From positions 4,526,001 through 4,590,000 of the forward strand of contig NZ_OY762229.1 in NCBI RefSeq assembly GCF_963665355.1: a stretch of 64,000 nucleotides of DNA. The letters run 5' to 3'. Shown here in pieces: positions 1 through 64,000 of this stretch; positions within the stretch are counted from its first letter, which is position 1; each line of letters begins with the position of its first letter. The DNA is from an uncultured Desulfobacter sp. GTDB lineage: Bacteria > Desulfobacterota > Desulfobacteria > Desulfobacterales > Desulfobacteraceae. A program made the position numbers and the translations under genes. The notes beneath the pieces are model-generated. The model ran no database searches and was not told where the DNA came from. It saw nothing but the letters and a program-made list of their open reading frames with translations.

Positions 1-429
1 TGTGCCTGTTGTGGCATTTAATGTTTTTTCAAGGTCCTCGGGTGTGTAGCCTTTGATCAGTGCTGTTCCTTTTTCCGGTTCGATCCCCCGGATAATGATA
101 CCGGAAAAAGAGTTGGCCGTGCGTATCATGGCCTGGCCGAATAATATGGGAGAGACGGCTGTAACCCCGGGGGTCTGCCGGATCTTGTCCTCCATATCCG
201 GATCAGGGCTGAAGTGGCCGGAATAATTCATGGCCAGAATATGGGGCTCCAGCCCAAGAATCCTGTTGCGAAACTCGGTTTCAGACCCGCTCATGACGGC
301 AATCACCACAACAAGTGCCATGACACCCAGAATCACTCCCGCCACGGACAAAAGGGTGATCAAAGAGATAAACCCCTCCTTGCGTTTGGCCCGCAGATAT
401 TTGCCGGCTATGAAGAGCTCTGCTCCCAC
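1..429 (-). CDS. lolC: Lipoprotein-release ABC permease (LolC/LolE family), N-terminal part, truncated by window edge
   Basis: Reading the minus strand from a GTG at 429 gives 143 residues running off the left edge without a stop. The N-terminus is a short amphipathic stretch (ELFIAGKYLRAKRKEGF), then a hydrophobic helix (ISLITLLSVAGVILGVMALVVVIAV), then MSGSETEFRNRILGLEPHI. This is the classic start of inner-membrane permeases that, with LolD, extract lipoproteins from the inner membrane for transfer to LolA. The periplasmic domain follows. No ATG is available in frame, so GTG is the best start; it lies 8 bp after the lysS stop, which suggests co-transcription with lysS. LolC, LolE and the single-permease LolF cannot be told apart from this fragment. 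Confidence 0.8.
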   Translation of the reverse strand, partial: MGAELFIAGKYLRAKRKEGFISLITLLSVAGVILGVMALVVVIAVMSGSETEFRNRILGLEPHILAMNYSGHFSPDPDMEDKIRQTPGVTAVSPILFGQAMIRTANSFSGIIIRGIEPEKGTALIKGYTPEDLEKTLNATTGT

Positions 430-437
430 AATGCCTT

Positions 438-1916
438 TTATACGTTTTTCATATGGGGGAAAAGAATCACCTCTCGTATGGAGGCGGCATCCGTCAGCAG
501 CATGACAAGACGGTCAATACCGATCCCCTCCCCTGCTGTGGGGGGCATCCCGTATTCCAAAGCCTCGACATATTCCGCATCCATGATATGGGCTTCATCA
601 TTGCCCTCATCGCGCTGGCGCACCTGCATGAGAAAGCGGCTATACTGATCTTCGGGATCATTGATTTCCGAAAATCCGTTGGCGATCTCTCTGCCGGCAA
701 TGAACAATTCAAACCGGTCCGTAAGCTCCGGATCTGATTCGCTTTTCCTGGACAAAGGAGACACTTCCACCGGATATCCGGTAATAAATGTGGGCTGGAT
801 GAGTTTAGGTTCCACAAGAGCATCAAAAAGTTTGGTCAACACTTTGCCGTGGCGGTCCTTTTTGGCAATTTGAATATTTTCTTTTTCAGCGTGCAAAAGC
901 AGGGCCTGGGTGTCATTGACAATGGCCGGATCAATGCCGCCGATTTCAGACAGAGAATCGACCATGGAGAGACGTTTCCATCCCTTGGCAAAATCAATGG
1001 CCTGTCCCTGGTATTCAATACGGCTGCCCCCGGTAATCTGGATAACAATGGATTCAAACATCTCTTCGGTCAGATTCATCAGATCTTCATAGGTGGCGTA
1101 AGCCTGGTAAAACTCAACCATGGTGAACTCCGGATTATGCCGGGTGGAGACCCCTTCATTCCTGAAATTACGATTGATCTCAAACACCTTTTCAAATCCG
1201 CCCACCACCAGTCGTTTCAGATACAGTTCCGGTGCGATGCGAAGAAATAATTCCATGCCAAGGGCATTATGCCAGGTTTTAAAAGGCGTAGCTTCGGCAC
1301 CGCCCGGCAGTGTCTGCATCATGGGTGTTTCCACCTCCATGAACCCGTTTTCATCAAAAAAGCGTCTCATGGCAGCCACAATGGCACTGCGTTTTTTAAA
1401 AATCTGGCGGGTGTTTTCATTCATAATCAGGTCGAGATATCTTTGGCGATATCTTTTTTCAGGATCCTTGATACCGTGAAATTTTTCAGGCAGAGGTCTC
1501 ACAGACTTGGATAAGAGCCTGAAACTTTCGGCAAGCAGAGTCCATTCACCTGTTTTGGTCTGGAACAACGGCCCTTCAACACCAATAAAATCTCCGATAT
1601 CCAGTTTTTTAAACAGGGCATACACATCATCTCCCACCATGTTTTTCTGGATATATACCTGCATCTGTTCACCGGCATCCTGAAACCTGACAAATGAGGA
1701 TTTTCCCATTTTATTAATGGCCATCATGCGCCCGGCCAAACGGAATTTAATTCCATTTTCTCCCAGACTGTCCGATTTTTTTTCAATAATGTCTTTTAAT
1801 TCATGTACCCTGTGATCGGGTTTGAAATCATTGGGATACAGACTGATGCCATCGGTTTTAAGTTCGTTTATCTTCTCTTTGCGAAGATCAAGAAGTTTAC
1901 TCGTTTTGTTATCCAT
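438..1916 (-). CDS. lysS: Lysine--tRNA ligase, class II
   Basis: The 492-residue protein charges tRNA-Lys with lysine in the cytoplasm. An N-terminal OB-fold anticodon-binding domain (roughly residues 50-150, with RLAGRMMAINKMGKSSFVRFQD) is followed by the class II catalytic core. Motif 2 reads FRNEGVSTRHNPEFTMVEFY and motif 3 reads GIGIDRLVMLLTDAASIREV near the C-terminus. Length and architecture are normal for bacterial LysRS. The ATG at 1916 gives the usual length. The lipoprotein-release permease starts 8 bp downstream on the same strand, a gene order common in proteobacteria. Confidence 0.97.
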   Translation of the reverse strand: MDNKTSKLLDLRKEKINELKTDGISLYPNDFKPDHRVHELKDIIEKKSDSLGENGIKFRLAGRMMAINKMGKSSFVRFQDAGEQMQVYIQKNMVGDDVYALFKKLDIGDFIGVEGPLFQTKTGEWTLLAESFRLLSKSVRPLPEKFHGIKDPEKRYRQRYLDLIMNENTRQIFKKRSAIVAAMRRFFDENGFMEVETPMMQTLPGGAEATPFKTWHNALGMELFLRIAPELYLKRLVVGGFEKVFEINRNFRNEGVSTRHNPEFTMVEFYQAYATYEDLMNLTEEMFESIVIQITGGSRIEYQGQAIDFAKGWKRLSMVDSLSEIGGIDPAIVNDTQALLLHAEKENIQIAKKDRHGKVLTKLFDALVEPKLIQPTFITGYPVEVSPLSRKSESDPELTDRFELFIAGREIANGFSEINDPEDQYSRFLMQVRQRDEGNDEAHIMDAEYVEALEYGMPPTAGEGIGIDRLVMLLTDAASIREVILFPHMKNV

Positions 1917-2053
1917 AAAATAGCTGCTCTCATTTATATTTAGAAAAGGCCACGCCGTTTCGATTTAAAATTTTTAAAGCACGGCAACCCCGTGAATCAA
2001 AACATGGTAAAATAGCGTTTTTGTGAAACCTTGTCAATGACGGCACTGCATCC

Positions 2054-2100
2054 GTTGTGAGCTGAGCCTGGCTCTGATATGTCAGGTCAACCCATGGCTG
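2054..2100 (-). repeat. Dispersed palindromic repeat, copy A
   Basis: Read on the minus strand this 47-bp element matches 55159-55206 almost base for base and 8842-8886 more loosely. Each copy has a GC-rich inverted repeat (copy A arms GGTTGACCTG and CAGGCTCAGCT) flanked by CCATGG and CACAAC. Copy A overlaps the last codons and stop of the transglutaminase-like gene, so it supplies part of that protein's C-terminus. It could act as a transcript end or as a REP-like element. Confidence 0.65.
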
Positions 2101-2774
2101 TTAGTACGCAATTTCTTTGCCTCTGCATTGAAATCGCCTGAAATACCATCCGACTCAAAATACCTGGGATAGGCGCTATGGTATGCAGACATAAGCCTGT
2201 CCCAGGGCAGATCCGCGAAATGCCCATGGTCTTCAACATATTCCATATGCCTTTTGCCTGTGGCATCAAAGGGGTGAAACACACTGTCTTTTTGACCATC
2301 AAATTCCAGGGGGAGTACACCAAAAGCCTGACACAGGCTCAAGTTGAATGTCGGCGTCGCCTTGACCCATTTTCCTTCCAGGAATACATCTGTGTACCCG
2401 TGCCACTCGAAAAGATCCGTGCCCATTTTTGCCCTGAGTTTGGGCGTGGTTAAATGGTTCTTCACATTGGCAAATCCCAGACGGGCCGGTATGGACTGGG
2501 CCCTGAGGCAGGCAGCCAAAAGTACGGCTTTTGACACGCAGAATCCCTTGCCTGTGCTCAGAGTCCGGCTTGCCTTGAAACCCTCTTGGAAGTTAGGAAT
2601 CTCATAGGGGTCATACCGAATCTGATCTCTGACAGCGTAAAAAATGCTGACAGCCTTTTTCACCGGGTTATCCGATGGCCCTGCATTCCGGGATGAAAAT
2701 GCAATGATCTTCTCATGATCCGCATCTATGAAAAACGTCGGTGCACAATACAAGGAGAGCTGGTCAATATTCAT
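2082..2774 (-). CDS. Transglutaminase-like domain protein
   Basis: This 230-residue soluble protein carries the transglutaminase-like cysteine-protease core. The nucleophile Cys sits in KGFCVSKAVLLAACLRAQSIPARLGF and the His in FEWHGYTDVFLEGKWVKATPTFN. The third position, usually Asp, is read here as the TPTFN segment, seen in one bacterial subgroup. No signal peptide is visible, so it is probably cytoplasmic. Bacterial members act as peptidases or amidases, but the substrate here is unknown. The last four residues fall inside a dispersed palindromic repeat. The MarR gene lies 82 bp upstream on the same strand and may be linked to it. Confidence 0.8.
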   Translation of the reverse strand: MNIDQLSLYCAPTFFIDADHEKIIAFSSRNAGPSDNPVKKAVSIFYAVRDQIRYDPYEIPNFQEGFKASRTLSTGKGFCVSKAVLLAACLRAQSIPARLGFANVKNHLTTPKLRAKMGTDLFEWHGYTDVFLEGKWVKATPTFNLSLCQAFGVLPLEFDGQKDSVFHPFDATGKRHMEYVEDHGHFADLPWDRLMSAYHSAYPRYFESDGISGDFNAEAKKLRTNSHGLT

Positions 2775-2856
2775 ATCTTTTATCCTGAAAATTAAGTTAT
2801 CGCCCTGTGGACGGGCTGTTAGCCCTTGGTTGTGGGGAAATGGTCCTAACTATTAA

Positions 2857-3291
2857 TTAACAAACCTGATCAGAATCATTGAATTGGTCTAAGCGGGTCA
2901 AAAAATCCTGCATTTGAGCCCATTCATCCTGGGAGAAACAGTTTAAAAATTTTTGGTTTGTTTCTTCAAATAGTGTCATGATGTTTTTTTTATGGTCAAG
3001 AGCATACTGTGTAAGAAAAATTCTCAAAGACCGACGATCCGCCCTGTCCGCTTTTCTCTCAATCCAGCCCTCTTTTTCGAGCCGGTCAAGCAACCCTGTT
3101 GTTGTCGCCCTGTCCTGGGAGGTTTTCTCTGCTATCTCACTTGGCAATAATCCATCTTCTTCCAGAATCGCAAGCATCATAAAAAATTGTCCGTGTGTAA
3201 GGTTATACTTGGATATCTCTTGTCGATAAGCCTTTGTTACCCGGCGTACTGTTTTACCCAATCGAAAGCATACGCAATCTTCAAATAGCAA
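2857..3291 (-). CDS. MarR-family winged-helix transcriptional regulator
   Basis: The 144-residue protein has the MarR fold. Helix 1 carries GKTVRRVTKAYRQEISKYNLTHGQFFMMLAIL, the recognition helix region reads LPSEIAEKTSQDRATTTGLLDRLEKEGWIERK, and the wing reads ADRADRRSLRIFLT. MarR proteins are dimeric repressors that often respond to phenolic or oxidative signals and control a neighbouring gene. A 22-bp imperfect palindrome at 3341-3362, just upstream of its start, is a candidate autoregulatory operator. The likely targets are its own operon (with the transglutaminase-like gene) and the divergent leader ORF and SNF2 gene. Confidence 0.9.
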   Translation of the reverse strand: MLFEDCVCFRLGKTVRRVTKAYRQEISKYNLTHGQFFMMLAILEEDGLLPSEIAEKTSQDRATTTGLLDRLEKEGWIERKADRADRRSLRIFLTQYALDHKKNIMTLFEETNQKFLNCFSQDEWAQMQDFLTRLDQFNDSDQVC

Positions 3292-3340
3292 CTGAACCTC
3301 TCAAATTATTGATTATAATTTTTACAGTTATTAACATACA

Positions 3341-3362
3341 AATAATTTAAATACAAACTATT
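3341..3362. promoter_or_regulatory. Candidate MarR operator (imperfect palindrome)
   Basis: The arms AATAATTT and AAACTATT are separated by 6 bp, with one mismatch between arms. This AT-rich 22-bp dyad lies in the divergent region between the marR-type gene and the SNF2 leader ORF. Its size and composition match MarR-family operators. Function is inferred from position only. Confidence 0.4.
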
Positions 3363-3486
3363 TATATATTTCAGAATCTGGCAGAGACACGGAAATCTGA
3401 TCAAAAAGTATTTCCTTTTCTTTCAAATTCTGAAGTTGCCTTTTCCAAAGGGACTGGGTTAAGCTCTGTCCAAAGGAGAATAATTC

Positions 3487-3606
3487 ATGCTTAGCATCAT
3501 CTCACCATCCCAAACCATGGACTTTAATTGCAGAGCCTACCAGGTTCAAACCTCAGCCTGTTTCATCTCCCAAACCCGGGAACCGGCAGCATGGGATAGA
3601 ACATGA
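3487..3606 (+). CDS. Short leader ORF overlapping the SNF2 helicase start
   Basis: An ATG at 3487 has a strong Shine-Dalgarno (AAGGAG at 3473-3478, 8 nt spacing) and opens a 39-codon frame ending at TGA 3604-3606. That stop overlaps the ATG of the SNF2 gene by 4 nt (ATGA). The SNF2 ATG has no good ribosome site of its own, which favours translational coupling. The peptide (MLSIISPSQTMDFNC...) resembles nothing I recognise. It may be a leader peptide or a decayed N-terminal gene. Confidence 0.45.
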   Translation: MLSIISPSQTMDFNCRAYQVQTSACFISQTREPAAWDRT

Positions 3607-6353
3607 CCATGCAGGGAATTGTCTTTATTTATGAAGAGAGCCGTTCTGTTAAAAACAAGGCATTGACCGTACGCATTGAGGAACGCCGGAAAAAGGGAAG
3701 CATCTGGATACCGGAAGGCCCTAAAAAAGTATATACCGCCCGGGATCTGCAACGGCCCGGACTTACCATACCGGACAAAGCCCTTTTCTCCATGGCTTTT
3801 AAATCTGAAACCGATTTCAGACAGATGGAAGCTCGCTTTTTCTCTTCGGATCAGGAGTATACCCTTTTCAGAATCTGCCCCTACGATCTTAAGGTATTTC
3901 TTGACAGATGCAATAACAAAGGCCTTTTGTGCAAAAAAGACGGCCGGCCGATCCGGTTTCAGTATTTTAAAAATACGATCCCAGAAATCATATTCACCGA
4001 TTCCGGAAAAAATTTTGATGTCTCTTTTTCTTTGAACGGGCATAAGGGGTCGGATTCGTGTTATGAAACCCCGTCTGATCCTGTCAGAATTATATCCGGC
4101 ACCCGTGTGTATGAACTGGCCAAAGGGTTGCCGGTGACCGTGATCAAAGATCTGATAGGGGGAAAAACCATTCCTTATCAGGAGCTTGACAGGGCATTGG
4201 AGGCATTGAGCCGGTACGCAGGCAAACTGACTTTGGATATTCCTGGCCGGCCTAAAAAGCAGGAGTATCATGCCTCTTGCACACCGATCCTGGATTTTGA
4301 CCCCGACCTTGCGCATGCAAACCTGGGGTTTGAATACAAAGGCATCGGATTTTTACCCATGACCGACACGCGCAAGGTGTTGCTGAACCATGAAACAAAC
4401 CTTGAGCTGCACAGAAATTTTTCCCAAGAGCAAAAATACCGGGACCTGCTTAAAAGCCATGGGGCTGTTTTCATAACCAATGCCCCAAAAGATTGTTTCA
4501 TTCCGGAAACAAAAAGAGAAACTCTTCTTTATAAAGCCCAACGCCAGGGAATCGGCCTCAAAATTTCAGGTCACCGGCTGATACTGGACATCAGGGTGAA
4601 CTGGGAGATCAAAACAAAAAACCATGACATCCTTGTGGGGGGAACCGTCTGTTATCAGAGCAAACAAACCGGCATGGAAAACATCCTGGATGCCTGCCTT
4701 TGCAAAGAGCCTTGGTTTGATCTTCCAGGGGGACTGAAAGGATTTATCCCAAAGGGCCTGGCACGGGATTTCGAACATCTTGAGCTTCGCGGGGATTTCA
4801 GGGATGACACGATCCGGTTTGACAACCATGACCTCTCCTTTTTAGCCCAGTTCATTGACAATAAAAAAAATGTGGTCCGGGACCAGGTCTTTGGCCGGTA
4901 TCTTGCCTTTCTGAAGGACAAATGCTCCGCAGACCATTCGGCAAAAGTTCCCCAAACCCTGAAAGCGGAACTGAGGGCCTACCAGAAGACCGGATTCGCA
5001 TGGCTTCAGGGGCTCTCAGAATTTGGCTTTTGCGGCATCCTTGCCGATGACATGGGCCTGGGTAAAACCGTGCAGGTCCTAGCATTTCTTTTAGATGCAA
5101 AAGAACGATCCAAAGGATGCCACACAAGCCTGGTAATTGTTCCCAGAACCCTGATATGGAACTGGAAATCAGAGGCCCAGAGGTTTGCCCCGGATCTCAG
5201 GCTCCTGGTTTACGCCGGTGCGTCCAGGAATAAATTGCTGTCCGGTTTTTCAGATGCAGATCTTGTGATCACATCCTATGGTCTGGTCCGGCAGGATAAA
5301 GACCGGTTATCCCGAATCGCCTGGGACCTGGTTATCCTGGATGAGGCCCAGGCCATCAAGAACCCGGATTCGCAAATTTCTGAATCTGTAAAATCATTAA
5401 AGGCTTCAAACAGGCTTAGTCTCACAGGCACGCCCATTGAGAACCATCCCCTTGATCTGTGGAGCCAGTTTGATTTTCTCATGCCCGGATTTCTGGGGGA
5501 CAAGACTCAGTTTCAAGCCATTTATGCCGGCAGGGATCCCGAAGCTTTGAACCGTTTGAAAACGCTTACGGCCCCTTTTATCCTGAGAAGAATGAAAAAA
5601 CAGGTCTGCAAAGAGCTGCCCGAAAAAACAGAGATCACCTTGTTCTGCGATTTCAGTCAAGAACAAAAAACCTGCTATGACAACATTCTTGAAAACGGAA
5701 AACTTAAGCTGGCAGAGAATCAGGAGAAACAAGATTCCAGGACCATGCAGATCCTGACCCTTCTTCTCAGGCTGAGGCAGGCCGCCTGCCATCCCGCCTT
5801 GGTCACCGGAACAAATCCGGGGGCCAATATCAGGTCGGAGGAGTCAAGCCGGAAATTTGAACTGGTTCTGGAGACAGCCCGAAAAATTATTGAAAGCGGT
5901 TATAAAATACTGATCTTTTCACAATTTGTGACCCTTTTGGAACTGGTGGATAAAATGTTCGACGCCCACGGCATCAAACGGTTTAGTCTTTATGGGCGTA
6001 CAGTAAACCGGCAGGAGCAGATCCTGGGATTTAAAGAGAGCCCTGAGCCCTGTGTCTTTCTCATCTCGCTGAAGGCCGGAGGTGTAGGGCTTAACCTGAC
6101 CGAGGCTGGATATGTCTTTTTGCTGGATCCCTGGTGGAATCCGGCTGTGGAAAACCAGGCCATGGACAGAAGCCACCGAATCGGCCAGGAAAACCCTGTA
6201 ACGGTATACCGGTTCATCACAAAAAATTCAGTGGAGGAAAACATCAGCCGGCTTCAGGCCAGGAAAAAGGCCATGGGAAAAGCGGTTCTCGGACACAAAG
6301 GGGCTCTGGATGCCTCATTTTCCGAACAAGAGCTGGTAGAGTTGATTTATTAA
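3603..6353 (+). CDS. SNF2/Rad54-type (RapA/HepA-like) DEAD-box helicase
   Basis: This 916-residue protein combines about 450 residues of poorly conserved N-terminal sequence with a complete SNF2 ATPase. The ATPase shows motif I ADDMGLGKT at about residue 481, motif II DEAQAIKNP at about 580, SLTGTPIENHPLDLWSQFDFLMP, and the helicase C lobe with SLKAGGVGLNLTEAGYVFLLDPWWNPAVE and HRIGQ at about 857. Such enzymes move along double-stranded DNA and remodel DNA-protein complexes. No SWIM zinc finger was seen in the N-terminal part. The start overlaps a 39-codon ORF. Confidence 0.93.
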   Translation: MTMQGIVFIYEESRSVKNKALTVRIEERRKKGSIWIPEGPKKVYTARDLQRPGLTIPDKALFSMAFKSETDFRQMEARFFSSDQEYTLFRICPYDLKVFLDRCNNKGLLCKKDGRPIRFQYFKNTIPEIIFTDSGKNFDVSFSLNGHKGSDSCYETPSDPVRIISGTRVYELAKGLPVTVIKDLIGGKTIPYQELDRALEALSRYAGKLTLDIPGRPKKQEYHASCTPILDFDPDLAHANLGFEYKGIGFLPMTDTRKVLLNHETNLELHRNFSQEQKYRDLLKSHGAVFITNAPKDCFIPETKRETLLYKAQRQGIGLKISGHRLILDIRVNWEIKTKNHDILVGGTVCYQSKQTGMENILDACLCKEPWFDLPGGLKGFIPKGLARDFEHLELRGDFRDDTIRFDNHDLSFLAQFIDNKKNVVRDQVFGRYLAFLKDKCSADHSAKVPQTLKAELRAYQKTGFAWLQGLSEFGFCGILADDMGLGKTVQVLAFLLDAKERSKGCHTSLVIVPRTLIWNWKSEAQRFAPDLRLLVYAGASRNKLLSGFSDADLVITSYGLVRQDKDRLSRIAWDLVILDEAQAIKNPDSQISESVKSLKASNRLSLTGTPIENHPLDLWSQFDFLMPGFLGDKTQFQAIYAGRDPEALNRLKTLTAPFILRRMKKQVCKELPEKTEITLFCDFSQEQKTCYDNILENGKLKLAENQEKQDSRTMQILTLLLRLRQAACHPALVTGTNPGANIRSEESSRKFELVLETARKIIESGYKILIFSQFVTLLELVDKMFDAHGIKRFSLYGRTVNRQEQILGFKESPEPCVFLISLKAGGVGLNLTEAGYVFLLDPWWNPAVENQAMDRSHRIGQENPVTVYRFITKNSVEENISRLQARKKAMGKAVLGHKGALDASFSEQELVELIY

Positions 6354-6492
6354 TTTCGGGCTGGCCTCCCGTTGAGTGTTTTGCCCCCAACTGGCGACAA
6401 TGGAAAAAGAGATCGCAGTTGTTGTCGAAGGAAATATACGTGGCCTAATGAATGAGGGTAAAATAGTCTTACATATAATACCGGTACCATTT

Positions 6493-7026
6493 TTAAATGC
6501 TCAAATCGACAACTGAACCGCCATTTTCTCGGATTTTTCCATCAATGGTTTCTAAACTCTTTGCCAATGTTTCATATGATATTTCCGGCAGTTTACCTCC
6601 CCAGGCTTTTTCCGCTTCTTTAAACCCTTTAAGGATGCCTTCCCGGCCGGATTTCAAACGCTCTATATCATCGCCAGCACCCTTTATGACAAAATCAGTG
6701 ATTCGTTGGGATGTTTGATCTACTCCAAAATATCCATCTTCGCTGACAAGTTCGGTGGCCTGCTCGGGAGACAGCTCAGAAATTGGATGACCATTATAGA
6801 CCAAAGAAGATTTAAGATCTTGATCCAGTTGGTTAAAATGAGTGAGAGCATTCTGGGCCTCAGTGTTGTATTGAGTTTCTGCTCTGACTTGCAGGCTGAA
6901 TCTTATGATTTGAGTTTCCACTGAATATTTTGAAACCGATGTATTTCTCCCAACTCTATTGCTTGGTTGAAATAATGTGGAATCAATCCCTGTAACGTTA
7001 TTTGTACTGCCAGGCATATTTGTCAT
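6493..7026 (-). CDS. DUF5610 / 'hydrogenase-4 component G'-like protein
   Basis: The 177-residue protein has no signal or membrane segment. The recognisable part is the C-terminal half: GYFGVDQTSQRITDFVIKGAGDDIERLKSGREGILKGFKEAEKAWGG followed by LPEISYETLAKSLETIDG. That pattern recurs in proteins annotated as DUF5610 or, by transferred name, 'hydrogenase-4 component G'. I see no hydrogenase genes nearby, so that name should not be read as a function. The N-terminal third (Ser/Thr/Asn-rich) is variable. It stands alone, with 138 bp and about 400 bp of non-coding DNA on its two sides. Confidence 0.6.
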   Translation of the reverse strand: MTNMPGSTNNVTGIDSTLFQPSNRVGRNTSVSKYSVETQIIRFSLQVRAETQYNTEAQNALTHFNQLDQDLKSSLVYNGHPISELSPEQATELVSEDGYFGVDQTSQRITDFVIKGAGDDIERLKSGREGILKGFKEAEKAWGGKLPEISYETLAKSLETIDGKIRENGGSVVDLSI

Positions 7027-7347
7027 CGTCCCTTCTCCCTGTTTGATGTTTTTTCTCTATTATCGGTCTTTCAAAGACACTTCTAAACTTTTAGCTGAAA
7101 CATCCGTCAATAAGGAGCGAGAAGTTTTATCCATTGGATTCCGGGCCGTATTTGTCCCAGATCAGCAGAGAAGCAGATAAAGCAGGCAGGTGCATCTTTC
7201 GTAAGATATGGAACAAAATGATATTTAAAGGGATTTAATTTGCTATCAGAGGACTACTTCCGGGATGAGGTCATTTTTTCAGGTCGCCCCCCAGACTTTT
7301 CCTGTTCATCTTCATATCAGGGAAATCATAAAAATTTCAAAACGTAA
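7027..7347. other. Intergenic region, no gene recognised
   Basis: This stretch lies between the DUF5610-like gene and the terminator of the methyltransferase gene. Short ORFs exist, but none has a ribosome site and recognisable sequence together. I see no RNA gene or repeat here. Confidence 0.4.
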
Positions 7348-7378
7348 CTCACCGGACGTCTGTAAACCGTCCGGTGAG
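7348..7378 (-). terminator. Intrinsic-type terminator hairpin downstream of the methyltransferase gene
   Basis: Perfect 11-bp arms CTCACCGGACG (7348-7358) and CGTCCGGTGAG (7368-7378) enclose a 9-nt loop. On the minus strand the hairpin is followed by TTACGTTTTGAAATTTTT, a moderate U-rich tail. It sits 46 bp after the stop of the SAM methyltransferase, as expected for its terminator. Confidence 0.65.
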
Positions 7379-7423
7379 CTACTGTTTAGATAATGCCTTT
7401 CGCATCGAATATTTTAAAACAGT

Positions 7424-8197
7424 TTAAATTTTCTTCCCTATATAAAAAGCATATCCATAATATTTTTTGTACTTTTTATACAGTTGAGCTTCATGCCTCT
7501 GGTTTGCGATGAATTCTGCGGCAATTTTGTTGCCGACATTTTTTTTCAAAAAAAGTTCATCTGCCTTTACTTTAGGAACAAAGTAATTTTCCATCCAGCA
7601 ATTTTCAGGCAAAATAAAAGCGGCTACTGGTATATATCCGGCTTTTTGCAGCTGCGCTACCTTATTGGAGACCGTGTCTATTTCCGGATAGGCATCCATC
7701 CAGAACGCTTCTATCTCTGCGGGGCGTTCCTCTGTAAACCATGTTCCTTCCGAAACAGCAATATATCCTCCTGTTTTCAAAAATTTGCGCCATTCATTAA
7801 GTCCGCGTTCAAAACCAACATTGTAGATCGCTCCTTCCGACCATATAAGATCCAACTGTGCATCCTTAAAAGGAAGATCATCCATTGATTTAACGATACC
7901 TTTTACTCTATTCTGAAAATTAAGTTTTTCGGCATTCTGGTTGAACAGGTCAATAAAAGCAGGAAATATATCGATCCCTGTAATATTGCCCGGTGTATGC
8001 TGCGCTAATATCATTGTCTGTCCACCGGACCCGCAGCCAATGTCGGCTACAAGAGATCTGTCGTTAAGATTGTCGATAAAACTCAACGCTTTGATAGTTA
8101 CTTCTGGGCTACCCGGACCCTGTCGTTTCAGGCTCGCAAAATATTGGCCGATCAATTCCAAATCAAATTCATGAATTGATTTATTTTCATCATTCAT
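7424..8197 (-). CDS. Class I SAM-dependent methyltransferase
   Basis: The 257-residue protein has the Rossmann methyltransferase motifs. Motif I is [16 protein letters not shown] at about residue 55, the acidic end of strand 2 is [12 protein letters not shown], and the post-II region is [46 protein letters not shown]. It resembles small-molecule methyltransferases of the Methyltransf_11/25 type; the substrate cannot be deduced. It lies 73 bp downstream of a GNAT gene on the same strand, so the two may be co-transcribed. Confidence 0.88.
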
Positions 8198-8270
8198 AAT
8201 GCCCCCTTTTTTTTATATCCATTACCTTTGACCGGCATCAAAATAAGATGTCTTTTAATGATACCGCTCA

Positions 8271-8816
8271 TTATTCCCTCCAATGCTGAGGCTGATTAAG
8301 CACATCAGAACATTCCACTGTTCCTTTCACTTTGCCGATAATCCCGGAAGAAAGCTCAATGACCATCCAGGCTCCGGCATGTTCTTCGGGAATAGGATAT
8401 GGGGCGTTAAACCCCAATTTGCCGGCAGGGGTGAATCCCGAGCGGGGATAATAATCAGGATGTCCCAAAACAAAAACCAAATCCACCTCATTTTTCTTTA
8501 ACTGGTCAAGTCCTTCTTTGATAAGAAGACCCCCGACGCCAGTAGCCTGAATGTCCGGGTGTACGGCAAGAGGTGCGAGGATACTGGCTGAAACCGAAGT
8601 GGGAGATTGGCTGACATTGACTTTCGTAAAAAGAATATGCCCCATAATATTTTGATTTTCGACAGCTACCAGGGAAAGTAACGGTTCTGCGGTTTTATCA
8701 TCGAATAAATCACTTACAAGCTTGGCGATCACCTGCCCTTTTACCTTTCCAAATGCTTTTTTGTGAATTTGTCCTATTTCGAGTCTGTCAGATTTATGTG
8801 AATGTCTTATTTTCAA
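8271..8816 (-). CDS. GNAT-family N-acetyltransferase
   Basis: This 181-residue protein has the GNAT acetyl-CoA-binding motif A, in the segment SILAPLAVHPDIQATGVGGLLIKEGLDQL at about residues 80-110 (pattern V..Q..G.G..L). It continues with VDLVFVLGHPDYYPRSGFTPAGKLGF, typical of the YhbS-like subgroup. The acceptor substrate is unknown. The gene precedes the methyltransferase on the minus strand. Confidence 0.88.
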   Translation of the reverse strand: MKIRHSHKSDRLEIGQIHKKAFGKVKGQVIAKLVSDLFDDKTAEPLLSLVAVENQNIMGHILFTKVNVSQSPTSVSASILAPLAVHPDIQATGVGGLLIKEGLDQLKKNEVDLVFVLGHPDYYPRSGFTPAGKLGFNAPYPIPEEHAGAWMVIELSSGIIGKVKGTVECSDVLNQPQHWRE

Positions 8817-8841
8817 TGTTTCTTCCTTTTAATTGTAATAA

Positions 8842-8886
8842 CCATGGATTGCCCTGGCCCATTACCCCCCAGGCTCAATCCACAAC
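8842..8886 (+). repeat. Dispersed palindromic repeat, copy B
   Basis: CCATGGATTGCCCTGG and CCAGGCTCAATCCACAAC form a stem-loop with the same layout as copy C at 55159-55206. After the hairpin both copies continue CACAACAAAA(T/C)ATG. Copy B is the most divergent in sequence, but changes in one arm are matched in the other (GGATTG/CAATCC against GGGCTG/CAGCCC), which suggests the stem is selected. Confidence 0.55.
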
Positions 8887-9398
8887 AAAATATGGCAATA
8901 ATTTAATAACCTATTAATTTTATGAAGGAAGGGTGTTGCTGATAAAAGACAATAAGTAAGGGATGGGCACAAAAATGGTCTGCCTCAAGCAGACTATCTC
9001 TGTATCCAAATGGTCAGAAAGGTAATTAAGAGACTTTAACTAAATACCAACCGAGCACTGATTATTTTTTATCAGCAACGACTGGCACAATATCCAATGA
9101 GTTAGAGAACAAAAAAAATCCTTTTTAATCAATTTTAATAGATTGCGTATCTCTCGTAACATTAATTCAAAACATTTGTCAAATATCTCCATCGCCAAAT
9201 CAGGGTCAACGCACGTAAACTTTCTTGATATAGCCTTGTTATGTCAGCCATCATCCTTTATCCGAACACCACATCCTGCAAATATTGTTTATTCATTGCA
9301 GCATTCAATCTTTTTGACTTCATGCTCCCTTTGAAGTTTTTTTTAAGCAGGTTTAACGCAATATGCCGAATTACTGAAAAATTCTCAGGCCCAAACCC
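8887..9398. other. Gene-free accessory stretch
   Basis: About 510 bp between the GNAT gene's upstream repeat and a transposase remnant. It holds a MITE-like inverted-repeat element at 8935-9079 and otherwise AT-rich sequence. The plus-strand ORF at 9143-9334 has no ribosome site and no family resemblance. Confidence 0.4.
8935..9079. mobile_element. MITE-like element with 13-bp terminal inverted repeats
   Basis: Perfect 13-bp inverted repeats, GTTGCTGATAAAA at 8935-8947 and TTTTATCAGCAAC at 9067-9079, bound a 145-bp non-coding segment. The interior contains a small hairpin (GTCTGC at 8978-8983, GCAGAC at 8989-8994). No ORF is inside. Size, termini and closeness to a decayed transposase fit a miniature inverted-repeat element. 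No target-site duplication could be established, and only one copy is seen in this window. Confidence 0.4.
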
Positions 9399-9710
9399 TT
9401 AAAGCCAGCCAATATCAGACGTCATTACGCTTCTACGGGTTTCAATGCGGCCATGCCCCCCATCTACAGTTATATGTTCATCAAAGACATAACCTTCTTT
9501 TTTCATGCTTTCCAGGTTGTCAAAAAATCGGACTGTATTGTCATAAAGAGTCTTGTGATTTTCTTTTAATGCCAGAATGTAATCGCTGTTAAGTTTCATG
9601 ATGGCTTGAGCAATTTTTTTCTGTGTTCCCATGGCATCAATGGAGATGATGCAACCGGATGTAAATAGAAAGATCGAATGAACCCCATTGAGAAAAATGA
9701 AACAGAGCAT
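9399..9710 (-). pseudogene. ISAs1-family (H-repeat-type) transposase remnant
   Basis: The minus-strand frame keeps an internal block of the DDE transposase of the ISAs1 family: GCIISIDAMGTQKKIAQAIMKLNSDYILALKENHKTLYDNTVRFF, then GHGRIETRR and TSDIGWL. The aspartate in ISIDAMG is a catalytic-core residue. Full-length relatives are about 370 residues. Here the N-terminal part is missing and the frame stops right after DIGWL; weak similarity continues past that stop. It is a non-functional relic showing past insertion activity in this accessory region. Confidence 0.75.
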
Positions 9711-10003
9711 TCATGGTATTAAGAGTTCCCAAACAACTTTTGAAGAGGCGTTGGCTACTTTTGTTATTGGTGACCTGGATCGAAAATCTGGAAAATTAAA
9801 TCAAGGATCCAAGGTGAAGACTACCCTTCGAATAGGCTGCTTAACCCCAGTCCGAAAAACCATCACCGGCACCCTGTTGCCATACCACCATCCTTCGACT
9901 CCATCCGCCTGGGCTTAAGTACTTGTCAAATGATTTAAAATTCATTACATTTGACTCTCTTTTAAGATCAAGTACCGTTCCCGACACACCCAAAACGCTC
10001 CAA
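9711..10003. other. Intergenic region next to the transposase relic
   Basis: This region should contain the transposase's N-terminal half if the IS were intact, but I could not recognise it in any minus-strand frame. A plus-strand ORF at 9688-9918 has no clear ribosome site and no known motif. It is probably decayed insertion or flanking DNA. Confidence 0.35.
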
Positions 10004-10023
10004 AGCGACCCGCGGGGGTGGCT
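10004..10023 (+). terminator. Possible hairpin with T-run upstream of the CheD-like gene
   Basis: The arms AGCGACCC and GGGTGGCT (one mismatch, 4-nt loop) are followed within 6 nt by seven T residues. This looks like an intrinsic terminator or attenuator 30 bp upstream of the CheD-like start. It may insulate the gene pair from upstream transcription. Confidence 0.35.
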
Positions 10024-10052
10024 ATCGACTTTTTTTAAGAAATAGAGGTGAT

Positions 10053-10532
10053 ATGGAACATATTGTAGGTATAGGAGATATGAAAGTCAGTAATCAGGTG
10101 GGCGATACCATTGTGACACCCTCAATTGGTTCCGGTATCGGGCTTGTGATATACGACCCAGAAGCGAGGGTGGGAGGGATACTTCATTATATTCTGACGG
10201 ATTCTTCCATTGATGAAATCAAAGCAAAAGATCAGCCGCTCATGTTTGCTGATACCGGCATATCCACATTATTTCAACAGGCATATTTGCTGGGTGCTGA
10301 AAAAACCAGGATCAGGGTATTTGTTGCGGGCGGTGCCCAAATTATTACCCAGGAGAAGAGATTTAATATTGGACAACTCAATTATACAGCTCTGACGCAA
10401 ATATTGACCCGTGAGAATGTTGCCATCTGGAAACAGGCCGTAGGCGGAAACTTGAACCGGACAGTCAGAATGGACATTGCCACTGGTCATATCTCTTTGA
10501 AAACTTCGGGGCAAGGCGAGGTGAAATTTTGA
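10053..10532 (+). CDS. CheD-like protein lacking the catalytic cysteine
   Basis: The 159-residue sequence is CheD-like throughout: VGIGDMKVSNQVGDTIVTPSIGSGIGLVIYDPEARVGGILHYILTDS, then PLMFADTGISTLFQQAYLLGA and RIRVFVAGGAQI. CheD deamidates glutamines on chemoreceptors using a Cys-His-Thr triad. Here Thr22 and His45 are present, but the cysteine of the usual 'GSC' motif is Gly28. It is therefore probably not a deamidase, and may keep only the binding role CheD has towards CheC or receptors. RBS GAGGTGAT precedes the ATG. Its stop overlaps the HDOD gene start, so the two are translationally coupled. No chemotaxis genes are in the window. Confidence 0.8.
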   Translation: MEHIVGIGDMKVSNQVGDTIVTPSIGSGIGLVIYDPEARVGGILHYILTDSSIDEIKAKDQPLMFADTGISTLFQQAYLLGAEKTRIRVFVAGGAQIITQEKRFNIGQLNYTALTQILTRENVAIWKQAVGGNLNRTVRMDIATGHISLKTSGQGEVKF

Positions 10533-11377
10533 CAAATTTTCAGGAAATGGCCCAGGAAATAAAAAACTTAACGCCCATCCCTGCCGTGACCATGTCTCTT
10601 TTAAAGGTTGTGGAAGATCCCAACAAGACCATGGACGATGTAACCAATATCATCCAGTATGATCCGGCCATCACCGCCGATGTTCTTCGAAGCGCCAATT
10701 CGGCATACTTTGGGTTGAAATACCCTGCTGAAACCATTTCGGACGCAGCCAAGATGCTGGGCACGGACCGGCTTGTGGAGCTTGTCTTGCTGAAGGTGGC
10801 GTCCAAAATAATACAAGGGCCTCTGGACGGATACGGTATGCATGAAGGAGCACTGTGGAAACATTCAGTATCCTCAGCCATCATTGCCAAACAGGTGGCG
10901 GTACAACTCGGATTATCCCATTCGTGCACTATATTTACCGCAGCCCTTCTCAAGGATATCGGTAAAACTGTGATGGATAAATATGTCCAAAACGCATATA
11001 AAAAAATTTACAAACTGGTTATCAATGAAAATTTCAGCTTCATGGAGGCAGAAACGAAAGTAATCGGCGTGAACCACGCAGAACTTGGCGGAATGATGGC
11101 CCAGATATGGAAATTTTCTCCCAAAATGGTAAGGATCATCAATAATCACCATCTCCCCCGGGAAGACATGGTAAAGGACAAAGACACGATAGTAGTCTAC
11201 TTAGCCGACTGTATATGCATGATGATGGGCATGGGAATTGGTGCAGACGGCTTGGCCTACAGATTCCACCATCAGGCCATTGAAAAAATCGGAATTTCAG
11301 CGGATGATATTTTAACCATCATTGTGAACTTCACCCCCCAGATGAAGGAAGTGGAAAAGCTGTTGAAGATGGTCTGA
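10529..11377 (+). CDS. HDOD-domain signalling protein
   Basis: The 282-residue protein is a single HDOD domain: LTPIPAVTMSLLKVVEDPNKTMDDVTNIIQYDPAITADVLRSANSAYFG, then KHSVSSAIIAKQVAVQLGLSHSCTIFTAALLKDIGKTVMDKY and INNHHLPREDMVKD. HDOD proteins are HD-related but usually lack full metal-binding sets and act as regulatory scaffolds in motility, biofilm or stress signalling. The start is a TTG overlapping the CheD-like stop (TTGA), supported by GAGG 7 nt upstream. Coupled to a catalytically dead CheD, it may be the output or partner of that protein. Confidence 0.9.
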   Translation: MTNFQEMAQEIKNLTPIPAVTMSLLKVVEDPNKTMDDVTNIIQYDPAITADVLRSANSAYFGLKYPAETISDAAKMLGTDRLVELVLLKVASKIIQGPLDGYGMHEGALWKHSVSSAIIAKQVAVQLGLSHSCTIFTAALLKDIGKTVMDKYVQNAYKKIYKLVINENFSFMEAETKVIGVNHAELGGMMAQIWKFSPKMVRIINNHHLPREDMVKDKDTIVVYLADCICMMMGMGIGADGLAYRFHHQAIEKIGISADDILTIIVNFTPQMKEVEKLLKMV

Positions 11378-11413
11378 CCCACCGGCTGTATCCACCAGCC
11401 AAAGCAGGAGAGG

Positions 11414-12121
11414 TTAAAAGCTATTATCTTTTTCCAATGCTTGTTTCAGAGGACAATCTTCTTTTTGGTCCTGGCCATGCCGATATATTTCCAACACGTC
11501 TATTGATTTTTTGGCCAGATCTCTTCTTGTCTCTCTTCTCTTTCCCTTTACACGTGGAAGTTTCATTGAATCATATGCAGTTGTCTTATGCCGCATCCAT
11601 GCAATTACAGCAGCTTGGGCTCTTTTATCAATAGGAATACGCTGGGTTCTGGCAACGGTTCCGCTACCTACAGGGGTTGCGTGGGTGGTTATGATTTTTC
11701 CAAGAAGTTGTGCCTCTTTTTCATACCTGGGGTGAAAATTCAAAAACTTAATGATCTGATCATTAAATTCTTGTGTATAGGCGTTTTCTTTGGCCTGTCT
11801 TCGTGCCAGTTCCCGTTTTCGCTCATTGGCATAGGCTGGTGTTGCCCTCTTATCAGCCACTTCCTGTTTTGCGGCCAGGATGTTATCAGCGGGAGCCCAG
11901 ATCCCTTTTGACATCATCCGTCTTCGGTATTTTACCTGGACTACCCAGACAGGGCTCTTTGATTTTACTATTCTTGTAACAGCGACATCCCCTGCGGGCA
12001 AAAAAGCCCACCCTTCAGGCGGTGTTAGTTTTTCCCCTGATTCAGAATATAGTGTTCCTTCTGTAGGCCCTGGAGAAACACTTAAATGCTGATGCGCCAT
12101 TTTCTGTGCCTTAATAATCAT
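11414..12121 (-). CDS. DUF2293-like hypothetical protein
   Basis: The 235-residue basic protein has two recognisable parts. An N-terminal region holds LTPPEGWAFLPAGDVAVTRIVKSKSPVWVVQVKYRRRMMSKGIWAP. A C-terminal domain reads HATPVGSGTVARTQRIPIDKRAQAAVIAWMRHKTTAYDSM, matching my recollection of DUF2293. A charged helical linker joins them, and the tail is Lys/Arg-rich (LPRVKGKRRETRRDLAKKS). That composition suggests nucleic-acid binding, but no activity is known. No membrane segment is present. It converges on the HDOD gene, with 36 bp between them. Confidence 0.65.
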   Translation of the reverse strand: MIIKAQKMAHQHLSVSPGPTEGTLYSESGEKLTPPEGWAFLPAGDVAVTRIVKSKSPVWVVQVKYRRRMMSKGIWAPADNILAAKQEVADKRATPAYANERKRELARRQAKENAYTQEFNDQIIKFLNFHPRYEKEAQLLGKIITTHATPVGSGTVARTQRIPIDKRAQAAVIAWMRHKTTAYDSMKLPRVKGKRRETRRDLAKKSIDVLEIYRHGQDQKEDCPLKQALEKDNSF

Positions 12122-12288
12122 TTAAATCCAATGGTCTCAGCGAGGCTATCGAAAAACAGCTTCACTTGAACGTATTGCAGTCCTACTCTATCAAGAACCA
12201 TGATACGAAGGAGGCGTCGGCAACCAGATCTTATTGCCGGTGCGGGCCGTAATTATTTTCCGTTCTCTCTGGAAAACAGAACCCTTCG

Positions 12289-12648
12289 CTACGGAATCAC
12301 CGCCCCGATTTTGAGAACAGGCAAGATGCCTGCAAGTCCAAAAAAGAAGAGCAGTACAAGGCCAAGGAATACGGACAAAGAGGTGTGCAGCATAATCCAT
12401 TCCTTTCTAATGATTTCGTCCCTACCCTTTAACCGAAAGGCAAGAATCAGAGTCAGTGCTGTCCAGACCCAAGGAACAAGCTGGGACCATCCACGAAGGC
12501 GGATGGCTAAATATGTAAAAATTGGCAAAGCCGCATCGGTTTCGGCATATCTGACTAACAGGTTATGAGCTGGAGCTATGGCGACCTGGGAGACAAGCCA
12601 AAACAGGAGCAATACAAATACATTGCAACAGACCGTCAATTTCCACAT
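12289..12648 (-). CDS. Small membrane protein, unknown function
   Basis: The ATG at 12648 is preceded by AAGGAG at 9 nt spacing, a better start than the TTG further upstream, and gives 119 residues. Three hydrophobic helices are visible: TVCCNVFVLLLFWLVSQVAIA, LVPWVWTALTLILAFRL and TSLSVFLGLVLLFFFGLAGILP, with basic loops between. I recognise no family. Upstream on the same strand a different frame (12563-12931) remains open and could be a broken or separate upstream gene. Confidence 0.5.
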   Translation of the reverse strand: MWKLTVCCNVFVLLLFWLVSQVAIAPAHNLLVRYAETDAALPIFTYLAIRLRGWSQLVPWVWTALTLILAFRLKGRDEIIRKEWIMLHTSLSVFLGLVLLFFFGLAGILPVLKIGAVIP

Positions 12649-13060
12649 GGCAAAGAACTCCTTGGGGTCGTTTAAAGGCTTTGGTGACCGCAGCTGGTAC
12701 AGTGGCGACAATAGCAATATCTGTTTGCCGATCTTCTGAAAAAAGGTTCACCTCTTCAGTATGCTTATCATCTATTAGAACAAGTCGGCAAGTTGATTTT
12801 TCTAGTCGAAATCCAGTACCATGCATTCTTTTTGAGGCAGCGTTTGCCTGTTCCAGTTGATCTGAAATCCATTTATACTTTACCTGATGGTTCGCAGTTG
12901 ATATTCTCGTATTGTGCAGGATCAATCCCATGACAGGCTTGTTGACGATAGATCTGCAATTGTCATCCGACAGGAACTAAGATACGCTTTCATATGGTTC
13001 ATGTGAAAGTAAAAAGATTCTCTGAAAATACCTAACGAGACCCAAGATGCTCGAGGAAAC
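12649..13060. other. Region without a convincing gene
   Basis: A minus-strand frame is open across 12563-12931 but runs into the membrane-protein gene in another frame and has no recognisable domain or ribosome site. It might be the soluble front half of a frameshifted gene. No repeat or RNA was seen here. Confidence 0.35.
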
Positions 13061-13447
13061 ATGAAAAAGAGAGAGCCCGCCTTCCCATGGTGCACAGGTG
13101 TTCCCAGACCAACCGTCATTGCCAATCTCGATGCTGAGGAGGTCTTAATTTTTTATTACACTGCGCCGGTTTGTGCTTCTGTGTGCAAGATTGCCGTGAT
13201 GAAATTCTCAGGTGCAAGGGGTATTGAAAGCAGCTCAATAAATGATGAAAAAAACCATTTTTTGCGGTCCGGCCTTGTGAGGGATTCGATCTATGTCAAA
13301 ACAAAGGGTGGTAAGAAAGAGTATGTATTCCTGTTTCATAATGAGGTCATCAAGATCACCGCGGATTCATTGGTAGAAATCCCAGGCGAAGACAATCTGC
13401 CGGCAAATATTATAAAACACCAAAACTCTGAATTTGAGCGGGAGTGA
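13061..13447 (+). CDS. Hypothetical protein
   Basis: This 128-residue ORF has a good ribosome site (GAGGAAAC directly before ATG). The body reads like a folded beta-rich domain (SGLVRDSIYVKTKGGKKEYVFLFHNEVIKITADSLVEIPGEDNLP), while the first 45 residues are less convincing and include several cysteines. No family is recognised, and there is no signal or membrane segment. It stands alone on the plus strand among minus-strand genes in the accessory region. Confidence 0.4.
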   Translation: MKKREPAFPWCTGVPRPTVIANLDAEEVLIFYYTAPVCASVCKIAVMKFSGARGIESSSINDEKNHFLRSGLVRDSIYVKTKGGKKEYVFLFHNEVIKITADSLVEIPGEDNLPANIIKHQNSEFERE

Positions 13448-13552
13448 AGCGCTGATAATTATTGATGGGATCGGCTGATCATTTCCATCTTGTAGTACTT
13501 CTCTCAGGGATTGGTGTTGCAAACGAACCCAAAACCCGGCCCATTGTCACAA

Positions 13553-16500
13553 TTACACGCCGCAGAAGGCCATCACATTGGCCCAGATAACCTTTAACGG
13601 AAAGCGCCATGGGATCTTTGCCCGGGCCGAAATTCGGGTAGAGGGAAGGATGTCCAGGCAAAACTCCTCGGTTCTGACCGGTGAGTCTTGTCCGGAAATA
13701 ATGGTTTCAATCACCGCATAATATCTCTGCCCGACCTCAAAGGGATTGGTGCCTGACAGGCCGCCAAGGGTCAGACTTGTTTCCTTAGTCCTAAATACAT
13801 GTGTGTAACGCCCTGGTTGACTCCCGATGCGCAGGATATATTCCGTTGTATAAGAATTGTTTTTTTCCCAGGAAAAGGTGACCCGCTCCCCGTCGATGGC
13901 AGCTTTGTATGCCACTGGTGTCGCCGCTTTGCTTACTGTTATGGCAGGCAAGCTGTTCATACCGTATATCCTGGCCGGATTGGCATGGGCATCCAGCATG
14001 CGTTTCATCTTCTCCGGGATACGGTCCCCGTCAAAGAAACCGATCATCAGAGCGAATCGACTGGTGGCACCGTTATAGGTCGGGGCAGCACTGTGGTATT
14101 GTTCGCCTGAGATCAGAGAAGCCTCGTAACCCTGTCCGTTTCCCCAGGTGGGACGGCGGTTTTGCTTGCCGTGATAAGACCCGAAGGGATTAATATCTGC
14201 CTTGAATTCACCTTTTGCCCTGTCATATTTTACCTTGACCGGGGCGCCGGCAAAGTTGGCAGCAACGGCCTGATCAATACTCAGGGCCAGTCCCTGGTTA
14301 CCTGCAGCCATCCCCACGTATCCTGCAGTGATATGGTTATTAACGTTGTCCAGGTCCAGATTTTCCTCTGAATGTCTGTGGTAATCAAGATCATAGGCGG
14401 AATCAATCCCGAAGTAGTTATGCTTGAGGATACGAACAGGCCTGTTTTTAGTGGCGCCGGCTTTCAGGCGCAGCTCCAGCGGTGCAACCTCCTGCCATTC
14501 CAGATCAGCCGGGACAGCCAGCCTGTGGATATCGGCCTTGATCAGATCCGTGTTGACCGTGGCAGGATACCGGACTTCGCCCTGGACAAATAAATAGGGC
14601 AGATCGTCCATCAGGCCGAAAGTATAGTTGACTGATCCCGGTGAAAGGGTTCGGTTTTCAGGGCCTGTCCAGGTTCCCGTCATCCTGACTACAGCGGTAT
14701 GATCATTCTGGGCAGCATCGACGGTCAATGTCCCGGGAGATTTTTTTATTCCCCCATAGCGAATGTAGGGCATCAGGCTTCCGGGAGACAGCATCTGCTT
14801 GCCGCTCCAGGTGAGGTCTGATAATGCTCCGGTGCGGTCAAATCCCAATGTCATATTTCGGTTCTTCAGCATAGTGACGGCTGATGATCTGTCCACCGTC
14901 AATACCTTGTCCAAGCCTTGGGGCGCAGGTCCCAGGGTCAGGGTATAGAAACCGTCCGGTGCGGGGTAATCCCCTGAAATGTAGAATCGTCCGTCTGTGG
15001 AACCCGGGACAAGGACCAGGGGATAAGTTCTGCGGTTCTGTGCCGTCAGATAAAGCCCTTTGCCGCTTTTGCCGCCAGTGATTTCGGCCATCTTCTCCCC
15101 AAGTATTACAAAACGGTTCCCCAGGGATGACTCGTGGTATTCTAACCTGGTCTTTTCGCTGTGTATTGCCGAACCTATCAGCATTAGGTTCTCTAAGGCC
15201 TTGTGCCCGGCAGGCACAGGCGAAGAAACAAGTTCTTTTTGAACAGCATGGTGAATGGCCGCCTCAATTTGATCTCCCAGCCGGTCCATGTGGCTCAAAA
15301 TATTTTCCATGGCCAGGCGGCGCTGGGGTGCCACATAAGGGGTGGCCATTCCAAAATTAGTGGAGGATAAAGCCGTCATTCTCAGGATATAGGCCTTGTC
15401 CATCAGGGGGCGGACCTGGGATGAGAAATCGGGGGCCCTGAGCAGAGAAATACATTTTTCAGCTGTGCTGTGGATACGCCTGGCTTCAACAATCCGGGTC
15501 CAATATTCCGTTGCCGCCCGTTTCTCCGACCAGGAATTATAGCCGTCAAAACTGCCGTCAGCCGTATCCTGGCTGAATGAGACACTGCCGGCCGGTCCGT
15601 GGTTCGCAAGATAATCGTTAACGGTGGTAAACCTGACGTAATTGAGATCCTGTACCTCTTTGATCAGCCCTTCAAGGCCTTTGGTATTGGGCAGCTGGTT
15701 CAGCGGCCATTTCAGCCGGTCTGCCCCGGTCCAGAATTCGGAATCCGCATCAAAGTTGATAAAGATCAGTACATCCCGGCGAATTTCCCCCTGGCGCTGC
15801 ATCCGGTGAAGATTATGGACCCACTGTCCCAGACTGACGTTTTCAACCAGATCGCCAATGTTATATGTGGGAATCACCAGGGTTTCCTCACCGGTCTGGT
15901 CATTTTTATAGGCAAGGGGATTGTGGGCCTCTTCCTGGGTCAATTTTCTGGAAAATACCCGGAAAGTATCAAAAGGAGTGGCACTGTAATACAGGGATAC
16001 TGCTTTGACACCAAATTGTTTATATATTTCAAAATTTCCGGGGGTGGTCATCATCTCCTGGGGACGGACAATGGGGCTGTAACTGCCGAAAATATCTTTT
16101 ACCCCGCTGCCCCAGGGATTGGATATGGACCAGTTCACCGCATCGGTGAACTCCTCCCGGGTCATGGCAGATGCAAGACCGTTGTTGTAGGACATCAGCA
16201 GCATTTCGTCCCGTCCTTGGGACACCCTGCGTTTTACGTCCTTGATGATATCCGGTGCATGTTCCGGCAGCAGGTGTTCCAGGGAAAAATGATTGTCAAA
16301 TTCCCAGGAAGCCCTTACCGGGACACCCTGTTCATTAAACCGGTCCAGGGTGGCAAGGATATGACGGATAACTCGTATATCCTTGCCAAATCCGTTTTCA
16401 TCGTTGGTGTCCCCGCGAAAAGAGTGGTATAGATTACCATGAAATCCAAAGGCCACATATACCTTGTTATTCCGGTGGACCGCAGGCTGTGCGTCAACAG

Positions 16501-16594
16501 GGTCAATGACAGACAAACAGCGAAGTCCGGCCGATCCTATAATAAGGATAACTATCAGCCATCCGTATGTTTTTTTCTTGAACCACATAGCCAT
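13553..16594 (-). CDS. Exported GH57/GH38-like glycoside hydrolase or deacetylase
   Basis: The 1013-residue protein starts with a short basic segment and a hydrophobic helix (TYGWLIVILIIGSAGLRCLSV), a signal anchor or signal peptide. Next comes a catalytic-barrel-like domain (KVYVAFGFHGNLYHSFRGD ... RASWEFDNHFSLEHLLPEHAPDIIKDVKRRVSQGRDEMLLMSYNN ... INFDADSEFWTGADR) of the kind in GH57/GH38 and related deacetylases. A large beta-sandwich middle part resembles alpha-mannosidase C-terminal domains. A fibronectin-III-like module follows near residues 900-980 (PVAYKAAIDGERVTFSWEKNNSYTTEYILRIGS). It probably acts on polysaccharide outside the cytoplasm; substrate unknown. The ending (FPLKVIWANVMAFCGV) is hydrophobic. 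Confidence 0.6.
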   Translation of the reverse strand: MAMWFKKKTYGWLIVILIIGSAGLRCLSVIDPVDAQPAVHRNNKVYVAFGFHGNLYHSFRGDTNDENGFGKDIRVIRHILATLDRFNEQGVPVRASWEFDNHFSLEHLLPEHAPDIIKDVKRRVSQGRDEMLLMSYNNGLASAMTREEFTDAVNWSISNPWGSGVKDIFGSYSPIVRPQEMMTTPGNFEIYKQFGVKAVSLYYSATPFDTFRVFSRKLTQEEAHNPLAYKNDQTGEETLVIPTYNIGDLVENVSLGQWVHNLHRMQRQGEIRRDVLIFINFDADSEFWTGADRLKWPLNQLPNTKGLEGLIKEVQDLNYVRFTTVNDYLANHGPAGSVSFSQDTADGSFDGYNSWSEKRAATEYWTRIVEARRIHSTAEKCISLLRAPDFSSQVRPLMDKAYILRMTALSSTNFGMATPYVAPQRRLAMENILSHMDRLGDQIEAAIHHAVQKELVSSPVPAGHKALENLMLIGSAIHSEKTRLEYHESSLGNRFVILGEKMAEITGGKSGKGLYLTAQNRRTYPLVLVPGSTDGRFYISGDYPAPDGFYTLTLGPAPQGLDKVLTVDRSSAVTMLKNRNMTLGFDRTGALSDLTWSGKQMLSPGSLMPYIRYGGIKKSPGTLTVDAAQNDHTAVVRMTGTWTGPENRTLSPGSVNYTFGLMDDLPYLFVQGEVRYPATVNTDLIKADIHRLAVPADLEWQEVAPLELRLKAGATKNRPVRILKHNYFGIDSAYDLDYHRHSEENLDLDNVNNHITAGYVGMAAGNQGLALSIDQAVAANFAGAPVKVKYDRAKGEFKADINPFGSYHGKQNRRPTWGNGQGYEASLISGEQYHSAAPTYNGATSRFALMIGFFDGDRIPEKMKRMLDAHANPARIYGMNSLPAITVSKAATPVAYKAAIDGERVTFSWEKNNSYTTEYILRIGSQPGRYTHVFRTKETSLTLGGLSGTNPFEVGQRYYAVIETIISGQDSPVRTEEFCLDILPSTRISARAKIPWRFPLKVIWANVMAFCGV

Positions 16595-16769
16595 ATCTCT
16601 TCCAAATACAATTCTTACAAAACACTAATAAAAATATAACATTCCGTGCAGTGTCTCAAGGATATTATTGGAAATACAGGAAATTCTAATAATGCAGCCA
16701 AGACTAACTTTTATTGGACCGTTGTGATAGTGCTTTCCGGAAGATTCTAAAGAATGGGATGAATTGCTG

Positions 16770-17141
16770 TTAGAGAGAAAACAGGGCCAGAATCCACAGA
16801 AAGGCGGTAAGTGCCAGGCTGACGAATACCGCAGCACTACCCATGTCCTTGGCCTGGCCGGCCAGTTTGTGGAATTCGGGAGAGGCAAGGTCCACCACGG
16901 CCTCAATGGCAGAGTTGAGTAACTCTGTGATCAGCACCAATGCCATGACGGAAAAAAGCATTCCTTTCCATGGCAGGGACAGGGGCAAAAAGATAAGCAC
17001 CAGGGTTAGTACGGCAACCAGGATGCTCTCCTGCCGGAAGGCTGCTTCCTGGGCAAAGGCATGCCTCAGTCCCCTGAGGGAATAAAAAAAGGCTTTCCAT
17101 ATCCGGGTTATACCGGTTTTGGGATCAGGCTTGGTTTCCAT
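16770..17141 (-). CDS. dgkA: Diacylglycerol kinase (DgkA type)
   Basis: The 123-residue inner-membrane enzyme phosphorylates diacylglycerol, recycling lipid released by periplasmic glycan synthesis. The family signature is intact: ELLNSAIEAVVDLASPEFHKLAGQAKDMGSAAVFVSL. Three membrane helices are visible (SILVAVLTLVLIFLPLSL, MLFSVMALVLITELLNS, VFVSLALTAFLWILALF). Length matches E. coli DgkA (122). It lies downstream of the small RHH gene on the same strand. Confidence 0.93.
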   Translation of the reverse strand: METKPDPKTGITRIWKAFFYSLRGLRHAFAQEAAFRQESILVAVLTLVLIFLPLSLPWKGMLFSVMALVLITELLNSAIEAVVDLASPEFHKLAGQAKDMGSAAVFVSLALTAFLWILALFSL

Positions 17142-17205
17142 ATTTTGTTTCTTCCAGGGATTTTATTTAGCGTTAAAAGCTTGGCATGGCTTTGAGTATT
17201 AACGA

Positions 17206-17376
17206 TTACGCCCTGTTCTGATCTCTTAGAAACCTGTCTATAGCCTCTATCAAAACGCCACCGACATCTGTACCATTTTCATTGGCAAACCGTTCCATCC
17301 GTTCCACCATCTGGCAAGGTAGTTGAACTGTTAAGCTCTGGGTGGGATCTAAACACTCATTTTTATCTTCGTTCAT
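17206..17376 (-). CDS. Small ribbon-helix-helix-like protein
   Basis: From the ATG at 17376 (AAAGGA about 5 nt upstream, better than the first in-frame ATG at 17412) this encodes 56 residues: MNEDKNECLDPTQSLTVQL then PCQMVERMERFANENGTDVGGVLIEAIDRFLRDQNRA. The pattern of one beta strand followed by two helices fits the RHH/CopG fold of small repressors and antitoxins. No toxin gene is adjacent, so an orphan regulator is more likely than a toxin-antitoxin pair. Confidence 0.6.
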   Translation of the reverse strand: MNEDKNECLDPTQSLTVQLPCQMVERMERFANENGTDVGGVLIEAIDRFLRDQNRA

Positions 17377-17526
17377 TGCATTCCTTTCAAATTTTTTCTG
17401 ATTATAAAGCATTTAGGGAATATGACCAGAGAACAATGACATGGACTGGATAAATTTATTTATAATCAGCGGCGGCCCTGGAAAACCTTAGGTCCATAGG
17501 TCCCCTGGTAACGGCAGGGATAACTG

Positions 17527-20433
17527 CTATTTCCACTCCACAGGGACACGCACATGGTGTCCGGCCTTGTTTTTAAAAAGTAGAAAACCATTATCCCGTC
17601 CATATTTGTATAGTTCGTGGGTCACCCGGACATCCTGGGTGCAATAGTCCACAATCAGATCCAGACGGCCCTGTTGCCACCATTCCAGGGCCAGAAGGCC
17701 GTCAGCGCTTTTCTCAAGGCCCAGGGTCTGAAAGGCCAGATGGTCCAGGGATAGCCGGTAGCCTAAGCGTTCATGGATCTTTGTCAGAATATCCAGGGTG
17801 GGAAGAGTGTGAAAATTAAACCGGCTCAGACCGGACAGCACTTTGTAATCAAACCGGATGATATTAAACCCGATAACAAGATCCATCTGTTTCAACCGAT
17901 CCACAAGTTTTTCCAAATCCTCCTGATAATAGACCAGAAAATCCTCTTCCAGGGAATCATAGAGCACGGCGCAGGATACCCCCATACGTTCGGCTTTGTG
18001 CCATCCGCCCACCTGTGCTGCAGACCGCCGGGTTTCAATGTCAAGCACGGCGTATCTTTGGGGAAATTTTACCTTGTGGCCTGGTTCATACGCCAGTTTT
18101 TTCATATCGGCAACATCCGTGAAAACAGGCGGACCGGTGACCGGTGTTATCGGGAAGTCCTTATGTTCTGAATTCTGGCCAAGAAGCATTTCAATGATCT
18201 GTTTTGCCGCTTCCTTGTCGATGGGGCGGTTGCCGGACCCGCATTTGGGGGAATGCACACAGGCCGGACACCCGTTGTCGCAGGGGCAGTCCCGGATGGC
18301 CTCATAGGTTCTTTGCATAAGGATCACTGCGTTGTCAAAGGCCTGTAATGTAAGGCCTAAACCGCCGGGAACCCCGTCATAAACAAAGACCGCCGCTGTG
18401 TCAACCTGGGGATGATAGGGAATGGATATGCCGCCCAGGTCATTTCGATCAGTCATCACCAGAAGCGGCATCATGCCGATGGCGGCATGCTCCAACGCGT
18501 GGATCCCCCCCATGAAGTGCAGATGATCCGTTTCAATGCGCTGTCTGATCCAGTCCGGGATCTGGATCCACAACCCCTGGGTTTCGTAAGTCAGTTCAGG
18601 CAAATCCAGCGGCACAATGCCAAGGGACTTTTGGCCCGACACAGACTTCATTTCATAGCCTGTCACCTGTTCACGAATTTTCAATTTGCCGAAACCCACC
18701 CGGGTGCCTTTGATCTGACAGGTTTTTTCCACGGTGATAATTTCAGTATTTTTTGAAGCTCTTGCCCTCGTATAATAGCTGACCTTTTCCTCTTTGGCCC
18801 GGACCACACCCTTAAGATGGTCAAAAAGTGTCACCACAAAGGTTTGCCCCCGGTGCAGGTAAACCGCACCTTCATGGGTTTCAAAATAAGACCTGTGCCA
18901 GTCGATTTCGCCAAGGCTTTGCCGGGTATCTTCCTTAAATATGGGAATGGTGTGCCCGGTTCCCCTCAAACTGACCTCCCTGTGGGGGCTTTTACGGGGT
19001 GAAAACCAGGTATTGCCGTCCCGGCTTAACAGCAGCCTGCCTTCTTGCCCGAGGGACTGTACTCTTTTCTGGACAACCGGCGGCTGTAATATGGGATCAT
19101 CGGCATCAAGACTTAGTTCTGCTGCCGCACAATCCAGATGGCGGTCAAGAATCCGGGGATTTTCAGGATTGATCCGGGCGGTTTCGGGGGGCATGGTGAA
19201 AAAGATCTCCGGGTGGTTGATGAAATACTGGTCCAGGGCGTCTTCATGGGCAATCAGCACCATGGCGGAATCACTTCCATCGCGCCCGACCCTGCCCGCC
19301 CGCTGCCAGGTGGACATCATGGTCCCCGGATACCCCACAAGGATGCAAAGATCCAGATTGCCGATGTCTATGCCAAGTTCAAGGGCCGAAGTGGACACCA
19401 CGCAAAGCAGTTCTCCGCTGGCAAGTTTTTGTTCAATCTCCCGGCGCTCCTCGGGAAGAAATCCGGCCCTGTAGGCACAGATTTTATCGGCCATGTTTTT
19501 TGCCCGCTGCCCTGCCCATACGGCAATGAGTTCCGTAATTTTTCTGGACTGGGTGTAAACAATGGCCCGAAGATTTCGGTACACCGCGGCATGAATCAGC
19601 GTAATGGCGGTCTGGGCCGCGCCCTCCAGGCCTTTCATCATCAAAATATCTTTTTTCCCGCAGGGCGCACCCTGTTCATCCACCACAGTCACCGGCAGCC
19701 CGGTCAACTCCGAGGCAAGCTCCCCGGGATTGGCAATGGTGGCGGAACAGAAAATAAAACAGGGATCAGATCCGTAATACCGGCATATCCGCAATAACCT
19801 GCGAAATACCCAGGCCATGTTTGACCCCATGATTCCCCGGTAGGTATGCACCTCATCCACCACTATATATTTAAGGTTGCCGAAAAATGAAGCCCATAAA
19901 TGGTGATGGGCCAGCATGGCCAGGTGCAGCATCTCGGGATTGGACAGGAGGATATTGGGCGGATTGTTCCGGATTTTGGTCTTTTGATACCCTGTGATAT
20001 CCCCGTCATAGACGCCTGCGGTCAAAGCTTTTGAAAAAACAGCATCGGTCCGGGCAAGCATTTTATTAACCGTGTCAAGCTGGTCCCTGGCAAGGGCTTT
20101 AAGGGGAAACAGGTACAGGGCATGGGCAGACGGATCTGACATCAGGGCATCCATTACCGGCAGATTATAGACCAGACTTTTACCGGATGCCGTGGGTGTT
20201 GCAATCACCGTATGACGCCCTTCAAGGATGAGCGAAATGGCACGGGCCTGGTGGATATACAGATTTTTAATGCCAAGGGTGGCCAGAATGCGGGACAAAT
20301 CATTTGTAAAGGAAGGAAAAGAGTTTAAAGACGCCCATGCCGCCGGTCGGGACTCGAATGTTTTATGGGATACAATATCGCCTGCAAATCCCTTAAAGGA
20401 TTTCAATCCGGTAATATATTCGTCCAAACCCAC
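17527..20433 (-). CDS. DEAD/DEAH helicase fused to RNase H-fold exonuclease (MrfA-MrfB-like fusion)
   Basis: The 968-residue protein begins with an SF2 helicase: IATPTASGKSLVYNLP (Walker A), VVDEVHTYRG (motif II), and helicase C with SALELGIDIGNLDLCILVGYPGTMMSTWQRAGRVGR. A DUF1998-type C-terminal region has a Cys cluster CPCDNGCPACVHSPKCGSGN. From about residue 794 there is a DEDD exonuclease domain: VLDIETRR, GFNIIRFDYKVL and DYCTQDVRVTHEL carry its acidic residues. In Bacillus subtilis, MrfA (YprA) helicase and MrfB (YprB) nuclease are separate partners in mitomycin-lesion repair. Here both parts are in one chain, so a DNA-repair role is inferred. The arginase gene lies 23 bp upstream. Confidence 0.9.
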   Translation of the reverse strand: MGLDEYITGLKSFKGFAGDIVSHKTFESRPAAWASLNSFPSFTNDLSRILATLGIKNLYIHQARAISLILEGRHTVIATPTASGKSLVYNLPVMDALMSDPSAHALYLFPLKALARDQLDTVNKMLARTDAVFSKALTAGVYDGDITGYQKTKIRNNPPNILLSNPEMLHLAMLAHHHLWASFFGNLKYIVVDEVHTYRGIMGSNMAWVFRRLLRICRYYGSDPCFIFCSATIANPGELASELTGLPVTVVDEQGAPCGKKDILMMKGLEGAAQTAITLIHAAVYRNLRAIVYTQSRKITELIAVWAGQRAKNMADKICAYRAGFLPEERREIEQKLASGELLCVVSTSALELGIDIGNLDLCILVGYPGTMMSTWQRAGRVGRDGSDSAMVLIAHEDALDQYFINHPEIFFTMPPETARINPENPRILDRHLDCAAAELSLDADDPILQPPVVQKRVQSLGQEGRLLLSRDGNTWFSPRKSPHREVSLRGTGHTIPIFKEDTRQSLGEIDWHRSYFETHEGAVYLHRGQTFVVTLFDHLKGVVRAKEEKVSYYTRARASKNTEIITVEKTCQIKGTRVGFGKLKIREQVTGYEMKSVSGQKSLGIVPLDLPELTYETQGLWIQIPDWIRQRIETDHLHFMGGIHALEHAAIGMMPLLVMTDRNDLGGISIPYHPQVDTAAVFVYDGVPGGLGLTLQAFDNAVILMQRTYEAIRDCPCDNGCPACVHSPKCGSGNRPIDKEAAKQIIEMLLGQNSEHKDFPITPVTGPPVFTDVADMKKLAYEPGHKVKFPQRYAVLDIETRRSAAQVGGWHKAERMGVSCAVLYDSLEEDFLVYYQEDLEKLVDRLKQMDLVIGFNIIRFDYKVLSGLSRFNFHTLPTLDILTKIHERLGYRLSLDHLAFQTLGLEKSADGLLALEWWQQGRLDLIVDYCTQDVRVTHELYKYGRDNGFLLFKNKAGHHVRVPVEWK

Positions 20434-20456
20434 GGTTAACAGTAACGAAAGCAGAC

Positions 20457-21353
20457 TTACAGAATGCTTTTCCCCAGTGCGGACAGGATCAATTCCACCG
20501 CAAGTTTGCTTGTTTTATTGGCCACGTCAAGGATGGGATTGATCTCCACCAGATCCATGGAGCACATTTTTCCTGAATCGGCAAGCAACTCCATGAGCAG
20601 ATGGGCTTCCCGGTAGGAGATACCGCCGGGTACTGGGGTGCCGACCCCCGGGGCTTCCACCGGATCCAGGGCGTCCATATCCAGACTTAAGTGAAAGCGT
20701 TTCAGGCGGGCAAACTGAACCATGATCTTGGAGGCAATGGCACTGATACCCTGTTCATCAATGTCGCGCATGGTGAAAATTGTGATCCCGCTGGCTTTGA
20801 TACGCTTTTTTTCTCCGGGGTCCAGATCCCGCTGCCCGATCATGACCACGTTATCCACAGAGATTTTTGCACCGGGATGGCCGGCATCCACAAGGCATGG
20901 AAAGCCATCCCCCGTAAGAACAGCCAGGGGCATGCCGTGAACGTTTCCCGACGGTGACGTCTGGGGTGTATTGAAATCGGCATGGGCATCCACCCAGATC
21001 AGCCCCGCAGGCGCACTTGAGGCCACCGAGGCCACGGTGCCAATGGAGATGGCATGATCACCACCCAGAAAAATGGGCATGCGGTTCTGGGCTATGACCC
21101 GGCATCCAGCTTCATAGATATCATGGGTGATCTGGGTGATCTCTTTGACATACCGGTCTGTCCTCACGGCCACGGCCGGGTCGTCATCACGTACAGGAAT
21201 GGGTATATTTCCTTCATCTATAACATCATGCCCAAGTTTACGAAGCCTTGGAATCAGTCCTGTATACCGTAATGCGGCAGGTCCCATGTCCACACCGCGA
21301 AGCATCTGTCCGAAATCCATGGGAACACCGATAATGCTGATGGATTTTGCCAT
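20457..21353 (-). CDS. rocF: Arginase (ureohydrolase family)
   Basis: This 298-residue manganese enzyme hydrolyses arginine to ornithine and urea. Metal-binding motifs are complete: GGDHAISIGTVA, WVDAHADFNTP and SLDMDALDPVEAPGVGTPVPGG. The start SISIIGVPMDFGQMLRGVDMGPAALRYTGL and the HGMPLA segment after DAHAD favour arginase over agmatinase, though agmatinase-like activity cannot be excluded. It sits just upstream of the helicase-nuclease gene on the same strand, a pairing with no obvious functional logic. Confidence 0.88.
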   Translation of the reverse strand: MAKSISIIGVPMDFGQMLRGVDMGPAALRYTGLIPRLRKLGHDVIDEGNIPIPVRDDDPAVAVRTDRYVKEITQITHDIYEAGCRVIAQNRMPIFLGGDHAISIGTVASVASSAPAGLIWVDAHADFNTPQTSPSGNVHGMPLAVLTGDGFPCLVDAGHPGAKISVDNVVMIGQRDLDPGEKKRIKASGITIFTMRDIDEQGISAIASKIMVQFARLKRFHLSLDMDALDPVEAPGVGTPVPGGISYREAHLLMELLADSGKMCSMDLVEINPILDVANKTSKLAVELILSALGKSIL

Positions 21354-21488
21354 ATCGATATCCTTTTAAATGGGGCTGCCCGGAAACAGCCTTAGTTGAC
21401 AGGTCATATATCATAGAGTAAGAAATCTATTCAATACATTAAAAAATCATATCACAGCACGGATTTTAACGTTACTCCAGGAGATTGC

Positions 21489-22181
21489 ATGAACCATAAA
21501 TATAAACTTCAGTCCCGGCATACCATTGAGCTGGTCAGAAACCTGCTTTCCCAGGGTATTGACCGGATCTCTCTGCTTTTACGCCATTCAGACAGACACT
21601 ACTCAGACAATCCGCGGCTGGAACCTTTTATGGGTCTCAACGACTCCGGCAAGGAATATGCCTTTGATCTCGGCAAATCGTTTCCCATAGATTTAACGCC
21701 TGTTTTTTTTTCCAGCCATTTTGGCAGGTGTATTGAAACGAATTATCTCATTGATAAAGGATTCACCTCGGTCACGGGCAGGCAACTGCCCCACAATGCC
21801 CTTGACAGCAATTTAGCACCTTTTTACGTCAAGGATGTTCCGGAAACCCTTAAAATAATGGCAAAAACAGGTTCCGCACAGTTTATCCGAAACTGGTTTG
21901 ACAAAACCATTGATGCATCGGTTATGCTTGACCCCGAAGCCACGGCGGACCGAATCAGCGATTTCATGTTGTCAAAACTTGAGGCGCTTTCCCCGGGACA
22001 GGCCGCGGTCTGTGTGACCCATGACTGGAACATCTTTCCTGTCAAGCAGTTCAAGCTTGGACTTTGTCATGAAGATGCCCTGAATGTAGGCTACCTGGAT
22101 GCCGTAGCCTTTTTTGAAAAGGATGCCCAATTTTTTGCGGTGGCCAGACAGTTCGATCCCGTCAGGGTCGCTTGGCCATGA
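21489..22181 (+). CDS. Histidine phosphatase superfamily protein
   Basis: The 230-residue protein opens its core with LLLRHSDRHYSD (the RHG-type catalytic motif, here RHS) and continues with GLNDSGKEYAFDLG, FFSSHFGRCIETNYLI and AAVCVTHDWNIFPVKQ, where the second catalytic His sits. Members remove phosphate from sugars, proteins or nucleotides; this one is divergent and its substrate is unknown. The C-terminus overlaps the convergent cmoB by 20 bp. Confidence 0.82.
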   Translation: MNHKYKLQSRHTIELVRNLLSQGIDRISLLLRHSDRHYSDNPRLEPFMGLNDSGKEYAFDLGKSFPIDLTPVFFSSHFGRCIETNYLIDKGFTSVTGRQLPHNALDSNLAPFYVKDVPETLKIMAKTGSAQFIRNWFDKTIDASVMLDPEATADRISDFMLSKLEALSPGQAAVCVTHDWNIFPVKQFKLGLCHEDALNVGYLDAVAFFEKDAQFFAVARQFDPVRVAWP

Positions 22182-23148
22182 AAATGGCTCTTACCGGTGC
22201 CGGATACCCTTCAACGGTCTTTGACGGATCTTTGGGATCCAGAAAATCTTCAAGGGATTCTGTTTGAATCCATTGGGTTTTACGCTGCTCTTCAGAGGTG
22301 GTGTCTGTTATGTCCACACACCGGATATCTGAAAATCCGGCCCGGGTCAACCAGGCCACCATGGCAGACAGGTCAGGTATAAAAAACACATTGCGCATTT
22401 TAGCGTACCGGTCAAAGGGAAACAGGCATAGATTGTTTTCTCCCCTGATCACCAGGTTTTCCACCACCACCTGACCGCCCGGCACAAGGCTGTCATGGAT
22501 CTGCCTGAGCATCTTCACCGGAGATTTGCGGTGGTACAGCACCCCCATGCACAGCACTAAATCGAAAAAACGATCCATGGCAGGCAGTTCATTGTAGGCC
22601 ACAGGCAGACAGAATACATTTTTCAGGTTCAGATATTTTTGTGCGGCACAATACTGGTAATAAAAGGCACTTTGGGGTTCAAGCCCCAGGGCGAACATGG
22701 GATCTGACGCCGCCATTTTAAACATGTAATATCCATTGCTTGAACCGATATCCAGAATTTTTTTGTTTTTAAGGTGGGGCAGATGGGGAACCAGGCGTTC
22801 CCACTTCATCCAGGACTGCCATTCGGAATCAACGTGAACGCCAAAAAAATCAAAGGGTCCCTTGCGCCAGGGATTCAGGCTGAACAGACCGTTGTAAAGC
22901 CTCTGCTTTTCTTCCGGTGAAAGCTGGTCCGGATGTCCGATGCTGACGGCCTTAGATGACAACAGATAAGGTGATAAATCAGTGGTATCGGAACAAATTT
23001 CTGGAAGTTCCTTGACCACATGTTTATATTTTTCAAAATTTCCCCCGGCAGAATCAAGATAGGCTCTTTTTTCTTTGATGAGGCTTTCCAGGGCATCATA
23101 CCATTTGTTCCATCCCAAATGGCCATGGTTTGCTAAAAATTGTTCCAT
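22162..23148 (-). CDS. cmoB: tRNA U34 carboxymethyltransferase CmoB
   Basis: The 328-residue enzyme transfers the carboxymethyl group from carboxy-SAM to 5-hydroxyuridine-34 of certain tRNAs, giving cmo5U. Diagnostic segments are RKGPFDFFGVHVDSEWQSWMKWERLVPHL, then KILDIGSSNGYYMFKMAASDP (SAM site) and LCMGVLYHRKSPVKMLRQIHDSLVPGGQVVVENLVIRG. Length is normal (E. coli 323). It begins 1 nt after the cmoA stop (TAAaATG), so the pair is one operon. Confidence 0.95.
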   Translation of the reverse strand: MEQFLANHGHLGWNKWYDALESLIKEKRAYLDSAGGNFEKYKHVVKELPEICSDTTDLSPYLLSSKAVSIGHPDQLSPEEKQRLYNGLFSLNPWRKGPFDFFGVHVDSEWQSWMKWERLVPHLPHLKNKKILDIGSSNGYYMFKMAASDPMFALGLEPQSAFYYQYCAAQKYLNLKNVFCLPVAYNELPAMDRFFDLVLCMGVLYHRKSPVKMLRQIHDSLVPGGQVVVENLVIRGENNLCLFPFDRYAKMRNVFFIPDLSAMVAWLTRAGFSDIRCVDITDTTSEEQRKTQWIQTESLEDFLDPKDPSKTVEGYPAPVRAIFMAKRP

Positions 23149-23149
23149 T

Positions 23150-23887
23150 TTATTTGACAGCGATCATGGATGTAAAATTAAACCACTTCAACCAGACGTT
23201 GAATGAGCTGAACCCTGCGTTATGGATACGGGCTTCATGCTCGGCAAGGGTTTCGGGAATCAGTACCTGTTCCAGGGCATCGCGTTTCTGACTGATTTCC
23301 AGGTCCGTATACCCGTTTTCTTTTTTAAACTGGTAGTAATATTCCTGCTCCAGGGCATTCATTTGTGGTGCGGGATGAACGGTTTTTTCCGTGAGCAGCA
23401 ATATGCCGCCTTTGCAAAGCCCATTAAACGCAGATTCAATGAGATGATCGCGTTTTACTGGATCAAGAAACTGCAAGGTCAGATTGATCACCACCACAGA
23501 TGCGTTGGAAATTATAATATCTTCAATACAGGTGCAGGCAAGATCTATACAGCCCTTGCTGTCGTGGGCACAAAGCCTGTTTTTAAACCGCTGGATCATG
23601 GGCCAGGAACTGTCAACACCAGTCATTTTAAATGCCGTTGCACCAAAAAGATCAAGAAGCAGAACGCCAAGGTTGCCATGGGAACACCCCAAATCAAAGA
23701 TCCTTGTGTCTTTTTGATAAAACTTCCTGGCAATTCGGGCCTGCTGTTTCAGGACCTCACCGTACAACGGTACGGATCTGACCAGCATATCGTCAAATAC
23801 CCGGGCTACGTTTTCGTTGAACCTGAAAGGCGTGATCGTGTTGAGTTTTTCTGCAAATACCCTGTCTTTATTCATAATACCGTCCAT
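23150..23887 (-). CDS. cmoA: Carboxy-SAM synthase CmoA
   Basis: The 245-residue protein converts SAM and prephenate to carboxy-SAM, the donor used by CmoB. Recognisable features are KLNTITPFRFNENVARVFDDMLVRSVPLY, the SAM motif IFDLGCSHGNLGVLLLDLFG, VVINLTLQFLDPVKRDHLI, and the C-terminal FNVWLKWFNFTSMIAVK. The start may be the ATG four codons inside (MNKDRVF), since family members usually begin with a similar short leader. It is coupled to cmoB. Confidence 0.95.
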   Translation of the reverse strand: MDGIMNKDRVFAEKLNTITPFRFNENVARVFDDMLVRSVPLYGEVLKQQARIARKFYQKDTRIFDLGCSHGNLGVLLLDLFGATAFKMTGVDSSWPMIQRFKNRLCAHDSKGCIDLACTCIEDIIISNASVVVINLTLQFLDPVKRDHLIESAFNGLCKGGILLLTEKTVHPAPQMNALEQEYYYQFKKENGYTDLEISQKRDALEQVLIPETLAEHEARIHNAGFSSFNVWLKWFNFTSMIAVK

Positions 23888-24101
23888 TTAAATCCGGGCA
23901 TCTATACACCATTTGCAGGCTTTGTGCAAGCGGCGCAAAAACCGAAATTCACCGCCTGGTTTAAATCAATTGCCCATGTGCAATATAAGAATGAGGGGTG
24001 AGAGCAATGCTATCGCCTTTACATCAGGCCCAAAAACCGTTAATTTTTTGAAATGTAAATAACACGTTCAGTTTAACTTCAAAATTACAGGAAAAATAGA
24101 C

Positions 24102-25131
24102 GTGAAAGAGATACGCGATACAGCAAGAGAATTAATGAAGGGTTTTTGTCGGGTCTGCCACAGGTGCAACGGAAACATTTGTGCCGGAGAGGTCCCGGGA
24201 ATGGGAGGCCTTGGAACAAGGGGCCGCCTTCAAGGACAATATCGCCGCACTGGAGGAGTTACACCTTAATATGCGGCTGATTCACGAGGTGACAGAGCCG
24301 GATACCGGGGTTGAAATCCTGGGCAAAAAGTTGTCTTTACCTCTGTTTGCCGCCCCCATCGGAGGGGTCTCCTTTAACATGGGCGGAAAGATCAGTGAGC
24401 AGGAGTATGTAAAAGCCATTCTCCAGGGCTGTAAAGAGGCCGGAATCATCGGCTGCACAGGAGACGGGGTGCCTGAGTTTGTTTTCAAGACCGCCCTTGA
24501 GGAAATAAAAGCTGTCCAGGGAGAGGGCATTCCTTTTATCAAGCCCTGGGAAGGAGATGAACTGTTTGAGAAAATCGAAAGGGCCAAGACCTGCGGGACC
24601 CATATCATGGGCATGGACATTGATGCGGCCGGCCTGATCACTTTGCGGAAGATGGGCCGACCGGTCTCTCCCAAGGGCGTGGATGAACTTGGACAGATCA
24701 TTAAAAAATCAGGTATGAAATTTATTGTCAAAGGCATAATGACCGTTTCAGATGCCAGGGCCGCCGTATATGCAGGGGCGGACGCCATTGTGGTCTCCAA
24801 CCATGGCGGACGGGTCATGGAATATACACCGGGCACAGCCAGGGTCCTGCCCCAGATTGCCAGGGCCGTGGGCCAGGACATCTGCGTACTGGCTGACGGA
24901 GGTGTGAGAACCGGCGGCGACATTCTGAAAATGCTGGCCCTGGGTGCCGATGCCGTGATGATCGGTCGCCCCTTCAGTGTGGCTGCAATGGGAGGACTTA
25001 AAAAGGGCGTCACCACCTTCATCGAAACCGTAAAGTCCGAACTGATCCAGGCAATGGTTCTCACCGGCACCCGGCGGGCAGACCAGGTTGATCCATCCAT
25101 CCTATTTAAGGCTTGTTCAAGTCTTGACTGA
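24102..25131 (+). CDS. FMN-dependent 2-hydroxy-acid dehydrogenase, interrupted by a frameshift near 24218
   Basis: The downstream frame (24181-25131, apparent GTG start) encodes most of an FMN-binding TIM barrel of the lactate oxidase/glycolate oxidase family: LPLFAAPIGGVSFNMGG, KFIVKGIMTVSDARAAVYAGADAIVVSNHGGR (catalytic His) and DGGVRTGGDILKMLALGADAVMIGRPF. The true N-terminus lies in another frame from GTG 24102: VKEIRDTARELMKGFCRVCHRCNG ... CAGEVPGMGGLGT, the cysteine-rich start of this anaerobe subfamily. Removing one base in ACAAGGGGCC (about 24218-24224) joins GLGT to GAAFKDNIAALEEL and restores about 343 residues. Either a sequencing indel or a real inactivating mutation explains it. 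Confidence 0.85.
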
Positions 25132-25205
25132 TATTCAATAGAGACCCGGTCGTTCATTTTTTTTGGCCGGCCAAGTTTTTATCATTATTTTTATGATGGA
25201 TAAAA

Positions 25206-26390
25206 TCAGGGAATGCGGTCCAGGGCCTGTGTCAGATCGGCGATAATATCGTCACAGGATTCAATGCCCACGGAAAGACGAATCAGACCGTCGGTTACCC
25301 GTGCAGCCAGACGCTGCTCTTTTCCCAAGGATGCATGGGTCATGGACGCCGGATGCTGAATCAGACTCTCAACACCTCCCAGGGACACTGCCAGGGCGCA
25401 CATCTCCACGGAATTAAGCAGTGTCTCTCCGGCAGAAAACCCGCCTTTGAGCTCAAAGGCCATCACGCCACCAGGTCCGGAGTGCTGGCGCTGCCCCAGT
25501 TCATACTGGGGATGGCTTTTGAGGCCCGGATACCGGACCCAGTCGATTTTCGGATGGGCTTCCAGAAACCGGGCCACTGCCATGCCGTTCTGGGCATGTC
25601 TTTCCATACGCAACCCCAAAGTTTTAATGCCCCTGTGTACCAAAAAGGCATTAAAGGGGTCTATAACACCGCCGGTCTGATTCAGGACGCTGCGATAGCG
25701 TTTATAGGTTTCATCGTCCTTGACCACAACAATACCGCCGATGACATCGGCATGCCCATTGATAAATTTTGTCAGGCTGTGAATCACGATGTCAGCCCCC
25801 AATGCAAGTGGATTTTGGAACCAGGGACTTAAAAACGTATTGTCCACGGCCAGAACCGCTCCTGCGTTATGGGCGGCATGGGCAATTTTTTGGATATCAG
25901 ACAGTTCAATGGTGGGATTGCCCGGGGATTCAATGTAAACCAGGCGCGTTGTGGGTTTCAGAGCACGTATCACCTGATCGGTATCCGAGGTATCCACAAA
26001 ATCAGCTGTAACGCCGAATCGTTTATACACGGTATTCAGCAACGTCATTGTCGGGCCGTAAACCACCTGGGAACAAACCACATGGTCGCCGGCAGACAGC
26101 TCTGCGGAAAAAACCGTATTCACCGCGGCCATGCCGCTGCCGCATCCCAGGGCGCGCTTTCCCTTTTCAAGGGTGGCTACGGCTTCTTCCATGGCACGGA
26201 TGGTGGGGTTGCCCATTCTTGTATAAATGTAGCCTTCCTGCCGGCCGGCAAAAAGAGCTGCCCCGTGACTGGTGGAATCAAACCGGAATGTCGACGTTTG
26301 ATAAATGGGCTGCACCACAGCCCTGGACTCGTTTATGGATTCTCCGGCGTGGATACACATGGATTGCGCATTCAATTCTTTAGAAATCAT
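25206..26390 (-). CDS. PLP-dependent trans-sulfuration enzyme (methionine gamma-lyase / cystathionine gamma-synthase family)
   Basis: The 394-residue Cys/Met-metabolism enzyme shows IYQTSTFRFDSTSHGAALFAGRQEGYIYTRMGNPTIRAMEEAVATLE, the PLP aspartate in AVDNTFLSPWFQNPLALGADIV, and the PLP lysine in HSLTKFINGHADVIGG. The C-terminus (GGVESLIQHPASMTHASLGKEQR) is typical. Overall it looks most like methionine gamma-lyase, but the cysteine common in that enzyme's active-site loop is replaced (VYGPTMTLL), so cystathionine gamma-synthase or lyase activity is equally possible. Confidence 0.88.
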   Translation of the reverse strand: MISKELNAQSMCIHAGESINESRAVVQPIYQTSTFRFDSTSHGAALFAGRQEGYIYTRMGNPTIRAMEEAVATLEKGKRALGCGSGMAAVNTVFSAELSAGDHVVCSQVVYGPTMTLLNTVYKRFGVTADFVDTSDTDQVIRALKPTTRLVYIESPGNPTIELSDIQKIAHAAHNAGAVLAVDNTFLSPWFQNPLALGADIVIHSLTKFINGHADVIGGIVVVKDDETYKRYRSVLNQTGGVIDPFNAFLVHRGIKTLGLRMERHAQNGMAVARFLEAHPKIDWVRYPGLKSHPQYELGQRQHSGPGGVMAFELKGGFSAGETLLNSVEMCALAVSLGGVESLIQHPASMTHASLGKEQRLAARVTDGLIRLSVGIESCDDIIADLTQALDRIP

Positions 26391-26555
26391 AAAAGACCTC
26401 CTTTGATTGATTTTAATTTGATTTTACATCAAGGAGCAAAGAATGAGATGTCTATTATTTTACCAGCTTTAACTCCCAGATAAAACAGCAAACTTTTATG
26501 GTTGTTGATATATCATTAAATATATGCAGTGCCTGAAGGCAAACCCGTGTTAGGC

Positions 26556-26584
26556 TTGACAGATATTGGGGGACAAGTTATCTG
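26556..26584 (+). promoter_or_regulatory. Candidate sigma-70 promoter for the truA leader transcript
   Basis: TTGACA at 26556-26561, a 17-bp spacer, then TATCTG at 26579-26584. The -35 box is perfect and the -10 box matches 4 of 6 positions. It lies 33 bp upstream of the leader ORF's ATG. Confidence 0.5.
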
Positions 26585-26616
26585 TAACTTCAAAACACCC
26601 GGAGAAGGAAAAAAAC

Positions 26617-26670
26617 ATGGAACCACCTGAAAATCGCTTTCTATACACATGCCTTTTGCAGGATGTCTAA
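26617..26670 (+). CDS. 17-residue leader ORF overlapping the truA start
   Basis: The ATG at 26617 follows a strong ribosome site (GGAGAAGGA). The frame encodes MEPPENRFLYTCLLQDV and stops at TAA 26668-26670. The truA ATG (26663) lies inside its last codons, 8 nt overlap, and has only GCAGG immediately before it. Translation of truA is therefore probably coupled to the leader. The peptide has no amino-acid run that would suggest classical attenuation. Confidence 0.45.
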   Translation: MEPPENRFLYTCLLQDV

Positions 26671-27433
26671 AACAGTAAATAATCCAGACATTCCGGCCAA
26701 AAATTTCAAAATAGTGGTGGCCTATGACGGCACCGGCTTTTTCGGATGGCAGCGCCAGGCCGATAAACCCACCATCCAGGGAGAGCTTGAGCGCATCTTA
26801 TCCATTATTTTAAATCAGGATATCAAAATTCATGGTTCCGGACGTACGGATGCAGGCGTGCATGCCAGGGCCCAGGTGGCCCATTTCCACGCCCAAACCC
26901 GTCTTGCCCCTGATACCATTCAAAAAGGGGTAAACAGCCTTATGTCGGCGCCCATTGTGATCCATGACTGCCGCCTTGCAGATCCGGATTTCCATGCCCA
27001 GTATCGTGTCATCTCCAAGGAGTACCGGTATTACATATTAAACAGGGAAATCCCAGCTGCCATGGGCCGGGATTATCTGTGGCATGTAAAGCCAACCCTG
27101 GATATAGACACCATGAATCACTGCTGTGAATATCTTGTGGGAGAACACGACTTTAAAGCCTTTGAAAATACGGGCAGTCCCAGGTCTTCCACCGTAAGAA
27201 CAGTCTATAGTGCCCAGTGGACAAAAATGCCTGACGATAAGCTGGAATTTTGTATCTGCGCCTCAGGTTTTTTGAAAAATATGGTCAGAAATATAGTGGG
27301 CACACTGAAAGATGCCGGTACAGGACGAATCAGTCCGGAAATGTTCAAAAAAATACTCTATTCGTGTGAACGCCCCCTGGCAGGCGCCACTGCTCCGGCA
27401 CAGGGACTGTTCCTGCATCACGTAAATTATTAA
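26663..27433 (+). CDS. truA: tRNA pseudouridine(38-40) synthase TruA
   Basis: The 256-residue enzyme isomerises uridines 38-40 in the anticodon arm. The catalytic aspartate is in HGSGRTDAGVHARAQVAHF; other hallmarks are VVAYDGTGFFGWQRQADKPTIQGELE, YRYYILNREIPAA and CASGFLKNMVRNIVGTL. Length is normal. It is translated from an ATG nested in the end of a short leader ORF. It converges on the ClC gene with 19 bp between, so any shared terminator must be very compact. Confidence 0.96.
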   Translation: MSKTVNNPDIPAKNFKIVVAYDGTGFFGWQRQADKPTIQGELERILSIILNQDIKIHGSGRTDAGVHARAQVAHFHAQTRLAPDTIQKGVNSLMSAPIVIHDCRLADPDFHAQYRVISKEYRYYILNREIPAAMGRDYLWHVKPTLDIDTMNHCCEYLVGEHDFKAFENTGSPRSSTVRTVYSAQWTKMPDDKLEFCICASGFLKNMVRNIVGTLKDAGTGRISPEMFKKILYSCERPLAGATAPAQGLFLHHVNY

Positions 27434-27452
27434 TGGGTATTGAAACCAAACA

Positions 27453-29294
27453 CTATCCTTCGGATTCCCGGATTCTGGTGATATGAAGGTTGTAGTAGGC
27501 AATGATATCACGGCGGTAAAGCATACCGATAAATCGTCCCGGATCATCCTCATCCACCACAGGCAGTGCATCAATGTTTTTCTTTGTAAGTTTCAGCAGT
27601 ACCGTATTTAAATCTTCGGACAAGGTGGTCGTGATCATATCGCATACCATAATGTCCTTCATGACGACCAGTTGCTCAAGATCACTGAGGAAAAGAACCT
27701 CCCGGACATCTGTGGAAGAAAAAATGCCGCATAATTTCCCCTGGTCATTCATGACAGGGAAATATCTTTGTTTGGTGGTCTGAAATATCTGTTTGAACTG
27801 ATCAAAATGCATGTCCTGGTTCAAACATCTGACGTCCTTAATCAGATGTTTAAGTTTCACCACTTTGATAGTCTGGAGAATATCTATCATGAACTCTCCG
27901 GCATGAAGGGGAGAGTCAACCTGGGATTTCACCTGATTTTCATAAATAGACCACTTTGTAGACAAAAGGTAACATACGGAACAGACAAGAAGGCTTGGCA
28001 GTAAAAGATGATAGGAGTTGGTCATCTCACTGACAAATATGATGGTGGATATGGGCGTGTTGGACACAGCCGTGAAAAATCCGGCCATGCCGACAATGAC
28101 AAATGCCCCCGGCTGGGTTACAACAGTGGGGATAAGCATATGAAAAAACTGCCCTACGGCCCCGCCCATGGCTCCGCCGATAACAATGGACGGCCCGAAC
28201 ACACCGCCTGATCCGCCGGAACCAATGGAAAATGACGTGGTAAAAATCTTTCCCACAGCCAACCCTAAGAGCACGGATATGGTCAACTGATTGAAGATGG
28301 CATTCTGGGCCATACCATAGCCAAATGCCAGGGTATAGGGCATAAAAAAACCGATGATGCCGGTTAAAAGCCCGCCGATGGCAGGTTTGATATGGTTGGG
28401 AACTCTCAGCTTTTTAAACAGGCGGGTAATCCCGTAGAATACTTTGATATACAACACGCCGGTAATAACCAGAACCACGGCAAGGGCAAGATAGGGACCA
28501 AGCTGAAGGGGATTGTGAAACGCAAAGGCCGGAGACTCAAAAAGCGATCCCCAGCCGAAAACCAGACAAAAGGTGCAATAGGCCACCACAGATGAGATAC
28601 CTGCGGGAATGATGACCGAAGATTCAAATTCAGGATCGCGATAGAGCACTTCTGCGGCAAAAAGAGCACCGGCCAGCGGTGCTCTGAAGATACTTCCCAC
28701 TCCGGCACCAATGCCTGCGGCCATCATGATGCATCGCTCCCGTTCGGACAGGTGGAACCTGGTAGCCAGAAAGGAACCGAATCCACCACCGATCTGGGCT
28801 ATGGGGCCTTCCCTGCCCCCTGACCCGCCGGTGGTCAGTGTGATGGTGGAGGCAATGGTTTTTATGATCGGTATCCGTGACCGGATCATGCCCCCCTTGT
28901 GATGGAAGGCGTCAATGGCGGCATCCGTTCCATGCCCCTCGGCTTCGGGGGCAAAGGTATAAACAATCCACCCGGAAACAAGTCCGCCCAGTGCCGGTAA
29001 AAACAGTAACACCCACTTGTTAAAGGGTGTACCGGTGTGGGGCAGAAGCAGATGTTCGCCGGCAGGTCCCAGGGGCCTGTATCCGGCCATCATATCCAAA
29101 AAATAGTGCATGCCAAGACCGCAAAGATAATGAAACAGAATCGCTCCAAGACCTGACATGATACCTATCAGAACAAAATAGAAAACCCATTTGCCGGCAT
29201 ATTTGAGATCTACGTCTTTTTTTCTGCCTTTATTCATTATCAGCCCTGCATCGTTTGGCCCGGCAATATCTTTTGAAAAAATCAGATCCCACAT
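27453..29294 (-). CDS. ClC-family chloride channel/antiporter with C-terminal CBS pair
   Basis: This 613-residue inner-membrane protein has the ClC core followed by two CBS domains from about residue 475. The gating-glutamate motif reads GSGGREGPIAQIGGGFGS and the GxFxP motif is in GSGGSGGVFGPSIVIGGAMGG. The first selectivity motif is the variant AEGHGTDAAIDA. The CBS segments include CGIFSSTDVREVLFLSDLEQLVVMKDIM and LPVVDEDDPGRFIGMLYRRDIIAYYN, which usually bind adenine nucleotides and regulate gating. The gating glutamate suggests H+/Cl- exchange, but this needs measurement. A start at the internal Met (MNKGRKKDVDLKYAGKW) is possible. Confidence 0.92.
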   Translation of the reverse strand: MWDLIFSKDIAGPNDAGLIMNKGRKKDVDLKYAGKWVFYFVLIGIMSGLGAILFHYLCGLGMHYFLDMMAGYRPLGPAGEHLLLPHTGTPFNKWVLLFLPALGGLVSGWIVYTFAPEAEGHGTDAAIDAFHHKGGMIRSRIPIIKTIASTITLTTGGSGGREGPIAQIGGGFGSFLATRFHLSERERCIMMAAGIGAGVGSIFRAPLAGALFAAEVLYRDPEFESSVIIPAGISSVVAYCTFCLVFGWGSLFESPAFAFHNPLQLGPYLALAVVLVITGVLYIKVFYGITRLFKKLRVPNHIKPAIGGLLTGIIGFFMPYTLAFGYGMAQNAIFNQLTISVLLGLAVGKIFTTSFSIGSGGSGGVFGPSIVIGGAMGGAVGQFFHMLIPTVVTQPGAFVIVGMAGFFTAVSNTPISTIIFVSEMTNSYHLLLPSLLVCSVCYLLSTKWSIYENQVKSQVDSPLHAGEFMIDILQTIKVVKLKHLIKDVRCLNQDMHFDQFKQIFQTTKQRYFPVMNDQGKLCGIFSSTDVREVLFLSDLEQLVVMKDIMVCDMITTTLSEDLNTVLLKLTKKNIDALPVVDEDDPGRFIGMLYRRDIIAYYNLHITRIRESEG

Positions 29295-29401
29295 TGTTAA
29301 AACCTGGGATTGGCCGGATGTTGTCAGTCTCCGGATCAGGTAATCACCTGGGGTACCTCCATATTTTTAAGCTGCCTGGCATCGCTGTCTTCCATATAGT
29401 A

Positions 29402-30715
29402 TTACTTTCTCAAATCATTGATCCCTGAAAGTATAATGTCAAATAATGTTTGCACATCCTTTGCCTCAATACAGGAAAAAGCAATCCGAAGGTTATTTTC
29501 CCCAATGGAGATCAGCCCGGTCCCATAGTTGTCAAGCAGATGAATCCGTAACGCTTCTGCATTGACACCTTTAACACGGATGCACAGGAAATACCCTGAA
29601 TTGAAAGGATAAACATCAAATCCATCTGCATATTTGGGGTCTTTCAGAACCTTTTTGATGGCCATGGCCCGGGATTTGAGCAGGTCAAATTTTTCCTGTT
29701 TGAGACGCTCATAGTTCTCATCTTCCATGGATTTTATAAGGATGGTCTGGCTTAAATGGGAACAGTTGGAGATACTGCCCCTAATGCATCCTGCCGTCTT
29801 TTTTTCCAGGGCCTCATACACCCCTGCAAGATCGGTGTCAGCTGCAATCCCGTAAGTGGTAAACCCGGTTCTCAAGCCCATGACATAATCTTCCTTGGTG
29901 GGCCCGTCGAGTTTGATGGCGACAAGCCGACTGGACTTGCCGGCAAGTTTGGCAAACAAAGACTGTTTGGATGTCTGCTCTTCAAAAAACAGTCCAAAAT
30001 AGGCGTCGTCACAGCCTGCCACCACATTTGTGCCCTTTTGTGCCACATCAATTATAATGTCAGAGACCCGGACAGCCTCTTCCTTGGTCAGGGTATACCC
30101 TGTGGGGTTGTGGGGAAAATTAAGCATAATGATGATCTTGTCATTGAGAGCTGCCTGTTCCCTGACGACACGTTCGAAATCATCTACATTGAAATGGGTC
30201 AAAGCCTGGTCATAGGCTTTGTATGTGGCAAACCGTGCACTGTTGCGGACACGGAAAATCATATTGTAATTGCCCCATATCATATCCGGCATAACAATAA
30301 CATCGTCGGCATTGACCCACATATCAGACATGATGGAAACCCCATGGGTGATACCGGATGTGACTATGGGAAGGCTCAAGGTTGTACCCTCAAGGCAAGG
30401 ATTTTTAATATACATTTCCTTGAGCCATTTTATGCGCAGTTCAGGTTCTCCGAATGAAGAAGAATAAGGCAGATACTGATCCGGTTCAATATCTGTAATG
30501 TATTTGGTCACACAAGAAAGACTTAGAACGCAATTGCCCTGCTTTGCGATGCCGATGGTGGCATTGAGTTTGTCTGCCTTTACCTTTGCTTCAGCGCTCT
30601 GAGTTAAAATACCTTTGGGGAAAAACAGTTTTTTCCCCATATCAGAGAGCATTTCATATACATGAGGTGCACCCTGTTGAATTGTGTTATTTAATTCCTG
30701 GGCAATGGGATCCAT
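29402..30715 (-). CDS. Class I/II PLP-dependent aminotransferase
   Basis: The 437-residue fold-type I aminotransferase shows NCVLSLSCVTKYI near the substrate site, the cofactor-stacking region IVTSGITHGVSIMSDMWVNADDVIVMPDMIWGNYNM, the Asn-Pro motif IIMLNFPHNPTGYTLTKEEAV, the Asp-Tyr site GCDDAYFGLFF, and a Lys region LVAIKLDGPTKEDYVMGLRTGF. The C-terminal Arg lies in NNLRIAFSCIEAKDV. The sequence resembles a little-studied clade seen in anaerobes; the amino donor and acceptor are not predictable. It is monocistronic. Confidence 0.85.
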   Translation of the reverse strand: MDPIAQELNNTIQQGAPHVYEMLSDMGKKLFFPKGILTQSAEAKVKADKLNATIGIAKQGNCVLSLSCVTKYITDIEPDQYLPYSSSFGEPELRIKWLKEMYIKNPCLEGTTLSLPIVTSGITHGVSIMSDMWVNADDVIVMPDMIWGNYNMIFRVRNSARFATYKAYDQALTHFNVDDFERVVREQAALNDKIIIMLNFPHNPTGYTLTKEEAVRVSDIIIDVAQKGTNVVAGCDDAYFGLFFEEQTSKQSLFAKLAGKSSRLVAIKLDGPTKEDYVMGLRTGFTTYGIAADTDLAGVYEALEKKTAGCIRGSISNCSHLSQTILIKSMEDENYERLKQEKFDLLKSRAMAIKKVLKDPKYADGFDVYPFNSGYFLCIRVKGVNAEALRIHLLDNYGTGLISIGENNLRIAFSCIEAKDVQTLFDIILSGINDLRK

Positions 30716-30857
30716 GATTTGACCTGTAAATTAAAGTATTATCCAAATTCAAAAAATATTGAATATTGGTACCTGAAAAAAAAGAAAACCCTGCAGCGAT
30801 ATCCCAAGGAAGCCCACGGAAAACTGCAGAGTTTTTTCTTACATTGATACGGTTGTG

Positions 30858-31130
30858 CTATCTTCGTTTGGATGCCTTGATGGGGTTAAGTTTCTGTTTT
30901 TTGGTTTCAACAGCGGTTTTAACATGGGTGGCCATGTTGCAAGTGCCGCTTTTCCATTTCAAAGACGGATCCGGCGCAGCCACACAGTAAATACCTGTGG
31001 CAAACTCGGAACTTCTCTGGCATCCTTTGCATTCATCAATAATGGGAAGGCAGAAGCCTTCGTTATAGCTGCAGCCCTGGGCTGTCATGAAAACACAATC
31101 CTGGCCTTCTCTAACAGTTGTACAAATCAT
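30858..31130 (-). CDS. PxxKW-family cysteine-rich protein
   Basis: The 90-residue protein has eight cysteines in the first 64 residues, including CKGCQRS, and ends its domain with AAPDPSLKWKSGTC, the Pro-x-x-Lys-Trp signature that names the family. Members are small conserved proteins in sulfate-reducing deltaproteobacteria with no known role; the cysteines could bind metal or an Fe-S cluster. The C-terminal 25 residues are Lys-rich. It is transcribed divergently from kdsD, with a 382-bp AT-rich gap. Confidence 0.75.
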   Translation of the reverse strand: MICTTVREGQDCVFMTAQGCSYNEGFCLPIIDECKGCQRSSEFATGIYCVAAPDPSLKWKSGTCNMATHVKTAVETKKQKLNPIKASKRR

Positions 31131-31512
31131 AATCGTCTTCCTGTTTTATTGTAATATATTAGTCATTAACATTTAATTTCAAAAAAAACCGGTCTTTTCG
31201 GTCATCAATAAAACCGGGAAAAATAAACCGTAACCAACTATCACAATGCCCCTTTAATTGTCAACTAATTATTTTTAAACAAATATTTGTTGATTATAAA
31301 GTCTTAATAATTTGTTAAATTACGTTTATGTTTTTTTTGGAAATAACCCTTAGATGTTGCAAATCAGGTCTACCCATGGCGGCTCTGGAATATTTTGGGA
31401 TACTAACTTTTTTCTTGTCTCTTGTGGGCAGATCTTTTCTGATGTATAACATGTAAGCGCAAGATTTCATAACCTTAACCATATCCATCCATACAACAAT
31501 CCGGAAAAACCA
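31131..31512. other. AT-rich divergent intergenic region
   Basis: No gene is recognised. A perfect 14-bp palindrome AACAAATATTTGTT lies at 31278-31291, inside a looser dyad that extends to TCAAC and GTTGA; it could be a regulator site for the PxxKW gene or for kdsD. A minus-strand ORF overlapping the kdsD start (31315-31599) looks spurious. Confidence 0.4.
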
Positions 31513-32496
31513 ATGATCATAGATGATGCTGTTCAAGTCCTGAAAATGGAAGCCCAGTCCCTTCTGGACCTTATTGAAAAACTGAATATGGATTTCCAAA
31601 ACCTTGTCAATGCAATCTGTAACGCAAAAGGACGGGTTATTATTTCGGGGATCGGGAAATCGGGTTTAATCGGAAGAAAAATTGCCGCCACCTTGAGCAG
31701 CACTGGAACCAATGCCATGTTCCTTCATCCGGTTGAGGCGGTTCACGGGGACCTTGGCATGGTCGGCCGGGATGATATATTCATTGCCATCTCCAACTCA
31801 GGTGAAACCGGAGAGCTTAACCAGCTTTTGCCGGTGATCCGGGAGGTGGGCTGCAAGATTGCCGGGTTCACGGGAAAACCTGAATCCACCATGGCTGGTT
31901 TTTGCGATATGATTATTGACACCGGGGTAGAAAAAGAGGCCTGTCCCTTGAATATGGCACCCACCTGCTCAACCACAGCCCAACTGGCCATGGGCGATGC
32001 TCTGGCCGTGGCCCTGATAAAAAAGAAAAATTTTAAAAAGTCCGATTTTATGCGCTCCCACCCCGGGGGAGCACTGGGGCAGCGTCTGTCAGGCAAAGTC
32101 AGCGAACTGATGCTTGAAAGGCAAAACGTACCCTGTGTCCAAACAGGCACCACCATGACCCGGGCCCTTGCCTGCATGGATGATCACCGCCTGGGCGCTG
32201 TTTTTGTGCTTGATTCTGCCGACAATCTTATGGGAATACTTACTGACGGGGATGTCCGGCACTGGCTGGCAAACGGGGGCGGTTCCGCCGATGCCCTTCT
32301 TGTGGATGAGGTGATGACCCGCTCACCACAACATCTGTTTCCTGATTCTTATCTGTATGAAGCCCTTAATCTGATGGAAAAGTATGAAATTACGGTTTTA
32401 CCCATCCTTGGAAAAAATGGCGGCCTGAAAGGGTTGCTTCATCTCCACGACATCCTGGGAAAGGGATCCTTTAAATTTAATGGAGGTAATCAATGA
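31513..32496 (+). CDS. kdsD: D-arabinose 5-phosphate isomerase (KpsF/GutQ/KdsD family)
   Basis: The 327-residue enzyme interconverts ribulose 5-phosphate and arabinose 5-phosphate, the first step of Kdo synthesis for LPS. The SIS domain contains GRVIISGIGKSGLIGRKIAATLSSTGTNAMFLHPVEAVHGDLGM and FIAISNSGETGELNQLLP, then TCSTTAQLAMGDALAVAL and RSHPGGALGQRL. Two CBS domains follow (MDDHRLGAVFVLDSADNLMGILTDGDVRHWL and LMEKYEITVLPIL). The gene overlaps the downstream phosphofructokinase by 4 nt (ATGA), so they are co-translated. Confidence 0.93.
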   Translation: MIIDDAVQVLKMEAQSLLDLIEKLNMDFQNLVNAICNAKGRVIISGIGKSGLIGRKIAATLSSTGTNAMFLHPVEAVHGDLGMVGRDDIFIAISNSGETGELNQLLPVIREVGCKIAGFTGKPESTMAGFCDMIIDTGVEKEACPLNMAPTCSTTAQLAMGDALAVALIKKKNFKKSDFMRSHPGGALGQRLSGKVSELMLERQNVPCVQTGTTMTRALACMDDHRLGAVFVLDSADNLMGILTDGDVRHWLANGGGSADALLVDEVMTRSPQHLFPDSYLYEALNLMEKYEITVLPILGKNGGLKGLLHLHDILGKGSFKFNGGNQ

Positions 32497-33812
32497 ATAG
32501 CATGAATATCAACACCACCATTCCCGTTTTAGGTCCTGCCAGAATTGAGTCTCCCCTGGTTTCCCAGGGTGTGGCCTGTGACGGTAAAACCCGGTTCATG
32601 AAAGATGAATACAGAATCAGCGTCGATGTCAGAGTTGATCGTCTATCCGGGCAACAAGAGGAAATACTCAGCTTTGAACAGGCCGGCCCCCGGGAAAAAA
32701 TTTACTTTGACCCCAGCAAGCTCAAGTGTGCGGTGGCCACCTGCGGGGGGTTGTGCCCCGGATTGAACGATATTATCCGATCTATAGTTCTTGAATTGTT
32801 CCATGTATATGGTGTCAAAAATGTTTATGGCATTCGCTACGGGCTCCAGGGATTTATCCCCCAATACGGCCATGACCTGGTGGAGCTTAATCCGAGCCGT
32901 GTATCGGGCATTCAGAACACCGGCGGTTCCATGCTGGGATCTTCCCGGGGCGGGCAGGATATCGGGGAAATTGTGGACTGCCTGGAACGTATTGGGGTGG
33001 GACTGCTTTTCATGGTGGGGGGGGACGGCACGCTTATGGCGTCCAAAGCCATTGGCGATGAAGTTTTAAAACGCGGTTTGAAGATTTCCGTGGTTGGTAT
33101 TCCCAAAACCATTGATAATGATATCTTTTTGGTATCGCGTTCCTTTGGCTTTGATTCAGCCGTAGATGTGGCCACCCTGGCAATCAAGGGCGCCCATAAC
33201 GAGGCCGAGGCCTACCCCAACGGTATCGGCCTGATCAAGCTCATGGGCAGGCATTCGGGATTTCTGGCCGCCACGGCAGCCCTTGCCCAGCCCGATGCCA
33301 ATTTTGTACTCATTCCCGAAGAAGAAATTATGCTGCACGGGGAGAACGGATTTCTGGCCGCATTGGAGCGGCGCCTGGCCTTAAGGAAGCATGCGGTGAT
33401 TATCGTTGCCGAAGGTGCCGGCCAAAATTTTTTTCAAGACAAGGATATTGAGCATGATGCCTCTGGAAATGTGAAGCTTCAAGATATTGGTTTGTTTTTA
33501 AAAGCAGAGATAGATACCTATTTTAGATCCAAAGATATCCCCATCTCTTTGAAATACATTGATCCATCCTACATCATCCGCAGTCTACCGGCCAATGCCA
33601 ATGATTCGGTGTTCTGCGGCCTTCTGGCAAGGGATGCCGTTCATGCCGGTATGGCCGGAAAAACAAACCTGCTGATCAGCTTCTGGAATAATAATTACGT
33701 TCATGTTCCCATGGATGCTTCAGCCGGGCGGCGAAAAAAGCTGGATCCGTCAGGCAGGCTCTGGCAGTCAGTGCTTGAGTCCACGGGCCAGAATTCATTA
33801 TTCAGCGGGTGA
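32493..33812 (+). CDS. pfkA: 6-phosphofructokinase, plant-like (group A subgroup X) type
   Basis: The 439-residue enzyme phosphorylates fructose 6-phosphate. The core has CGGLCPGLNDIIRSIV, the phosphodonor motif GGDGTLMASKA, the catalytic VGIPKTIDNDIFLVSRSFGFDSA, and GLIKLMGRHSGFLAATAAL. Gly in GGDGT with Lys in PKTIDND is the combination of ATP-dependent plant-like enzymes; PPi-dependent enzymes usually have GGDD. ATP use is therefore inferred. The N-terminal 60-residue extension is typical of the subgroup. It follows kdsD with ATGA overlap and overlaps the convergent lipoprotein gene by 11 bp. Confidence 0.9.
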   Translation: MNSMNINTTIPVLGPARIESPLVSQGVACDGKTRFMKDEYRISVDVRVDRLSGQQEEILSFEQAGPREKIYFDPSKLKCAVATCGGLCPGLNDIIRSIVLELFHVYGVKNVYGIRYGLQGFIPQYGHDLVELNPSRVSGIQNTGGSMLGSSRGGQDIGEIVDCLERIGVGLLFMVGGDGTLMASKAIGDEVLKRGLKISVVGIPKTIDNDIFLVSRSFGFDSAVDVATLAIKGAHNEAEAYPNGIGLIKLMGRHSGFLAATAALAQPDANFVLIPEEEIMLHGENGFLAALERRLALRKHAVIIVAEGAGQNFFQDKDIEHDASGNVKLQDIGLFLKAEIDTYFRSKDIPISLKYIDPSYIIRSLPANANDSVFCGLLARDAVHAGMAGKTNLLISFWNNNYVHVPMDASAGRRKKLDPSGRLWQSVLESTGQNSLFSG

Positions 33813-35445
33813 TTTCCACAAACTTATTATTCTTTACGGTAATCAGAAATAACGATTTATGCGGGGTGCCGGTTTCGTCAAAACGTGTGTGGCCGGTGGC
33901 CCCGTCAAATATAAATTGTCCCTGCAGAACTTCCTTAAGCCGCTGTCTTGAGTCAATATCATCGGCATTGGCAGCCATAAATAGAATTTGGGCCGTATCA
34001 AATGCAATGGCCTCAAGAAAGCCGGGCTCTTCCTGGTACAACGCCTGAAAGGCCTTAGAGAACCATATGGTTTCAGGATTTGCACTGCCTGAAAAATATC
34101 CGTCACAGATGACGGTATTTTTATTGTATGTTCTGGTCTCTTTTAAAAAGCTGTCACTGTGCCACAGATTGGTTCCAAGCAGGGTAAAGCCCTGGGCATC
34201 ATAATAAACAAGCTGGGGCAGAAGCAGGTTAATCCTGGACACTGAATCCGGGATGAACAGGGCCTGGAAATTAAAACTCATACGATTTTTATCACCTTCG
34301 GTGCCTGTATTACTGATCAGGTTTTTGATGGATGCCGAAAAGTCGATGGCACTGCCGTCATATGCCTGGGCTGCAGTCAGCTGGCCTCCAAACTGGTCGA
34401 TCATCTGGCTGAACAACTGCATATAGTGCTCTCCGTATTTATCATCCGGATATAGTACCGCCAGACTTGTCACTCCAAGTTCATTAAATACATAGGCCCC
34501 CAGGGCCTGAACCTGCATTTCCGGGGTTATGAAGTTGGAAAAGATATAATCCCCGTATTGGGGAAATTCGGTTTGCTGGGTCAGGGCCATCATGGGAATG
34601 CCAAGGGCCTGAGCCTTATCAGCAGCTTGTTTTGAAACATAAATAGGGCCTAAAATGGAAAAAACTTTTTCCGTTCCGAGCTGATCCACACAGAGGGCAG
34701 CCTGTGCGGAATCTGACTGACTGTCCTTGACCACAATGGTCAAATCCCTGATACCAAGTTCAGAGAGTCTTGCCAAGGCAAGTTCTATGCCTTTCATGGC
34801 CTTTTGTCCGTATAACTTATACTTGCCGGACATGGGCAGAATAACCCCCAGTTTCTTTTTGTTAAAGGACAAGGTCTTCAGGTCGGCCAGAAATTGCCTT
34901 ACCTGCCCGGTTCTGGGATGATCGGGATAGTTTTCAAGAAAAGCATTAAAAACCTTGGCTGCATTGTCATAATCTTTGCGTTGAGAAAGCCTGGAACCTA
35001 ACCAGTAATCGAAAATATCCCGGGGGATGGAAAGTTTTTTTATGTTTGAAAATTTTTGAATCTCTTGGGGATCTGTGGTTGACAAAAGCCTTTCAACATC
35101 ATCAAGAATAGCGCTTCTAAAAACTGCGTCATGGCCGGCTTCTGGCCTTTGGGTGAGACCATAGGCATGATTGTAGATGAGTAAGGCATCCTCAACAGCC
35201 CCCTGATCGCTTAACATTCCGGCCAGCTTGATCATCTCCTCAACACTCTCCTGCCGGTCAGCAGTGTCCTGTACCGGCATCTGGGATAAATCGGAAGACA
35301 AGGTTACAGGCACAGTCTTTCGGGAACATCCGGTGAAAAAGGAAAGCGCAATAATAAGACAGACAAAAAGCCCAAATTTAATATGTGTTGCGTAAATCAT
35401 GAAGCTACAATTTCCATGTAAGTTATAAAATATTGCCAAGAACAT
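33802..35445 (-). CDS. LpoA-like / periplasmic-binding-fold lipoprotein (penicillin-binding-protein activator type)
   Basis: The 547-residue protein has a signal peptide (KFGLFVCLIIALSFFTGC) with a lipobox-like Phe-Thr-Gly-Cys, then a TPR-like helical region (about residues 60-190: ALLIYNHAYGLTQRPEAG, YDNAAKVFNAFLENYPDHPRTGQV). A type I periplasmic-binding fold follows (KLGVILPMSGKYKLYGQKAMKGIELAL ... FSILGPIYVSKQAADKAQALGIPMMALTQQ). This layout matches LpoA-type activators of peptidoglycan synthases, although branched-chain amino-acid SBPs share the fold. The ATG at 35445 overlaps the miaA stop (TAATG), implying coupling, but an ATG at 35400 gives a more normal signal peptide. Confidence 0.78.
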   Translation of the reverse strand: MFLAIFYNLHGNCSFMIYATHIKFGLFVCLIIALSFFTGCSRKTVPVTLSSDLSQMPVQDTADRQESVEEMIKLAGMLSDQGAVEDALLIYNHAYGLTQRPEAGHDAVFRSAILDDVERLLSTTDPQEIQKFSNIKKLSIPRDIFDYWLGSRLSQRKDYDNAAKVFNAFLENYPDHPRTGQVRQFLADLKTLSFNKKKLGVILPMSGKYKLYGQKAMKGIELALARLSELGIRDLTIVVKDSQSDSAQAALCVDQLGTEKVFSILGPIYVSKQAADKAQALGIPMMALTQQTEFPQYGDYIFSNFITPEMQVQALGAYVFNELGVTSLAVLYPDDKYGEHYMQLFSQMIDQFGGQLTAAQAYDGSAIDFSASIKNLISNTGTEGDKNRMSFNFQALFIPDSVSRINLLLPQLVYYDAQGFTLLGTNLWHSDSFLKETRTYNKNTVICDGYFSGSANPETIWFSKAFQALYQEEPGFLEAIAFDTAQILFMAANADDIDSRQRLKEVLQGQFIFDGATGHTRFDETGTPHKSLFLITVKNNKFVEITR

Positions 35446-36362
35446 TATGCCAAAAAGTTTTTTGCGGCCACAATGGCTTTTTCCGTATCTTGGGTATCAA
35501 TCCAGATCAGATCTTTTTCTTTGTTAAACCAGGTAAACTGTCGTTTTGCATACCTGCGGGTATCTCGTTTGAGCAACCGAACCGCCTCTTCAAGGCTGAC
35601 CTCACCTTTCAGATACATGCCCATATGCCGATAACCGATGGACTGCATGGATTTTAAATCCAGGGAATACCCCCGACTCACAAGGCCTTTGACTTCATCA
35701 AGAAGGCCGTTGTCCATCATGATGTCCACCCGTTGGTTTATCCGGTCATATAAACGTGTTCGATCCATCTGAAGGCCAAAGGTAAGGCTTTGGTATCGAT
35801 CAGATTTAAAATCATGAATCTGCTGACTCTGGGAAATGGGAACCCCTGTGGTGAGAAACACCTCAAGGGCTCTGACAATTCTGAATCCGTCGTTGGGATG
35901 GATTTTTTCAGCAGCCTGGAGATCACACTGCATTAATTGTTGATGAAGTACCGGCGCGCCCTTTTCTTCAAGGCTCTGGTTAAGTTCGTCAAGGGTTTCG
36001 GGGCAGGCCGGTTTCCCTCTGAACAGACCATGGAGCAAAGCCCTGATGTAAAGCCCTGTACCGCCGGCAACCACAGGCACCCTGCCCCGTTTTGCAATAT
36101 CGGAAATAGCCTGGTCTGCATGGATTGTGAATTGTTTTGCATCAAAATTATCTGCCGGATCAAGGAAGTCAACCAGATGGTGTATGGCAAGCTCACGCTC
36201 ATTTTCATCGGGTTTTGCAGTCCCCACATCCATGTACTTATAGATCTGCATGGAATCGGCACCAATGATTTCCCCATTAAGTTCCCGGGCAAGGGTGATG
36301 GCAAAACCTGTTTTTCCGATACCCGTTGGACCGCATATGGTTATTATTTTTGTCATGTGCAA
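35445..36362 (-). CDS. miaA: tRNA dimethylallyltransferase MiaA
   Basis: The 305-residue enzyme adds an isopentenyl group to adenosine 37 of tRNAs reading UNN codons. It starts with the P-loop GPTGIGKTGFAITLARELNGEIIGADSMQIYKYMDVGTAKP and contains HHLVDFLDPADNFDAKQF, VVAGGTGLYIRALLHGLF and the C-terminal RRYAKRQFTWFNKE. Length is typical. The stop shares bases with the start of the LpoA-like gene (TAATG). Confidence 0.96.
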   Translation of the reverse strand: MHMTKIITICGPTGIGKTGFAITLARELNGEIIGADSMQIYKYMDVGTAKPDENERELAIHHLVDFLDPADNFDAKQFTIHADQAISDIAKRGRVPVVAGGTGLYIRALLHGLFRGKPACPETLDELNQSLEEKGAPVLHQQLMQCDLQAAEKIHPNDGFRIVRALEVFLTTGVPISQSQQIHDFKSDRYQSLTFGLQMDRTRLYDRINQRVDIMMDNGLLDEVKGLVSRGYSLDLKSMQSIGYRHMGMYLKGEVSLEEAVRLLKRDTRRYAKRQFTWFNKEKDLIWIDTQDTEKAIVAAKNFLA

Positions 36363-36736
36363 ATAATTTTGTTTTTCTAATATTCAATTATAAAATTAAC
36401 GGTTTGTTGTTTTCACTAACTAAAATTAAGCATATTCAACGCAAGGTTTTATATCATGATTTTTTGAAAATGAGAATTCATTAAAACTTATGCAACTCCG
36501 ATCTACCTGATTTTAAAGGCATTACACATTGACCTGCCCTATAAAAAATGTTAACAACTCCAGGGTTCTGACGCTTGTTTTTTTTACGGAACCTCTGCTA
36601 TTCTTTGTTGACAAGGATACAATGCTGAGATAAGGTAAGTTTCCAATTGTAAAAGCAACTTTGATAGTGAAGACGGTTTGTCTTAAGATAGGTTAAATGT
36701 GAAGTTACAACAAACTTTTTTAGGAGGATTTATTAA
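36363..36736. other. Non-coding region upstream of dsrC
   Basis: This divergent, AT-rich stretch separates miaA and dsrC and holds the dsrC promoter candidate. No ORF with a ribosome site and no RNA gene is recognised. An AGGAGG ribosome site sits just before dsrC. Confidence 0.45.
36608..36636 (+). promoter_or_regulatory. dsrC: Candidate sigma-70 promoter of dsrC
   Basis: A perfect TTGACA at 36608-36613 is followed by a 17-bp spacer and the weaker -10 box TAAGGT. The site lies about 100 bp upstream of dsrC, leaving a sizeable leader ending in a consensus AGGAGG. dsrC is usually one of the most highly transcribed genes in sulfate reducers, which is consistent. Confidence 0.45.
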
Positions 36737-37054
36737 ATGGCAACACTTGAGTTTAACGGGAAAACATTCGAAATAGATGAAGACGGATTCCTTCTTGATT
36801 ACAATCTGTACTGTGAAGAGTGGGTAGAATACGTAAAGGGTCAGGAAGGCATCGACGAGATGACCGACGAACACTGGCAGCTGGTTAAAGTTCTCCAGGA
36901 CTACTACGAGAAAAACGGTATCGCTCCCATGGTTCGCGTTCTTTCCAAGCTCACCAAGTTTAAACTGAAACACATCTATGAATTGTTCCCCTCAGGACCT
37001 GGTAAAGGCGCCTGCAAGATGGCCGGTCTTCCGAAACCGACTGGTTGTGTATAG
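36737..37054 (+). CDS. dsrC: DsrC, sulfur-carrier partner of dissimilatory sulfite reductase
   Basis: The 105-residue protein carries sulfite-derived sulfur as a trisulfide between two C-terminal cysteines, passing electrons from the membrane DsrMKJOP complex to DsrAB. The tail YELFPSGPGKGACKMAGLPKPTGCV has both redox cysteines, including the penultimate one that distinguishes DsrC from TusE-like paralogues. The start ATLEFNGKTFEIDEDGFL and FYEKNG-type helices are typical. It has a perfect AGGAGG ribosome site and its own strong terminator and lies apart from dsrAB, as usual for this gene. It is the clearest metabolic marker in the window. Confidence 0.97.
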   Translation: MATLEFNGKTFEIDEDGFLLDYNLYCEEWVEYVKGQEGIDEMTDEHWQLVKVLQDYYEKNGIAPMVRVLSKLTKFKLKHIYELFPSGPGKGACKMAGLPKPTGCV

Positions 37055-37085
37055 TTAAAAAATATTTTAAGTTTTTAACTTAATG

Positions 37086-37120
37086 ATAAAGGCCCTGTTT
37101 ACACTAAACAGGGCCTTTAT
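37086..37120 (+). terminator. Strong intrinsic terminator of dsrC
   Basis: A perfect 16-bp stem (37086-37101 pairing with 37105-37120, core AAAGGCCCTGTTTA/TAAACAGGGCCTTT) with a 3-nt loop is followed by TTTTC. It lies 32 bp after the dsrC stop and insulates it from the downstream AhbA/B-like gene. Confidence 0.92.
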
Positions 37121-37150
37121 TTTTCAAACAATTCGGAAGTATTCCATCCA

Positions 37151-37603
37151 ATGATAGAAGATCAGACAAGTAAAGACATACTAAACCGAATCCAGGCAGA
37201 CTTCCCGATTCATCCAAGACCCTACAAGATTCTGGCCCAGGAGTTAGGCCTCAGTGAGGATCAGCTTATTGATAGAATTGGGCAAATGAAACAGGAGATG
37301 ATTATCCGCAGAATCGGCGGAAATTTCAGCCCTGACCGCCTGGGCTTTTATTCCACCCTGTGCGCGGCCCGGGTGGCCCCGGACAAAATTGAACTGTTCA
37401 CCAGCACCGTCAATGAGTTCAGAGGTGTTACCCATAACTACCAAAGGGATCACCAGTACAATATCTGGTTTACATTTATAGCGCCGTCAACTCAAGAAAT
37501 TAACGAAAACCTTGAAACCATTTCACAAAAAACAGGCGTGACCGAAATCCTCAACCTGCCGGCCACCCATGTGTTTAAAATAGCGGCGAATTTTAAAGTC
37601 TGA
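37151..37603 (+). CDS. Siroheme decarboxylase subunit (AhbA/AhbB, Lrp/AsnC-like)
   Basis: The 150-residue protein has an Lrp/AsnC-type winged helix followed by an RAM-like domain. The motifs FPIHPRPYKILAQELGLSEDQLI, IIRRIGGNFSPDRLGFYSTLCAARV and GVTHNYQRDHQYNIWFTFIAPS are those of AhbA/AhbB, which together decarboxylate siroheme to didecarboxysiroheme in the alternative heme pathway of sulfate reducers. The His in THNYQRDHQYNIWFT corresponds to the conserved region near the active site. Whether it is A or B cannot be decided; the partner subunit is not in this window. A transcriptional regulator of the same fold is the alternative. Confidence 0.8.
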   Translation: MIEDQTSKDILNRIQADFPIHPRPYKILAQELGLSEDQLIDRIGQMKQEMIIRRIGGNFSPDRLGFYSTLCAARVAPDKIELFTSTVNEFRGVTHNYQRDHQYNIWFTFIAPSTQEINENLETISQKTGVTEILNLPATHVFKIAANFKV

Positions 37604-37627
37604 CCCTTTAAATTTATCTCAGGTGTC

Positions 37628-38431
37628 ATGATGCAAAACATCCGTGTGGCCCTGGTCATTCAGAATTGTCCTGTGAACCGGTTCGGTGATAATCTTGCCG
37701 AAACGGTTAAAAATATTTGTGCCGCAGCACGGCATGACTGTGATTTTGTTGTGTTCCCTGAAATGAACCTGACGGGTTATGCGCCGGCAGATGTAAGCAA
37801 TGCCGTTACCCTTAACGCCCCATGGATGAATGAACTGGCACGGCTTGCAGTAAAACACAATTTAGCCATATTAACCGGTCTTGTGGAAAAGGCGGGGCCA
37901 GGAAAAATCTATGCCACACACCTTGTATTCCGCCCGCACCAACCAGTGGCACGATACCGAAAAATTCATCTCTCCCCATTTGAAGCACCCTATTTCAGCT
38001 GTGGAGATGATGTGGCTCTTTTTGAATTCAAAGGCGTCAATTTTGGAATACAGCTTTGCTATGATGCCCATTTCCCAGAACTTTCCACGGCCATGGCCTT
38101 GAAAAAAGCTGACATTATTTTTATCCCCCATGCGTCCCCAAGGGGAACTCCCGGAGAAAAAAGCGCCTCCTGGAAGCGGCACCTGACTGCCCGGGCCTTT
38201 GATAATGCCGTTTTTGTGGCTGCCGTTAATCAGGTCGGAGAAAATGACGCTGGTCTTAATTTCCCAGGAATTTCCATGATGATCGGGCCTGACGGGTTTC
38301 TTGCAGGTGAAAACAGAGCATGTGAAAATAAGATGCACATCCATGTGCTGGATATGTCATTGCTCGAACATATCCGCTCCCATAAAATGCGGTATTTTCT
38401 GCCCAACAGGCGCGCCAATCTCATTGAGTAG
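37628..38431 (+). CDS. Carbon-nitrogen hydrolase (nitrilase superfamily)
   Basis: The 267-residue protein has the Glu-Lys-Cys triad of nitrilase-fold amidases: Glu in VVFPEMNLTGYAPADV, Lys in RYRKIHLSPFEAPYF and Cys in FGIQLCYDAHFPELSTAMALKKADIIFIPHASP. Members hydrolyse amides such as carbamoylputrescine, omega-amides or N-carbamoyl amino acids; the substrate here is unresolved. It follows the AhbA/B-like gene by 24 bp on the same strand and may be co-transcribed, a link with no obvious pathway logic. Confidence 0.9.
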   Translation: MMQNIRVALVIQNCPVNRFGDNLAETVKNICAAARHDCDFVVFPEMNLTGYAPADVSNAVTLNAPWMNELARLAVKHNLAILTGLVEKAGPGKIYATHLVFRPHQPVARYRKIHLSPFEAPYFSCGDDVALFEFKGVNFGIQLCYDAHFPELSTAMALKKADIIFIPHASPRGTPGEKSASWKRHLTARAFDNAVFVAAVNQVGENDAGLNFPGISMMIGPDGFLAGENRACENKMHIHVLDMSLLEHIRSHKMRYFLPNRRANLIE

Positions 38432-38447
38432 AGCTGGCTTATTGCTT

Positions 38448-39305
38448 TCAATCTTTACGATTTTTCCACTTTTGTGCACCGGCCACATCCTTGACAAGGG
38501 CATTGCGGTTTTGGATATAGGCGTTGCGCATGGCTGTGTAAGGATCTATGGATGCCTCCTTGAATGCGTCATAATCCTGGATGCGGAATGACGTCCAGTT
38601 TACCTTTTCAAGCCCCCAGACGCCCCAGGATAAAAGATCGGGCTGCAGATAATTAATGGGATCAATAAACCAGGTCCCTGCCCTTCCCACGGCATCCCTC
38701 AAGGAACTTGGACCAAGAACGGGCAGCACCAGATAAATCCCGTTGCCAATACCGTATACGCCGAGGGTCTGGCCAAAATCTTCATCCTGAAGCCGGATGC
38801 CCACATATTTCTGGGCAAAATCATTCAATCCCCCAAAACCAAGGGTGGTATTGATGAAAAAGGCACAAAACTCCATGCTAGCAGCCTCACCCTTACCCTG
38901 GAGCAGATCATTGACAAAACGGAGGGGAAAAACCAGATTGTAAAAGAAATTTTTGACGCTCTTACGGGCAACTGTGGGAACCACCCAGGAATATCCCGTT
39001 GCCAGAGGCTTTAAGAGATACATATAAAGCTTATCATTAAAAACAAATACCGCACGGTTTACCCCTTCAAGGGGATCTGCCACCATGGCGTGGTTATCCT
39101 GGTCAGTCTGATGATCATGATCATCCTGAAAAATATCTGCTTCAAAGTCGTTATCACCTGCCGTGTCTGACGGACTGTTTTCTTCGACTGTCTGGGTGAA
39201 ACCTGCAGGTGCGGTCTGCCCTGTTTGATCCGTTGTGTTCCCGGCAACCACCTGGCCTGTCGTCAGTGTCAGGAACATAACGATAAGAATCTGGAAATAT
39301 TTCAT
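38448..39305 (-). CDS. mlaA: MlaA/VacJ-family phospholipid-transport protein
   Basis: From the ATG at 39305 (AAGG 6 nt upstream), 285 residues start with a signal peptide (KYFQILIVMFLTLTTGQVVAG), so the protein is periplasmic or outer-membrane associated. An acidic linker (roughly residues 35-70) precedes the MlaA domain: DPLEGVNRAVFVFNDKLYMYLLKPLATGYSWVVPTVARKSVKNFFYNL, AFFINTTLGFGGLNDFAQKYVG and GNGIYLVLPVLGPSSLRDAVGRAGT. MlaA removes misplaced phospholipid from the outer leaflet of the outer membrane. The longer frame (to 39545) overlaps mlaD and is not the likely start. It ends the mlaEFDA operon. Confidence 0.9.
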   Translation of the reverse strand: MKYFQILIVMFLTLTTGQVVAGNTTDQTGQTAPAGFTQTVEENSPSDTAGDNDFEADIFQDDHDHQTDQDNHAMVADPLEGVNRAVFVFNDKLYMYLLKPLATGYSWVVPTVARKSVKNFFYNLVFPLRFVNDLLQGKGEAASMEFCAFFINTTLGFGGLNDFAQKYVGIRLQDEDFGQTLGVYGIGNGIYLVLPVLGPSSLRDAVGRAGTWFIDPINYLQPDLLSWGVWGLEKVNWTSFRIQDYDAFKEASIDPYTAMRNAYIQNRNALVKDVAGAQKWKNRKD

Positions 39306-39342
39306 ATGTAACCTTCCCGGTTGTTTTGCCTTTGCCCAGGAA

Positions 39343-39798
39343 TCATTTGTCTTTATCATTTTTAAAAATAAATTTTCTGACAAGGGATTCGATATCCAGA
39401 GCCGATTCAGTATTGTTAAAGGCTTCTTTGTCTTCAAGCATGATATCTGATCCGCCCGGGGATATGGAAACATATTTTTCACCGATGATGCCCGCAGTTT
39501 TAATGGAGGCAATGCTGTCTTCGCTGAGTTGTATCCCCTGATCAATTCTCAAGCCCACTTTTGCCTCAAAGCGTTTTTTGTCCAAAATGATTTCAGAAAC
39601 ATTGCCGACCTCAACACCGGCCATCTCAACAGTTGCACCGGTTTTTAAACCGCTGACAGAGGTGAAATATGCATACAGTGTATACCCCTTTGGGCTGAAC
39701 ATGGGAACACCGCCCAGGACCACTGTAAGATACCCCGCACACAAAAGGCCGATGAGAACAAAAACGCCTACATATAATTCCTTATTTATTGATTTCAT
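39343..39798 (-). CDS. mlaD: MlaD, MCE-domain subunit of the phospholipid transporter
   Basis: The 151-residue protein has an N-terminal membrane anchor (ELYVGVFVLIGLLCAGYLTVVLG) and one MCE domain (YTLYAYFTSVSGLKTGATVEMAGVEVGNVSEIILD ... IKTAGIIGEKYVSISPGGSDIMLEDKEAFNNTESALDIESLV). It forms the hexameric periplasmic ring of the MlaFEDB complex that moves phospholipids between membranes. It lies between mlaF and mlaA in the operon. Confidence 0.93.
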   Translation of the reverse strand: MKSINKELYVGVFVLIGLLCAGYLTVVLGGVPMFSPKGYTLYAYFTSVSGLKTGATVEMAGVEVGNVSEIILDKKRFEAKVGLRIDQGIQLSEDSIASIKTAGIIGEKYVSISPGGSDIMLEDKEAFNNTESALDIESLVRKFIFKNDKDK

Positions 39799-39823
39799 GA
39801 ACCTGTCCTTATTTTTTTTTGCA

Positions 39824-40564
39824 TCAGGCCTCTTTTCCCGAAATAAACGCCCTTACTGTATCATTGTCACTGTGGGAAATTTCCTCACTTTTTCCAAAGT
39901 AGATAATTTTACCCTGGTCGAGCATGGCCACATGCTGTGCTATGGTAAATATCTGGGGGATATCATGACTGACAATAACAGCCGTAAACCCGAACTCTTT
40001 CTGGTAGGTGGAGATCATGGCATGGACACTGTTTCTTCTCACCGGATCAAGTCCTGTGGTGGGTTCGTCAAAAAGCACGGCAACAGGCTCGGTAATAAGG
40101 GCCCGGGCAAGGGCCACGCGTTTCCTGATCCCTCCGGACAATTGGGCCGGATATTTATTTTCGTGGCTGCTGATCTCCAGTGCCTGCATCTTTTCCTTTA
40201 CCCGACTCCGGATCTGTTCCATGGGGATCTTTTTTTTCTCGGTCAACGGCAGGGCAATATTTTCCCACACCGTTAAGAAGTCAAACAGTGCATTATCCTG
40301 AAACATATAAGATATTTGTTTATAAAATCGGTGTCTTTGAACACTGTCCATCTCATCGGTGGGTAAACCATCCACACAAACCGTACCTGAATCGGCCTGC
40401 ATCAGGCCGATTATGTGTTTGAGCAACACAGATTTTCCGGTGCCGCTTTTACCGATTATGCAGGTAACCATGCCTTTTTCAATGGTCAGATTGACACCGT
40501 CAAGCACACTGTTGCCCGCAAAATTTTTGTGAATATCTATCAGTTCAATGAAAGGCGTGGGCAT
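39824..40564 (-). CDS. mlaF: MlaF, ABC ATPase of the phospholipid transporter
   Basis: The 246-residue ATPase has Walker A GKSGTGKSVLLKHIIGLM, the signature LSGGIRKRVALARALITEP, Walker B AVLFDEPTTGLDPV and switch His in VIVSHDIPQ. The signature variant LSGG-I-RKR is typical of MlaF/Ttg2A ATPases. It starts 2 nt after the mlaE stop, consistent with coupled translation. Confidence 0.94.
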   Translation of the reverse strand: MPTPFIELIDIHKNFAGNSVLDGVNLTIEKGMVTCIIGKSGTGKSVLLKHIIGLMQADSGTVCVDGLPTDEMDSVQRHRFYKQISYMFQDNALFDFLTVWENIALPLTEKKKIPMEQIRSRVKEKMQALEISSHENKYPAQLSGGIRKRVALARALITEPVAVLFDEPTTGLDPVRRNSVHAMISTYQKEFGFTAVIVSHDIPQIFTIAQHVAMLDQGKIIYFGKSEEISHSDNDTVRAFISGKEA

Positions 40565-40566
40565 AA

Positions 40567-41361
40567 TTAAACCAGGAAAAAGGTAATGATGTAATCGGAA
40601 ACCAGAATAAGTATACAGGCATTGACAACCGCGTGGGTGGTGGCCAGGGATATGCTTTTAGCGCCCTGCCCTGAACTGGTGCCTGAAAGATGTGCAAAAA
40701 AGCCCTTGTAGCAGCACATGGTAGAGACAATCATGCCAAATGCCAGGGCCTTTACAAAGCCGCCTGTGACATCGGCGAGTTCAATGCTTCGGATCACTTT
40801 ATCCATATACATATGGCGGTTGATACCCAGCATCATGACGCCGGATAAAAACCCCCCGAATATACCCGTTATATCAAAAATAGCAGTTAAAAGGGGGAAA
40901 CTGATAATGGATGCGGAAAGACGGGGGGAAAAGGTGAACCTGACCGGATGAATATCCATGGTTTCAAGGGCATCAATCTGTTCTGAAATCCGCATGACAC
41001 CAATTTCCGCAGCCATGGCAGATCCTGCCCGGGCTGCAATCATTATGGCGGACAACACAGGCCCGAGCTCACGGATAAGAGTGATGGCAACGGCAGACCC
41101 AAGACTGGCTTCGGAGCCGAAATCAACCAGGGTGTAATATCCTTGAAGTCCTAATACCATGCCGGTGAATATGGCGGTTAAAACAATGACAAACATGGAC
41201 TTGGCACCAATAAACCACACCTGTTCCATAACTTTGGCAGTCTGAACAAAAGGCACAAAATTCCGGAAGATACCCTGGAAGAAAAAGATTGATATTCGGC
41301 CGATGGACCGGGTGCCGTCAATGCAGGCTAAACCTAATTTTTCAATATGTTGTTTCAACAT
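40567..41361 (-). CDS. mlaE: MlaE, permease of the phospholipid transporter
   Basis: The 264-residue inner-membrane permease has the MlaE signature GLQGYYTLVDFGSEASLGSAVAITLIRELGPVLSAIMIAARAGSAMAAEIGVMRISEQIDALETM. Five or so hydrophobic segments follow. It heads the mlaE-mlaF-mlaD-mlaA operon; no mlaB or mlaC is present, so the periplasmic carrier must be elsewhere or replaced. Confidence 0.94.
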   Translation of the reverse strand: MLKQHIEKLGLACIDGTRSIGRISIFFFQGIFRNFVPFVQTAKVMEQVWFIGAKSMFVIVLTAIFTGMVLGLQGYYTLVDFGSEASLGSAVAITLIRELGPVLSAIMIAARAGSAMAAEIGVMRISEQIDALETMDIHPVRFTFSPRLSASIISFPLLTAIFDITGIFGGFLSGVMMLGINRHMYMDKVIRSIELADVTGGFVKALAFGMIVSTMCCYKGFFAHLSGTSSGQGAKSISLATTHAVVNACILILVSDYIITFFLV

Positions 41362-41433
41362 GATTTGTAACTTATATGCGTTCTATGGTTAAAAGACAAG
41401 GGGTTTAAAACCGGTGAACTTCCGCAAAAACGT

Positions 41434-41467
41434 TTGACACGTACTCAATATTTTTATACGTATTGAG
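41434..41467 (+). promoter_or_regulatory. Candidate promoter with overlapping operator dyad for the RHH-dehydratase-activator operon
   Basis: TTGACA at 41434-41439 is followed by CTCAATA (41444-41450), ten bases, then TATTGAG (41461-41467). Possible -10 sequences (TATACG or TACGTA) lie between the arms. A perfect 7-bp dyad overlapping the promoter core, 37 bp upstream of a gene for an RHH-domain protein, suggests autoregulation. Confidence 0.45.
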
Positions 41468-41503
41468 CCAATAACAGACAAACTTTCACCCTGGACAAAT
41501 GCC

Positions 41504-41989
41504 ATGACCCAGAAAATTACTTTAAGCATCCCGGACAGACTGTATGAAAAACTCAATGAGTGGAGAAGTTCCTTTAACCTTTCAAAAATGTTTCAGGATG
41601 CCTTGAGTGATGCCATTGAAAAAAAAGAAGCTTTCAGTAAAAAACTGTGTGAAGAATTTGACATGACCCAGATTGTCCACCGGCTCCAGCAGGAAAAAGA
41701 GCAATGGCTTAAAAATTTCTACAATGCCGGAAGAAACAGGGGTTTTGGGTGGGCCCAGGCTGCCCATTACCAGGATCTGTTATACGTACTGGATTGTGAG
41801 GATACGTGCACCACTGAACAGGAAATTGTCCGGCACAGCCGTTTTAAAGCATATTTTGACCACATTTACGATGCCCACGGCCTTACCCGCTTTGCCCGGC
41901 AAGGCGGTGTTGATCATGAAAAAAAATTTTTGGAAGGCTGGTTTGATGGAGTTAACGCGTTCTGGAACGAAGTAAGGGAGCATATTTAA
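41504..41989 (+). CDS. RHH-domain protein with unknown C-terminal domain
   Basis: The 161-residue protein begins with a ribbon-helix-helix-like segment (KITLSIPDRLYEKLNEWRSSFNLSKMFQDALSDAIEKKE). A helical, charged linker leads to a C-terminal domain with GRNRGFGWAQAAHYQDLLYVL and HEKKFLEGWFDGVNAFWNEVRE. The C-terminal part is unknown to me. The gene ends 2 nt before the giant dehydratase activator and so is co-translated with it; it is probably a DNA-binding regulator of that operon, acting at the dyad upstream. Confidence 0.65.
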   Translation: MTQKITLSIPDRLYEKLNEWRSSFNLSKMFQDALSDAIEKKEAFSKKLCEEFDMTQIVHRLQQEKEQWLKNFYNAGRNRGFGWAQAAHYQDLLYVLDCEDTCTTEQEIVRHSRFKAYFDHIYDAHGLTRFARQGGVDHEKKFLEGWFDGVNAFWNEVREHI

Positions 41990-41991
41990 TC

Positions 41992-44900
41992 ATGGAAAAA
42001 CCCTCCAATTGCACCACCATATTAGGCATCGATGCCGGATCCGTATCTGTTCACCTTGCTGTTGTGGATATGAATGGCAATCTTTTGTATAACGCATCTG
42101 AATACCACCATGGCGATATCAGGGCATGTCTTACAAAAATGCTGGCCCATAAAGCTGTTTCATCTGTGACCCATGTAGCAAAAACCACATCGACACCAAC
42201 TGATGTCAATGCAACAAGTTGTGTTGACGAACAGGTTGCGGTCATCCGCAGTGCGCGTCACATGCATAAAAACTTCAGTGCCATACTGCATGTGGGAGGA
42301 GAAAAATTTTTCCTGAGCCTGTTTGACAGTCATGGCAATTACAAAGGCCAGCGGCATAATTCCGGGTGTGCGGCAGGAACCGGTGCATTTCTGGACCAGC
42401 AGGCCGGACGGATTCATCTTCAGGGCTCGGCGGATATTTCATCCCTGGCCCTTGAAAACAGTGGTCAGCGGCCTGATATTGCCACCCGGTGCGCGGTGTT
42501 TGCAAAAACCGACCTGATCCATGCCCAGCAGCAGGGCTATGACCTTTCACAGATCTGTGACGGGCTTTGCTACGGCCTTGCCAGAAACATTGCCAACACA
42601 CTGTTTAAACAAAATATTCCGGAAAAAGAGATCATATTCTGCGGCGGTGTCTCCCAAAATAAAGCCGTCAAAAGGCATCTTGAATCCATTATCGGCAAAC
42701 CCCTTGTCAAAGGTGAACATCCCCTGGTTTACGGAGCCATGGGTGCGGCACTGTGCCTTGCAGATGAAATAAAGATTTCCCATGCCCCAGCCAAATCATT
42801 CCATGATATCAGTATGTTTTTTCAGAATCGGGAAAAAGCAAAAAATATGCTGAATCCAGCACTTGACCTTACCCTGTCAGACTATCCGGACTTTTCATCC
42901 GTAGCATCTTATGAGTTTGAATGCGTTGAAATTGAAATATTCAAACCCATTGTTGGCGGCACTGTGATTCAAAGCTATCTCGGGCTTGATGTAGGTTCCA
43001 CCAGCACCAAAAGCATTGTTACAGACCAGGATGGCGAACCTGTTGCCGGATTTTACACCCGGACCGCATCAAGGCCTGTGGAAGCTGTCCAGCGCATATT
43101 TAAAGCCTGCGACCATCTGATGAATGAAAAAAAGGTGGTTTTTCAGGTCCAGGGGTGTGGCACCACAGGTTCGGGCCGGCGTATTTCCGGAAAAATCATC
43201 GGTGCGGATCTAGAGCCCGATGAGATCACGGCCCATGCCACCGCCGCCGTAAATCTTCATCCGGATGTGGATACCATTATTGAAATCGGAGGCCAGGACG
43301 CCAAATTTACCCTCGTAAAAAACGGCCAGGTCACATCGTCGGTCATGAATGCGGTATGTGCCGCAGGCACCGGCAGTTTTATTGAGGAACAGGCCATGCG
43401 CCTGAACTGCCCCTTATCCGAGTATTCCCACAGAACCCAGGGCATTGCGGCACCGGTTTCCAGTGACCGGTGCACGGTGTTCATGGAAAGGGACATCAAT
43501 TATTTTTTTGCCGAAGGGTATGGAAAAAACGAAATTCTGGCCTCGGTGCTCCACTCGGTACGGGACAATTATCTGACCAAGGTCGCCAACATTGCCCAGA
43601 TCGGTGACCGGATCGTGTTCCAGGGGGCCACCGCCAGAAACAGGGCCCTTGTGGCAGCCTTTGAGCAAAAGTTGAATAAACCCATTCATGTGTCACGGTA
43701 CTGCCATCTTACCGGGGCCCTTGGCATTGCCCTGATGGCAAAACAGATGAAAATAAATGGCGAACTGCCCGAGTCCAGCTTCAAAGGATTTGACCTGTGG
43801 AAACAAGCTATTCCGGTGCGCCAGGAGGTTTGCAAGCTTTGCACCAACCATTGCAAAATCACCATTGCCCAGGTCAAAGGAGAAACCCTTGCCTATGGAT
43901 TTTTATGCGGCAGGGACTACAAGACGAAAAAACGGGTTACGTCCCTAGAGTCTTATGATCTTTTAGGACTTCGAAAAGAGGTCCGCAACAAGACCCTGCC
44001 CGGTCACCCCACCTTAAAAAACAGTGGAAACAAGATAACCATAGGGCTTCCCAATGCCCTTCACATGGTCCAGGATCTTGATTTCTGGCAAATTTTTTTC
44101 AAGGCTCTTGGCTTACCTGTGGTCACCAGCAGCAGATGCACCGACCCTGTCAAGCAGGGCAAACAGATTGCCGGAGCTGAATTCTGTGCACCTGTCCTTG
44201 CACTGCACGGTCATGTGCGTTTTCTTGAGGATAAATGCGACTATATTTTTCTGCCCTTTTATTTCGAAGACAAAACCAGTGAAAAAGGAGCCAGGCGCCA
44301 TCACTGCTACTATACCCAGTTCGCACCGACAATTTTAAGCGGGTTGACAACCCGGGCGAAAATACTGTCTCCCATTGTCAGATACCTGTACACCAGCTTT
44401 CATACAAAAATGCAGCTCTATGATACATTTAAAAAAATCGGAACAGACATCTCCTTCTTTGACATATCATCCGCCTGGGATCGGGCGCTGTCTGCCCAGA
44501 AAAACATGGAACGTACCCTTTCCCAGTTGTGGGTCTCCCGAGGAACCGACAGCAAGGCCAGCGTGCTTTTACTCGGACGTCCCTATACGGTTTTATCTTC
44601 GGACATGAATAATAATATCCCAGGCATTTTTGCCAATCTGGACATCAAAACATTTTTCAATGACATGATTGATCTGGAAGGTATTGATTATTCGCCCATT
44701 GAACCGATGCTTAAACAGATTCACTGGAAACATGCAGCTGTAAATTTGAAAGCGGCTTTTGTTGCCGCCAGGACCAAAAATCTGTATCCGGTGTACATTT
44801 CATCTTTCAGGTGTGCGCCGGATGCCTTTGCCGTGGATTACTTCAAGGAGATCATGTCATCGGCAAACAAACCTTATCTGGTACTGGAGCTGGATGAACA

Positions 44901-46221
44901 CGATTCCAGCGTCGGATATGAAACCCGTATTGAAGCCGCTGTCAGGGCCTTTGAAAACCACAGGAGGCAGGATCAGCCACTTGGTGCCACAAATCCATCT
45001 TTATTTACCCCGAAATTCGATAAAAACATTGAGCAGAAAACCGTCATTTTCCCCAATTGGGATGCCATCACCGGCCACCTCATTGTCAATATCTTTAAAA
45101 ATGAAGGATATAATGCCATATTGATGGAAGAAAACCAGGAAACTCTTAAAAAGGCTCTGCTGACAAATACCGGACAATGTCTGCCCTTAAATGCTGTGGC
45201 CTCAGGGTTTATCCATACTGTTGAAAAAAACGGCCTTGCCCCGGAAAACACCGTGTTATGGCTTAATGAATCCGAGATTGCCTGCAATATAAAAATGTAC
45301 CCCTACCATATCCAGAAAATTTTAACCCGCCATGGAAAAGGATTTGAAAACGCCAGGGTCTACCTAGGAGAACTTTCCCTTTTTGATCTGGGACTCAAGG
45401 CATCAACCAACACCTATTTTGCCTATATGTTCGGCGGACTTTTCAGAAGTATCACCTGCAGAATCAGGCCCTATGAAATAAACAAAGGACAGACCAATGA
45501 GGCGTTGCGCACCGCAGCGGCCATGATGGGCACGGCATTTCTGACAGGCGGATCAAAGGAAAAGGCCCTCAAGGAGATCATGTCCATATTTGAACAGATC
45601 CCTGTGAAAAAAGAGACACGACCCAAGGTGGGTATATTCGGAGATCTGTATGTCAGGGACAACCGGATCATGAACCAGAATCTGATTCAGTTCATTGAGG
45701 ATAACGGCGGAGAGGTTGTAACCACACCGTATTACCAGTATGTTCAGATTATAGCCAATGCTTATTTTAAAAAATGGTTCAAAGAGGGCAAATACCTAAG
45801 TCTGATTTCAAACAAGGCACTTCTTGCCGCCGTAAAAACAATGGAAAAAAAATATTATCCATTTTTTGCGCCTTTTTTCAATGAAACGCAACTTAAGGTC
45901 ACAGAATCCTATGACCATATCCTTGAAACTTACGGGATGTTGCCGGAACATACCGGTGAGTCCATGGATAACCTTTTAAAAATTCACTACATTGTCAATG
46001 AACATCCGGACCTGACGCTTCTTGTTGCGGCCAATCCGGCGTTCTGCTGCCCGGGCCTCGTTACAGAAGCCATGGCCGCCCAGATTGAAAAACATGTGGG
46101 GGTTCCGATCATAAATATCACCTATGATCTGTCCGGAGGAAACAAAAATAAAGCGGTGGTGCCGTTCCTGAAATATTTGAGAACACCCTGCTATTCCCAG
46201 AGCCGGAAAGCTTCTGTTTGA
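41992..46221 (+). CDS. Giant 2-hydroxyacyl-CoA dehydratase activator/dehydratase-like fusion (BadF/BcrA ATPase family)
   Basis: The 1409-residue protein contains two tandem ASKHA ATPase domains of the HgdC/BadF type. Domain 1 (1-260) has ILGIDAGSVSVHLAV, NSGCAAGTGAFLDQQAG and ATRCAVFAKTD; domain 2 (about 325-590) has YLGLDVGSTSTKSIV, EIGGQDAKFTLV, VCAAGTGSFIEEQAMRL and SDRCTVFMERD. Each therefore has the cysteines that bind the shared [4Fe-4S] cluster. A DUF2229-like region and an HgdB-like part follow (CKLCTNHCKITIAQ; later FGDLYVRDNRIMNQNLIQFIEDNGGEVVTTPYYQYV). Such proteins in anaerobes are thought to drive ATP-dependent radical-type reductions; the exact substrate is unknown. It overlaps the convergent next gene by 31 bp. 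Confidence 0.9.
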   Translation: MEKPSNCTTILGIDAGSVSVHLAVVDMNGNLLYNASEYHHGDIRACLTKMLAHKAVSSVTHVAKTTSTPTDVNATSCVDEQVAVIRSARHMHKNFSAILHVGGEKFFLSLFDSHGNYKGQRHNSGCAAGTGAFLDQQAGRIHLQGSADISSLALENSGQRPDIATRCAVFAKTDLIHAQQQGYDLSQICDGLCYGLARNIANTLFKQNIPEKEIIFCGGVSQNKAVKRHLESIIGKPLVKGEHPLVYGAMGAALCLADEIKISHAPAKSFHDISMFFQNREKAKNMLNPALDLTLSDYPDFSSVASYEFECVEIEIFKPIVGGTVIQSYLGLDVGSTSTKSIVTDQDGEPVAGFYTRTASRPVEAVQRIFKACDHLMNEKKVVFQVQGCGTTGSGRRISGKIIGADLEPDEITAHATAAVNLHPDVDTIIEIGGQDAKFTLVKNGQVTSSVMNAVCAAGTGSFIEEQAMRLNCPLSEYSHRTQGIAAPVSSDRCTVFMERDINYFFAEGYGKNEILASVLHSVRDNYLTKVANIAQIGDRIVFQGATARNRALVAAFEQKLNKPIHVSRYCHLTGALGIALMAKQMKINGELPESSFKGFDLWKQAIPVRQEVCKLCTNHCKITIAQVKGETLAYGFLCGRDYKTKKRVTSLESYDLLGLRKEVRNKTLPGHPTLKNSGNKITIGLPNALHMVQDLDFWQIFFKALGLPVVTSSRCTDPVKQGKQIAGAEFCAPVLALHGHVRFLEDKCDYIFLPFYFEDKTSEKGARRHHCYYTQFAPTILSGLTTRAKILSPIVRYLYTSFHTKMQLYDTFKKIGTDISFFDISSAWDRALSAQKNMERTLSQLWVSRGTDSKASVLLLGRPYTVLSSDMNNNIPGIFANLDIKTFFNDMIDLEGIDYSPIEPMLKQIHWKHAAVNLKAAFVAARTKNLYPVYISSFRCAPDAFAVDYFKEIMSSANKPYLVLELDEHDSSVGYETRIEAAVRAFENHRRQDQPLGATNPSLFTPKFDKNIEQKTVIFPNWDAITGHLIVNIFKNEGYNAILMEENQETLKKALLTNTGQCLPLNAVASGFIHTVEKNGLAPENTVLWLNESEIACNIKMYPYHIQKILTRHGKGFENARVYLGELSLFDLGLKASTNTYFAYMFGGLFRSITCRIRPYEINKGQTNEALRTAAAMMGTAFLTGGSKEKALKEIMSIFEQIPVKKETRPKVGIFGDLYVRDNRIMNQNLIQFIEDNGGEVVTTPYYQYVQIIANAYFKKWFKEGKYLSLISNKALLAAVKTMEKKYYPFFAPFFNETQLKVTESYDHILETYGMLPEHTGESMDNLLKIHYIVNEHPDLTLLVAANPAFCCPGLVTEAMAAQIEKHVGVPIINITYDLSGGNKNKAVVPFLKYLRTPCYSQSRKASV

Positions 46222-47018
46222 CGTTTGGCCGGCAGGTACGCCCTGATTTCAGGATACCTTCTTATATAATTATTCTGAAACTCAATGCGTTTGACATTGA
46301 ACCGGTTGTGGGAGTCAACCGCTCTGCGGTAACGCATATAGTATTCATCATAATTTTTAAGTATAGCCAAATTTTGACCCTGATTTATTGCGTCAAAATT
46401 GTCGCAACAGAAACGCAGCAGGGTCTCAAAATTATCCAGATAGTTTTCAAGGCTTTTGAAATGTTGTGTCACGATGCGGTTATTGTAAAATCTTTGGATC
46501 TCATACACCCATTTCAGATCCTGTGTGAGGAAAAAATTTTCGTGGGCCTCCCCAAAACTTACTATTTGTTTAATGGCTTCCCGGTTGTCACGCATGGATT
46601 TGCGAAGCTCTCCTATAAATACAATTGTTTGCTCAATCTTATTCACCTTGGACTGAACCTTGGACTGCTGCTCAAGCGCAACCAGTTCGGTATCCAGTTT
46701 ATGGGTGGTCTGTTTGAGAATTTCACTGTACCGGATCAGCTGCCTGGCAACAGGGGGCAAATGCTCATATTTATATTGTTCCTTGGCTTTGGAATAAAGA
46801 AAAATTTCGCCGGCTATTACAAGGAAAACACAGGCAAAAAAGCTGAGCAAAACCAGTATCAAACCTTTACCTTTTCTGGATTTCAATATGAAATAAGGGG
46901 TGGTTACAGGCGCTGCAAATACAATGGCAGCCCACCATTTAGGCAGGTTGTGACGATGGCACTCAAAAAACATCAACCCGGATAAAATAAAAATAAAAGG
47001 GAAATAAATATAGTACAC
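46191..47018 (-). CDS. Hypothetical membrane protein with coiled-coil domain
   Basis: The 275-residue protein has three N-terminal hydrophobic segments (YIYFPFIFILSGLMFF, WWAAIVFAAPVTTPYFIL, GLILVLLSFFACVFLVIAGEIFL) and then about 200 residues of charged, helix-forming sequence with coiled-coil character (LDTELVALEQQSKVQSKVNKIEQTIVFIGELRKSMRDNREAIKQIV). No domain is recognised. It lies 3 bp after comEC on the same strand, so the two are probably one transcript. Confidence 0.65.
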   Translation of the reverse strand: MYYIYFPFIFILSGLMFFECHRHNLPKWWAAIVFAAPVTTPYFILKSRKGKGLILVLLSFFACVFLVIAGEIFLYSKAKEQYKYEHLPPVARQLIRYSEILKQTTHKLDTELVALEQQSKVQSKVNKIEQTIVFIGELRKSMRDNREAIKQIVSFGEAHENFFLTQDLKWVYEIQRFYNNRIVTQHFKSLENYLDNFETLLRFCCDNFDAINQGQNLAILKNYDEYYMRYRRAVDSHNRFNVKRIEFQNNYIRRYPEIRAYLPAKRQTEAFRLWE

Positions 47019-47021
47019 CAG

Positions 47022-49481
47022 TTAAAATTTCCTATGGGTTTTAATGGTATAACCAACGCCGTCAGACTGAAGTGTAACAGCGCCCATCAGATCCGTTCGA
47101 AAAATTGAGATCCTGTTTCGCCGATACCGGTCCAAAACCGTTTGGCAGGGGAACTTATGTCTGTTCATATAACCACACGAGATTATTACTCCTGACGGGC
47201 TTACTTTTTCAAGAAAAATTTCACTTGAGCTGGAACAGCTGCCATGGTGGGGTGACATAAGAATGTCTGATTCAAGGCAAAAATTATTTGTTTGCACAAG
47301 TTCTCTTTCCCTTTTTTCTTCAATATCGCCGGCAAATAGCATGGAAAAGGATAAATAATCAAGCCTGGTAACAAGACTGTGGTTATTGCTGTCTTCTGTG
47401 GCAGGTACTGCAGATTCGCCAATAATATTCATCTTGACCTGATCCCATGTAAATTGGCAGGGTTCAATACCTGGCACCTGGATGTTAACCCCTTTTTTTT
47501 GTGCCGTTCGCATCAGGTTTTCATAAAAAGGCGATGAAGATATGTCGGAATTTTTTATCCATTGCCTGACTTTAAAATTATCAAAAATAAAACAAAGGCC
47601 ATTCATATGATCACAGTCCGGATGGGTCATTATCACGGCATCAAGGGCCAGAATCCAGTTTCGCCATAAAAAAGGCCCCACAATATACCGGCCGGTGTCA
47701 AAACTGGAAGGGCCGCCAAATCCTCCGGCATCAATGAGTACGGTTTTTCCCCCGGGCGTAATGATAACTGCTGAATTGCCCTGGCCGACATCAAGGGTGT
47801 AAACCACAAGTTTTCCCGGATAAAACCTTTTTAGTATTCCCTGGCCCGTGGATACGATAGCTGCCGCAGTCAAGGCAATGGTCAGAAAGACAAATCCCTT
47901 GTTCCTTTCCATGATTGCATATCCAAGGCAAATTATCAGTGCATAATAGATGAAAATTTCAACTGGCCGCGGTGTCACCACCCTGGTCCAGGTCCAATCA
48001 GAATCGGCAATCCAATGGATGGCCTGAAGACAATAAGAAAGGATATGGATATCCATCGTTAAAAAAAACTGGGCAAGCCCCGGACAAATATCCATGAACG
48101 CCAGTCCTGCCAGTCCCAGGGGAAGACATAAAAACCCCACTAAAGGGACCATGATAAGATTGGTCACCACCTGAACAAAAGGAAACATATTAAAATAAAA
48201 CGCGGTGACTGGGGCTGCACCGATGCCTGCAAACAAGGTCGTAAGAATCATGAGACAGATTCTTTTAAGCCATTCGTTTTCAGGCAGCCCCAGGGTTCTG
48301 GCAGTAAAGATAAAGCCTGAGATAATAAAGAGAACACAGGCAAATGAGAGTTGAAAAGAGATGGAAAACAAGGCTCCTGGATCACAAAGAAGAATGAGGC
48401 TTGCAGCTGTGTACAGGGTGTTTAAAGGGTCTTTTTCCTTTTCCATGAGAAAGGCCGTTAAAAAGACCGCTGTCATGATCAGCGCCCGCTGTGTGGAGGG
48501 TGAAAACCCTGCAAAAAAGGCATAGGCCGTCAAAGGAAAAATGGTAAGGATACCTGCCGTTTTCTTTGCACGGCCTGTTATGACAAAAAAGGGACACTGG
48601 TTAAGTATCCAGAGAAAAATAGAAAAGAAAACAAGTCCCACCAGGGACATGTGCAAACCTGAAACAGCCAGAATGTGTGAGATACCTGTTTTGGAAAAAT
48701 CATCGCGGGTTATTTCATGAATCATCTCTTTTTGGCCGGCAACCAGGGCTGTTAGCACAGCCCTGGCCTGGTTTGAAATAAAGTCAGGTCTCCTGACATC
48801 TGCATTTTGAACGACTGTGGCAACATTCTTCGAAAAGCGCTCCCGGATCCTTTGCACAAACCTCATGAGCCGGGACGAAAAACTGCTGTCAAACCTGCCT
48901 GTCTGTACAACAGTTTTTGAATTTGCATAAATGCTCCCGGATATGCCTTGAAGACGCATCCTGAATTCATAATCATATCCTCCGGGGTTGGAAAAATTGC
49001 GTATGGCCCTAATTTTAGAAGTAACGGCAATATGCTCGCCGAAACCAAGAGATGGTACAGGTTTACTCCCGTCATTATGATACACGGATAAAATCAACTT
49101 CCCGATAACTTTATCAGCACCGATCCCAGTGCAATCTACAGTGTATCTGGTTTTGTTTTGATATGTTTTGGGAACAGAACTGATAATACATGAAATCTGG
49201 TGGGTTTTACCATTGCAGAATCTGGCAACATGATGATCAGAATCATCCAGAGCGCAGATATCTGCCATGCGCAACACTGTCAGACAGAAAACGGCAAGGC
49301 AAAATAAAAGAATAAATTTATCAGGCTTGAATAATTTAAAGATAATTGCGGCAGAAAGACACACCGCAATAAAGAATATCCAGGGTGAAACCGATGTGCA
49401 GCCGCCCGCCAGGACTGCGGCCACAAAGGACAGGAGGACAAAGAGCATCGGTGCAACTGCAAACCTGTGCCTGATGTTCAC
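47022..49481 (-). CDS. comEC: ComEC/Rec2-family DNA internalisation protein
   Basis: The 819-residue inner-membrane protein carries the three ComEC parts. The N-terminal DUF4131 region has VARFCNGKTHQISCIISSVP and GFGEHIAVTSKIRAIRNFSNPGGYDYEFRMRLQGI. The Competence domain has ALVAGQKEMIHEITRDDFSKTGISHILAVSGLHMSLVGLVF and FFAGFSPSTQRALIMT. A C-terminal metallo-beta-lactamase fold has YTLDVGQGNSAVIITPGGKTVLIDAGG, MTHPDCDHMNGL and MLFAGDIEEK. ComEC forms the channel for single-stranded DNA entry in natural transformation; whether this species is competent is unknown. Confidence 0.95.
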   Translation of the reverse strand: MNIRHRFAVAPMLFVLLSFVAAVLAGGCTSVSPWIFFIAVCLSAAIIFKLFKPDKFILLFCLAVFCLTVLRMADICALDDSDHHVARFCNGKTHQISCIISSVPKTYQNKTRYTVDCTGIGADKVIGKLILSVYHNDGSKPVPSLGFGEHIAVTSKIRAIRNFSNPGGYDYEFRMRLQGISGSIYANSKTVVQTGRFDSSFSSRLMRFVQRIRERFSKNVATVVQNADVRRPDFISNQARAVLTALVAGQKEMIHEITRDDFSKTGISHILAVSGLHMSLVGLVFFSIFLWILNQCPFFVITGRAKKTAGILTIFPLTAYAFFAGFSPSTQRALIMTAVFLTAFLMEKEKDPLNTLYTAASLILLCDPGALFSISFQLSFACVLFIISGFIFTARTLGLPENEWLKRICLMILTTLFAGIGAAPVTAFYFNMFPFVQVVTNLIMVPLVGFLCLPLGLAGLAFMDICPGLAQFFLTMDIHILSYCLQAIHWIADSDWTWTRVVTPRPVEIFIYYALIICLGYAIMERNKGFVFLTIALTAAAIVSTGQGILKRFYPGKLVVYTLDVGQGNSAVIITPGGKTVLIDAGGFGGPSSFDTGRYIVGPFLWRNWILALDAVIMTHPDCDHMNGLCFIFDNFKVRQWIKNSDISSSPFYENLMRTAQKKGVNIQVPGIEPCQFTWDQVKMNIIGESAVPATEDSNNHSLVTRLDYLSFSMLFAGDIEEKRERELVQTNNFCLESDILMSPHHGSCSSSSEIFLEKVSPSGVIISCGYMNRHKFPCQTVLDRYRRNRISIFRTDLMGAVTLQSDGVGYTIKTHRKF

Positions 49482-49506
49482 GTATCCCCCTTAAAAACAA
49501 ATTTTA

Positions 49507-50766
49507 TCAGGATGAAATTCTTTTAATATCTGCTCCCAGTGCTTCAAATTTCTTTTCAATGGTCTCATATCCCCGGTCCATATGATACACCCGGCTGATG
49601 ACAGTGGTACCCTGGGCAATCAAACCTGCAATCACAAGGGATGCACTGGCGCGAAGGTCCGATGCCATAACCGGTGCGCCCTGGAGATGAGATACCCCCC
49701 TGACATTGGCGATATTTCCGCCGGAAATCTTGATGTCAGCCCCCATGCGCAGCAGTTCATTGGCGTGGATAAACCGGTTCTCAAAGATGGATTCATGAAT
49801 CATACTGTTGCCCTGGGCAATGGTCACCAGAGCCATGAACTGGGCCTGCATATCTGTGGGAAATCCGGGGTACGGCAGGGTTTTTATATCAATATTTTTT
49901 ATAGTTTCGCTGCCTTTAATATGTATCCTGTCCTCAAAGGTTTTGACCATTGCCCCTGTGGCTTTGAGTTTACTGATGACGCCGCCTAAATGATCCGGTA
50001 CACAGTCCCGGACAATCACATCTCCTCTGGTCGCTGCGGCAGCCACCATAAACGTGCCGGTTTCAATGCGATCCGGTATGACACGGCAGGTCGCACCCTG
50101 AAGTCTGTTCACCCCTTCAATGGTGATGACGGGAGTGCCGGCACCACTGATTTTTGCTCCCATCAGGTTCAATGCATCTGCCAGACACACAATTTCAGGT
50201 TCCCTTGCGGCATTCCTCAGCTTGGTCTGGCCCTTGGCCAAGGCTGCAGCCATCATAAGGTTTTCCGTGCCGGTCACCGTGGGAATGTCAAAATAGACCT
50301 CATTTCCGATCAGTCCGTTTTCCGCTGTTGCTTCAATATATCCGGCTGCGATTGTAATGGTGGCACCCAAAGCTTCAAGGCCGGAAAGATGCATGTTTAC
50401 AGGACGGGCACCAATGGCACACCCCCCGGGCATGGAAACCTTGGCCTTTCCGAATCTTGCCACAAGGGGCCCTAGGACCAGAATAGAGGCACGCATTTTT
50501 CTGACCAGTTCATATTCAGCCTCTAATTTATCGATTCCGGACCCGTCCACAACAAATGTATGGTCCTCAAATTTACAGGACGCCCCGAGATCCTCAAGAA
50601 GCAAACGTATGGAGGAGATATCCATCAGCCGGGGCACATTTTCAAACGTGCAGACGCCATCCACAAGAATACTTGATGCTATAAGTGGAAGGGCAGCGTT
50701 TTTGGCGCCACTGATAAAGACCTCCCCTTTTAGCTGCCGGCCCCCGGTAATTTGTATTTTATCCAT
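49507..50766 (-). CDS. murA: UDP-N-acetylglucosamine 1-carboxyvinyltransferase MurA
   Basis: The 419-residue enzyme adds enolpyruvate to UDP-GlcNAc, the first committed step of peptidoglycan synthesis. It starts with MDKIQITGGRQLKGEVFISGAKNAALPLIASSIL and keeps the catalytic Cys in MPGGCAIGARPVNMHLSGLEALGA, the residue that fosfomycin attacks. The C-terminal DLRASASLVIAGLIAQGTTVISRVYHMDRGYE is intact. Length is standard. Confidence 0.97.
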   Translation of the reverse strand: MDKIQITGGRQLKGEVFISGAKNAALPLIASSILVDGVCTFENVPRLMDISSIRLLLEDLGASCKFEDHTFVVDGSGIDKLEAEYELVRKMRASILVLGPLVARFGKAKVSMPGGCAIGARPVNMHLSGLEALGATITIAAGYIEATAENGLIGNEVYFDIPTVTGTENLMMAAALAKGQTKLRNAAREPEIVCLADALNLMGAKISGAGTPVITIEGVNRLQGATCRVIPDRIETGTFMVAAAATRGDVIVRDCVPDHLGGVISKLKATGAMVKTFEDRIHIKGSETIKNIDIKTLPYPGFPTDMQAQFMALVTIAQGNSMIHESIFENRFIHANELLRMGADIKISGGNIANVRGVSHLQGAPVMASDLRASASLVIAGLIAQGTTVISRVYHMDRGYETIEKKFEALGADIKRISS

Positions 50767-50817
50767 AAAATAATATTATTCCTGACATAACGACTTGTTA
50801 TATTTTTAAAATATATC

Positions 50818-52113
50818 TCAAATCTCTTCTTGTATCTGCTCCTGCCAGGGCGCGACCTTGCAAAGCAACGCCATTCCCGGCAGGGCAAGAAAAGCACAAA
50901 CCACAAAAAAGTTTGTATAGCCGATACCATCCAACTGACCTAAAATTGAATAAAAAATTCCGTCATCTTTAGTAATGCCCTCAATCAAAATGCCTGCAAG
51001 AACCCCTGAAAACACCTTTGGAATGGCAAAAATTGAAGATAATAAAGCAAGCTGGGTTCCTGTGAAATTTTTATTTGTTTTCTGGGCAATAAATGCGACT
51101 AGCCCTGCAGATCCCAAACCCACGCCTAAATATTCCAACCCGACAACCACACCCAGGATCCACAAAACAGGTCCGGCCTCGTTTAATACGGCAAACCCCA
51201 GAATTGTTATCATTTGAACTATTCCAAAAATCCAAAGAGACTTATTGATGCCCAGTCTGTACATGATAACACCACCTGAAAATCCACCGATAATCATTGC
51301 CCATAGACCGACAATTTTAGCAACAGTTCCAATAACAGTCATGGAAAAGCCGACATCAATATAAAATGGTGTTATCAGGGCTGTGGCCATGACATCGCCA
51401 AACTTGTAAAAAAAAATGAAAAGCAAAATAAAAACACCTGTTTTTGTTCCATCTTTTACGAAGAAATCCCTAAAAGGCCCAATGACTGCCTCTTTTAATG
51501 TTTCAGGGGGCGTGATGCCTTGGTCAATTTCTTTTATTAAAACGGTGTGAATGATGCTTATAAACATGAACAAGGAAATAATAATGAAACTGGTACTCCA
51601 GGATAAATGATCCGCCAAAATCAACCCGAGAGAACCTGGAACAAAACCACTTATTCTGTACGCGTTGGCATAAAAAGAATTGCCTAAGCCCAACTCCCGG
51701 TCCGGTAAGAGCTCCCTTCGATATGCGTCAAGAACAATATCCTGGGTAGCAGAAAAAAAACCGATTATCAGGCCTATATAAATGATATATTTTATATGCC
51801 TTTGCGGATCAAACATGATTAAAAAAATCATGGAGATAAACATCAGGATCTGGCTTATCATCATCCACCCTCTTCGTCTGCCAAGAAAAGGAGGCACATA
51901 GCGATCAAGAAAAGGTGCCCATAGATACTTGAAAGAGTAAGGCAGCATAACCAGCCCCAGAAAGCCTATTGTTTTAAGATCGATTTGTGAAGTTCTCAAC
52001 CAGGCCGGAATCATTTGCGAAAGGAAATAAAGCGGCATCCCTGCTGCAAATCCATTAAAGATGCAAATCAACATTCTTTTATTTAAAAGGGCTTTCATCA
52101 TAATGGAGGACAT
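50818..52113 (-). CDS. MFS transporter (AmpG-like muropeptide permease family)
   Basis: This polytopic membrane protein has about 12 hydrophobic segments. Starting at 52113 (MSSIMMKALLNKRMLICIFNGFAAG) gives 431 residues; the longer frame to 52230 overlaps the MBL gene and adds a poorly conserved leader. Features matching AmpG are GFAAGMPLYFLSQMIPAWLRTSQIDLKTIGFLGLVMLPYSFKYLWAPFLDRYVPPFLGRRRGWM and DAYRRELLPDRELGLGNSFYANAYRISGFVPGSLGLILADHLSW. AmpG imports anhydromuropeptides for cell-wall recycling; this role is inferred, with murA next door as weak support. Confidence 0.85.
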   Translation of the reverse strand: MSSIMMKALLNKRMLICIFNGFAAGMPLYFLSQMIPAWLRTSQIDLKTIGFLGLVMLPYSFKYLWAPFLDRYVPPFLGRRRGWMMISQILMFISMIFLIMFDPQRHIKYIIYIGLIIGFFSATQDIVLDAYRRELLPDRELGLGNSFYANAYRISGFVPGSLGLILADHLSWSTSFIIISLFMFISIIHTVLIKEIDQGITPPETLKEAVIGPFRDFFVKDGTKTGVFILLFIFFYKFGDVMATALITPFYIDVGFSMTVIGTVAKIVGLWAMIIGGFSGGVIMYRLGINKSLWIFGIVQMITILGFAVLNEAGPVLWILGVVVGLEYLGVGLGSAGLVAFIAQKTNKNFTGTQLALLSSIFAIPKVFSGVLAGILIEGITKDDGIFYSILGQLDGIGYTNFFVVCAFLALPGMALLCKVAPWQEQIQEEI

Positions 52114-52144
52114 ATCTACAGCATTTTCAAACAAGGATAAAGGA

Positions 52145-52984
52145 CTATAAAAAAATTTCAAACTCCGCAGGAACGGCATAGCAGGTGGTGGAAAGACAAT
52201 TATCGCTGAAAAACCGGCGACACTGGTCAACCATGCCGTCCACCTGGTCGTCAGTTCTGTCCTGGTTGATATGGATCAGGCCGAGCTGGCCCACCTTGGC
52301 TTTAGCGCTTAACTCCAGAACATCGGAGAGGCGTGAATGTCCCCACCCGGTCTTATTGAGGTATTCATCATCCGTGTACTCGGCGTCGTGGAAGAGCACA
52401 TCGGCATCCTTTGCGAACAAGATATACTCTTCAAAGGTTTTACTCTGGCCATGGGCATATCCCAGTTCATTATCCGTCAAAAACACAAATGTTCTGCCGT
52501 TTTCCGTAAATCTGTACCCCATGCTGTCCGGGGAGTGAGACGTGGGAATCATTTCAATATCCAAGCTGCCGATGGAAAAACAGTTGTTCAAAGATGAGTC
52601 AAACCGGATGTCGGCGTTGAAATCCTTTAACTCCACGGGGAAAAAAGGCATGCGCAGAATCCGGTCAACAACCTGTTTTGTGGTCAGTCCGCCAAAGGTA
52701 CGGTTCTGAATGTGCACTGTTGTCCCAGAGTAAAGCAGAGGATGAAAGAAGGGCAGACCAAGGATGTGATCCCAGTGGGTATGGGTTAACAGCAGGTAGC
52801 ATGTCTTAATCCTTTTCTGGACTAAAAGCTTGCCAAGCCTTCGGATACCACTGCCTGCATCAATGATGACAGTTTCGCCGGAATCAGCCTGGATCTCAAA
52901 ACAGGTGGTATCGCCGCCGTATCTGTTATATTGTTGCCCAGACACACAGACCGATCCCCTGGAACCCCAACATCTTATTCGCAT
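52145..52984 (-). CDS. Metallo-beta-lactamase-fold hydrolase
   Basis: The 279-residue protein has the MBL zinc-site motifs: GGDTTCFEIQADSGETVIIDAGSGIRRLG, TTHTHWDHILGLPFF, and the later ligands in IPTSHSPDSMGYRF, FLTDNELGYA and VLFHDAEYTDDEYLNKTGWGHSRLSDVLELS. The subgroup includes cyclic-nucleotide phosphodiesterase-like and RNase Z-like enzymes, but this one lacks diagnostic extra motifs. The substrate is unknown. Cytoplasmic; no signal peptide. Confidence 0.88.
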   Translation of the reverse strand: MRIRCWGSRGSVCVSGQQYNRYGGDTTCFEIQADSGETVIIDAGSGIRRLGKLLVQKRIKTCYLLLTHTHWDHILGLPFFHPLLYSGTTVHIQNRTFGGLTTKQVVDRILRMPFFPVELKDFNADIRFDSSLNNCFSIGSLDIEMIPTSHSPDSMGYRFTENGRTFVFLTDNELGYAHGQSKTFEEYILFAKDADVLFHDAEYTDDEYLNKTGWGHSRLSDVLELSAKAKVGQLGLIHINQDRTDDQVDGMVDQCRRFFSDNCLSTTCYAVPAEFEIFL

Positions 52985-53310
52985 GAGTTTGATATATCCA
53001 TCAGTTAGATATTCACTTTACAGAACAAACACCCCAGACTCACATGAAACAGAATAATACTTCATCACGTTTTAACAGAAAAATATTCATAATTAAACCT
53101 TGTTATCCTAATAAACACCAGAATTAAAAATAGAGCATTGAAATTTTCAACAGAATATTTCAAAAAAGTTTTGGAAATATACATTTTTTATAATACATAT
53201 ACCATGCTTTTCATCAGGCGGCATGGTGTTAAGCCCAACACATGCCTGTATAGCGCCTGAACAAACGCAACATAAATGAACACTTTTAAATTTAAAGAGA
53301 GGACCCAAAT
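52985..53310. other. AT-rich intergenic region upstream of the acyl-CoA dehydrogenase
   Basis: No gene is recognised across 326 bp. The notable element is the 47-bp dyad at 53214-53260. The remaining sequence is AT-rich with no RNA or repeat that I can identify. Confidence 0.4.
53214..53260 (+). promoter_or_regulatory. Nested dyad upstream of the acyl-CoA dehydrogenase
   Basis: Outer arms TCAGGCG (53214-53220) and CGCCTGA (53254-53260) enclose an inner pair GCATGgTGTT and AACACATGC around AAGCCC. The element ends 50 bp before the start codon. It could be a 5' leader hairpin or a repressor operator (for example TetR or GntR type); neither is proven. Confidence 0.4.
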
Positions 53311-55158
53311 ATGGCACAGGCAATTGCAGACAGACGTGACGTCGATTTTGTATTGCATGAACAAATAGGAACTGTTGATCATGAGTTATTTGAGGAGTTT
53401 AACAAAAAAACCATTGACCTGATTGTCTCCGAGGCAAGATCCCTTTCCATCAAGGAGATCCTTCCCACATTCAAAGACGGAGATGAAATCGGCTGCACCC
53501 TTGAAAACGGCAAAGTAACCACCCCGGAGTCTTTTAAACGGGCCTGGAAACTGTTTTGTGAAGGGGAATGGCTGGCCATGTGCGATGATCCGGAAGTGGG
53601 CGGCCAGGGCATGCCCAAAACCGTGGGATGCGCAGCTTTGGAATACATGGTGGGAGCCAATTCCGCTTTTATGCTCTATTACGGCATGACCCACGGTGCG
53701 GCCAAGCTGGTGGAGGCCTTTGGTGACGAGACCCAGAAAAAACTTTACATGAAAAAAATGTTTGCCGGCCAGTGGGGCGGCACCATGCTTTTGACAGAAC
53801 CCGAGGCCGGTTCCGACGTGGGGGCCCTGACCACCACAGCAACCCTGAACGACGACGGCACCTACACGATCCAGGGAACCAAAATTTTCATCTCCGCAGG
53901 CGAACACGATCTTTGCGACAACATCATCCATCCGGTCCTTGCCCGTATCGATGGTGCGCCTGCCGGCACAAAGGGAATCTCCCTGTTTCTTGTCCCCAAG
54001 TACCTGGTCAATGAAGACGGCTCGCTGGGTGAATTCAACAATGTGGCGTGCACGGGCATCGAAGAGAAGATGGGCATTCACGGCAACGCCACCTGCACCT
54101 TGTCTTTGGGAGACAAAGGGCCTTGCATCGGCACCCTTCTTGGCGAAGAAAACAAAGGCATGCCTGAAATGTTTAAGATGATGAACGAAGCCCGGGCCTT
54201 TGTGGGTCTCCAGGGGTTTGCCGTGGCCTCAGCCTCCTATATGAATGCCCTTGATTATGCCAGGACAAGAGTCCAGGGCCGTCATCTCACAGCAGGCAAG
54301 GATGCCACATCCAAAAATGTAACCATCATCAACCACCCGGATGTCAAACGCCAGCTGTTAAACATGAAAGTATACACCGAAGGCATGCGCTCTTTGCACT
54401 ATTACTATGCCAAATGCGAGGACATTGTCCACACCACGGATGATGAGGCGTTAAAAGCTGATACCAAAGCATTGATTGAGGTTCTCACCCCCATTGTCAA
54501 AGGCTATGTCACGGACAAGGCCCTTGAGGTCTGCTCCCACGGCGTCCAGGTCTACGGCGGATATGGATACTGCAAGGAATTTCCGGCAGAGCAGCTCATG
54601 CGCGATTCCAGAATTTTCATGATTTACGAAGGCACCAACGGCATCCAGGCCATGGACCTTCTCGGACGCAAACTGTCCATGAACAAGGGCCAAAGTTTCG
54701 CCTACTTTCTGGATCAGATGAAAAAAACCGTAAAAGAAGCCAAAGAGACCGAAGGCGTTACGGCTCTTGCCGACAAGTTGGAAGCGGCCCTGGAACGGTA
54801 TGAAGTCGTTGCCCATGAAATCGGTGGACGGGCAAAATCTGAACTTGCCCTGAACGCCTATGCCTTTGCCCATCCCTTCCTGGAGATTACCGGAGATATC
54901 GCCTTTGCCTGGATGCATCTGTGGCGTGCCTGCGTTGCCGCGCCCAAACTGGCTAAAAAAGCGGGTACACTTGATCCGGCAACTGTGGCTGCCAAGGCAG
55001 AAAAAAACAAGGATGTCGCCTTTTATGCGGGCGTGATGGCCTCGGCCAGATTTTTTATTAATACCCTTTTGCCAGGATCTTATGGTAAGATGGATGCCAT
55101 CCTTGAAGGGGATTCTTGTGTGGAAGATATAACCAGCGTCTCCTTTGGCTCAAAATAA
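53311..55158 (+). CDS. Acyl-CoA dehydrogenase, long (DmdC-like) type
   Basis: The 615-residue flavoenzyme has the acyl-CoA dehydrogenase core: GTMLLTEPEAGSDVGALTTTA, IQGTKIFISAGEHDL, NACTGIEEKMGIHGNATC-like region (NVACTGIEEKMGIHGNATCTL), and the catalytic glutamate in IFMIYEGTNGIQAMDLLGRKL. An extra C-terminal domain of about 130 residues (LADKLEAALERYEVVAHEIGGRAKSELALNAYAFAHPFLEITGDIAFAWMHLWRA) marks the longer family that includes DmdC. It oxidises an acyl-CoA to the 2-enoyl form, electrons going to ETF. The substrate is unknown. An ATG with AGAGAGG upstream is the start. Downstream it is followed by a palindromic repeat and the phasin-like gene. Confidence 0.92.
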   Translation: MAQAIADRRDVDFVLHEQIGTVDHELFEEFNKKTIDLIVSEARSLSIKEILPTFKDGDEIGCTLENGKVTTPESFKRAWKLFCEGEWLAMCDDPEVGGQGMPKTVGCAALEYMVGANSAFMLYYGMTHGAAKLVEAFGDETQKKLYMKKMFAGQWGGTMLLTEPEAGSDVGALTTTATLNDDGTYTIQGTKIFISAGEHDLCDNIIHPVLARIDGAPAGTKGISLFLVPKYLVNEDGSLGEFNNVACTGIEEKMGIHGNATCTLSLGDKGPCIGTLLGEENKGMPEMFKMMNEARAFVGLQGFAVASASYMNALDYARTRVQGRHLTAGKDATSKNVTIINHPDVKRQLLNMKVYTEGMRSLHYYYAKCEDIVHTTDDEALKADTKALIEVLTPIVKGYVTDKALEVCSHGVQVYGGYGYCKEFPAEQLMRDSRIFMIYEGTNGIQAMDLLGRKLSMNKGQSFAYFLDQMKKTVKEAKETEGVTALADKLEAALERYEVVAHEIGGRAKSELALNAYAFAHPFLEITGDIAFAWMHLWRACVAAPKLAKKAGTLDPATVAAKAEKNKDVAFYAGVMASARFFINTLLPGSYGKMDAILEGDSCVEDITSVSFGSK

Positions 55159-55206
55159 CAGCCATGGGCTGACCTGACATATCATCTGCCAGGCTCAGCC
55201 CACAAC
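55159..55206 (+). repeat. Dispersed palindromic repeat, copy C
   Basis: CAGCCATGGGCTGACCTG, a 12-13 nt centre and CAGGCTCAGCCCACAAC form a stem-loop starting directly at the acyl-CoA dehydrogenase stop. It closely matches copy A (minus strand of 2054-2100) and shares layout with copy B at 8842-8886. It may terminate or stabilise the dehydrogenase transcript. Confidence 0.65.
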
Positions 55207-55271
55207 AAAACATGAAAGTCATCTATCAATTTTTCTGAACTTTCATGAAAAAAATTTGGGAGGAAAAGAAC

Positions 55272-55574
55272 ATGCTTGAAACGATTAAAAACAGTCTGCT
55301 TGCCGGAGTGGGCATGGCACTGCGCTCCAAAAAGGAGATTGAGGCCTTTGCCAGGGAATTTGCCGAACAGTCTGAAATGAACCAGAAAGAGGCCAAGGAC
55401 TTTTTAGAGGAGTGTAAAAACAGGTACGAAGACGCCAAATCCACCCTTGATAAAAAAGTTGAAGAAGTTGTTGAAGCAGTGCTCAAACGCCTGGACCTGC
55501 CCACCCGGGCGGACATTGACGTTTTGAATACCAGAATTGATGAGCTGGCCAAAAAAAATGAAAAGGATGCCTGA
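55272..55574 (+). CDS. Phasin-family (PhaF/PhaI-like) granule-associated protein
   Basis: From the ATG at 55272 (GGGAGGAAAAGAAC upstream) the protein has 100 residues, almost entirely amphipathic helix: LLAGVGMALRSKKEIEAFAREFAEQSEMNQKEAKDFLEECKNRYEDAKSTLDKKVEEVVEAVLKRLDLPTRADIDVLNTRIDELAKK. The pattern, including 'LPTRADIDxLNxRIDEL' at the end, is that of phasin-like proteins that coat polyhydroxyalkanoate granules. It precedes the UbiB kinase, a pairing common in deltaproteobacteria. No PHA synthase gene is in the window. Confidence 0.8.
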   Translation: MLETIKNSLLAGVGMALRSKKEIEAFAREFAEQSEMNQKEAKDFLEECKNRYEDAKSTLDKKVEEVVEAVLKRLDLPTRADIDVLNTRIDELAKKNEKDA

Positions 55575-55600
55575 AGATTCCCAGGCCTTTTGCCCTGCCC

Positions 55601-57280
55601 ATGCTCAGTTTTAAGACCATTTCCAAGGTCACCAGACGGTACCGTCATCTGGTCCGTTACCAGCAGATCATCAGCATCGTTCTCAAATACGGATTTGGGA
55701 ATATTATTGATGCCATGAAGATCAATCACTATCTTGATAAAATTATATTCTCAAAACCCCATCCAAAACTGTCCAGGAACCAGAGGATCAGGATGGTACT
55801 TGAGGAACTTGGGCCTACGTTCATAAAAATGGGCCAGGTGCTCTCTTCAAGGCCGGACCTGATCCCCCTGGACCTGACCCGGGAGCTTGCCGCTCTCCAG
55901 GACAAGGTGCCCAGCTTCGCCTTTGAACAGGTTCGTCACATCATTCAAGACGAATTCAATCAACCCATTGATGAAGTATTTCATACCTTTGAGGAAACAC
56001 CCTTTGCATCGGCCTCCATCGGACAGGTCCACAGGGCTTACTTATCACCCAATGAAGAGGTGGCGGTAAAAATCCAGCGCCCCGGGATCCAGAAAATTGT
56101 TGAGGTGGATCTGGAAATTATCCACTACCTGGCCCAGGTTATGGAAAAAAATCTGGAGGAGATAGCCATATTCCGACCGGTAAAAATCGTAGAAGAGTTT
56201 GCCCAGACCCTGGAGAAGGAACTCGATTACACGGTGGAGGCGGCCAATATGGAACAGATGGCAGACCAGTTTGCCAGGGAGAGGCTCATCCATATTCCCC
56301 AGGTGTACCGATCCCATTCCACACAACGGGTGCTGTGCATGGAATTTATCCGGGGAATCAAGGCCGATGACATTAAGGCCATTGACCGGGCCGGCCTTAA
56401 CAGAAAAAAAATCACCCGCATTGGTGCTGATTTTGTCATGCGGCAAATATTTGAGTTTGGATTTTTCCATGCAGATCCCCATCCGGGAAATATTTTCATC
56501 CTGAAAGACCAGCGCATCTGCATGATTGATTTTGGCATGACCGGATTCGTGGATCTGACCACCCGGGAATTATTCATTGACCTGCTCCAGAGTCTGAACT
56601 CAAAAAACACCCAGAATACAGCCCGTCTGCTGTGCCGCCTCACAGAGATTGATGAACCGGTCAATACGACGTCCCTGGAAAAGGACATCTCTCAATTTTG
56701 TACCGTATTTCTATATAGAAAACTTGAAGAAATTAACCTCAACCGTATGATTCACCAGTTTCTTGAGTTTTGCACCCGGCACGGATTAAGAATCCCGCCG
56801 GACCTGTTTTTAATGATGAAGGCATTTATCAGTATTGAGGGCGTAGCCCGTAGATTAGATCCACAATTTGACATGCTCAGCCATGCCCGGCCCTATGTCA
56901 GGGCAGCCGCATTGAGAAAATATTCAGTGCCCCGGCTCTCACGGGAGTTTGCAGACATAGCCAGGGATACCTTTTCCCTGCTTCAAACCCTGCCCGGTGA
57001 CACCAGCAGCATCATCACCCAGATCAAACAGGGAAAAATAAAGGCCAAGGTAAGCATTGAGGGCCTGGATCGGTTCATGATGACCCAGGATCAGACATCC
57101 AACAGGATCTCCTTTGCCATTATCATTGCCGCCCTGATCCTGGGCTCGGCCATTGTACTCAACTCCCGGATCCCCCCCATGCTCTTCGGGGTATCCATCA
57201 TCGGCATTGCCGGATTTATAATCGCTGCGGTTCTTGGTATCTGGCTTTTAGTGGCTATTATTCGCAGAGGACGACTTTAA
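55601..57280 (+). CDS. AarF/UbiB/ABC1-family atypical kinase
   Basis: The 559-residue protein has the ABC1 kinase signature set: the KxGQ motif FIKMGQVLSSRPDLIPLDLTRELAALQDKVP, the alanine-rich loop PFASASIGQVHRAYL, VKIQRPGI, FHADPHPGNIFIL and MIDFGMTGFV. Two hydrophobic C-terminal helices anchor it in the membrane. UbiB proteins are ATPases or kinases supporting quinone biosynthesis and lipid handling. In this anaerobe the role is probably in menaquinone or lipid homeostasis. It lies 26 bp after the phasin-like gene. Confidence 0.93.
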   Translation: MLSFKTISKVTRRYRHLVRYQQIISIVLKYGFGNIIDAMKINHYLDKIIFSKPHPKLSRNQRIRMVLEELGPTFIKMGQVLSSRPDLIPLDLTRELAALQDKVPSFAFEQVRHIIQDEFNQPIDEVFHTFEETPFASASIGQVHRAYLSPNEEVAVKIQRPGIQKIVEVDLEIIHYLAQVMEKNLEEIAIFRPVKIVEEFAQTLEKELDYTVEAANMEQMADQFARERLIHIPQVYRSHSTQRVLCMEFIRGIKADDIKAIDRAGLNRKKITRIGADFVMRQIFEFGFFHADPHPGNIFILKDQRICMIDFGMTGFVDLTTRELFIDLLQSLNSKNTQNTARLLCRLTEIDEPVNTTSLEKDISQFCTVFLYRKLEEINLNRMIHQFLEFCTRHGLRIPPDLFLMMKAFISIEGVARRLDPQFDMLSHARPYVRAAALRKYSVPRLSREFADIARDTFSLLQTLPGDTSSIITQIKQGKIKAKVSIEGLDRFMMTQDQTSNRISFAIIIAALILGSAIVLNSRIPPMLFGVSIIGIAGFIIAAVLGIWLLVAIIRRGRL

Positions 57281-57406
57281 AAATCAGACCATAGCTGTCC
57301 GTCGTCATGAAATTACGATTACACGCTTGCCAACGTATTCCGGGCTGTGTTACAGTTCTTCGTAATTAAATTCCAAATCAATAAATAAACAAAATTTGAG
57401 GCTAAC

Positions 57407-58381
57407 CTGACTATCCGAATCGGACATTTTCTCAGTATTGACCATCTGATACTGGGCACCGCTTTCCCCCTCTACATGCAACGCAAGGGCAATAGTAGGG
57501 ATATGGATGTGATTTCGTTTGCCATGTGTTCCTGGGAACAAATGGAAAAAGGGTTTGACTGTGGCGATATCAATGCCGCATTTATGGATATTGCCCAGGC
57601 CATGTATCTGTTTGACAAAGGACTCTCCATTGCCATGCTCATGTTCACCCACAGGGCAGGCAGCAGAATCATTGTCCCTGGACAGATTTTGAGACTGGCA
57701 AACCTCAAGGGGAAAAGTGTTTTAATTCCGCATAGATTCAGTATCCAGCATATGCTTGTACACAGACTTCTGACCACAGGGAAACTGGCAATCGCCGGTG
57801 AGAATGACGGCCAAGAATATGTCAGCATTGAAGCCGTCCCCTGCTCCCTGATGCCGGAAATGACAAGTGCTGATCCTGACGGCGATATTGCAGCGTTTAT
57901 CTGTCCTGGTCCCTTTGGTGACACCGAAATTGAAAAAAAAGGTTTCCGCCATCTGCTCATTTCCCGGGATCTGTGGAAAGATCATCCAGGCTCAGTATTT
58001 GTGGTACACCAGGACCTGATTAACACCAAAGACCAAAGCCTGGGGCTGATGGTCAGATGCCTCCTTGACGGTGCCCGGCAGCTTGACCGCTATATGTCAT
58101 CCCCGGACACAGGCGAAAAAGAAATACACGACATACAAAAGGTGGCTGCTGCTTTTTTAAGCCTTTCAGAGGATCAAATCCAAAAATCGCTTAAAACATC
58201 GGGGATTGCCTATACCCCCAAACTTCTGCTACCTGATATGAATATTTTAAATATTGTTCTTGATTATATGAGCACAACCATGCAGGTCATGCCTGCCGGT
58301 GCAGACCTTGATGGATTTGTCAGGCCGGAATTTATTCACTCTGCCTTATCGGAAAATTTAGCCCTTGAAAATAGAAATTGA
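57407..58381 (+). CDS. Cytoplasmic substrate-binding-protein-like protein of an ABC system (non-AUG start)
   Basis: The homologous region begins upstream of the first ATG (57476): LTIRIGHFLSIDHLILGTAFPLYM reads in frame from CTG 57407, which has GAGG 5 nt upstream. A stop lies just before, so a non-AUG start, probably CTG, is implied. The 324-residue protein is an NMT1/SsuA-like SBP fold with no signal peptide, so it should stay in the cytoplasm. The recognisable SBP motif is LWKDHPGSVFVVHQDLI. It aligns with the SBP parts of the Tat-exported protein and the receiver fusion in the same operon. It heads the operon and overlaps the ATPase gene. Confidence 0.7.
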   Translation: MTIRIGHFLSIDHLILGTAFPLYMQRKGNSRDMDVISFAMCSWEQMEKGFDCGDINAAFMDIAQAMYLFDKGLSIAMLMFTHRAGSRIIVPGQILRLANLKGKSVLIPHRFSIQHMLVHRLLTTGKLAIAGENDGQEYVSIEAVPCSLMPEMTSADPDGDIAAFICPGPFGDTEIEKKGFRHLLISRDLWKDHPGSVFVVHQDLINTKDQSLGLMVRCLLDGARQLDRYMSSPDTGEKEIHDIQKVAAAFLSLSEDQIQKSLKTSGIAYTPKLLLPDMNILNIVLDYMSTTMQVMPAGADLDGFVRPEFIHSALSENLALENRN

Positions 58382-59141
58382 AAAAATCAGCAAATTCTAC
58401 GACGGATCTGGAGAAAAACCACACCAGATACTCAAGGATATTTCTTTTTCCATAAATGCCGGGGATTTTGTGATTATTCTGGGGGAATCGGGTTGCGGGA
58501 AAACCACCCTGCTGAATATGCTGGCAGGGCTTGATAATCCAAGCAGCGGCCAGATCCGTGTGGATGGCATACCCATCACCGGCATCCATCCGTCACGTTC
58601 CATGCTGTTCCAGCAACCGGCACTCATTCCCTGGCTCAGCGTCAAGGATAACGTGGCCTATGGATGTAAAATCAGAAAAGACACCCAGGACCTGGAATAC
58701 CGGGTGAACCAGTTTTTAGAAATCATGGGATTGACAGGTGCGGCAGACCAGAAACCCGGCCAGCTCTCTTTGGGCATGGCCCAAAGGGTCTGCCTGGCCA
58801 GGGCCCTCGTGGGACACCCAAAGGTCCTCCTGCTTGACGAACCTTTTGCCTCTTTGGACACATTTACCCAGGCCCATATCCAGGAGGAGCTGGTAAACCT
58901 TTGGATGTCGGAAAATTTCACTGCGGTTTTTGTCACCCACGATATCGACGAAGCCATACGGTTAGGCAATAAAATTGTGGTTCTGGCAGGTTCTCCCGCC
59001 GGCATTGCCGATATCTTTGAAATTGATGTGCCCTACCCCAGAAAACAACACGATCCCGTCATCAAATCGCTGAGGACCGATATCCTCGATCGGTTTAAAA
59101 TTGCGTATTTAGCAAAACGGAGTCTGACAGATGGAATTTAA
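58365..59141 (+). CDS. ABC transporter ATPase (NrtD/SsuB/TauB type) with altered signature
   Basis: This 258-residue ATPase starts at a TTG overlapping the previous gene's stop. Walker A is GESGCGKT (40-47), Walker B VLLLDEP (154-160), the D-loop ASLD and the switch His is in FVTHDIDEA (His192). The signature LSLGMAQR (134 onwards) differs from the usual LSGGMKQR, with Leu in place of the first glycine. This may tune, not abolish, ATP binding. The partner permease and SBP are downstream. Uptake of a small anion or organosulfonate-like ligand would be typical of this subfamily, but the ligand is unknown. Confidence 0.88.
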   Translation: MKIEIEKISKFYDGSGEKPHQILKDISFSINAGDFVIILGESGCGKTTLLNMLAGLDNPSSGQIRVDGIPITGIHPSRSMLFQQPALIPWLSVKDNVAYGCKIRKDTQDLEYRVNQFLEIMGLTGAADQKPGQLSLGMAQRVCLARALVGHPKVLLLDEPFASLDTFTQAHIQEELVNLWMSENFTAVFVTHDIDEAIRLGNKIVVLAGSPAGIADIFEIDVPYPRKQHDPVIKSLRTDILDRFKIAYLAKRSLTDGI

Positions 59142-60333
59142 CCAGACAACGACTGGATGCCACGACGGCATTTCACGGCGAAATTTTTTAAAAAAAGCCT
59201 TTCATACAGCTGGTGCGGCTGCCTGTTCCCCCATGATACTTCCTCGCAGGACAATGGCCCAAAAAAGACCTTTAAGAATTGGTTATCTGCCCATTACAGA
59301 TGCCACCCCCTTGCTTGTTGCATACAGTCTCGGCTACTTTACCCATGAAGGGCTGAATGTGGAACCACCGGTCATGGTGCGGTCATGGAATATCCTGAGT
59401 GAATCATTTCTGACAGGCAAATTTGACCTGGTCCATATGCTTTTCCCCATCCCTGTATGGATGAGATTCAAGCAGAACATCCCTGTCAAGGTACTGGCCT
59501 GGGATCATACCAACGGCAGCGCCGTCACAGTCAGAGCAGATTCCGGCATCAACCGGTTTGCAGATCTGGCAGGCAAACAGGTGGCCGTACCTTCATGGTA
59601 TTCAATGCACAATCTGGTCATGCAGCTGGGTCTTCAGGTGCAAGGACTCGAACCTGTTATCCGTCCTCCGGCGTCCAGGCTTGCGCCCCATGAGGTGAAT
59701 CTATTTACCCTGCCCCCCCCGGACATGCCCCAGGCGCTTTTGGGTAGAAAAATAGACGCATTTATCGTAGCAGATCCTTTTAATGCCCTTGCCCAGGAAA
59801 AATTTTCAGCAAAAATAATGCGATATTCAGGAGATATTTGGAAAAATCACCCATGCTGTGTTATCGTTGTTTATGAACATCTGATCCAACAATATCCGGA
59901 CATGGTTCAAAAGGCTGTAAACGCCATTGTAAAAGCCCAGGCGTGGTGTTTGCAAAATCCCCAGGAAACTGCCCACCTGCTCAGCAAGGAGGGCAAAGGA
60001 TTTCTTCCCGTTAATCAATCCGTTCTTGACAGGGTTTTTGGTGCCATTCCCGAAAAAGAACTGGTACATCCCCAGTGGCATGTGGAAAGAATCGGCTTTC
60101 AGCCTTTTCCTTTTCCGTCTGCCACCCGTTTTATTCTGGAACAGATGAAAAAAACCAGGTTTGAAGGCAATACGGATTTTCTTTCAGCCCTTGATACAAA
60201 TACTGCGGCGGCACAGATAGTTGACGATTCCTTTGTCAGAAAAGCCCTTGACGATATGGGAGGCATGAAAGGATTTTGTCATTGCGATATGAACGATACA
60301 TTTACCAGGGAAGAACTTGTTGAAATCAACTGA
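59131..60333 (+). CDS. Tat-exported substrate-binding protein (NrtA/SsuA type)
   Basis: The 400-residue protein starts with a perfect Tat motif SRRNFLK at residues 15-21, then a hydrophobic segment and a possible signal-peptidase or lipobox Cys (AAACS). The mature SBP begins LRIGYLPITDATPLLVAYSLGYFTHEGLNVEPPVMVRSWNI, then LAGKQVAVPSWYSMHNLVMQLGLQVQG and IWKNHPCCVIVVYEHLIQQYP. It binds the ligand in the periplasm and delivers it to the permease. Tat export suggests folding or a cofactor before transport. It overlaps the ATPase gene by 11 nt and the permease by 17 nt. Confidence 0.88.
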   Translation: MEFNQTTTGCHDGISRRNFLKKAFHTAGAAACSPMILPRRTMAQKRPLRIGYLPITDATPLLVAYSLGYFTHEGLNVEPPVMVRSWNILSESFLTGKFDLVHMLFPIPVWMRFKQNIPVKVLAWDHTNGSAVTVRADSGINRFADLAGKQVAVPSWYSMHNLVMQLGLQVQGLEPVIRPPASRLAPHEVNLFTLPPPDMPQALLGRKIDAFIVADPFNALAQEKFSAKIMRYSGDIWKNHPCCVIVVYEHLIQQYPDMVQKAVNAIVKAQAWCLQNPQETAHLLSKEGKGFLPVNQSVLDRVFGAIPEKELVHPQWHVERIGFQPFPFPSATRFILEQMKKTRFEGNTDFLSALDTNTAAAQIVDDSFVRKALDDMGGMKGFCHCDMNDTFTREELVEIN

Positions 60334-61156
60334 AAACAATGTCTGTGAAAGAACTGTTCAGGTCGGTCTGTCACCATTTTTCATCCGGATGTGGTCGGGC
60401 TGGAAAGATGAGCTGGCCGGACTTGTCCTGTTTGCCTGCGTCTGGGCAGCAGCCACGCAGTTTATCTTCAGTCGGCCCGAACTTTCCCATTTTAGAGGAT
60501 TTCTCCCCGGCCCCACAATAGCAGCCCTGGTAGAAGGATTTCAAAATCCCAGATTCTGGTTATCTGTTTTTGCAAGCCTGAGAAGAATTGTTGTGGGGAT
60601 TGGCATATCAGCGGCCATAGGGCTTCCGTTGGGTGTAATAATCGGATTTTTTACACGTCTTCGCAAGTTGACGTATTCGCCGATTCAATTCGTAAGAATG
60701 ATCAGTCCTTTGTCATGGATGCCCATTGCACTGCTTTTGTTTACAAGCTTTGAATCTGCTGTTCATTTTTTGATTGTAATGGCGACAATTTGCCCTATAA
60801 TACTTAACACAGCCATCGGTGTCATGGATATTAATCCCCAGTGGATCAAAATGGCTTTGAATCAGGGTGCCAATAACGTTCAACTCATTCAAACGATAGT
60901 TATTCCATATTCCATCCCCCACATGATGACCAGCATCAGACTGGCACTGGGGATTGCATGGATAGTTTTGGTCCCGGCGGAATTTCTAGGGGTATCATCG
61001 GGCCTGGGATATCTGATTAATGATGCCAGAGATGCCATGGAGTACGACAGACTTATGGCCATAATAATCGCCATAGGGATACTGGGATTTATACTCGACA
61101 GAGTTTTTCAAAAATTGCAGCACAGGTTCACCTGGTCATGGGCCGATGATGTTTAA
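60317..61156 (+). CDS. ABC transporter permease (NrtB/SsuC/TauC type)
   Basis: The 279-residue inner-membrane permease starts at TTG (AGGGAAG just upstream) inside the previous gene. It has about six hydrophobic segments and the binding-protein-dependent permease signature (EAA loop) MALNQGANNVQLIQTIVIPYSIPHMMTSIRLALGIAWIVLVPAEFLGVSSGLGYLI. It forms the channel with the ATPase encoded two genes upstream. Confidence 0.9.
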   Translation: MLKSTENNVCERTVQVGLSPFFIRMWSGWKDELAGLVLFACVWAAATQFIFSRPELSHFRGFLPGPTIAALVEGFQNPRFWLSVFASLRRIVVGIGISAAIGLPLGVIIGFFTRLRKLTYSPIQFVRMISPLSWMPIALLLFTSFESAVHFLIVMATICPIILNTAIGVMDINPQWIKMALNQGANNVQLIQTIVIPYSIPHMMTSIRLALGIAWIVLVPAEFLGVSSGLGYLINDARDAMEYDRLMAIIIAIGILGFILDRVFQKLQHRFTWSWADDV

Positions 61157-61214
61157 AAAATTATGATTTTAAATATAAATAAATAAAACCTTTACAGGAC
61201 ATAAGGAGCATTTT

Positions 61215-62588
61215 ATGGCGGTAGACCCGAATATTAAAATTGTTGTGGCAGATGATTCAGGCACCATGCGGATAATGTTCAAACAAATCCTGGAGAAAGC
61301 AGGATTTTCCAACCTTGTCATGGCGGTTAACGGTGCAGACGGCATTGAAAAAGTAAAAGCCGAAAAACCGGATCTTGTTATATCCGACTGGAACATGCCC
61401 ACGCTGGACGGCCTTGGGTTTCTCAAAAAACTAAGGGCCAGCGAAGAGTTCAAGGATCTGCCCTTTATTATGGCCACAGCCCAGGCTGACATGGGCCAGC
61501 AGAAAGTCATCCTTGAAGCTGGCGGTAATGCCCATTGCCCTAAACCGTTTAACGAGCAGGAAATAACAAAAGCAATCATAACGGCCTTCTCCGGGGGGGT
61601 AAAAAAACAGCGGGTAACAAAGCAGAGAAGCATTGTCGGCGGTCGTGTCGAGCTCAATGTGGCCCACATCCAGATCACCGATCACCTGGCTTTAGGTGCT
61701 CTCAAACACCGGATAGCCCAGGGCGATGTGGAACCCCAGTTCTTTGACTTAAGCACCAGCCTGATGGGAGGATGGAATCCCATACAGGAAGGCTTAGAAA
61801 GTGGGGAAATAGACTGTGCCTTTGTTCTGGCACCCATTGCCATGGATCTGTTTGCCTACGAGTCCCCTATTCAACTGGTTCTGTTTGCCCATAAAAACGG
61901 TTCCACATTTGTGCGCTCCAGGCACTATGACCACAGGTTCGACTCTTTGCAAAGCTTTTATAAATACAAGGTTGTGGATATTCCCCACAAAATGTCCGTT
62001 CACCACATGCTTGCCCATCAATTTCTAAAAGAACTGGGGTTGAAACCCGGAGTCCCTGGCGAAAAAGCCATTAATGTGCGTTTTGAGGTGGTTCCCCCCA
62101 TCAAGATGCCCGGAATTATGAAAGAAAATGAAGATGTGGGTGGCTTCATGGTGGCAGAGCCTGTGGCCACCAAAGCCATCAAGGGGGAAATCGGCAACCT
62201 GGAGTTCTATTCAGCCGCACGCTGGGAAAATCATCCATGCTGTATTGTGGCCATGCAAAAAGACTTTATCCAGAATCACCCAGAAGCGGTCCAGGAGTTT
62301 GTCACCCTGCTGGTGGAAACCGGTGAATACATTGAAAATGACAAGGCCAGAGCTGCCGACATTGCCGTAAAATTTTTGGATCCCGAAGGCAAAATGGGCT
62401 TAAATCCCCAGGTGCTTCAAAATGTATTCTCCCAGCCCATGGCCATCCGCTGGGACGGACTTTATCCGGAAGCAGCAGATCTGGATAAAATCCAAAAGTA
62501 CATGCATGATGTTATGGAAATCGGCAAAATTATTGACCTTGAAAAATTTATCGAACCTCATTTTGCCAAAATTGCATTCAATCGTTAG
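61215..62588 (+). CDS. Receiver-SBP fusion: CheY-type response-regulator domain joined to a cytoplasmic substrate-binding-like domain
   Basis: The 457-residue protein begins with a receiver domain (1-128) with all key residues: acidic pair D13-D14 in VADDSG, phosphoacceptor D58 in LVISDWNMP, T88 in IMATAQ and K110 in CPKPFN. A basic linker (VKKQRVTKQRSIVGG) leads to an SBP-like domain from about residue 144: RVELNVAHIQITDHLALGALKHRI ... GEIDCAFVLAPIAMDLFAYESPIQLVLFAHK ... WENHPCCIVAMQKDFIQNHPEAVQEFV. There is no signal peptide, so the sensor part is cytoplasmic. It follows the transporter genes by 58 bp with its own ribosome site (AAGGAG). I know of no described family with this exact fusion. 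Confidence 0.82.
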   Translation: MAVDPNIKIVVADDSGTMRIMFKQILEKAGFSNLVMAVNGADGIEKVKAEKPDLVISDWNMPTLDGLGFLKKLRASEEFKDLPFIMATAQADMGQQKVILEAGGNAHCPKPFNEQEITKAIITAFSGGVKKQRVTKQRSIVGGRVELNVAHIQITDHLALGALKHRIAQGDVEPQFFDLSTSLMGGWNPIQEGLESGEIDCAFVLAPIAMDLFAYESPIQLVLFAHKNGSTFVRSRHYDHRFDSLQSFYKYKVVDIPHKMSVHHMLAHQFLKELGLKPGVPGEKAINVRFEVVPPIKMPGIMKENEDVGGFMVAEPVATKAIKGEIGNLEFYSAARWENHPCCIVAMQKDFIQNHPEAVQEFVTLLVETGEYIENDKARAADIAVKFLDPEGKMGLNPQVLQNVFSQPMAIRWDGLYPEAADLDKIQKYMHDVMEIGKIIDLEKFIEPHFAKIAFNR

Positions 62589-62603
62589 TCAAAGGAGCTA
62601 TGC

Positions 62604-63248
62604 ATGAGAATTACAGATCCCCAGGTTATTGAGAACGGAGAAAAGGACCTCATTGCATCGGTCCAAAGAGATCTTGACCTTGATGCGGTCAGGGATCTGC
62701 TTAAGGATCGGCTGGCCGCAACAGTGCTGTCTCCTAAAGGCGGCCAGATCGTCGTACATGACAATGACGTGGCGTTCAGGCTCGACTATGAAATCAATCT
62801 GAATGGCAGCCTGCTGTTCAACCGAAACGGCGATCTGATTGAAGTCACTGATAACAAGCCCTGGGAACAAGAACCGAATGATGAAGATGAAGCACTGGAA
62901 TCGGATCTGAATCATGACCTTCAGGATACAGAGAACCAGAATACGGATAACCACGACAATGAGATACAAGATGCTGAACCCGCGCTTGATGAAATGGAAG
63001 ACCTTGAAAATGAGCCTGCATTTGATCAGGATGACTTAGACATCCTTAAAGCAGATGATGATGAGCTTATTGACGGGTTGCCCCAGGACAATGACGTGGA
63101 AAACATAAGCACGGATGAAATTCCGGATATTGCCTTCAACGACGAGGATGAAGACGAGGACAGGGATACCAGCCAGGATATGGGTGATGACGATATCAGT
63201 ACCATTCTTCAGGAAAGCCGTGATTTCTGGGAAAAGAAAAAAGAATAA
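62604..63248 (+). CDS. Highly acidic protein of unknown function
   Basis: The 214-residue protein has an N-terminal folded part (about 1-90: DPQVIENGEKDLIASVQRDLDLDAVRDLLKDRLAATVLSPKGGQIVVHDNDVAFRLDYEINLNGSLLFNRNGDLIEVTD). The rest is almost pure Asp/Glu/Asn (segments such as EDEDEDRDTSQDMGDDD), ending in LQESRDFWEKKKE. It is 15 bp downstream of the receiver fusion and likely the last gene of the operon. The acidic tail could mimic nucleic acid or bind metal or a partner; nothing identifies it. Confidence 0.7.
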   Translation: MRITDPQVIENGEKDLIASVQRDLDLDAVRDLLKDRLAATVLSPKGGQIVVHDNDVAFRLDYEINLNGSLLFNRNGDLIEVTDNKPWEQEPNDEDEALESDLNHDLQDTENQNTDNHDNEIQDAEPALDEMEDLENEPAFDQDDLDILKADDDELIDGLPQDNDVENISTDEIPDIAFNDEDEDEDRDTSQDMGDDDISTILQESRDFWEKKKE

Positions 63249-63815
63249 TGCCAGGTGTACTTAGTTCCTTATTCCATCCCCCCCCCCAAGACTATCAGCT
63301 AATATTGGGATACGAGGACATCTGTATTTTTTAAGGCAGGCCGTATCCCAATTAGGCAGGATCTCATATATAGTCAATGCACAGGCCTTTTGCATTTTTC
63401 ATGCAGTTTATTTTTTACCCTCCCTTTTTTACTTTTTGATCAATTCAAGCAATTCATTGCCAGAAGAATAACCAGAGTAGAATTGCAGCATAATGGCCGC
63501 AGTCTGGTTAATTATACCAGTGCTCCCAAGCGTCCGGCGGTGTATCGCTGGAAGCCTCAGTGTCATCAAGGGTCTTTTAGCCATCGGGCTTCGTAAAATG
63601 CGTTATCATTCTTGCTCATCCCACATGACACAAATTACAATGAATAACTTTATTAAAAATAAAGTTATTTTAAATAAAGTTATTCATTAAATACCTTCCA
63701 TTTAATTCAATTAAACAAAAATATTCTATTTTAATTTATCTTTTTGAGTGTTATTACCTGTACCGTTTTAAGGTGTTCATAAATTGACAACAATATTCTC
63801 TGAGGAGTGCATATC
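63249..63815. other. Gene-free region before the FMN/glutamate-synthase gene
   Basis: This 567-bp gap contains a run of ten C at 63278-63287 and the inverted-repeat cluster at 63639-63688. Plus-strand ORFs at 63390-63596 and 63493-63690 lack ribosome sites and recognisable sequence and are probably not genes. Confidence 0.45.
63639..63688. promoter_or_regulatory. Tripartite AT-rich inverted repeat with alternative hairpins
   Basis: The left arm at 63639-63654 (AATGAATAACTTTATT) is fully complementary to the right arm 63673-63688. Its inner 12 bases also pair perfectly with a middle copy AATAAAGTTATT at 63658-63669 with a 3-nt loop. Two mutually exclusive hairpins are therefore possible. It lies about 130 bp upstream of the last gene and may be an operator cluster or leader switch. 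Confidence 0.4.
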
Positions 63816-64000
63816 ATGGAGATGAGATTTTCAAAGGGAAACGATGCGTTAGGAACCAAAAACCGGGGAGATTCTTGCGAGTCAAGCCTGTGCACCCTGT
63901 GCCGGGCGGATTGTGTGGGGAAATGTGAAACATGGCTGTCCAGTATGGTGGGCAGAAAATTACTCTATCCCCGAAGTTTTGGTCTGGTGACCGCCGGGGC
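63816..64000 (+). CDS. FMN-binding glutamate-synthase-family protein, N-terminal fragment (cut by window edge)
   Basis: Only 61 codons are visible. The ATG at 63816 has GAGGAG 8 nt upstream. The N-terminus CTLCRADCVGKCETWLSSMVGRKLLYPRSFGLVTAG has a cysteine-rich lead and the LLYPR-FG-TAG stretch typical of the glutamate-synthase-like FMN oxidoreductases of sulfate reducers. The reaction is not known for this subfamily. Identity is tentative because most of the gene is outside the window. Confidence 0.6.
   Translation, partial: MEMRFSKGNDALGTKNRGDSCESSLCTLCRADCVGKCETWLSSMVGRKLLYPRSFGLVTAG

Follow-up and report, generated by a model that had tools for sequence, protein, structure and literature searches.

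In textbook chemotaxis, membrane receptors read ligands outside the cell, and chemoreceptors located in the cytosol, TlpD for example, contain an MCP signalling domain. The available sections of PMC12691637 describe CheV as a soluble CheW-REC adaptor, in which a CheW domain is combined with a phosphorylatable receiver (REC). For a cytosolic NrtA-like sensor that acts on a protein bearing a CheY-like receiver, the nearest precedent is the NasS-NasT pair (PMC3795266, accessible part of the text), which an earlier sequence-only reading of the DNA studied here had missed. In this work we analyzed a protein that joins a CheY-type receiver to a cytosolic domain of the solute-binding protein (SBP) type. 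No published description of such a receiver–SBP fusion was found among the papers listed by aimed literature searches, and the text of a Geobacter che paper contained none of the terms "periplasmic binding", "substrate-binding" or "NMT1".

The fusion is the fifth gene of a six-gene plus-strand operon (57407-63248) in the window, i.e., the whole 64,000-nucleotide stretch of DNA from a sulfate-reducing Desulfobacter that was analyzed. The operon had been proposed by the sequence-only reading, and all six ORFs were recovered, together with the overlaps of the ATPase gene with ORF1, of the SBPtat gene with the ATPase gene and of the permease gene with the SBPtat gene. Its features are as follows:

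57407..58381, + strand: ORF1 (SBPcyt), signal-less NMT1_2 protein (PF13379, E 1.1e-15, 58.6 bits)
58365..59141, + strand: ABC ATPase, NrtC/D-, SaoA- and TauB-like (PF00005, 2.9e-35; TIGR01184, 216.2 bits)
59131..60333, + strand: SBPtat, Tat-exported SBP of the importer (PF13379, 7.7e-46, 157.4 bits)
60317..61156, + strand: ABC permease (PF00528, BPD_transp_1, 7.1e-19)
61215..62588, + strand: REC-SBP fusion, whole gene
61215..61589, + strand: CheY-type receiver of the fusion, residues 1-125 (PF00072, Response_reg, 2.6e-23)
61614..62588, + strand: SBPrec, cytosolic SBP domain of the fusion, approximately residues 134-457 (PF13379, 1.8e-24, 87.3 bits)
62604..63248, + strand: ORF6, acidic (no Pfam family above cut-off)

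The NMT1_2 (NrtA/SsuA-like) domain was detected by the Pfam search in all three SBPs of the operon (ORF1, SBPtat and the fusion), each above the PF13379 gathering score of 24.7 bits. Tat export of the third gene product, suggested earlier from its motif, agrees with a TIGR01409 match of 18.0 bits (cut-off 16.7). The ATPase is a separate 258-aa protein to which no SBP-like domain is fused and, as is characteristic of NitT/TauT importers, ATPase, permease and exported SBP are encoded together. The importer missed all of the nitrate, taurine and Sao cut-offs of NCBIfam, and nitrate was rejected as a ligand suggested by the family models (216.2 versus 291.8 bits for TIGR01184 and 122.8 versus 209.05 bits for TIGR01183). 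A riboswitch was likewise rejected as a clue to the ligand because no Rfam match at gathering score was present at positions 55000-64000 of the window, and promoter-like sites were discarded as evidence, 12 being found versus 10.3 expected. Elsewhere among bacteria, the genes downstream of the same importer encode OsmC, an acyl-CoA-dehydrogenase-like protein, a sulfurtransferase, an FAD-oxidoreductase or cyanase, or the importer lies near cysK; these neighbours hint at a sulfur-containing ligand, which we regard as a weak lead.

The structure predicted for SBPrec (AF2 pLDDT 92.7, pTM 0.90) matched 3un6 best in Foldseek, then CmpC/NrtC and NrtA, with Thi5 and DszB also among the matches; a literature search on structure 3un6 yielded nothing useful. 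The motifs DHPGS, NHPCC and NHPCC were found in the three SBPs as previously reported. The CC/HPCC motif was rejected as a hallmark of the operon since it is more general, HPCC being also present in a Methylobacterium aquaticum SBP that is plasmid-borne and belongs to the CmpA/NrtA family, as well as in the SBP of a Methylocystis importer. Among the 25 matches listed for SBPtat, the relatives were full-length, plasmid-borne and at 43.9-47.3%. In the tree, the cytosolic and exported SBPs formed separate sets, so that the cytosolic proteins could not be regarded as recent copies of SBPtat.

ORF1 begins with an apparent CTG, which is kept in seven relatives while others use different starts; the first ATG, at 57476, would remove the beginning of the domain. 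It is fast-evolving, its HPCC having become HPGS with the loss of CC, whereas in the fusion the SBP columns show strong conservation, with several His and Cys residues invariant in the alignment. The sequence-only reading had inferred that the same ligand is sensed inside and outside the cell. This proposal is weakened by the separation of the cytosolic and exported SBPs, by the differences in their conserved residues and by the rapid divergence of ORF1.

Judging by its residues and closest matches, the receiver of the fusion is of the CheY type. The phosphorylation residues, which had been described as intact, are so throughout: D14, D58, T88 and K110 are invariant in 81/81 aligned fusions and position 13 is D in 33 and E in 48 of them, the residue set of CheY receivers (the acidic pair and the equivalents of Asp-57, Thr-87 and Lys-109) being present. 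Compared with known structures, the receiver profile matched CheY best (135.7 bits; PhoB, 88.3). The CheY equivalog of NCBIfam was the top match of the receiver, yet it reached 80 bits against a cut-off of 189. Of the other receivers in the genome, the nearest paralogue (87.9 bits, against 62.3 for the next one) is a 136-aa protein at 1612 kb; it adjoins CheX, and a flagellar rod gene lies some 6 kb away.

We compared the neighbourhoods of 54 close homologues of the fusion (class A) and of 66 more distant fusions; class B (53-65%) comprised 16 fusions and class C comprised 50. The importer triad adjoins 46 of the 54 class-A fusions versus none of 17 arbitrary regions, more than expected by chance, and the arrangement is conserved among close homologues. 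Where at least 5 kb were available on both sides, 31/34 class-A fusions were beside the importer, and the other three, outside the operon, were in che clusters (L052, L200, L205). Among the more distant fusions, some of whose contigs end early, the triad was beside 3/66 and any importer part beside 5/66; the importer linkage falls in two separate clades. Three elements of the sequence-only reading have thus stood: SBP-like proteins without a signal, the operon with the importer, and the intact receiver. Transporter neighbours of the fusion were not borne out as a general rule, and the count for the distant fusions comes near to the result that this reading had named as refuting it.

A C-terminal CheW or CheA core was revealed in 33/66 of the more distant fusions, and 39/66 carry CheW/CheA or have a che neighbour. 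In class C, CheW/CheA is fused in 32/50 and either fused or accompanied by a che neighbour in 38/50; with fused domains excluded, che neighbours were present at 15/50 (8/21 with full flanks). Class B had one che case and no importer. The architectures include REC–SBP–CheW, (REC–SBP)2–CheW and REC–SBP–CheA, as well as HATPase+STAS tails and a histidine kinase; CheW was found in 6/7 long homologues scanned and in 9/9 phylum loci fetched, and a CheA core in two. A CheD-like gene, whose reference sequence came from a class-A locus, lies at most 8 kb from 28/54 class-A fusions. The che neighbours of class A consist almost entirely of this gene; when it was not counted, class-A che neighbours (6/54; 6/34 with full flanks) were no commoner than in control regions (3/17). 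The CheD-like companion is missing from the window genome and from 13/17 genomes of the genus, the window's included, and no che gene was found within about 7 kb on each side of the window fusion (L011).

Both fusion domains were matched in 88 of 335 genomes of the taxonomic class, three further genomes matching only the binding domain; for an evenly drawn sample from the phylum, the count was 20/395 genomes. CheA is encoded in all 88 class genomes with both domains versus 153/247 others, a comparison whose P-values ignore relatedness. In the family of the window, none of the 12 CheA-less genomes has the fusion or the importer, while 10 of the 58 CheA-positive genomes are without the fusion.

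In ORF6, present at 51/54 class-A loci, the N-terminal region (about 85 aa) and a C-terminal helix with the pattern DDIxxILxESRxFW (strict pattern in 33/40) are conserved, with an acidic disordered linker between them. The AF2 model (mean pLDDT 62.5, pTM 0.25) is confident only in the N-terminal region and in this helix, placed at residues 195-213. ORF6 is thus a conserved partner of the fusion whose end resembles that of CheZ, and docking of its C-terminal peptide on a receiver of the CheY type, in the manner of CheZ, may be possible.

Taken together, the CheY-type receiver, the CheW/CheA fusions, the CheD-like neighbour and the co-occurrence with CheA form a chemotaxis link that the sequence-only reading had missed. 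We propose, with a probability of about 0.58, that the fusion acts as a soluble chemosensory protein similar to CheV, which reads a cytoplasmic ligand and is paired here with an importer. CheA would phosphorylate its receiver, and the amount of ligand inside the cell would, via the cytoplasmic binding domain, tune receiver phosphorylation or partner binding, with a predicted effect on swimming. The half of the distant relatives that have a C-terminal CheW or CheA core would be adaptors of the CheV-like kind (or kinases) into which a ligand sensor is built. In the CheW-less clade of the window, the fusion is encoded beside an importer whose ligand may be the same or a related one, and beside ORF1, a cytosolic SBP-like companion, and ORF6. 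The fusion belongs to a larger group that seems designed to pass internal nutrient levels on to the chemotaxis machinery. It counts against this chemosensory reading that Pfam revealed neither CheW nor CheA in the window fusion, as do the missing che neighbours and CheD-like companion of the window operon and the class-A che count without the CheD-like gene, and since some relatives contain HATPase+STAS or a histidine kinase, the output need not be chemotaxis.

The association with the importer in class A, and the presence of the fusion in 48/49 importer-bearing genomes of the family, would also be expected if REC-SBP docked on the ATPase/permease from inside and gated import when the ligand is abundant, phosphorylation being a second input. 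The C-terminal domain of CmpC, a top fold match, is similarly cytosolic and NrtA-like and is thought to be regulatory (PMC11349869, accessible part). Such a transport regulator is nevertheless rather unlikely: the triad is rare beside the distant fusions, half of which are fused to CheW/CheA, and the absence of the importer from all CheA-less family genomes would be odd for a plain nutrient importer. The matches to Thi5 and DszB and the invariant His/Cys residues could point to an enzymatic SBP domain, or to one that is a dead scaffold, rather than to a sensor, which we consider quite improbable given that its fold is closest to those of solute-binding proteins and that, for a dead scaffold, its columns would hardly stay so conserved while ORF1 drifts.

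Control of gene expression would require the NrtA-like sensor to act on a receiver-containing regulator, as in the case of NasS, predicted to be cytoplasmic and NrtA-like and complexed with NasT, which bears a CheY-like receiver (PMC3795266, same part). In the fusion, however, Pfam detected no ANTAR or DNA-binding domain, the above Rfam search gave no match, and the longer relatives scanned contain CheW, CheA, STAS and kinase parts and no RNA- or DNA-binding domains, making this account highly improbable.

If the chemosensory reading is correct, a widespread soluble family in which CheY, CheW or CheA is linked to a binding pocket would connect imported metabolites with motility by a direct and testable route, and some sulfate-reducer genes called "ABC transporter substrate-binding" would become candidate chemosensors. 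It can be suggested more tentatively, at somewhat less than even odds, that these proteins represent an undescribed class of soluble chemosensory proteins with an intracellular binding domain in CheY-, CheV- and CheA-like chains, whereby steering would follow the internal pool of a nutrient that the co-encoded importer brings in, and ORF6 would be a dedicated CheZ-like docking partner. Uptake would then be read rather than the concentration outside.

Compared with known systems, the operon shares the same kind of ATPase, permease and SBP with the NitT/TauT importers (NrtABCD, TauABC, SaoXPA) and differs from them by the added fusion and ORF6. Like TlpD, the fusion is predicted to mediate chemosensing from inside the cell; unlike TlpD-type chemoreceptors, it has no MCP signalling domain (PF00015) detectable by Pfam. 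With CheV it has in common, through many of its relatives, REC and CheW in one soluble protein, but in these relatives the SBP is located between REC and CheW, and the window protein is without CheW. NasS-NasT likewise pairs a cytosolic NrtA-like protein with a CheY-like-receiver protein (PMC3795266, in the part available), but as two proteins with an ANTAR RNA-binding output, whereas the fusion is one chain without ANTAR whose relatives have chemotaxis partners. Finally, the C-terminal regulatory domain of NrtC/CmpC is also an NrtA-like domain inside the cell and tied to an importer; there it is fused to the ATPase, whereas in the window the SBP domain is fused to a CheY-type receiver.

Re-examination of the sequence (4526001–4590000 on contig C2 of a 5.6 Mb host genome) bore out the six ORFs, overlaps, Tat signal and receiver residues described in the sequence-only reading of the plus-strand operon at 57407-63248. 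It encodes ORF1 (a signal-less NMT1_2 protein), an ATPase, a Tat-exported solute-binding protein (SBP), a permease, a fusion of a CheY-type receiver (REC) to a signal-less NrtA/SsuA-like binding domain, and the acidic ORF6. No ATG, GTG or TTG is present at the true start of ORF1; the frame is already closed a short way upstream, and CTG marks the start of the domain.

57407-57409, plus strand, apparent CTG start codon of ORF1, with a GAGG motif ahead of it

Among 15 relatives with the start region inspected, CTG is kept in seven (L100, L101, L102, L167, L169, L170, L171) and ATG or GTG occurs at or near the site in L055, L057, L091, L092, L099 and L103, while a usual start codon was not found in L172 and L173.

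A class survey with the fusion gave matches at E ≤ 1e-60 in 91 of 335 genomes. Matches spanning both domains were present in 88, since G115, G301 and G304 matched the binding domain only; among the 88, the match of G037 is split over two contigs and that of G340 runs from residue 85 on. An even draw of the phylum yielded matches in 20 of 395 genomes. Among named isolates, the closest to carry the fusion are two Desulfobacter species, D. latus and D. vibrioformis (92% in the best segment), so that the host very probably belongs to Desulfobacter or is closely related to it. One named match outside the phylum lies on a 3.8 kb contig of a Spirochaetales MAG (L209), which is possibly mis-binned, and none of the 72,556 plasmid records searched had a match covering 80% of the fusion.

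Neighbourhoods were compared for 120 distinct fusions, including 8 with >98% identity to another one, on loci L011, L042–L061, L090–L149 and L167–L228. Outside this count are L012–L041 and L062–L089, all of them short, and unfetched class-survey matches. The fusions were grouped by SBP identity to that of the window as class A (at least 65%), B (53–65%) and C (<53%). Labels came from BLAST and are lower bounds (the CheW of L046 was found by Pfam and missed by BLAST). The expectation that such fusions always sit beside an importer held largely for class A, where the triad of ATPase, permease and exported SBP accompanied 46 of 54, but found no support in class B (0/16) and little in class C (3/50; any importer gene, 5). 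Class A fusions were also accompanied by ORF6 (51), an ORF1-type or other lone SBP (44) and a CheD-like gene (28); among the 34 flanked by 5 kb or more on each side, 31 had the triad and the remaining three (L052, L200, L205) lay among che genes. One class B fusion had a che neighbour. In class C, 32 had their own CheW or CheA, 15 a che neighbour and 38 either. The control, 17 arbitrary 17-kb regions from related genomes, contained importer genes in none and che genes in three. The CheD-like reference, a true CheD by Pfam, came from one of the counted loci (L055). When this gene is not counted, che neighbours remain in 6 of 54 class A loci, about the control rate; the chemosensory case for the window's clade therefore rests on the CheD-like gene, the copies in che clusters, the kind of receiver and co-occurrence.

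Domain architectures varied across the fusion group. By Pfam, REC–SBP–CheW was revealed in L042, L044, L045, L048 and L059, and (REC–SBP)2–CheW in L046, while the longer tail of L043 had no Pfam match. In L129 and L223 a CheA core follows (H-kinase_dim, HATPase_c, CheW), in L136, L145, L146 and L149 a HATPase_c_2 and STAS tail; in L142 a histidine kinase with DUF3369 precedes REC–SBP. All nine loci beyond the window retrieved from the 20 matching phylum genomes (L257–L265) encode REC–SBP–CheW. A quick tree of 81 fusions required 11 changes for tail labels and four for the importer label; importer-linked fusions occupied two places, the window's clade and a separate REC–SBP–CheW clade (L117/L047/L131/L048). 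One fusion with the importer label, L047:2174–3574, has it solely through a contig shared with an importer ATPase. DUF169 genes adjoin REC–SBP–CheW genes in four genomes (L044, L124, L133, L263).

CheA (PF02895, E ≤ 0.001) was detected in 241 of the 335 class genomes, 239 above the family cut-off, and by hand comparison in all 88 fusion genomes and the three dropped ones. In the window's family (70 genomes) the fusion was present in 48 by hand count, the importer SBP in 49 and CheA in 58. All 12 CheA-less genomes had neither fusion nor importer SBP, and 10 CheA-positive ones lacked the fusion. G040 has the importer SBP without the fusion, its contig (L057) ending right after the permease. The CheD-like gene occurred in 39 genomes, 33 of the 48 fusion genomes and 6 of the 22 without it, one of these six also lacking CheA. 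Fisher p-values for the co-occurrence (class, 1.6e-15; family, 6e-8; genus g14, 2e-4, 11/0 vs 2/8) take no account of relatedness or genome reduction and serve as description only.

The receiver is closest to CheY structures in a profile search and shares 45 of 120 aligned residues with E. coli CheY. Among the other receivers of the genome, its closest paralogue is a short REC protein encoded next to CheX, and a flagellar rod gene lies about 6 kb away; CheA, MCP, CheW and CheD genes are present in other clusters. We also noted a CheD and HDOD gene pair at 10053-11377 of the window, one of three such pairs among the five CheD matches of the genome. ORF6 has no Pfam family at its cut-off. It is conserved in the N-terminal 85 residues and in a C-terminal DDIxxILxESRxFW, with a disordered acidic stretch between; 33 of 40 copies have the strict pattern and that of the window is one residue off. 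Since the resemblance of this end to that of E. coli CheZ (QVDDLLDSLGF) was judged by eye, a CheZ-like docking role is a guess.

The AlphaFold model of the fusion SBP domain (pLDDT 92.7, pTM 0.90) gave S. aureus 3un6, whose incomplete title mentions zinc, as the top Foldseek match, followed by CmpBCD, NrtBCD, the CmpC regulatory domain, NrtA, TauA and SsuA; two enzymes, Thi5 and DszB, have this fold as well. When 60 SBPs were placed in a quick tree, those of the fusions grouped with ORF1-type proteins and stand-alone cytosolic SBPs (tree value 97), separate from the Tat SBPs with their plasmid-borne relatives (95). Of the three operon SBPs, the fusion SBP and ORF1 group together and the Tat SBP stands apart. 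Because the tree program flagged a meeting of long branches (TauA and the cytosolic set), the root is unsure; the cytosolic/Tat split is independent of it. The longest cytosolic branches are ORF1-type proteins. Fusion and Tat SBPs share W187, H226, G229, S230, P257, S261, H263, P295, P316, W337, H340, P341, C342 and C343, and differ at H151/Y, H157/A, D211/W and H258/S or Y. The SBP motifs, including HPCC, are present as first read, but HPCC is a wider feature of the SBP group rather than special to the operon; GS replaces CC in the three aligned ORF1-type proteins of the window's genus.

Stand-alone cytosolic SBPs at L009:5077-6024 and L054:3879-4817 each adjoin a protein of 437-562 aa; that of L009 has acidic repeats of the DDLSxLV kind and matches no Pfam family at 1e-5. 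A second cytosolic SBP paralogue in the host genome (L010:2111-5951) has a hybrid-cluster (Prismane) gene and a multihaem cytochrome in its neighbourhood. In Methylocystis, Marinobacter, Rhodobacteraceae, Pseudosulfitobacter and Synechococcus, plasmids carry importers of the same kind (L249-L252, L256) in linkage with genes of OsmC, acyl-CoA-dehydrogenase-like, sulfurtransferase or cyanase type or with cysK, which hints at a sulfur ligand.

The arrangement is real, conserved among close relatives and nested in a larger fusion group with chemosensory parts. That group is undescribed as far as open literature searches go: in searches aimed at such fusions or at NasS–NasT, Sao, NrtC/CmpC and 3un6, titles and abstract starts of the top-ranked open PMC full-text matches (e.g., the best 10 of 38, 15 of 93 and 15 of 131) described no receiver–SBP or chemotaxis–SBP fusion. 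A chemosensory role of the fusion is likely. The known systems considered beside it are NasS–NasT (PMC3795266), CmpC (PMC11349869), the Geobacter che genes (PMC2577667) and CheV (PMC12691637).
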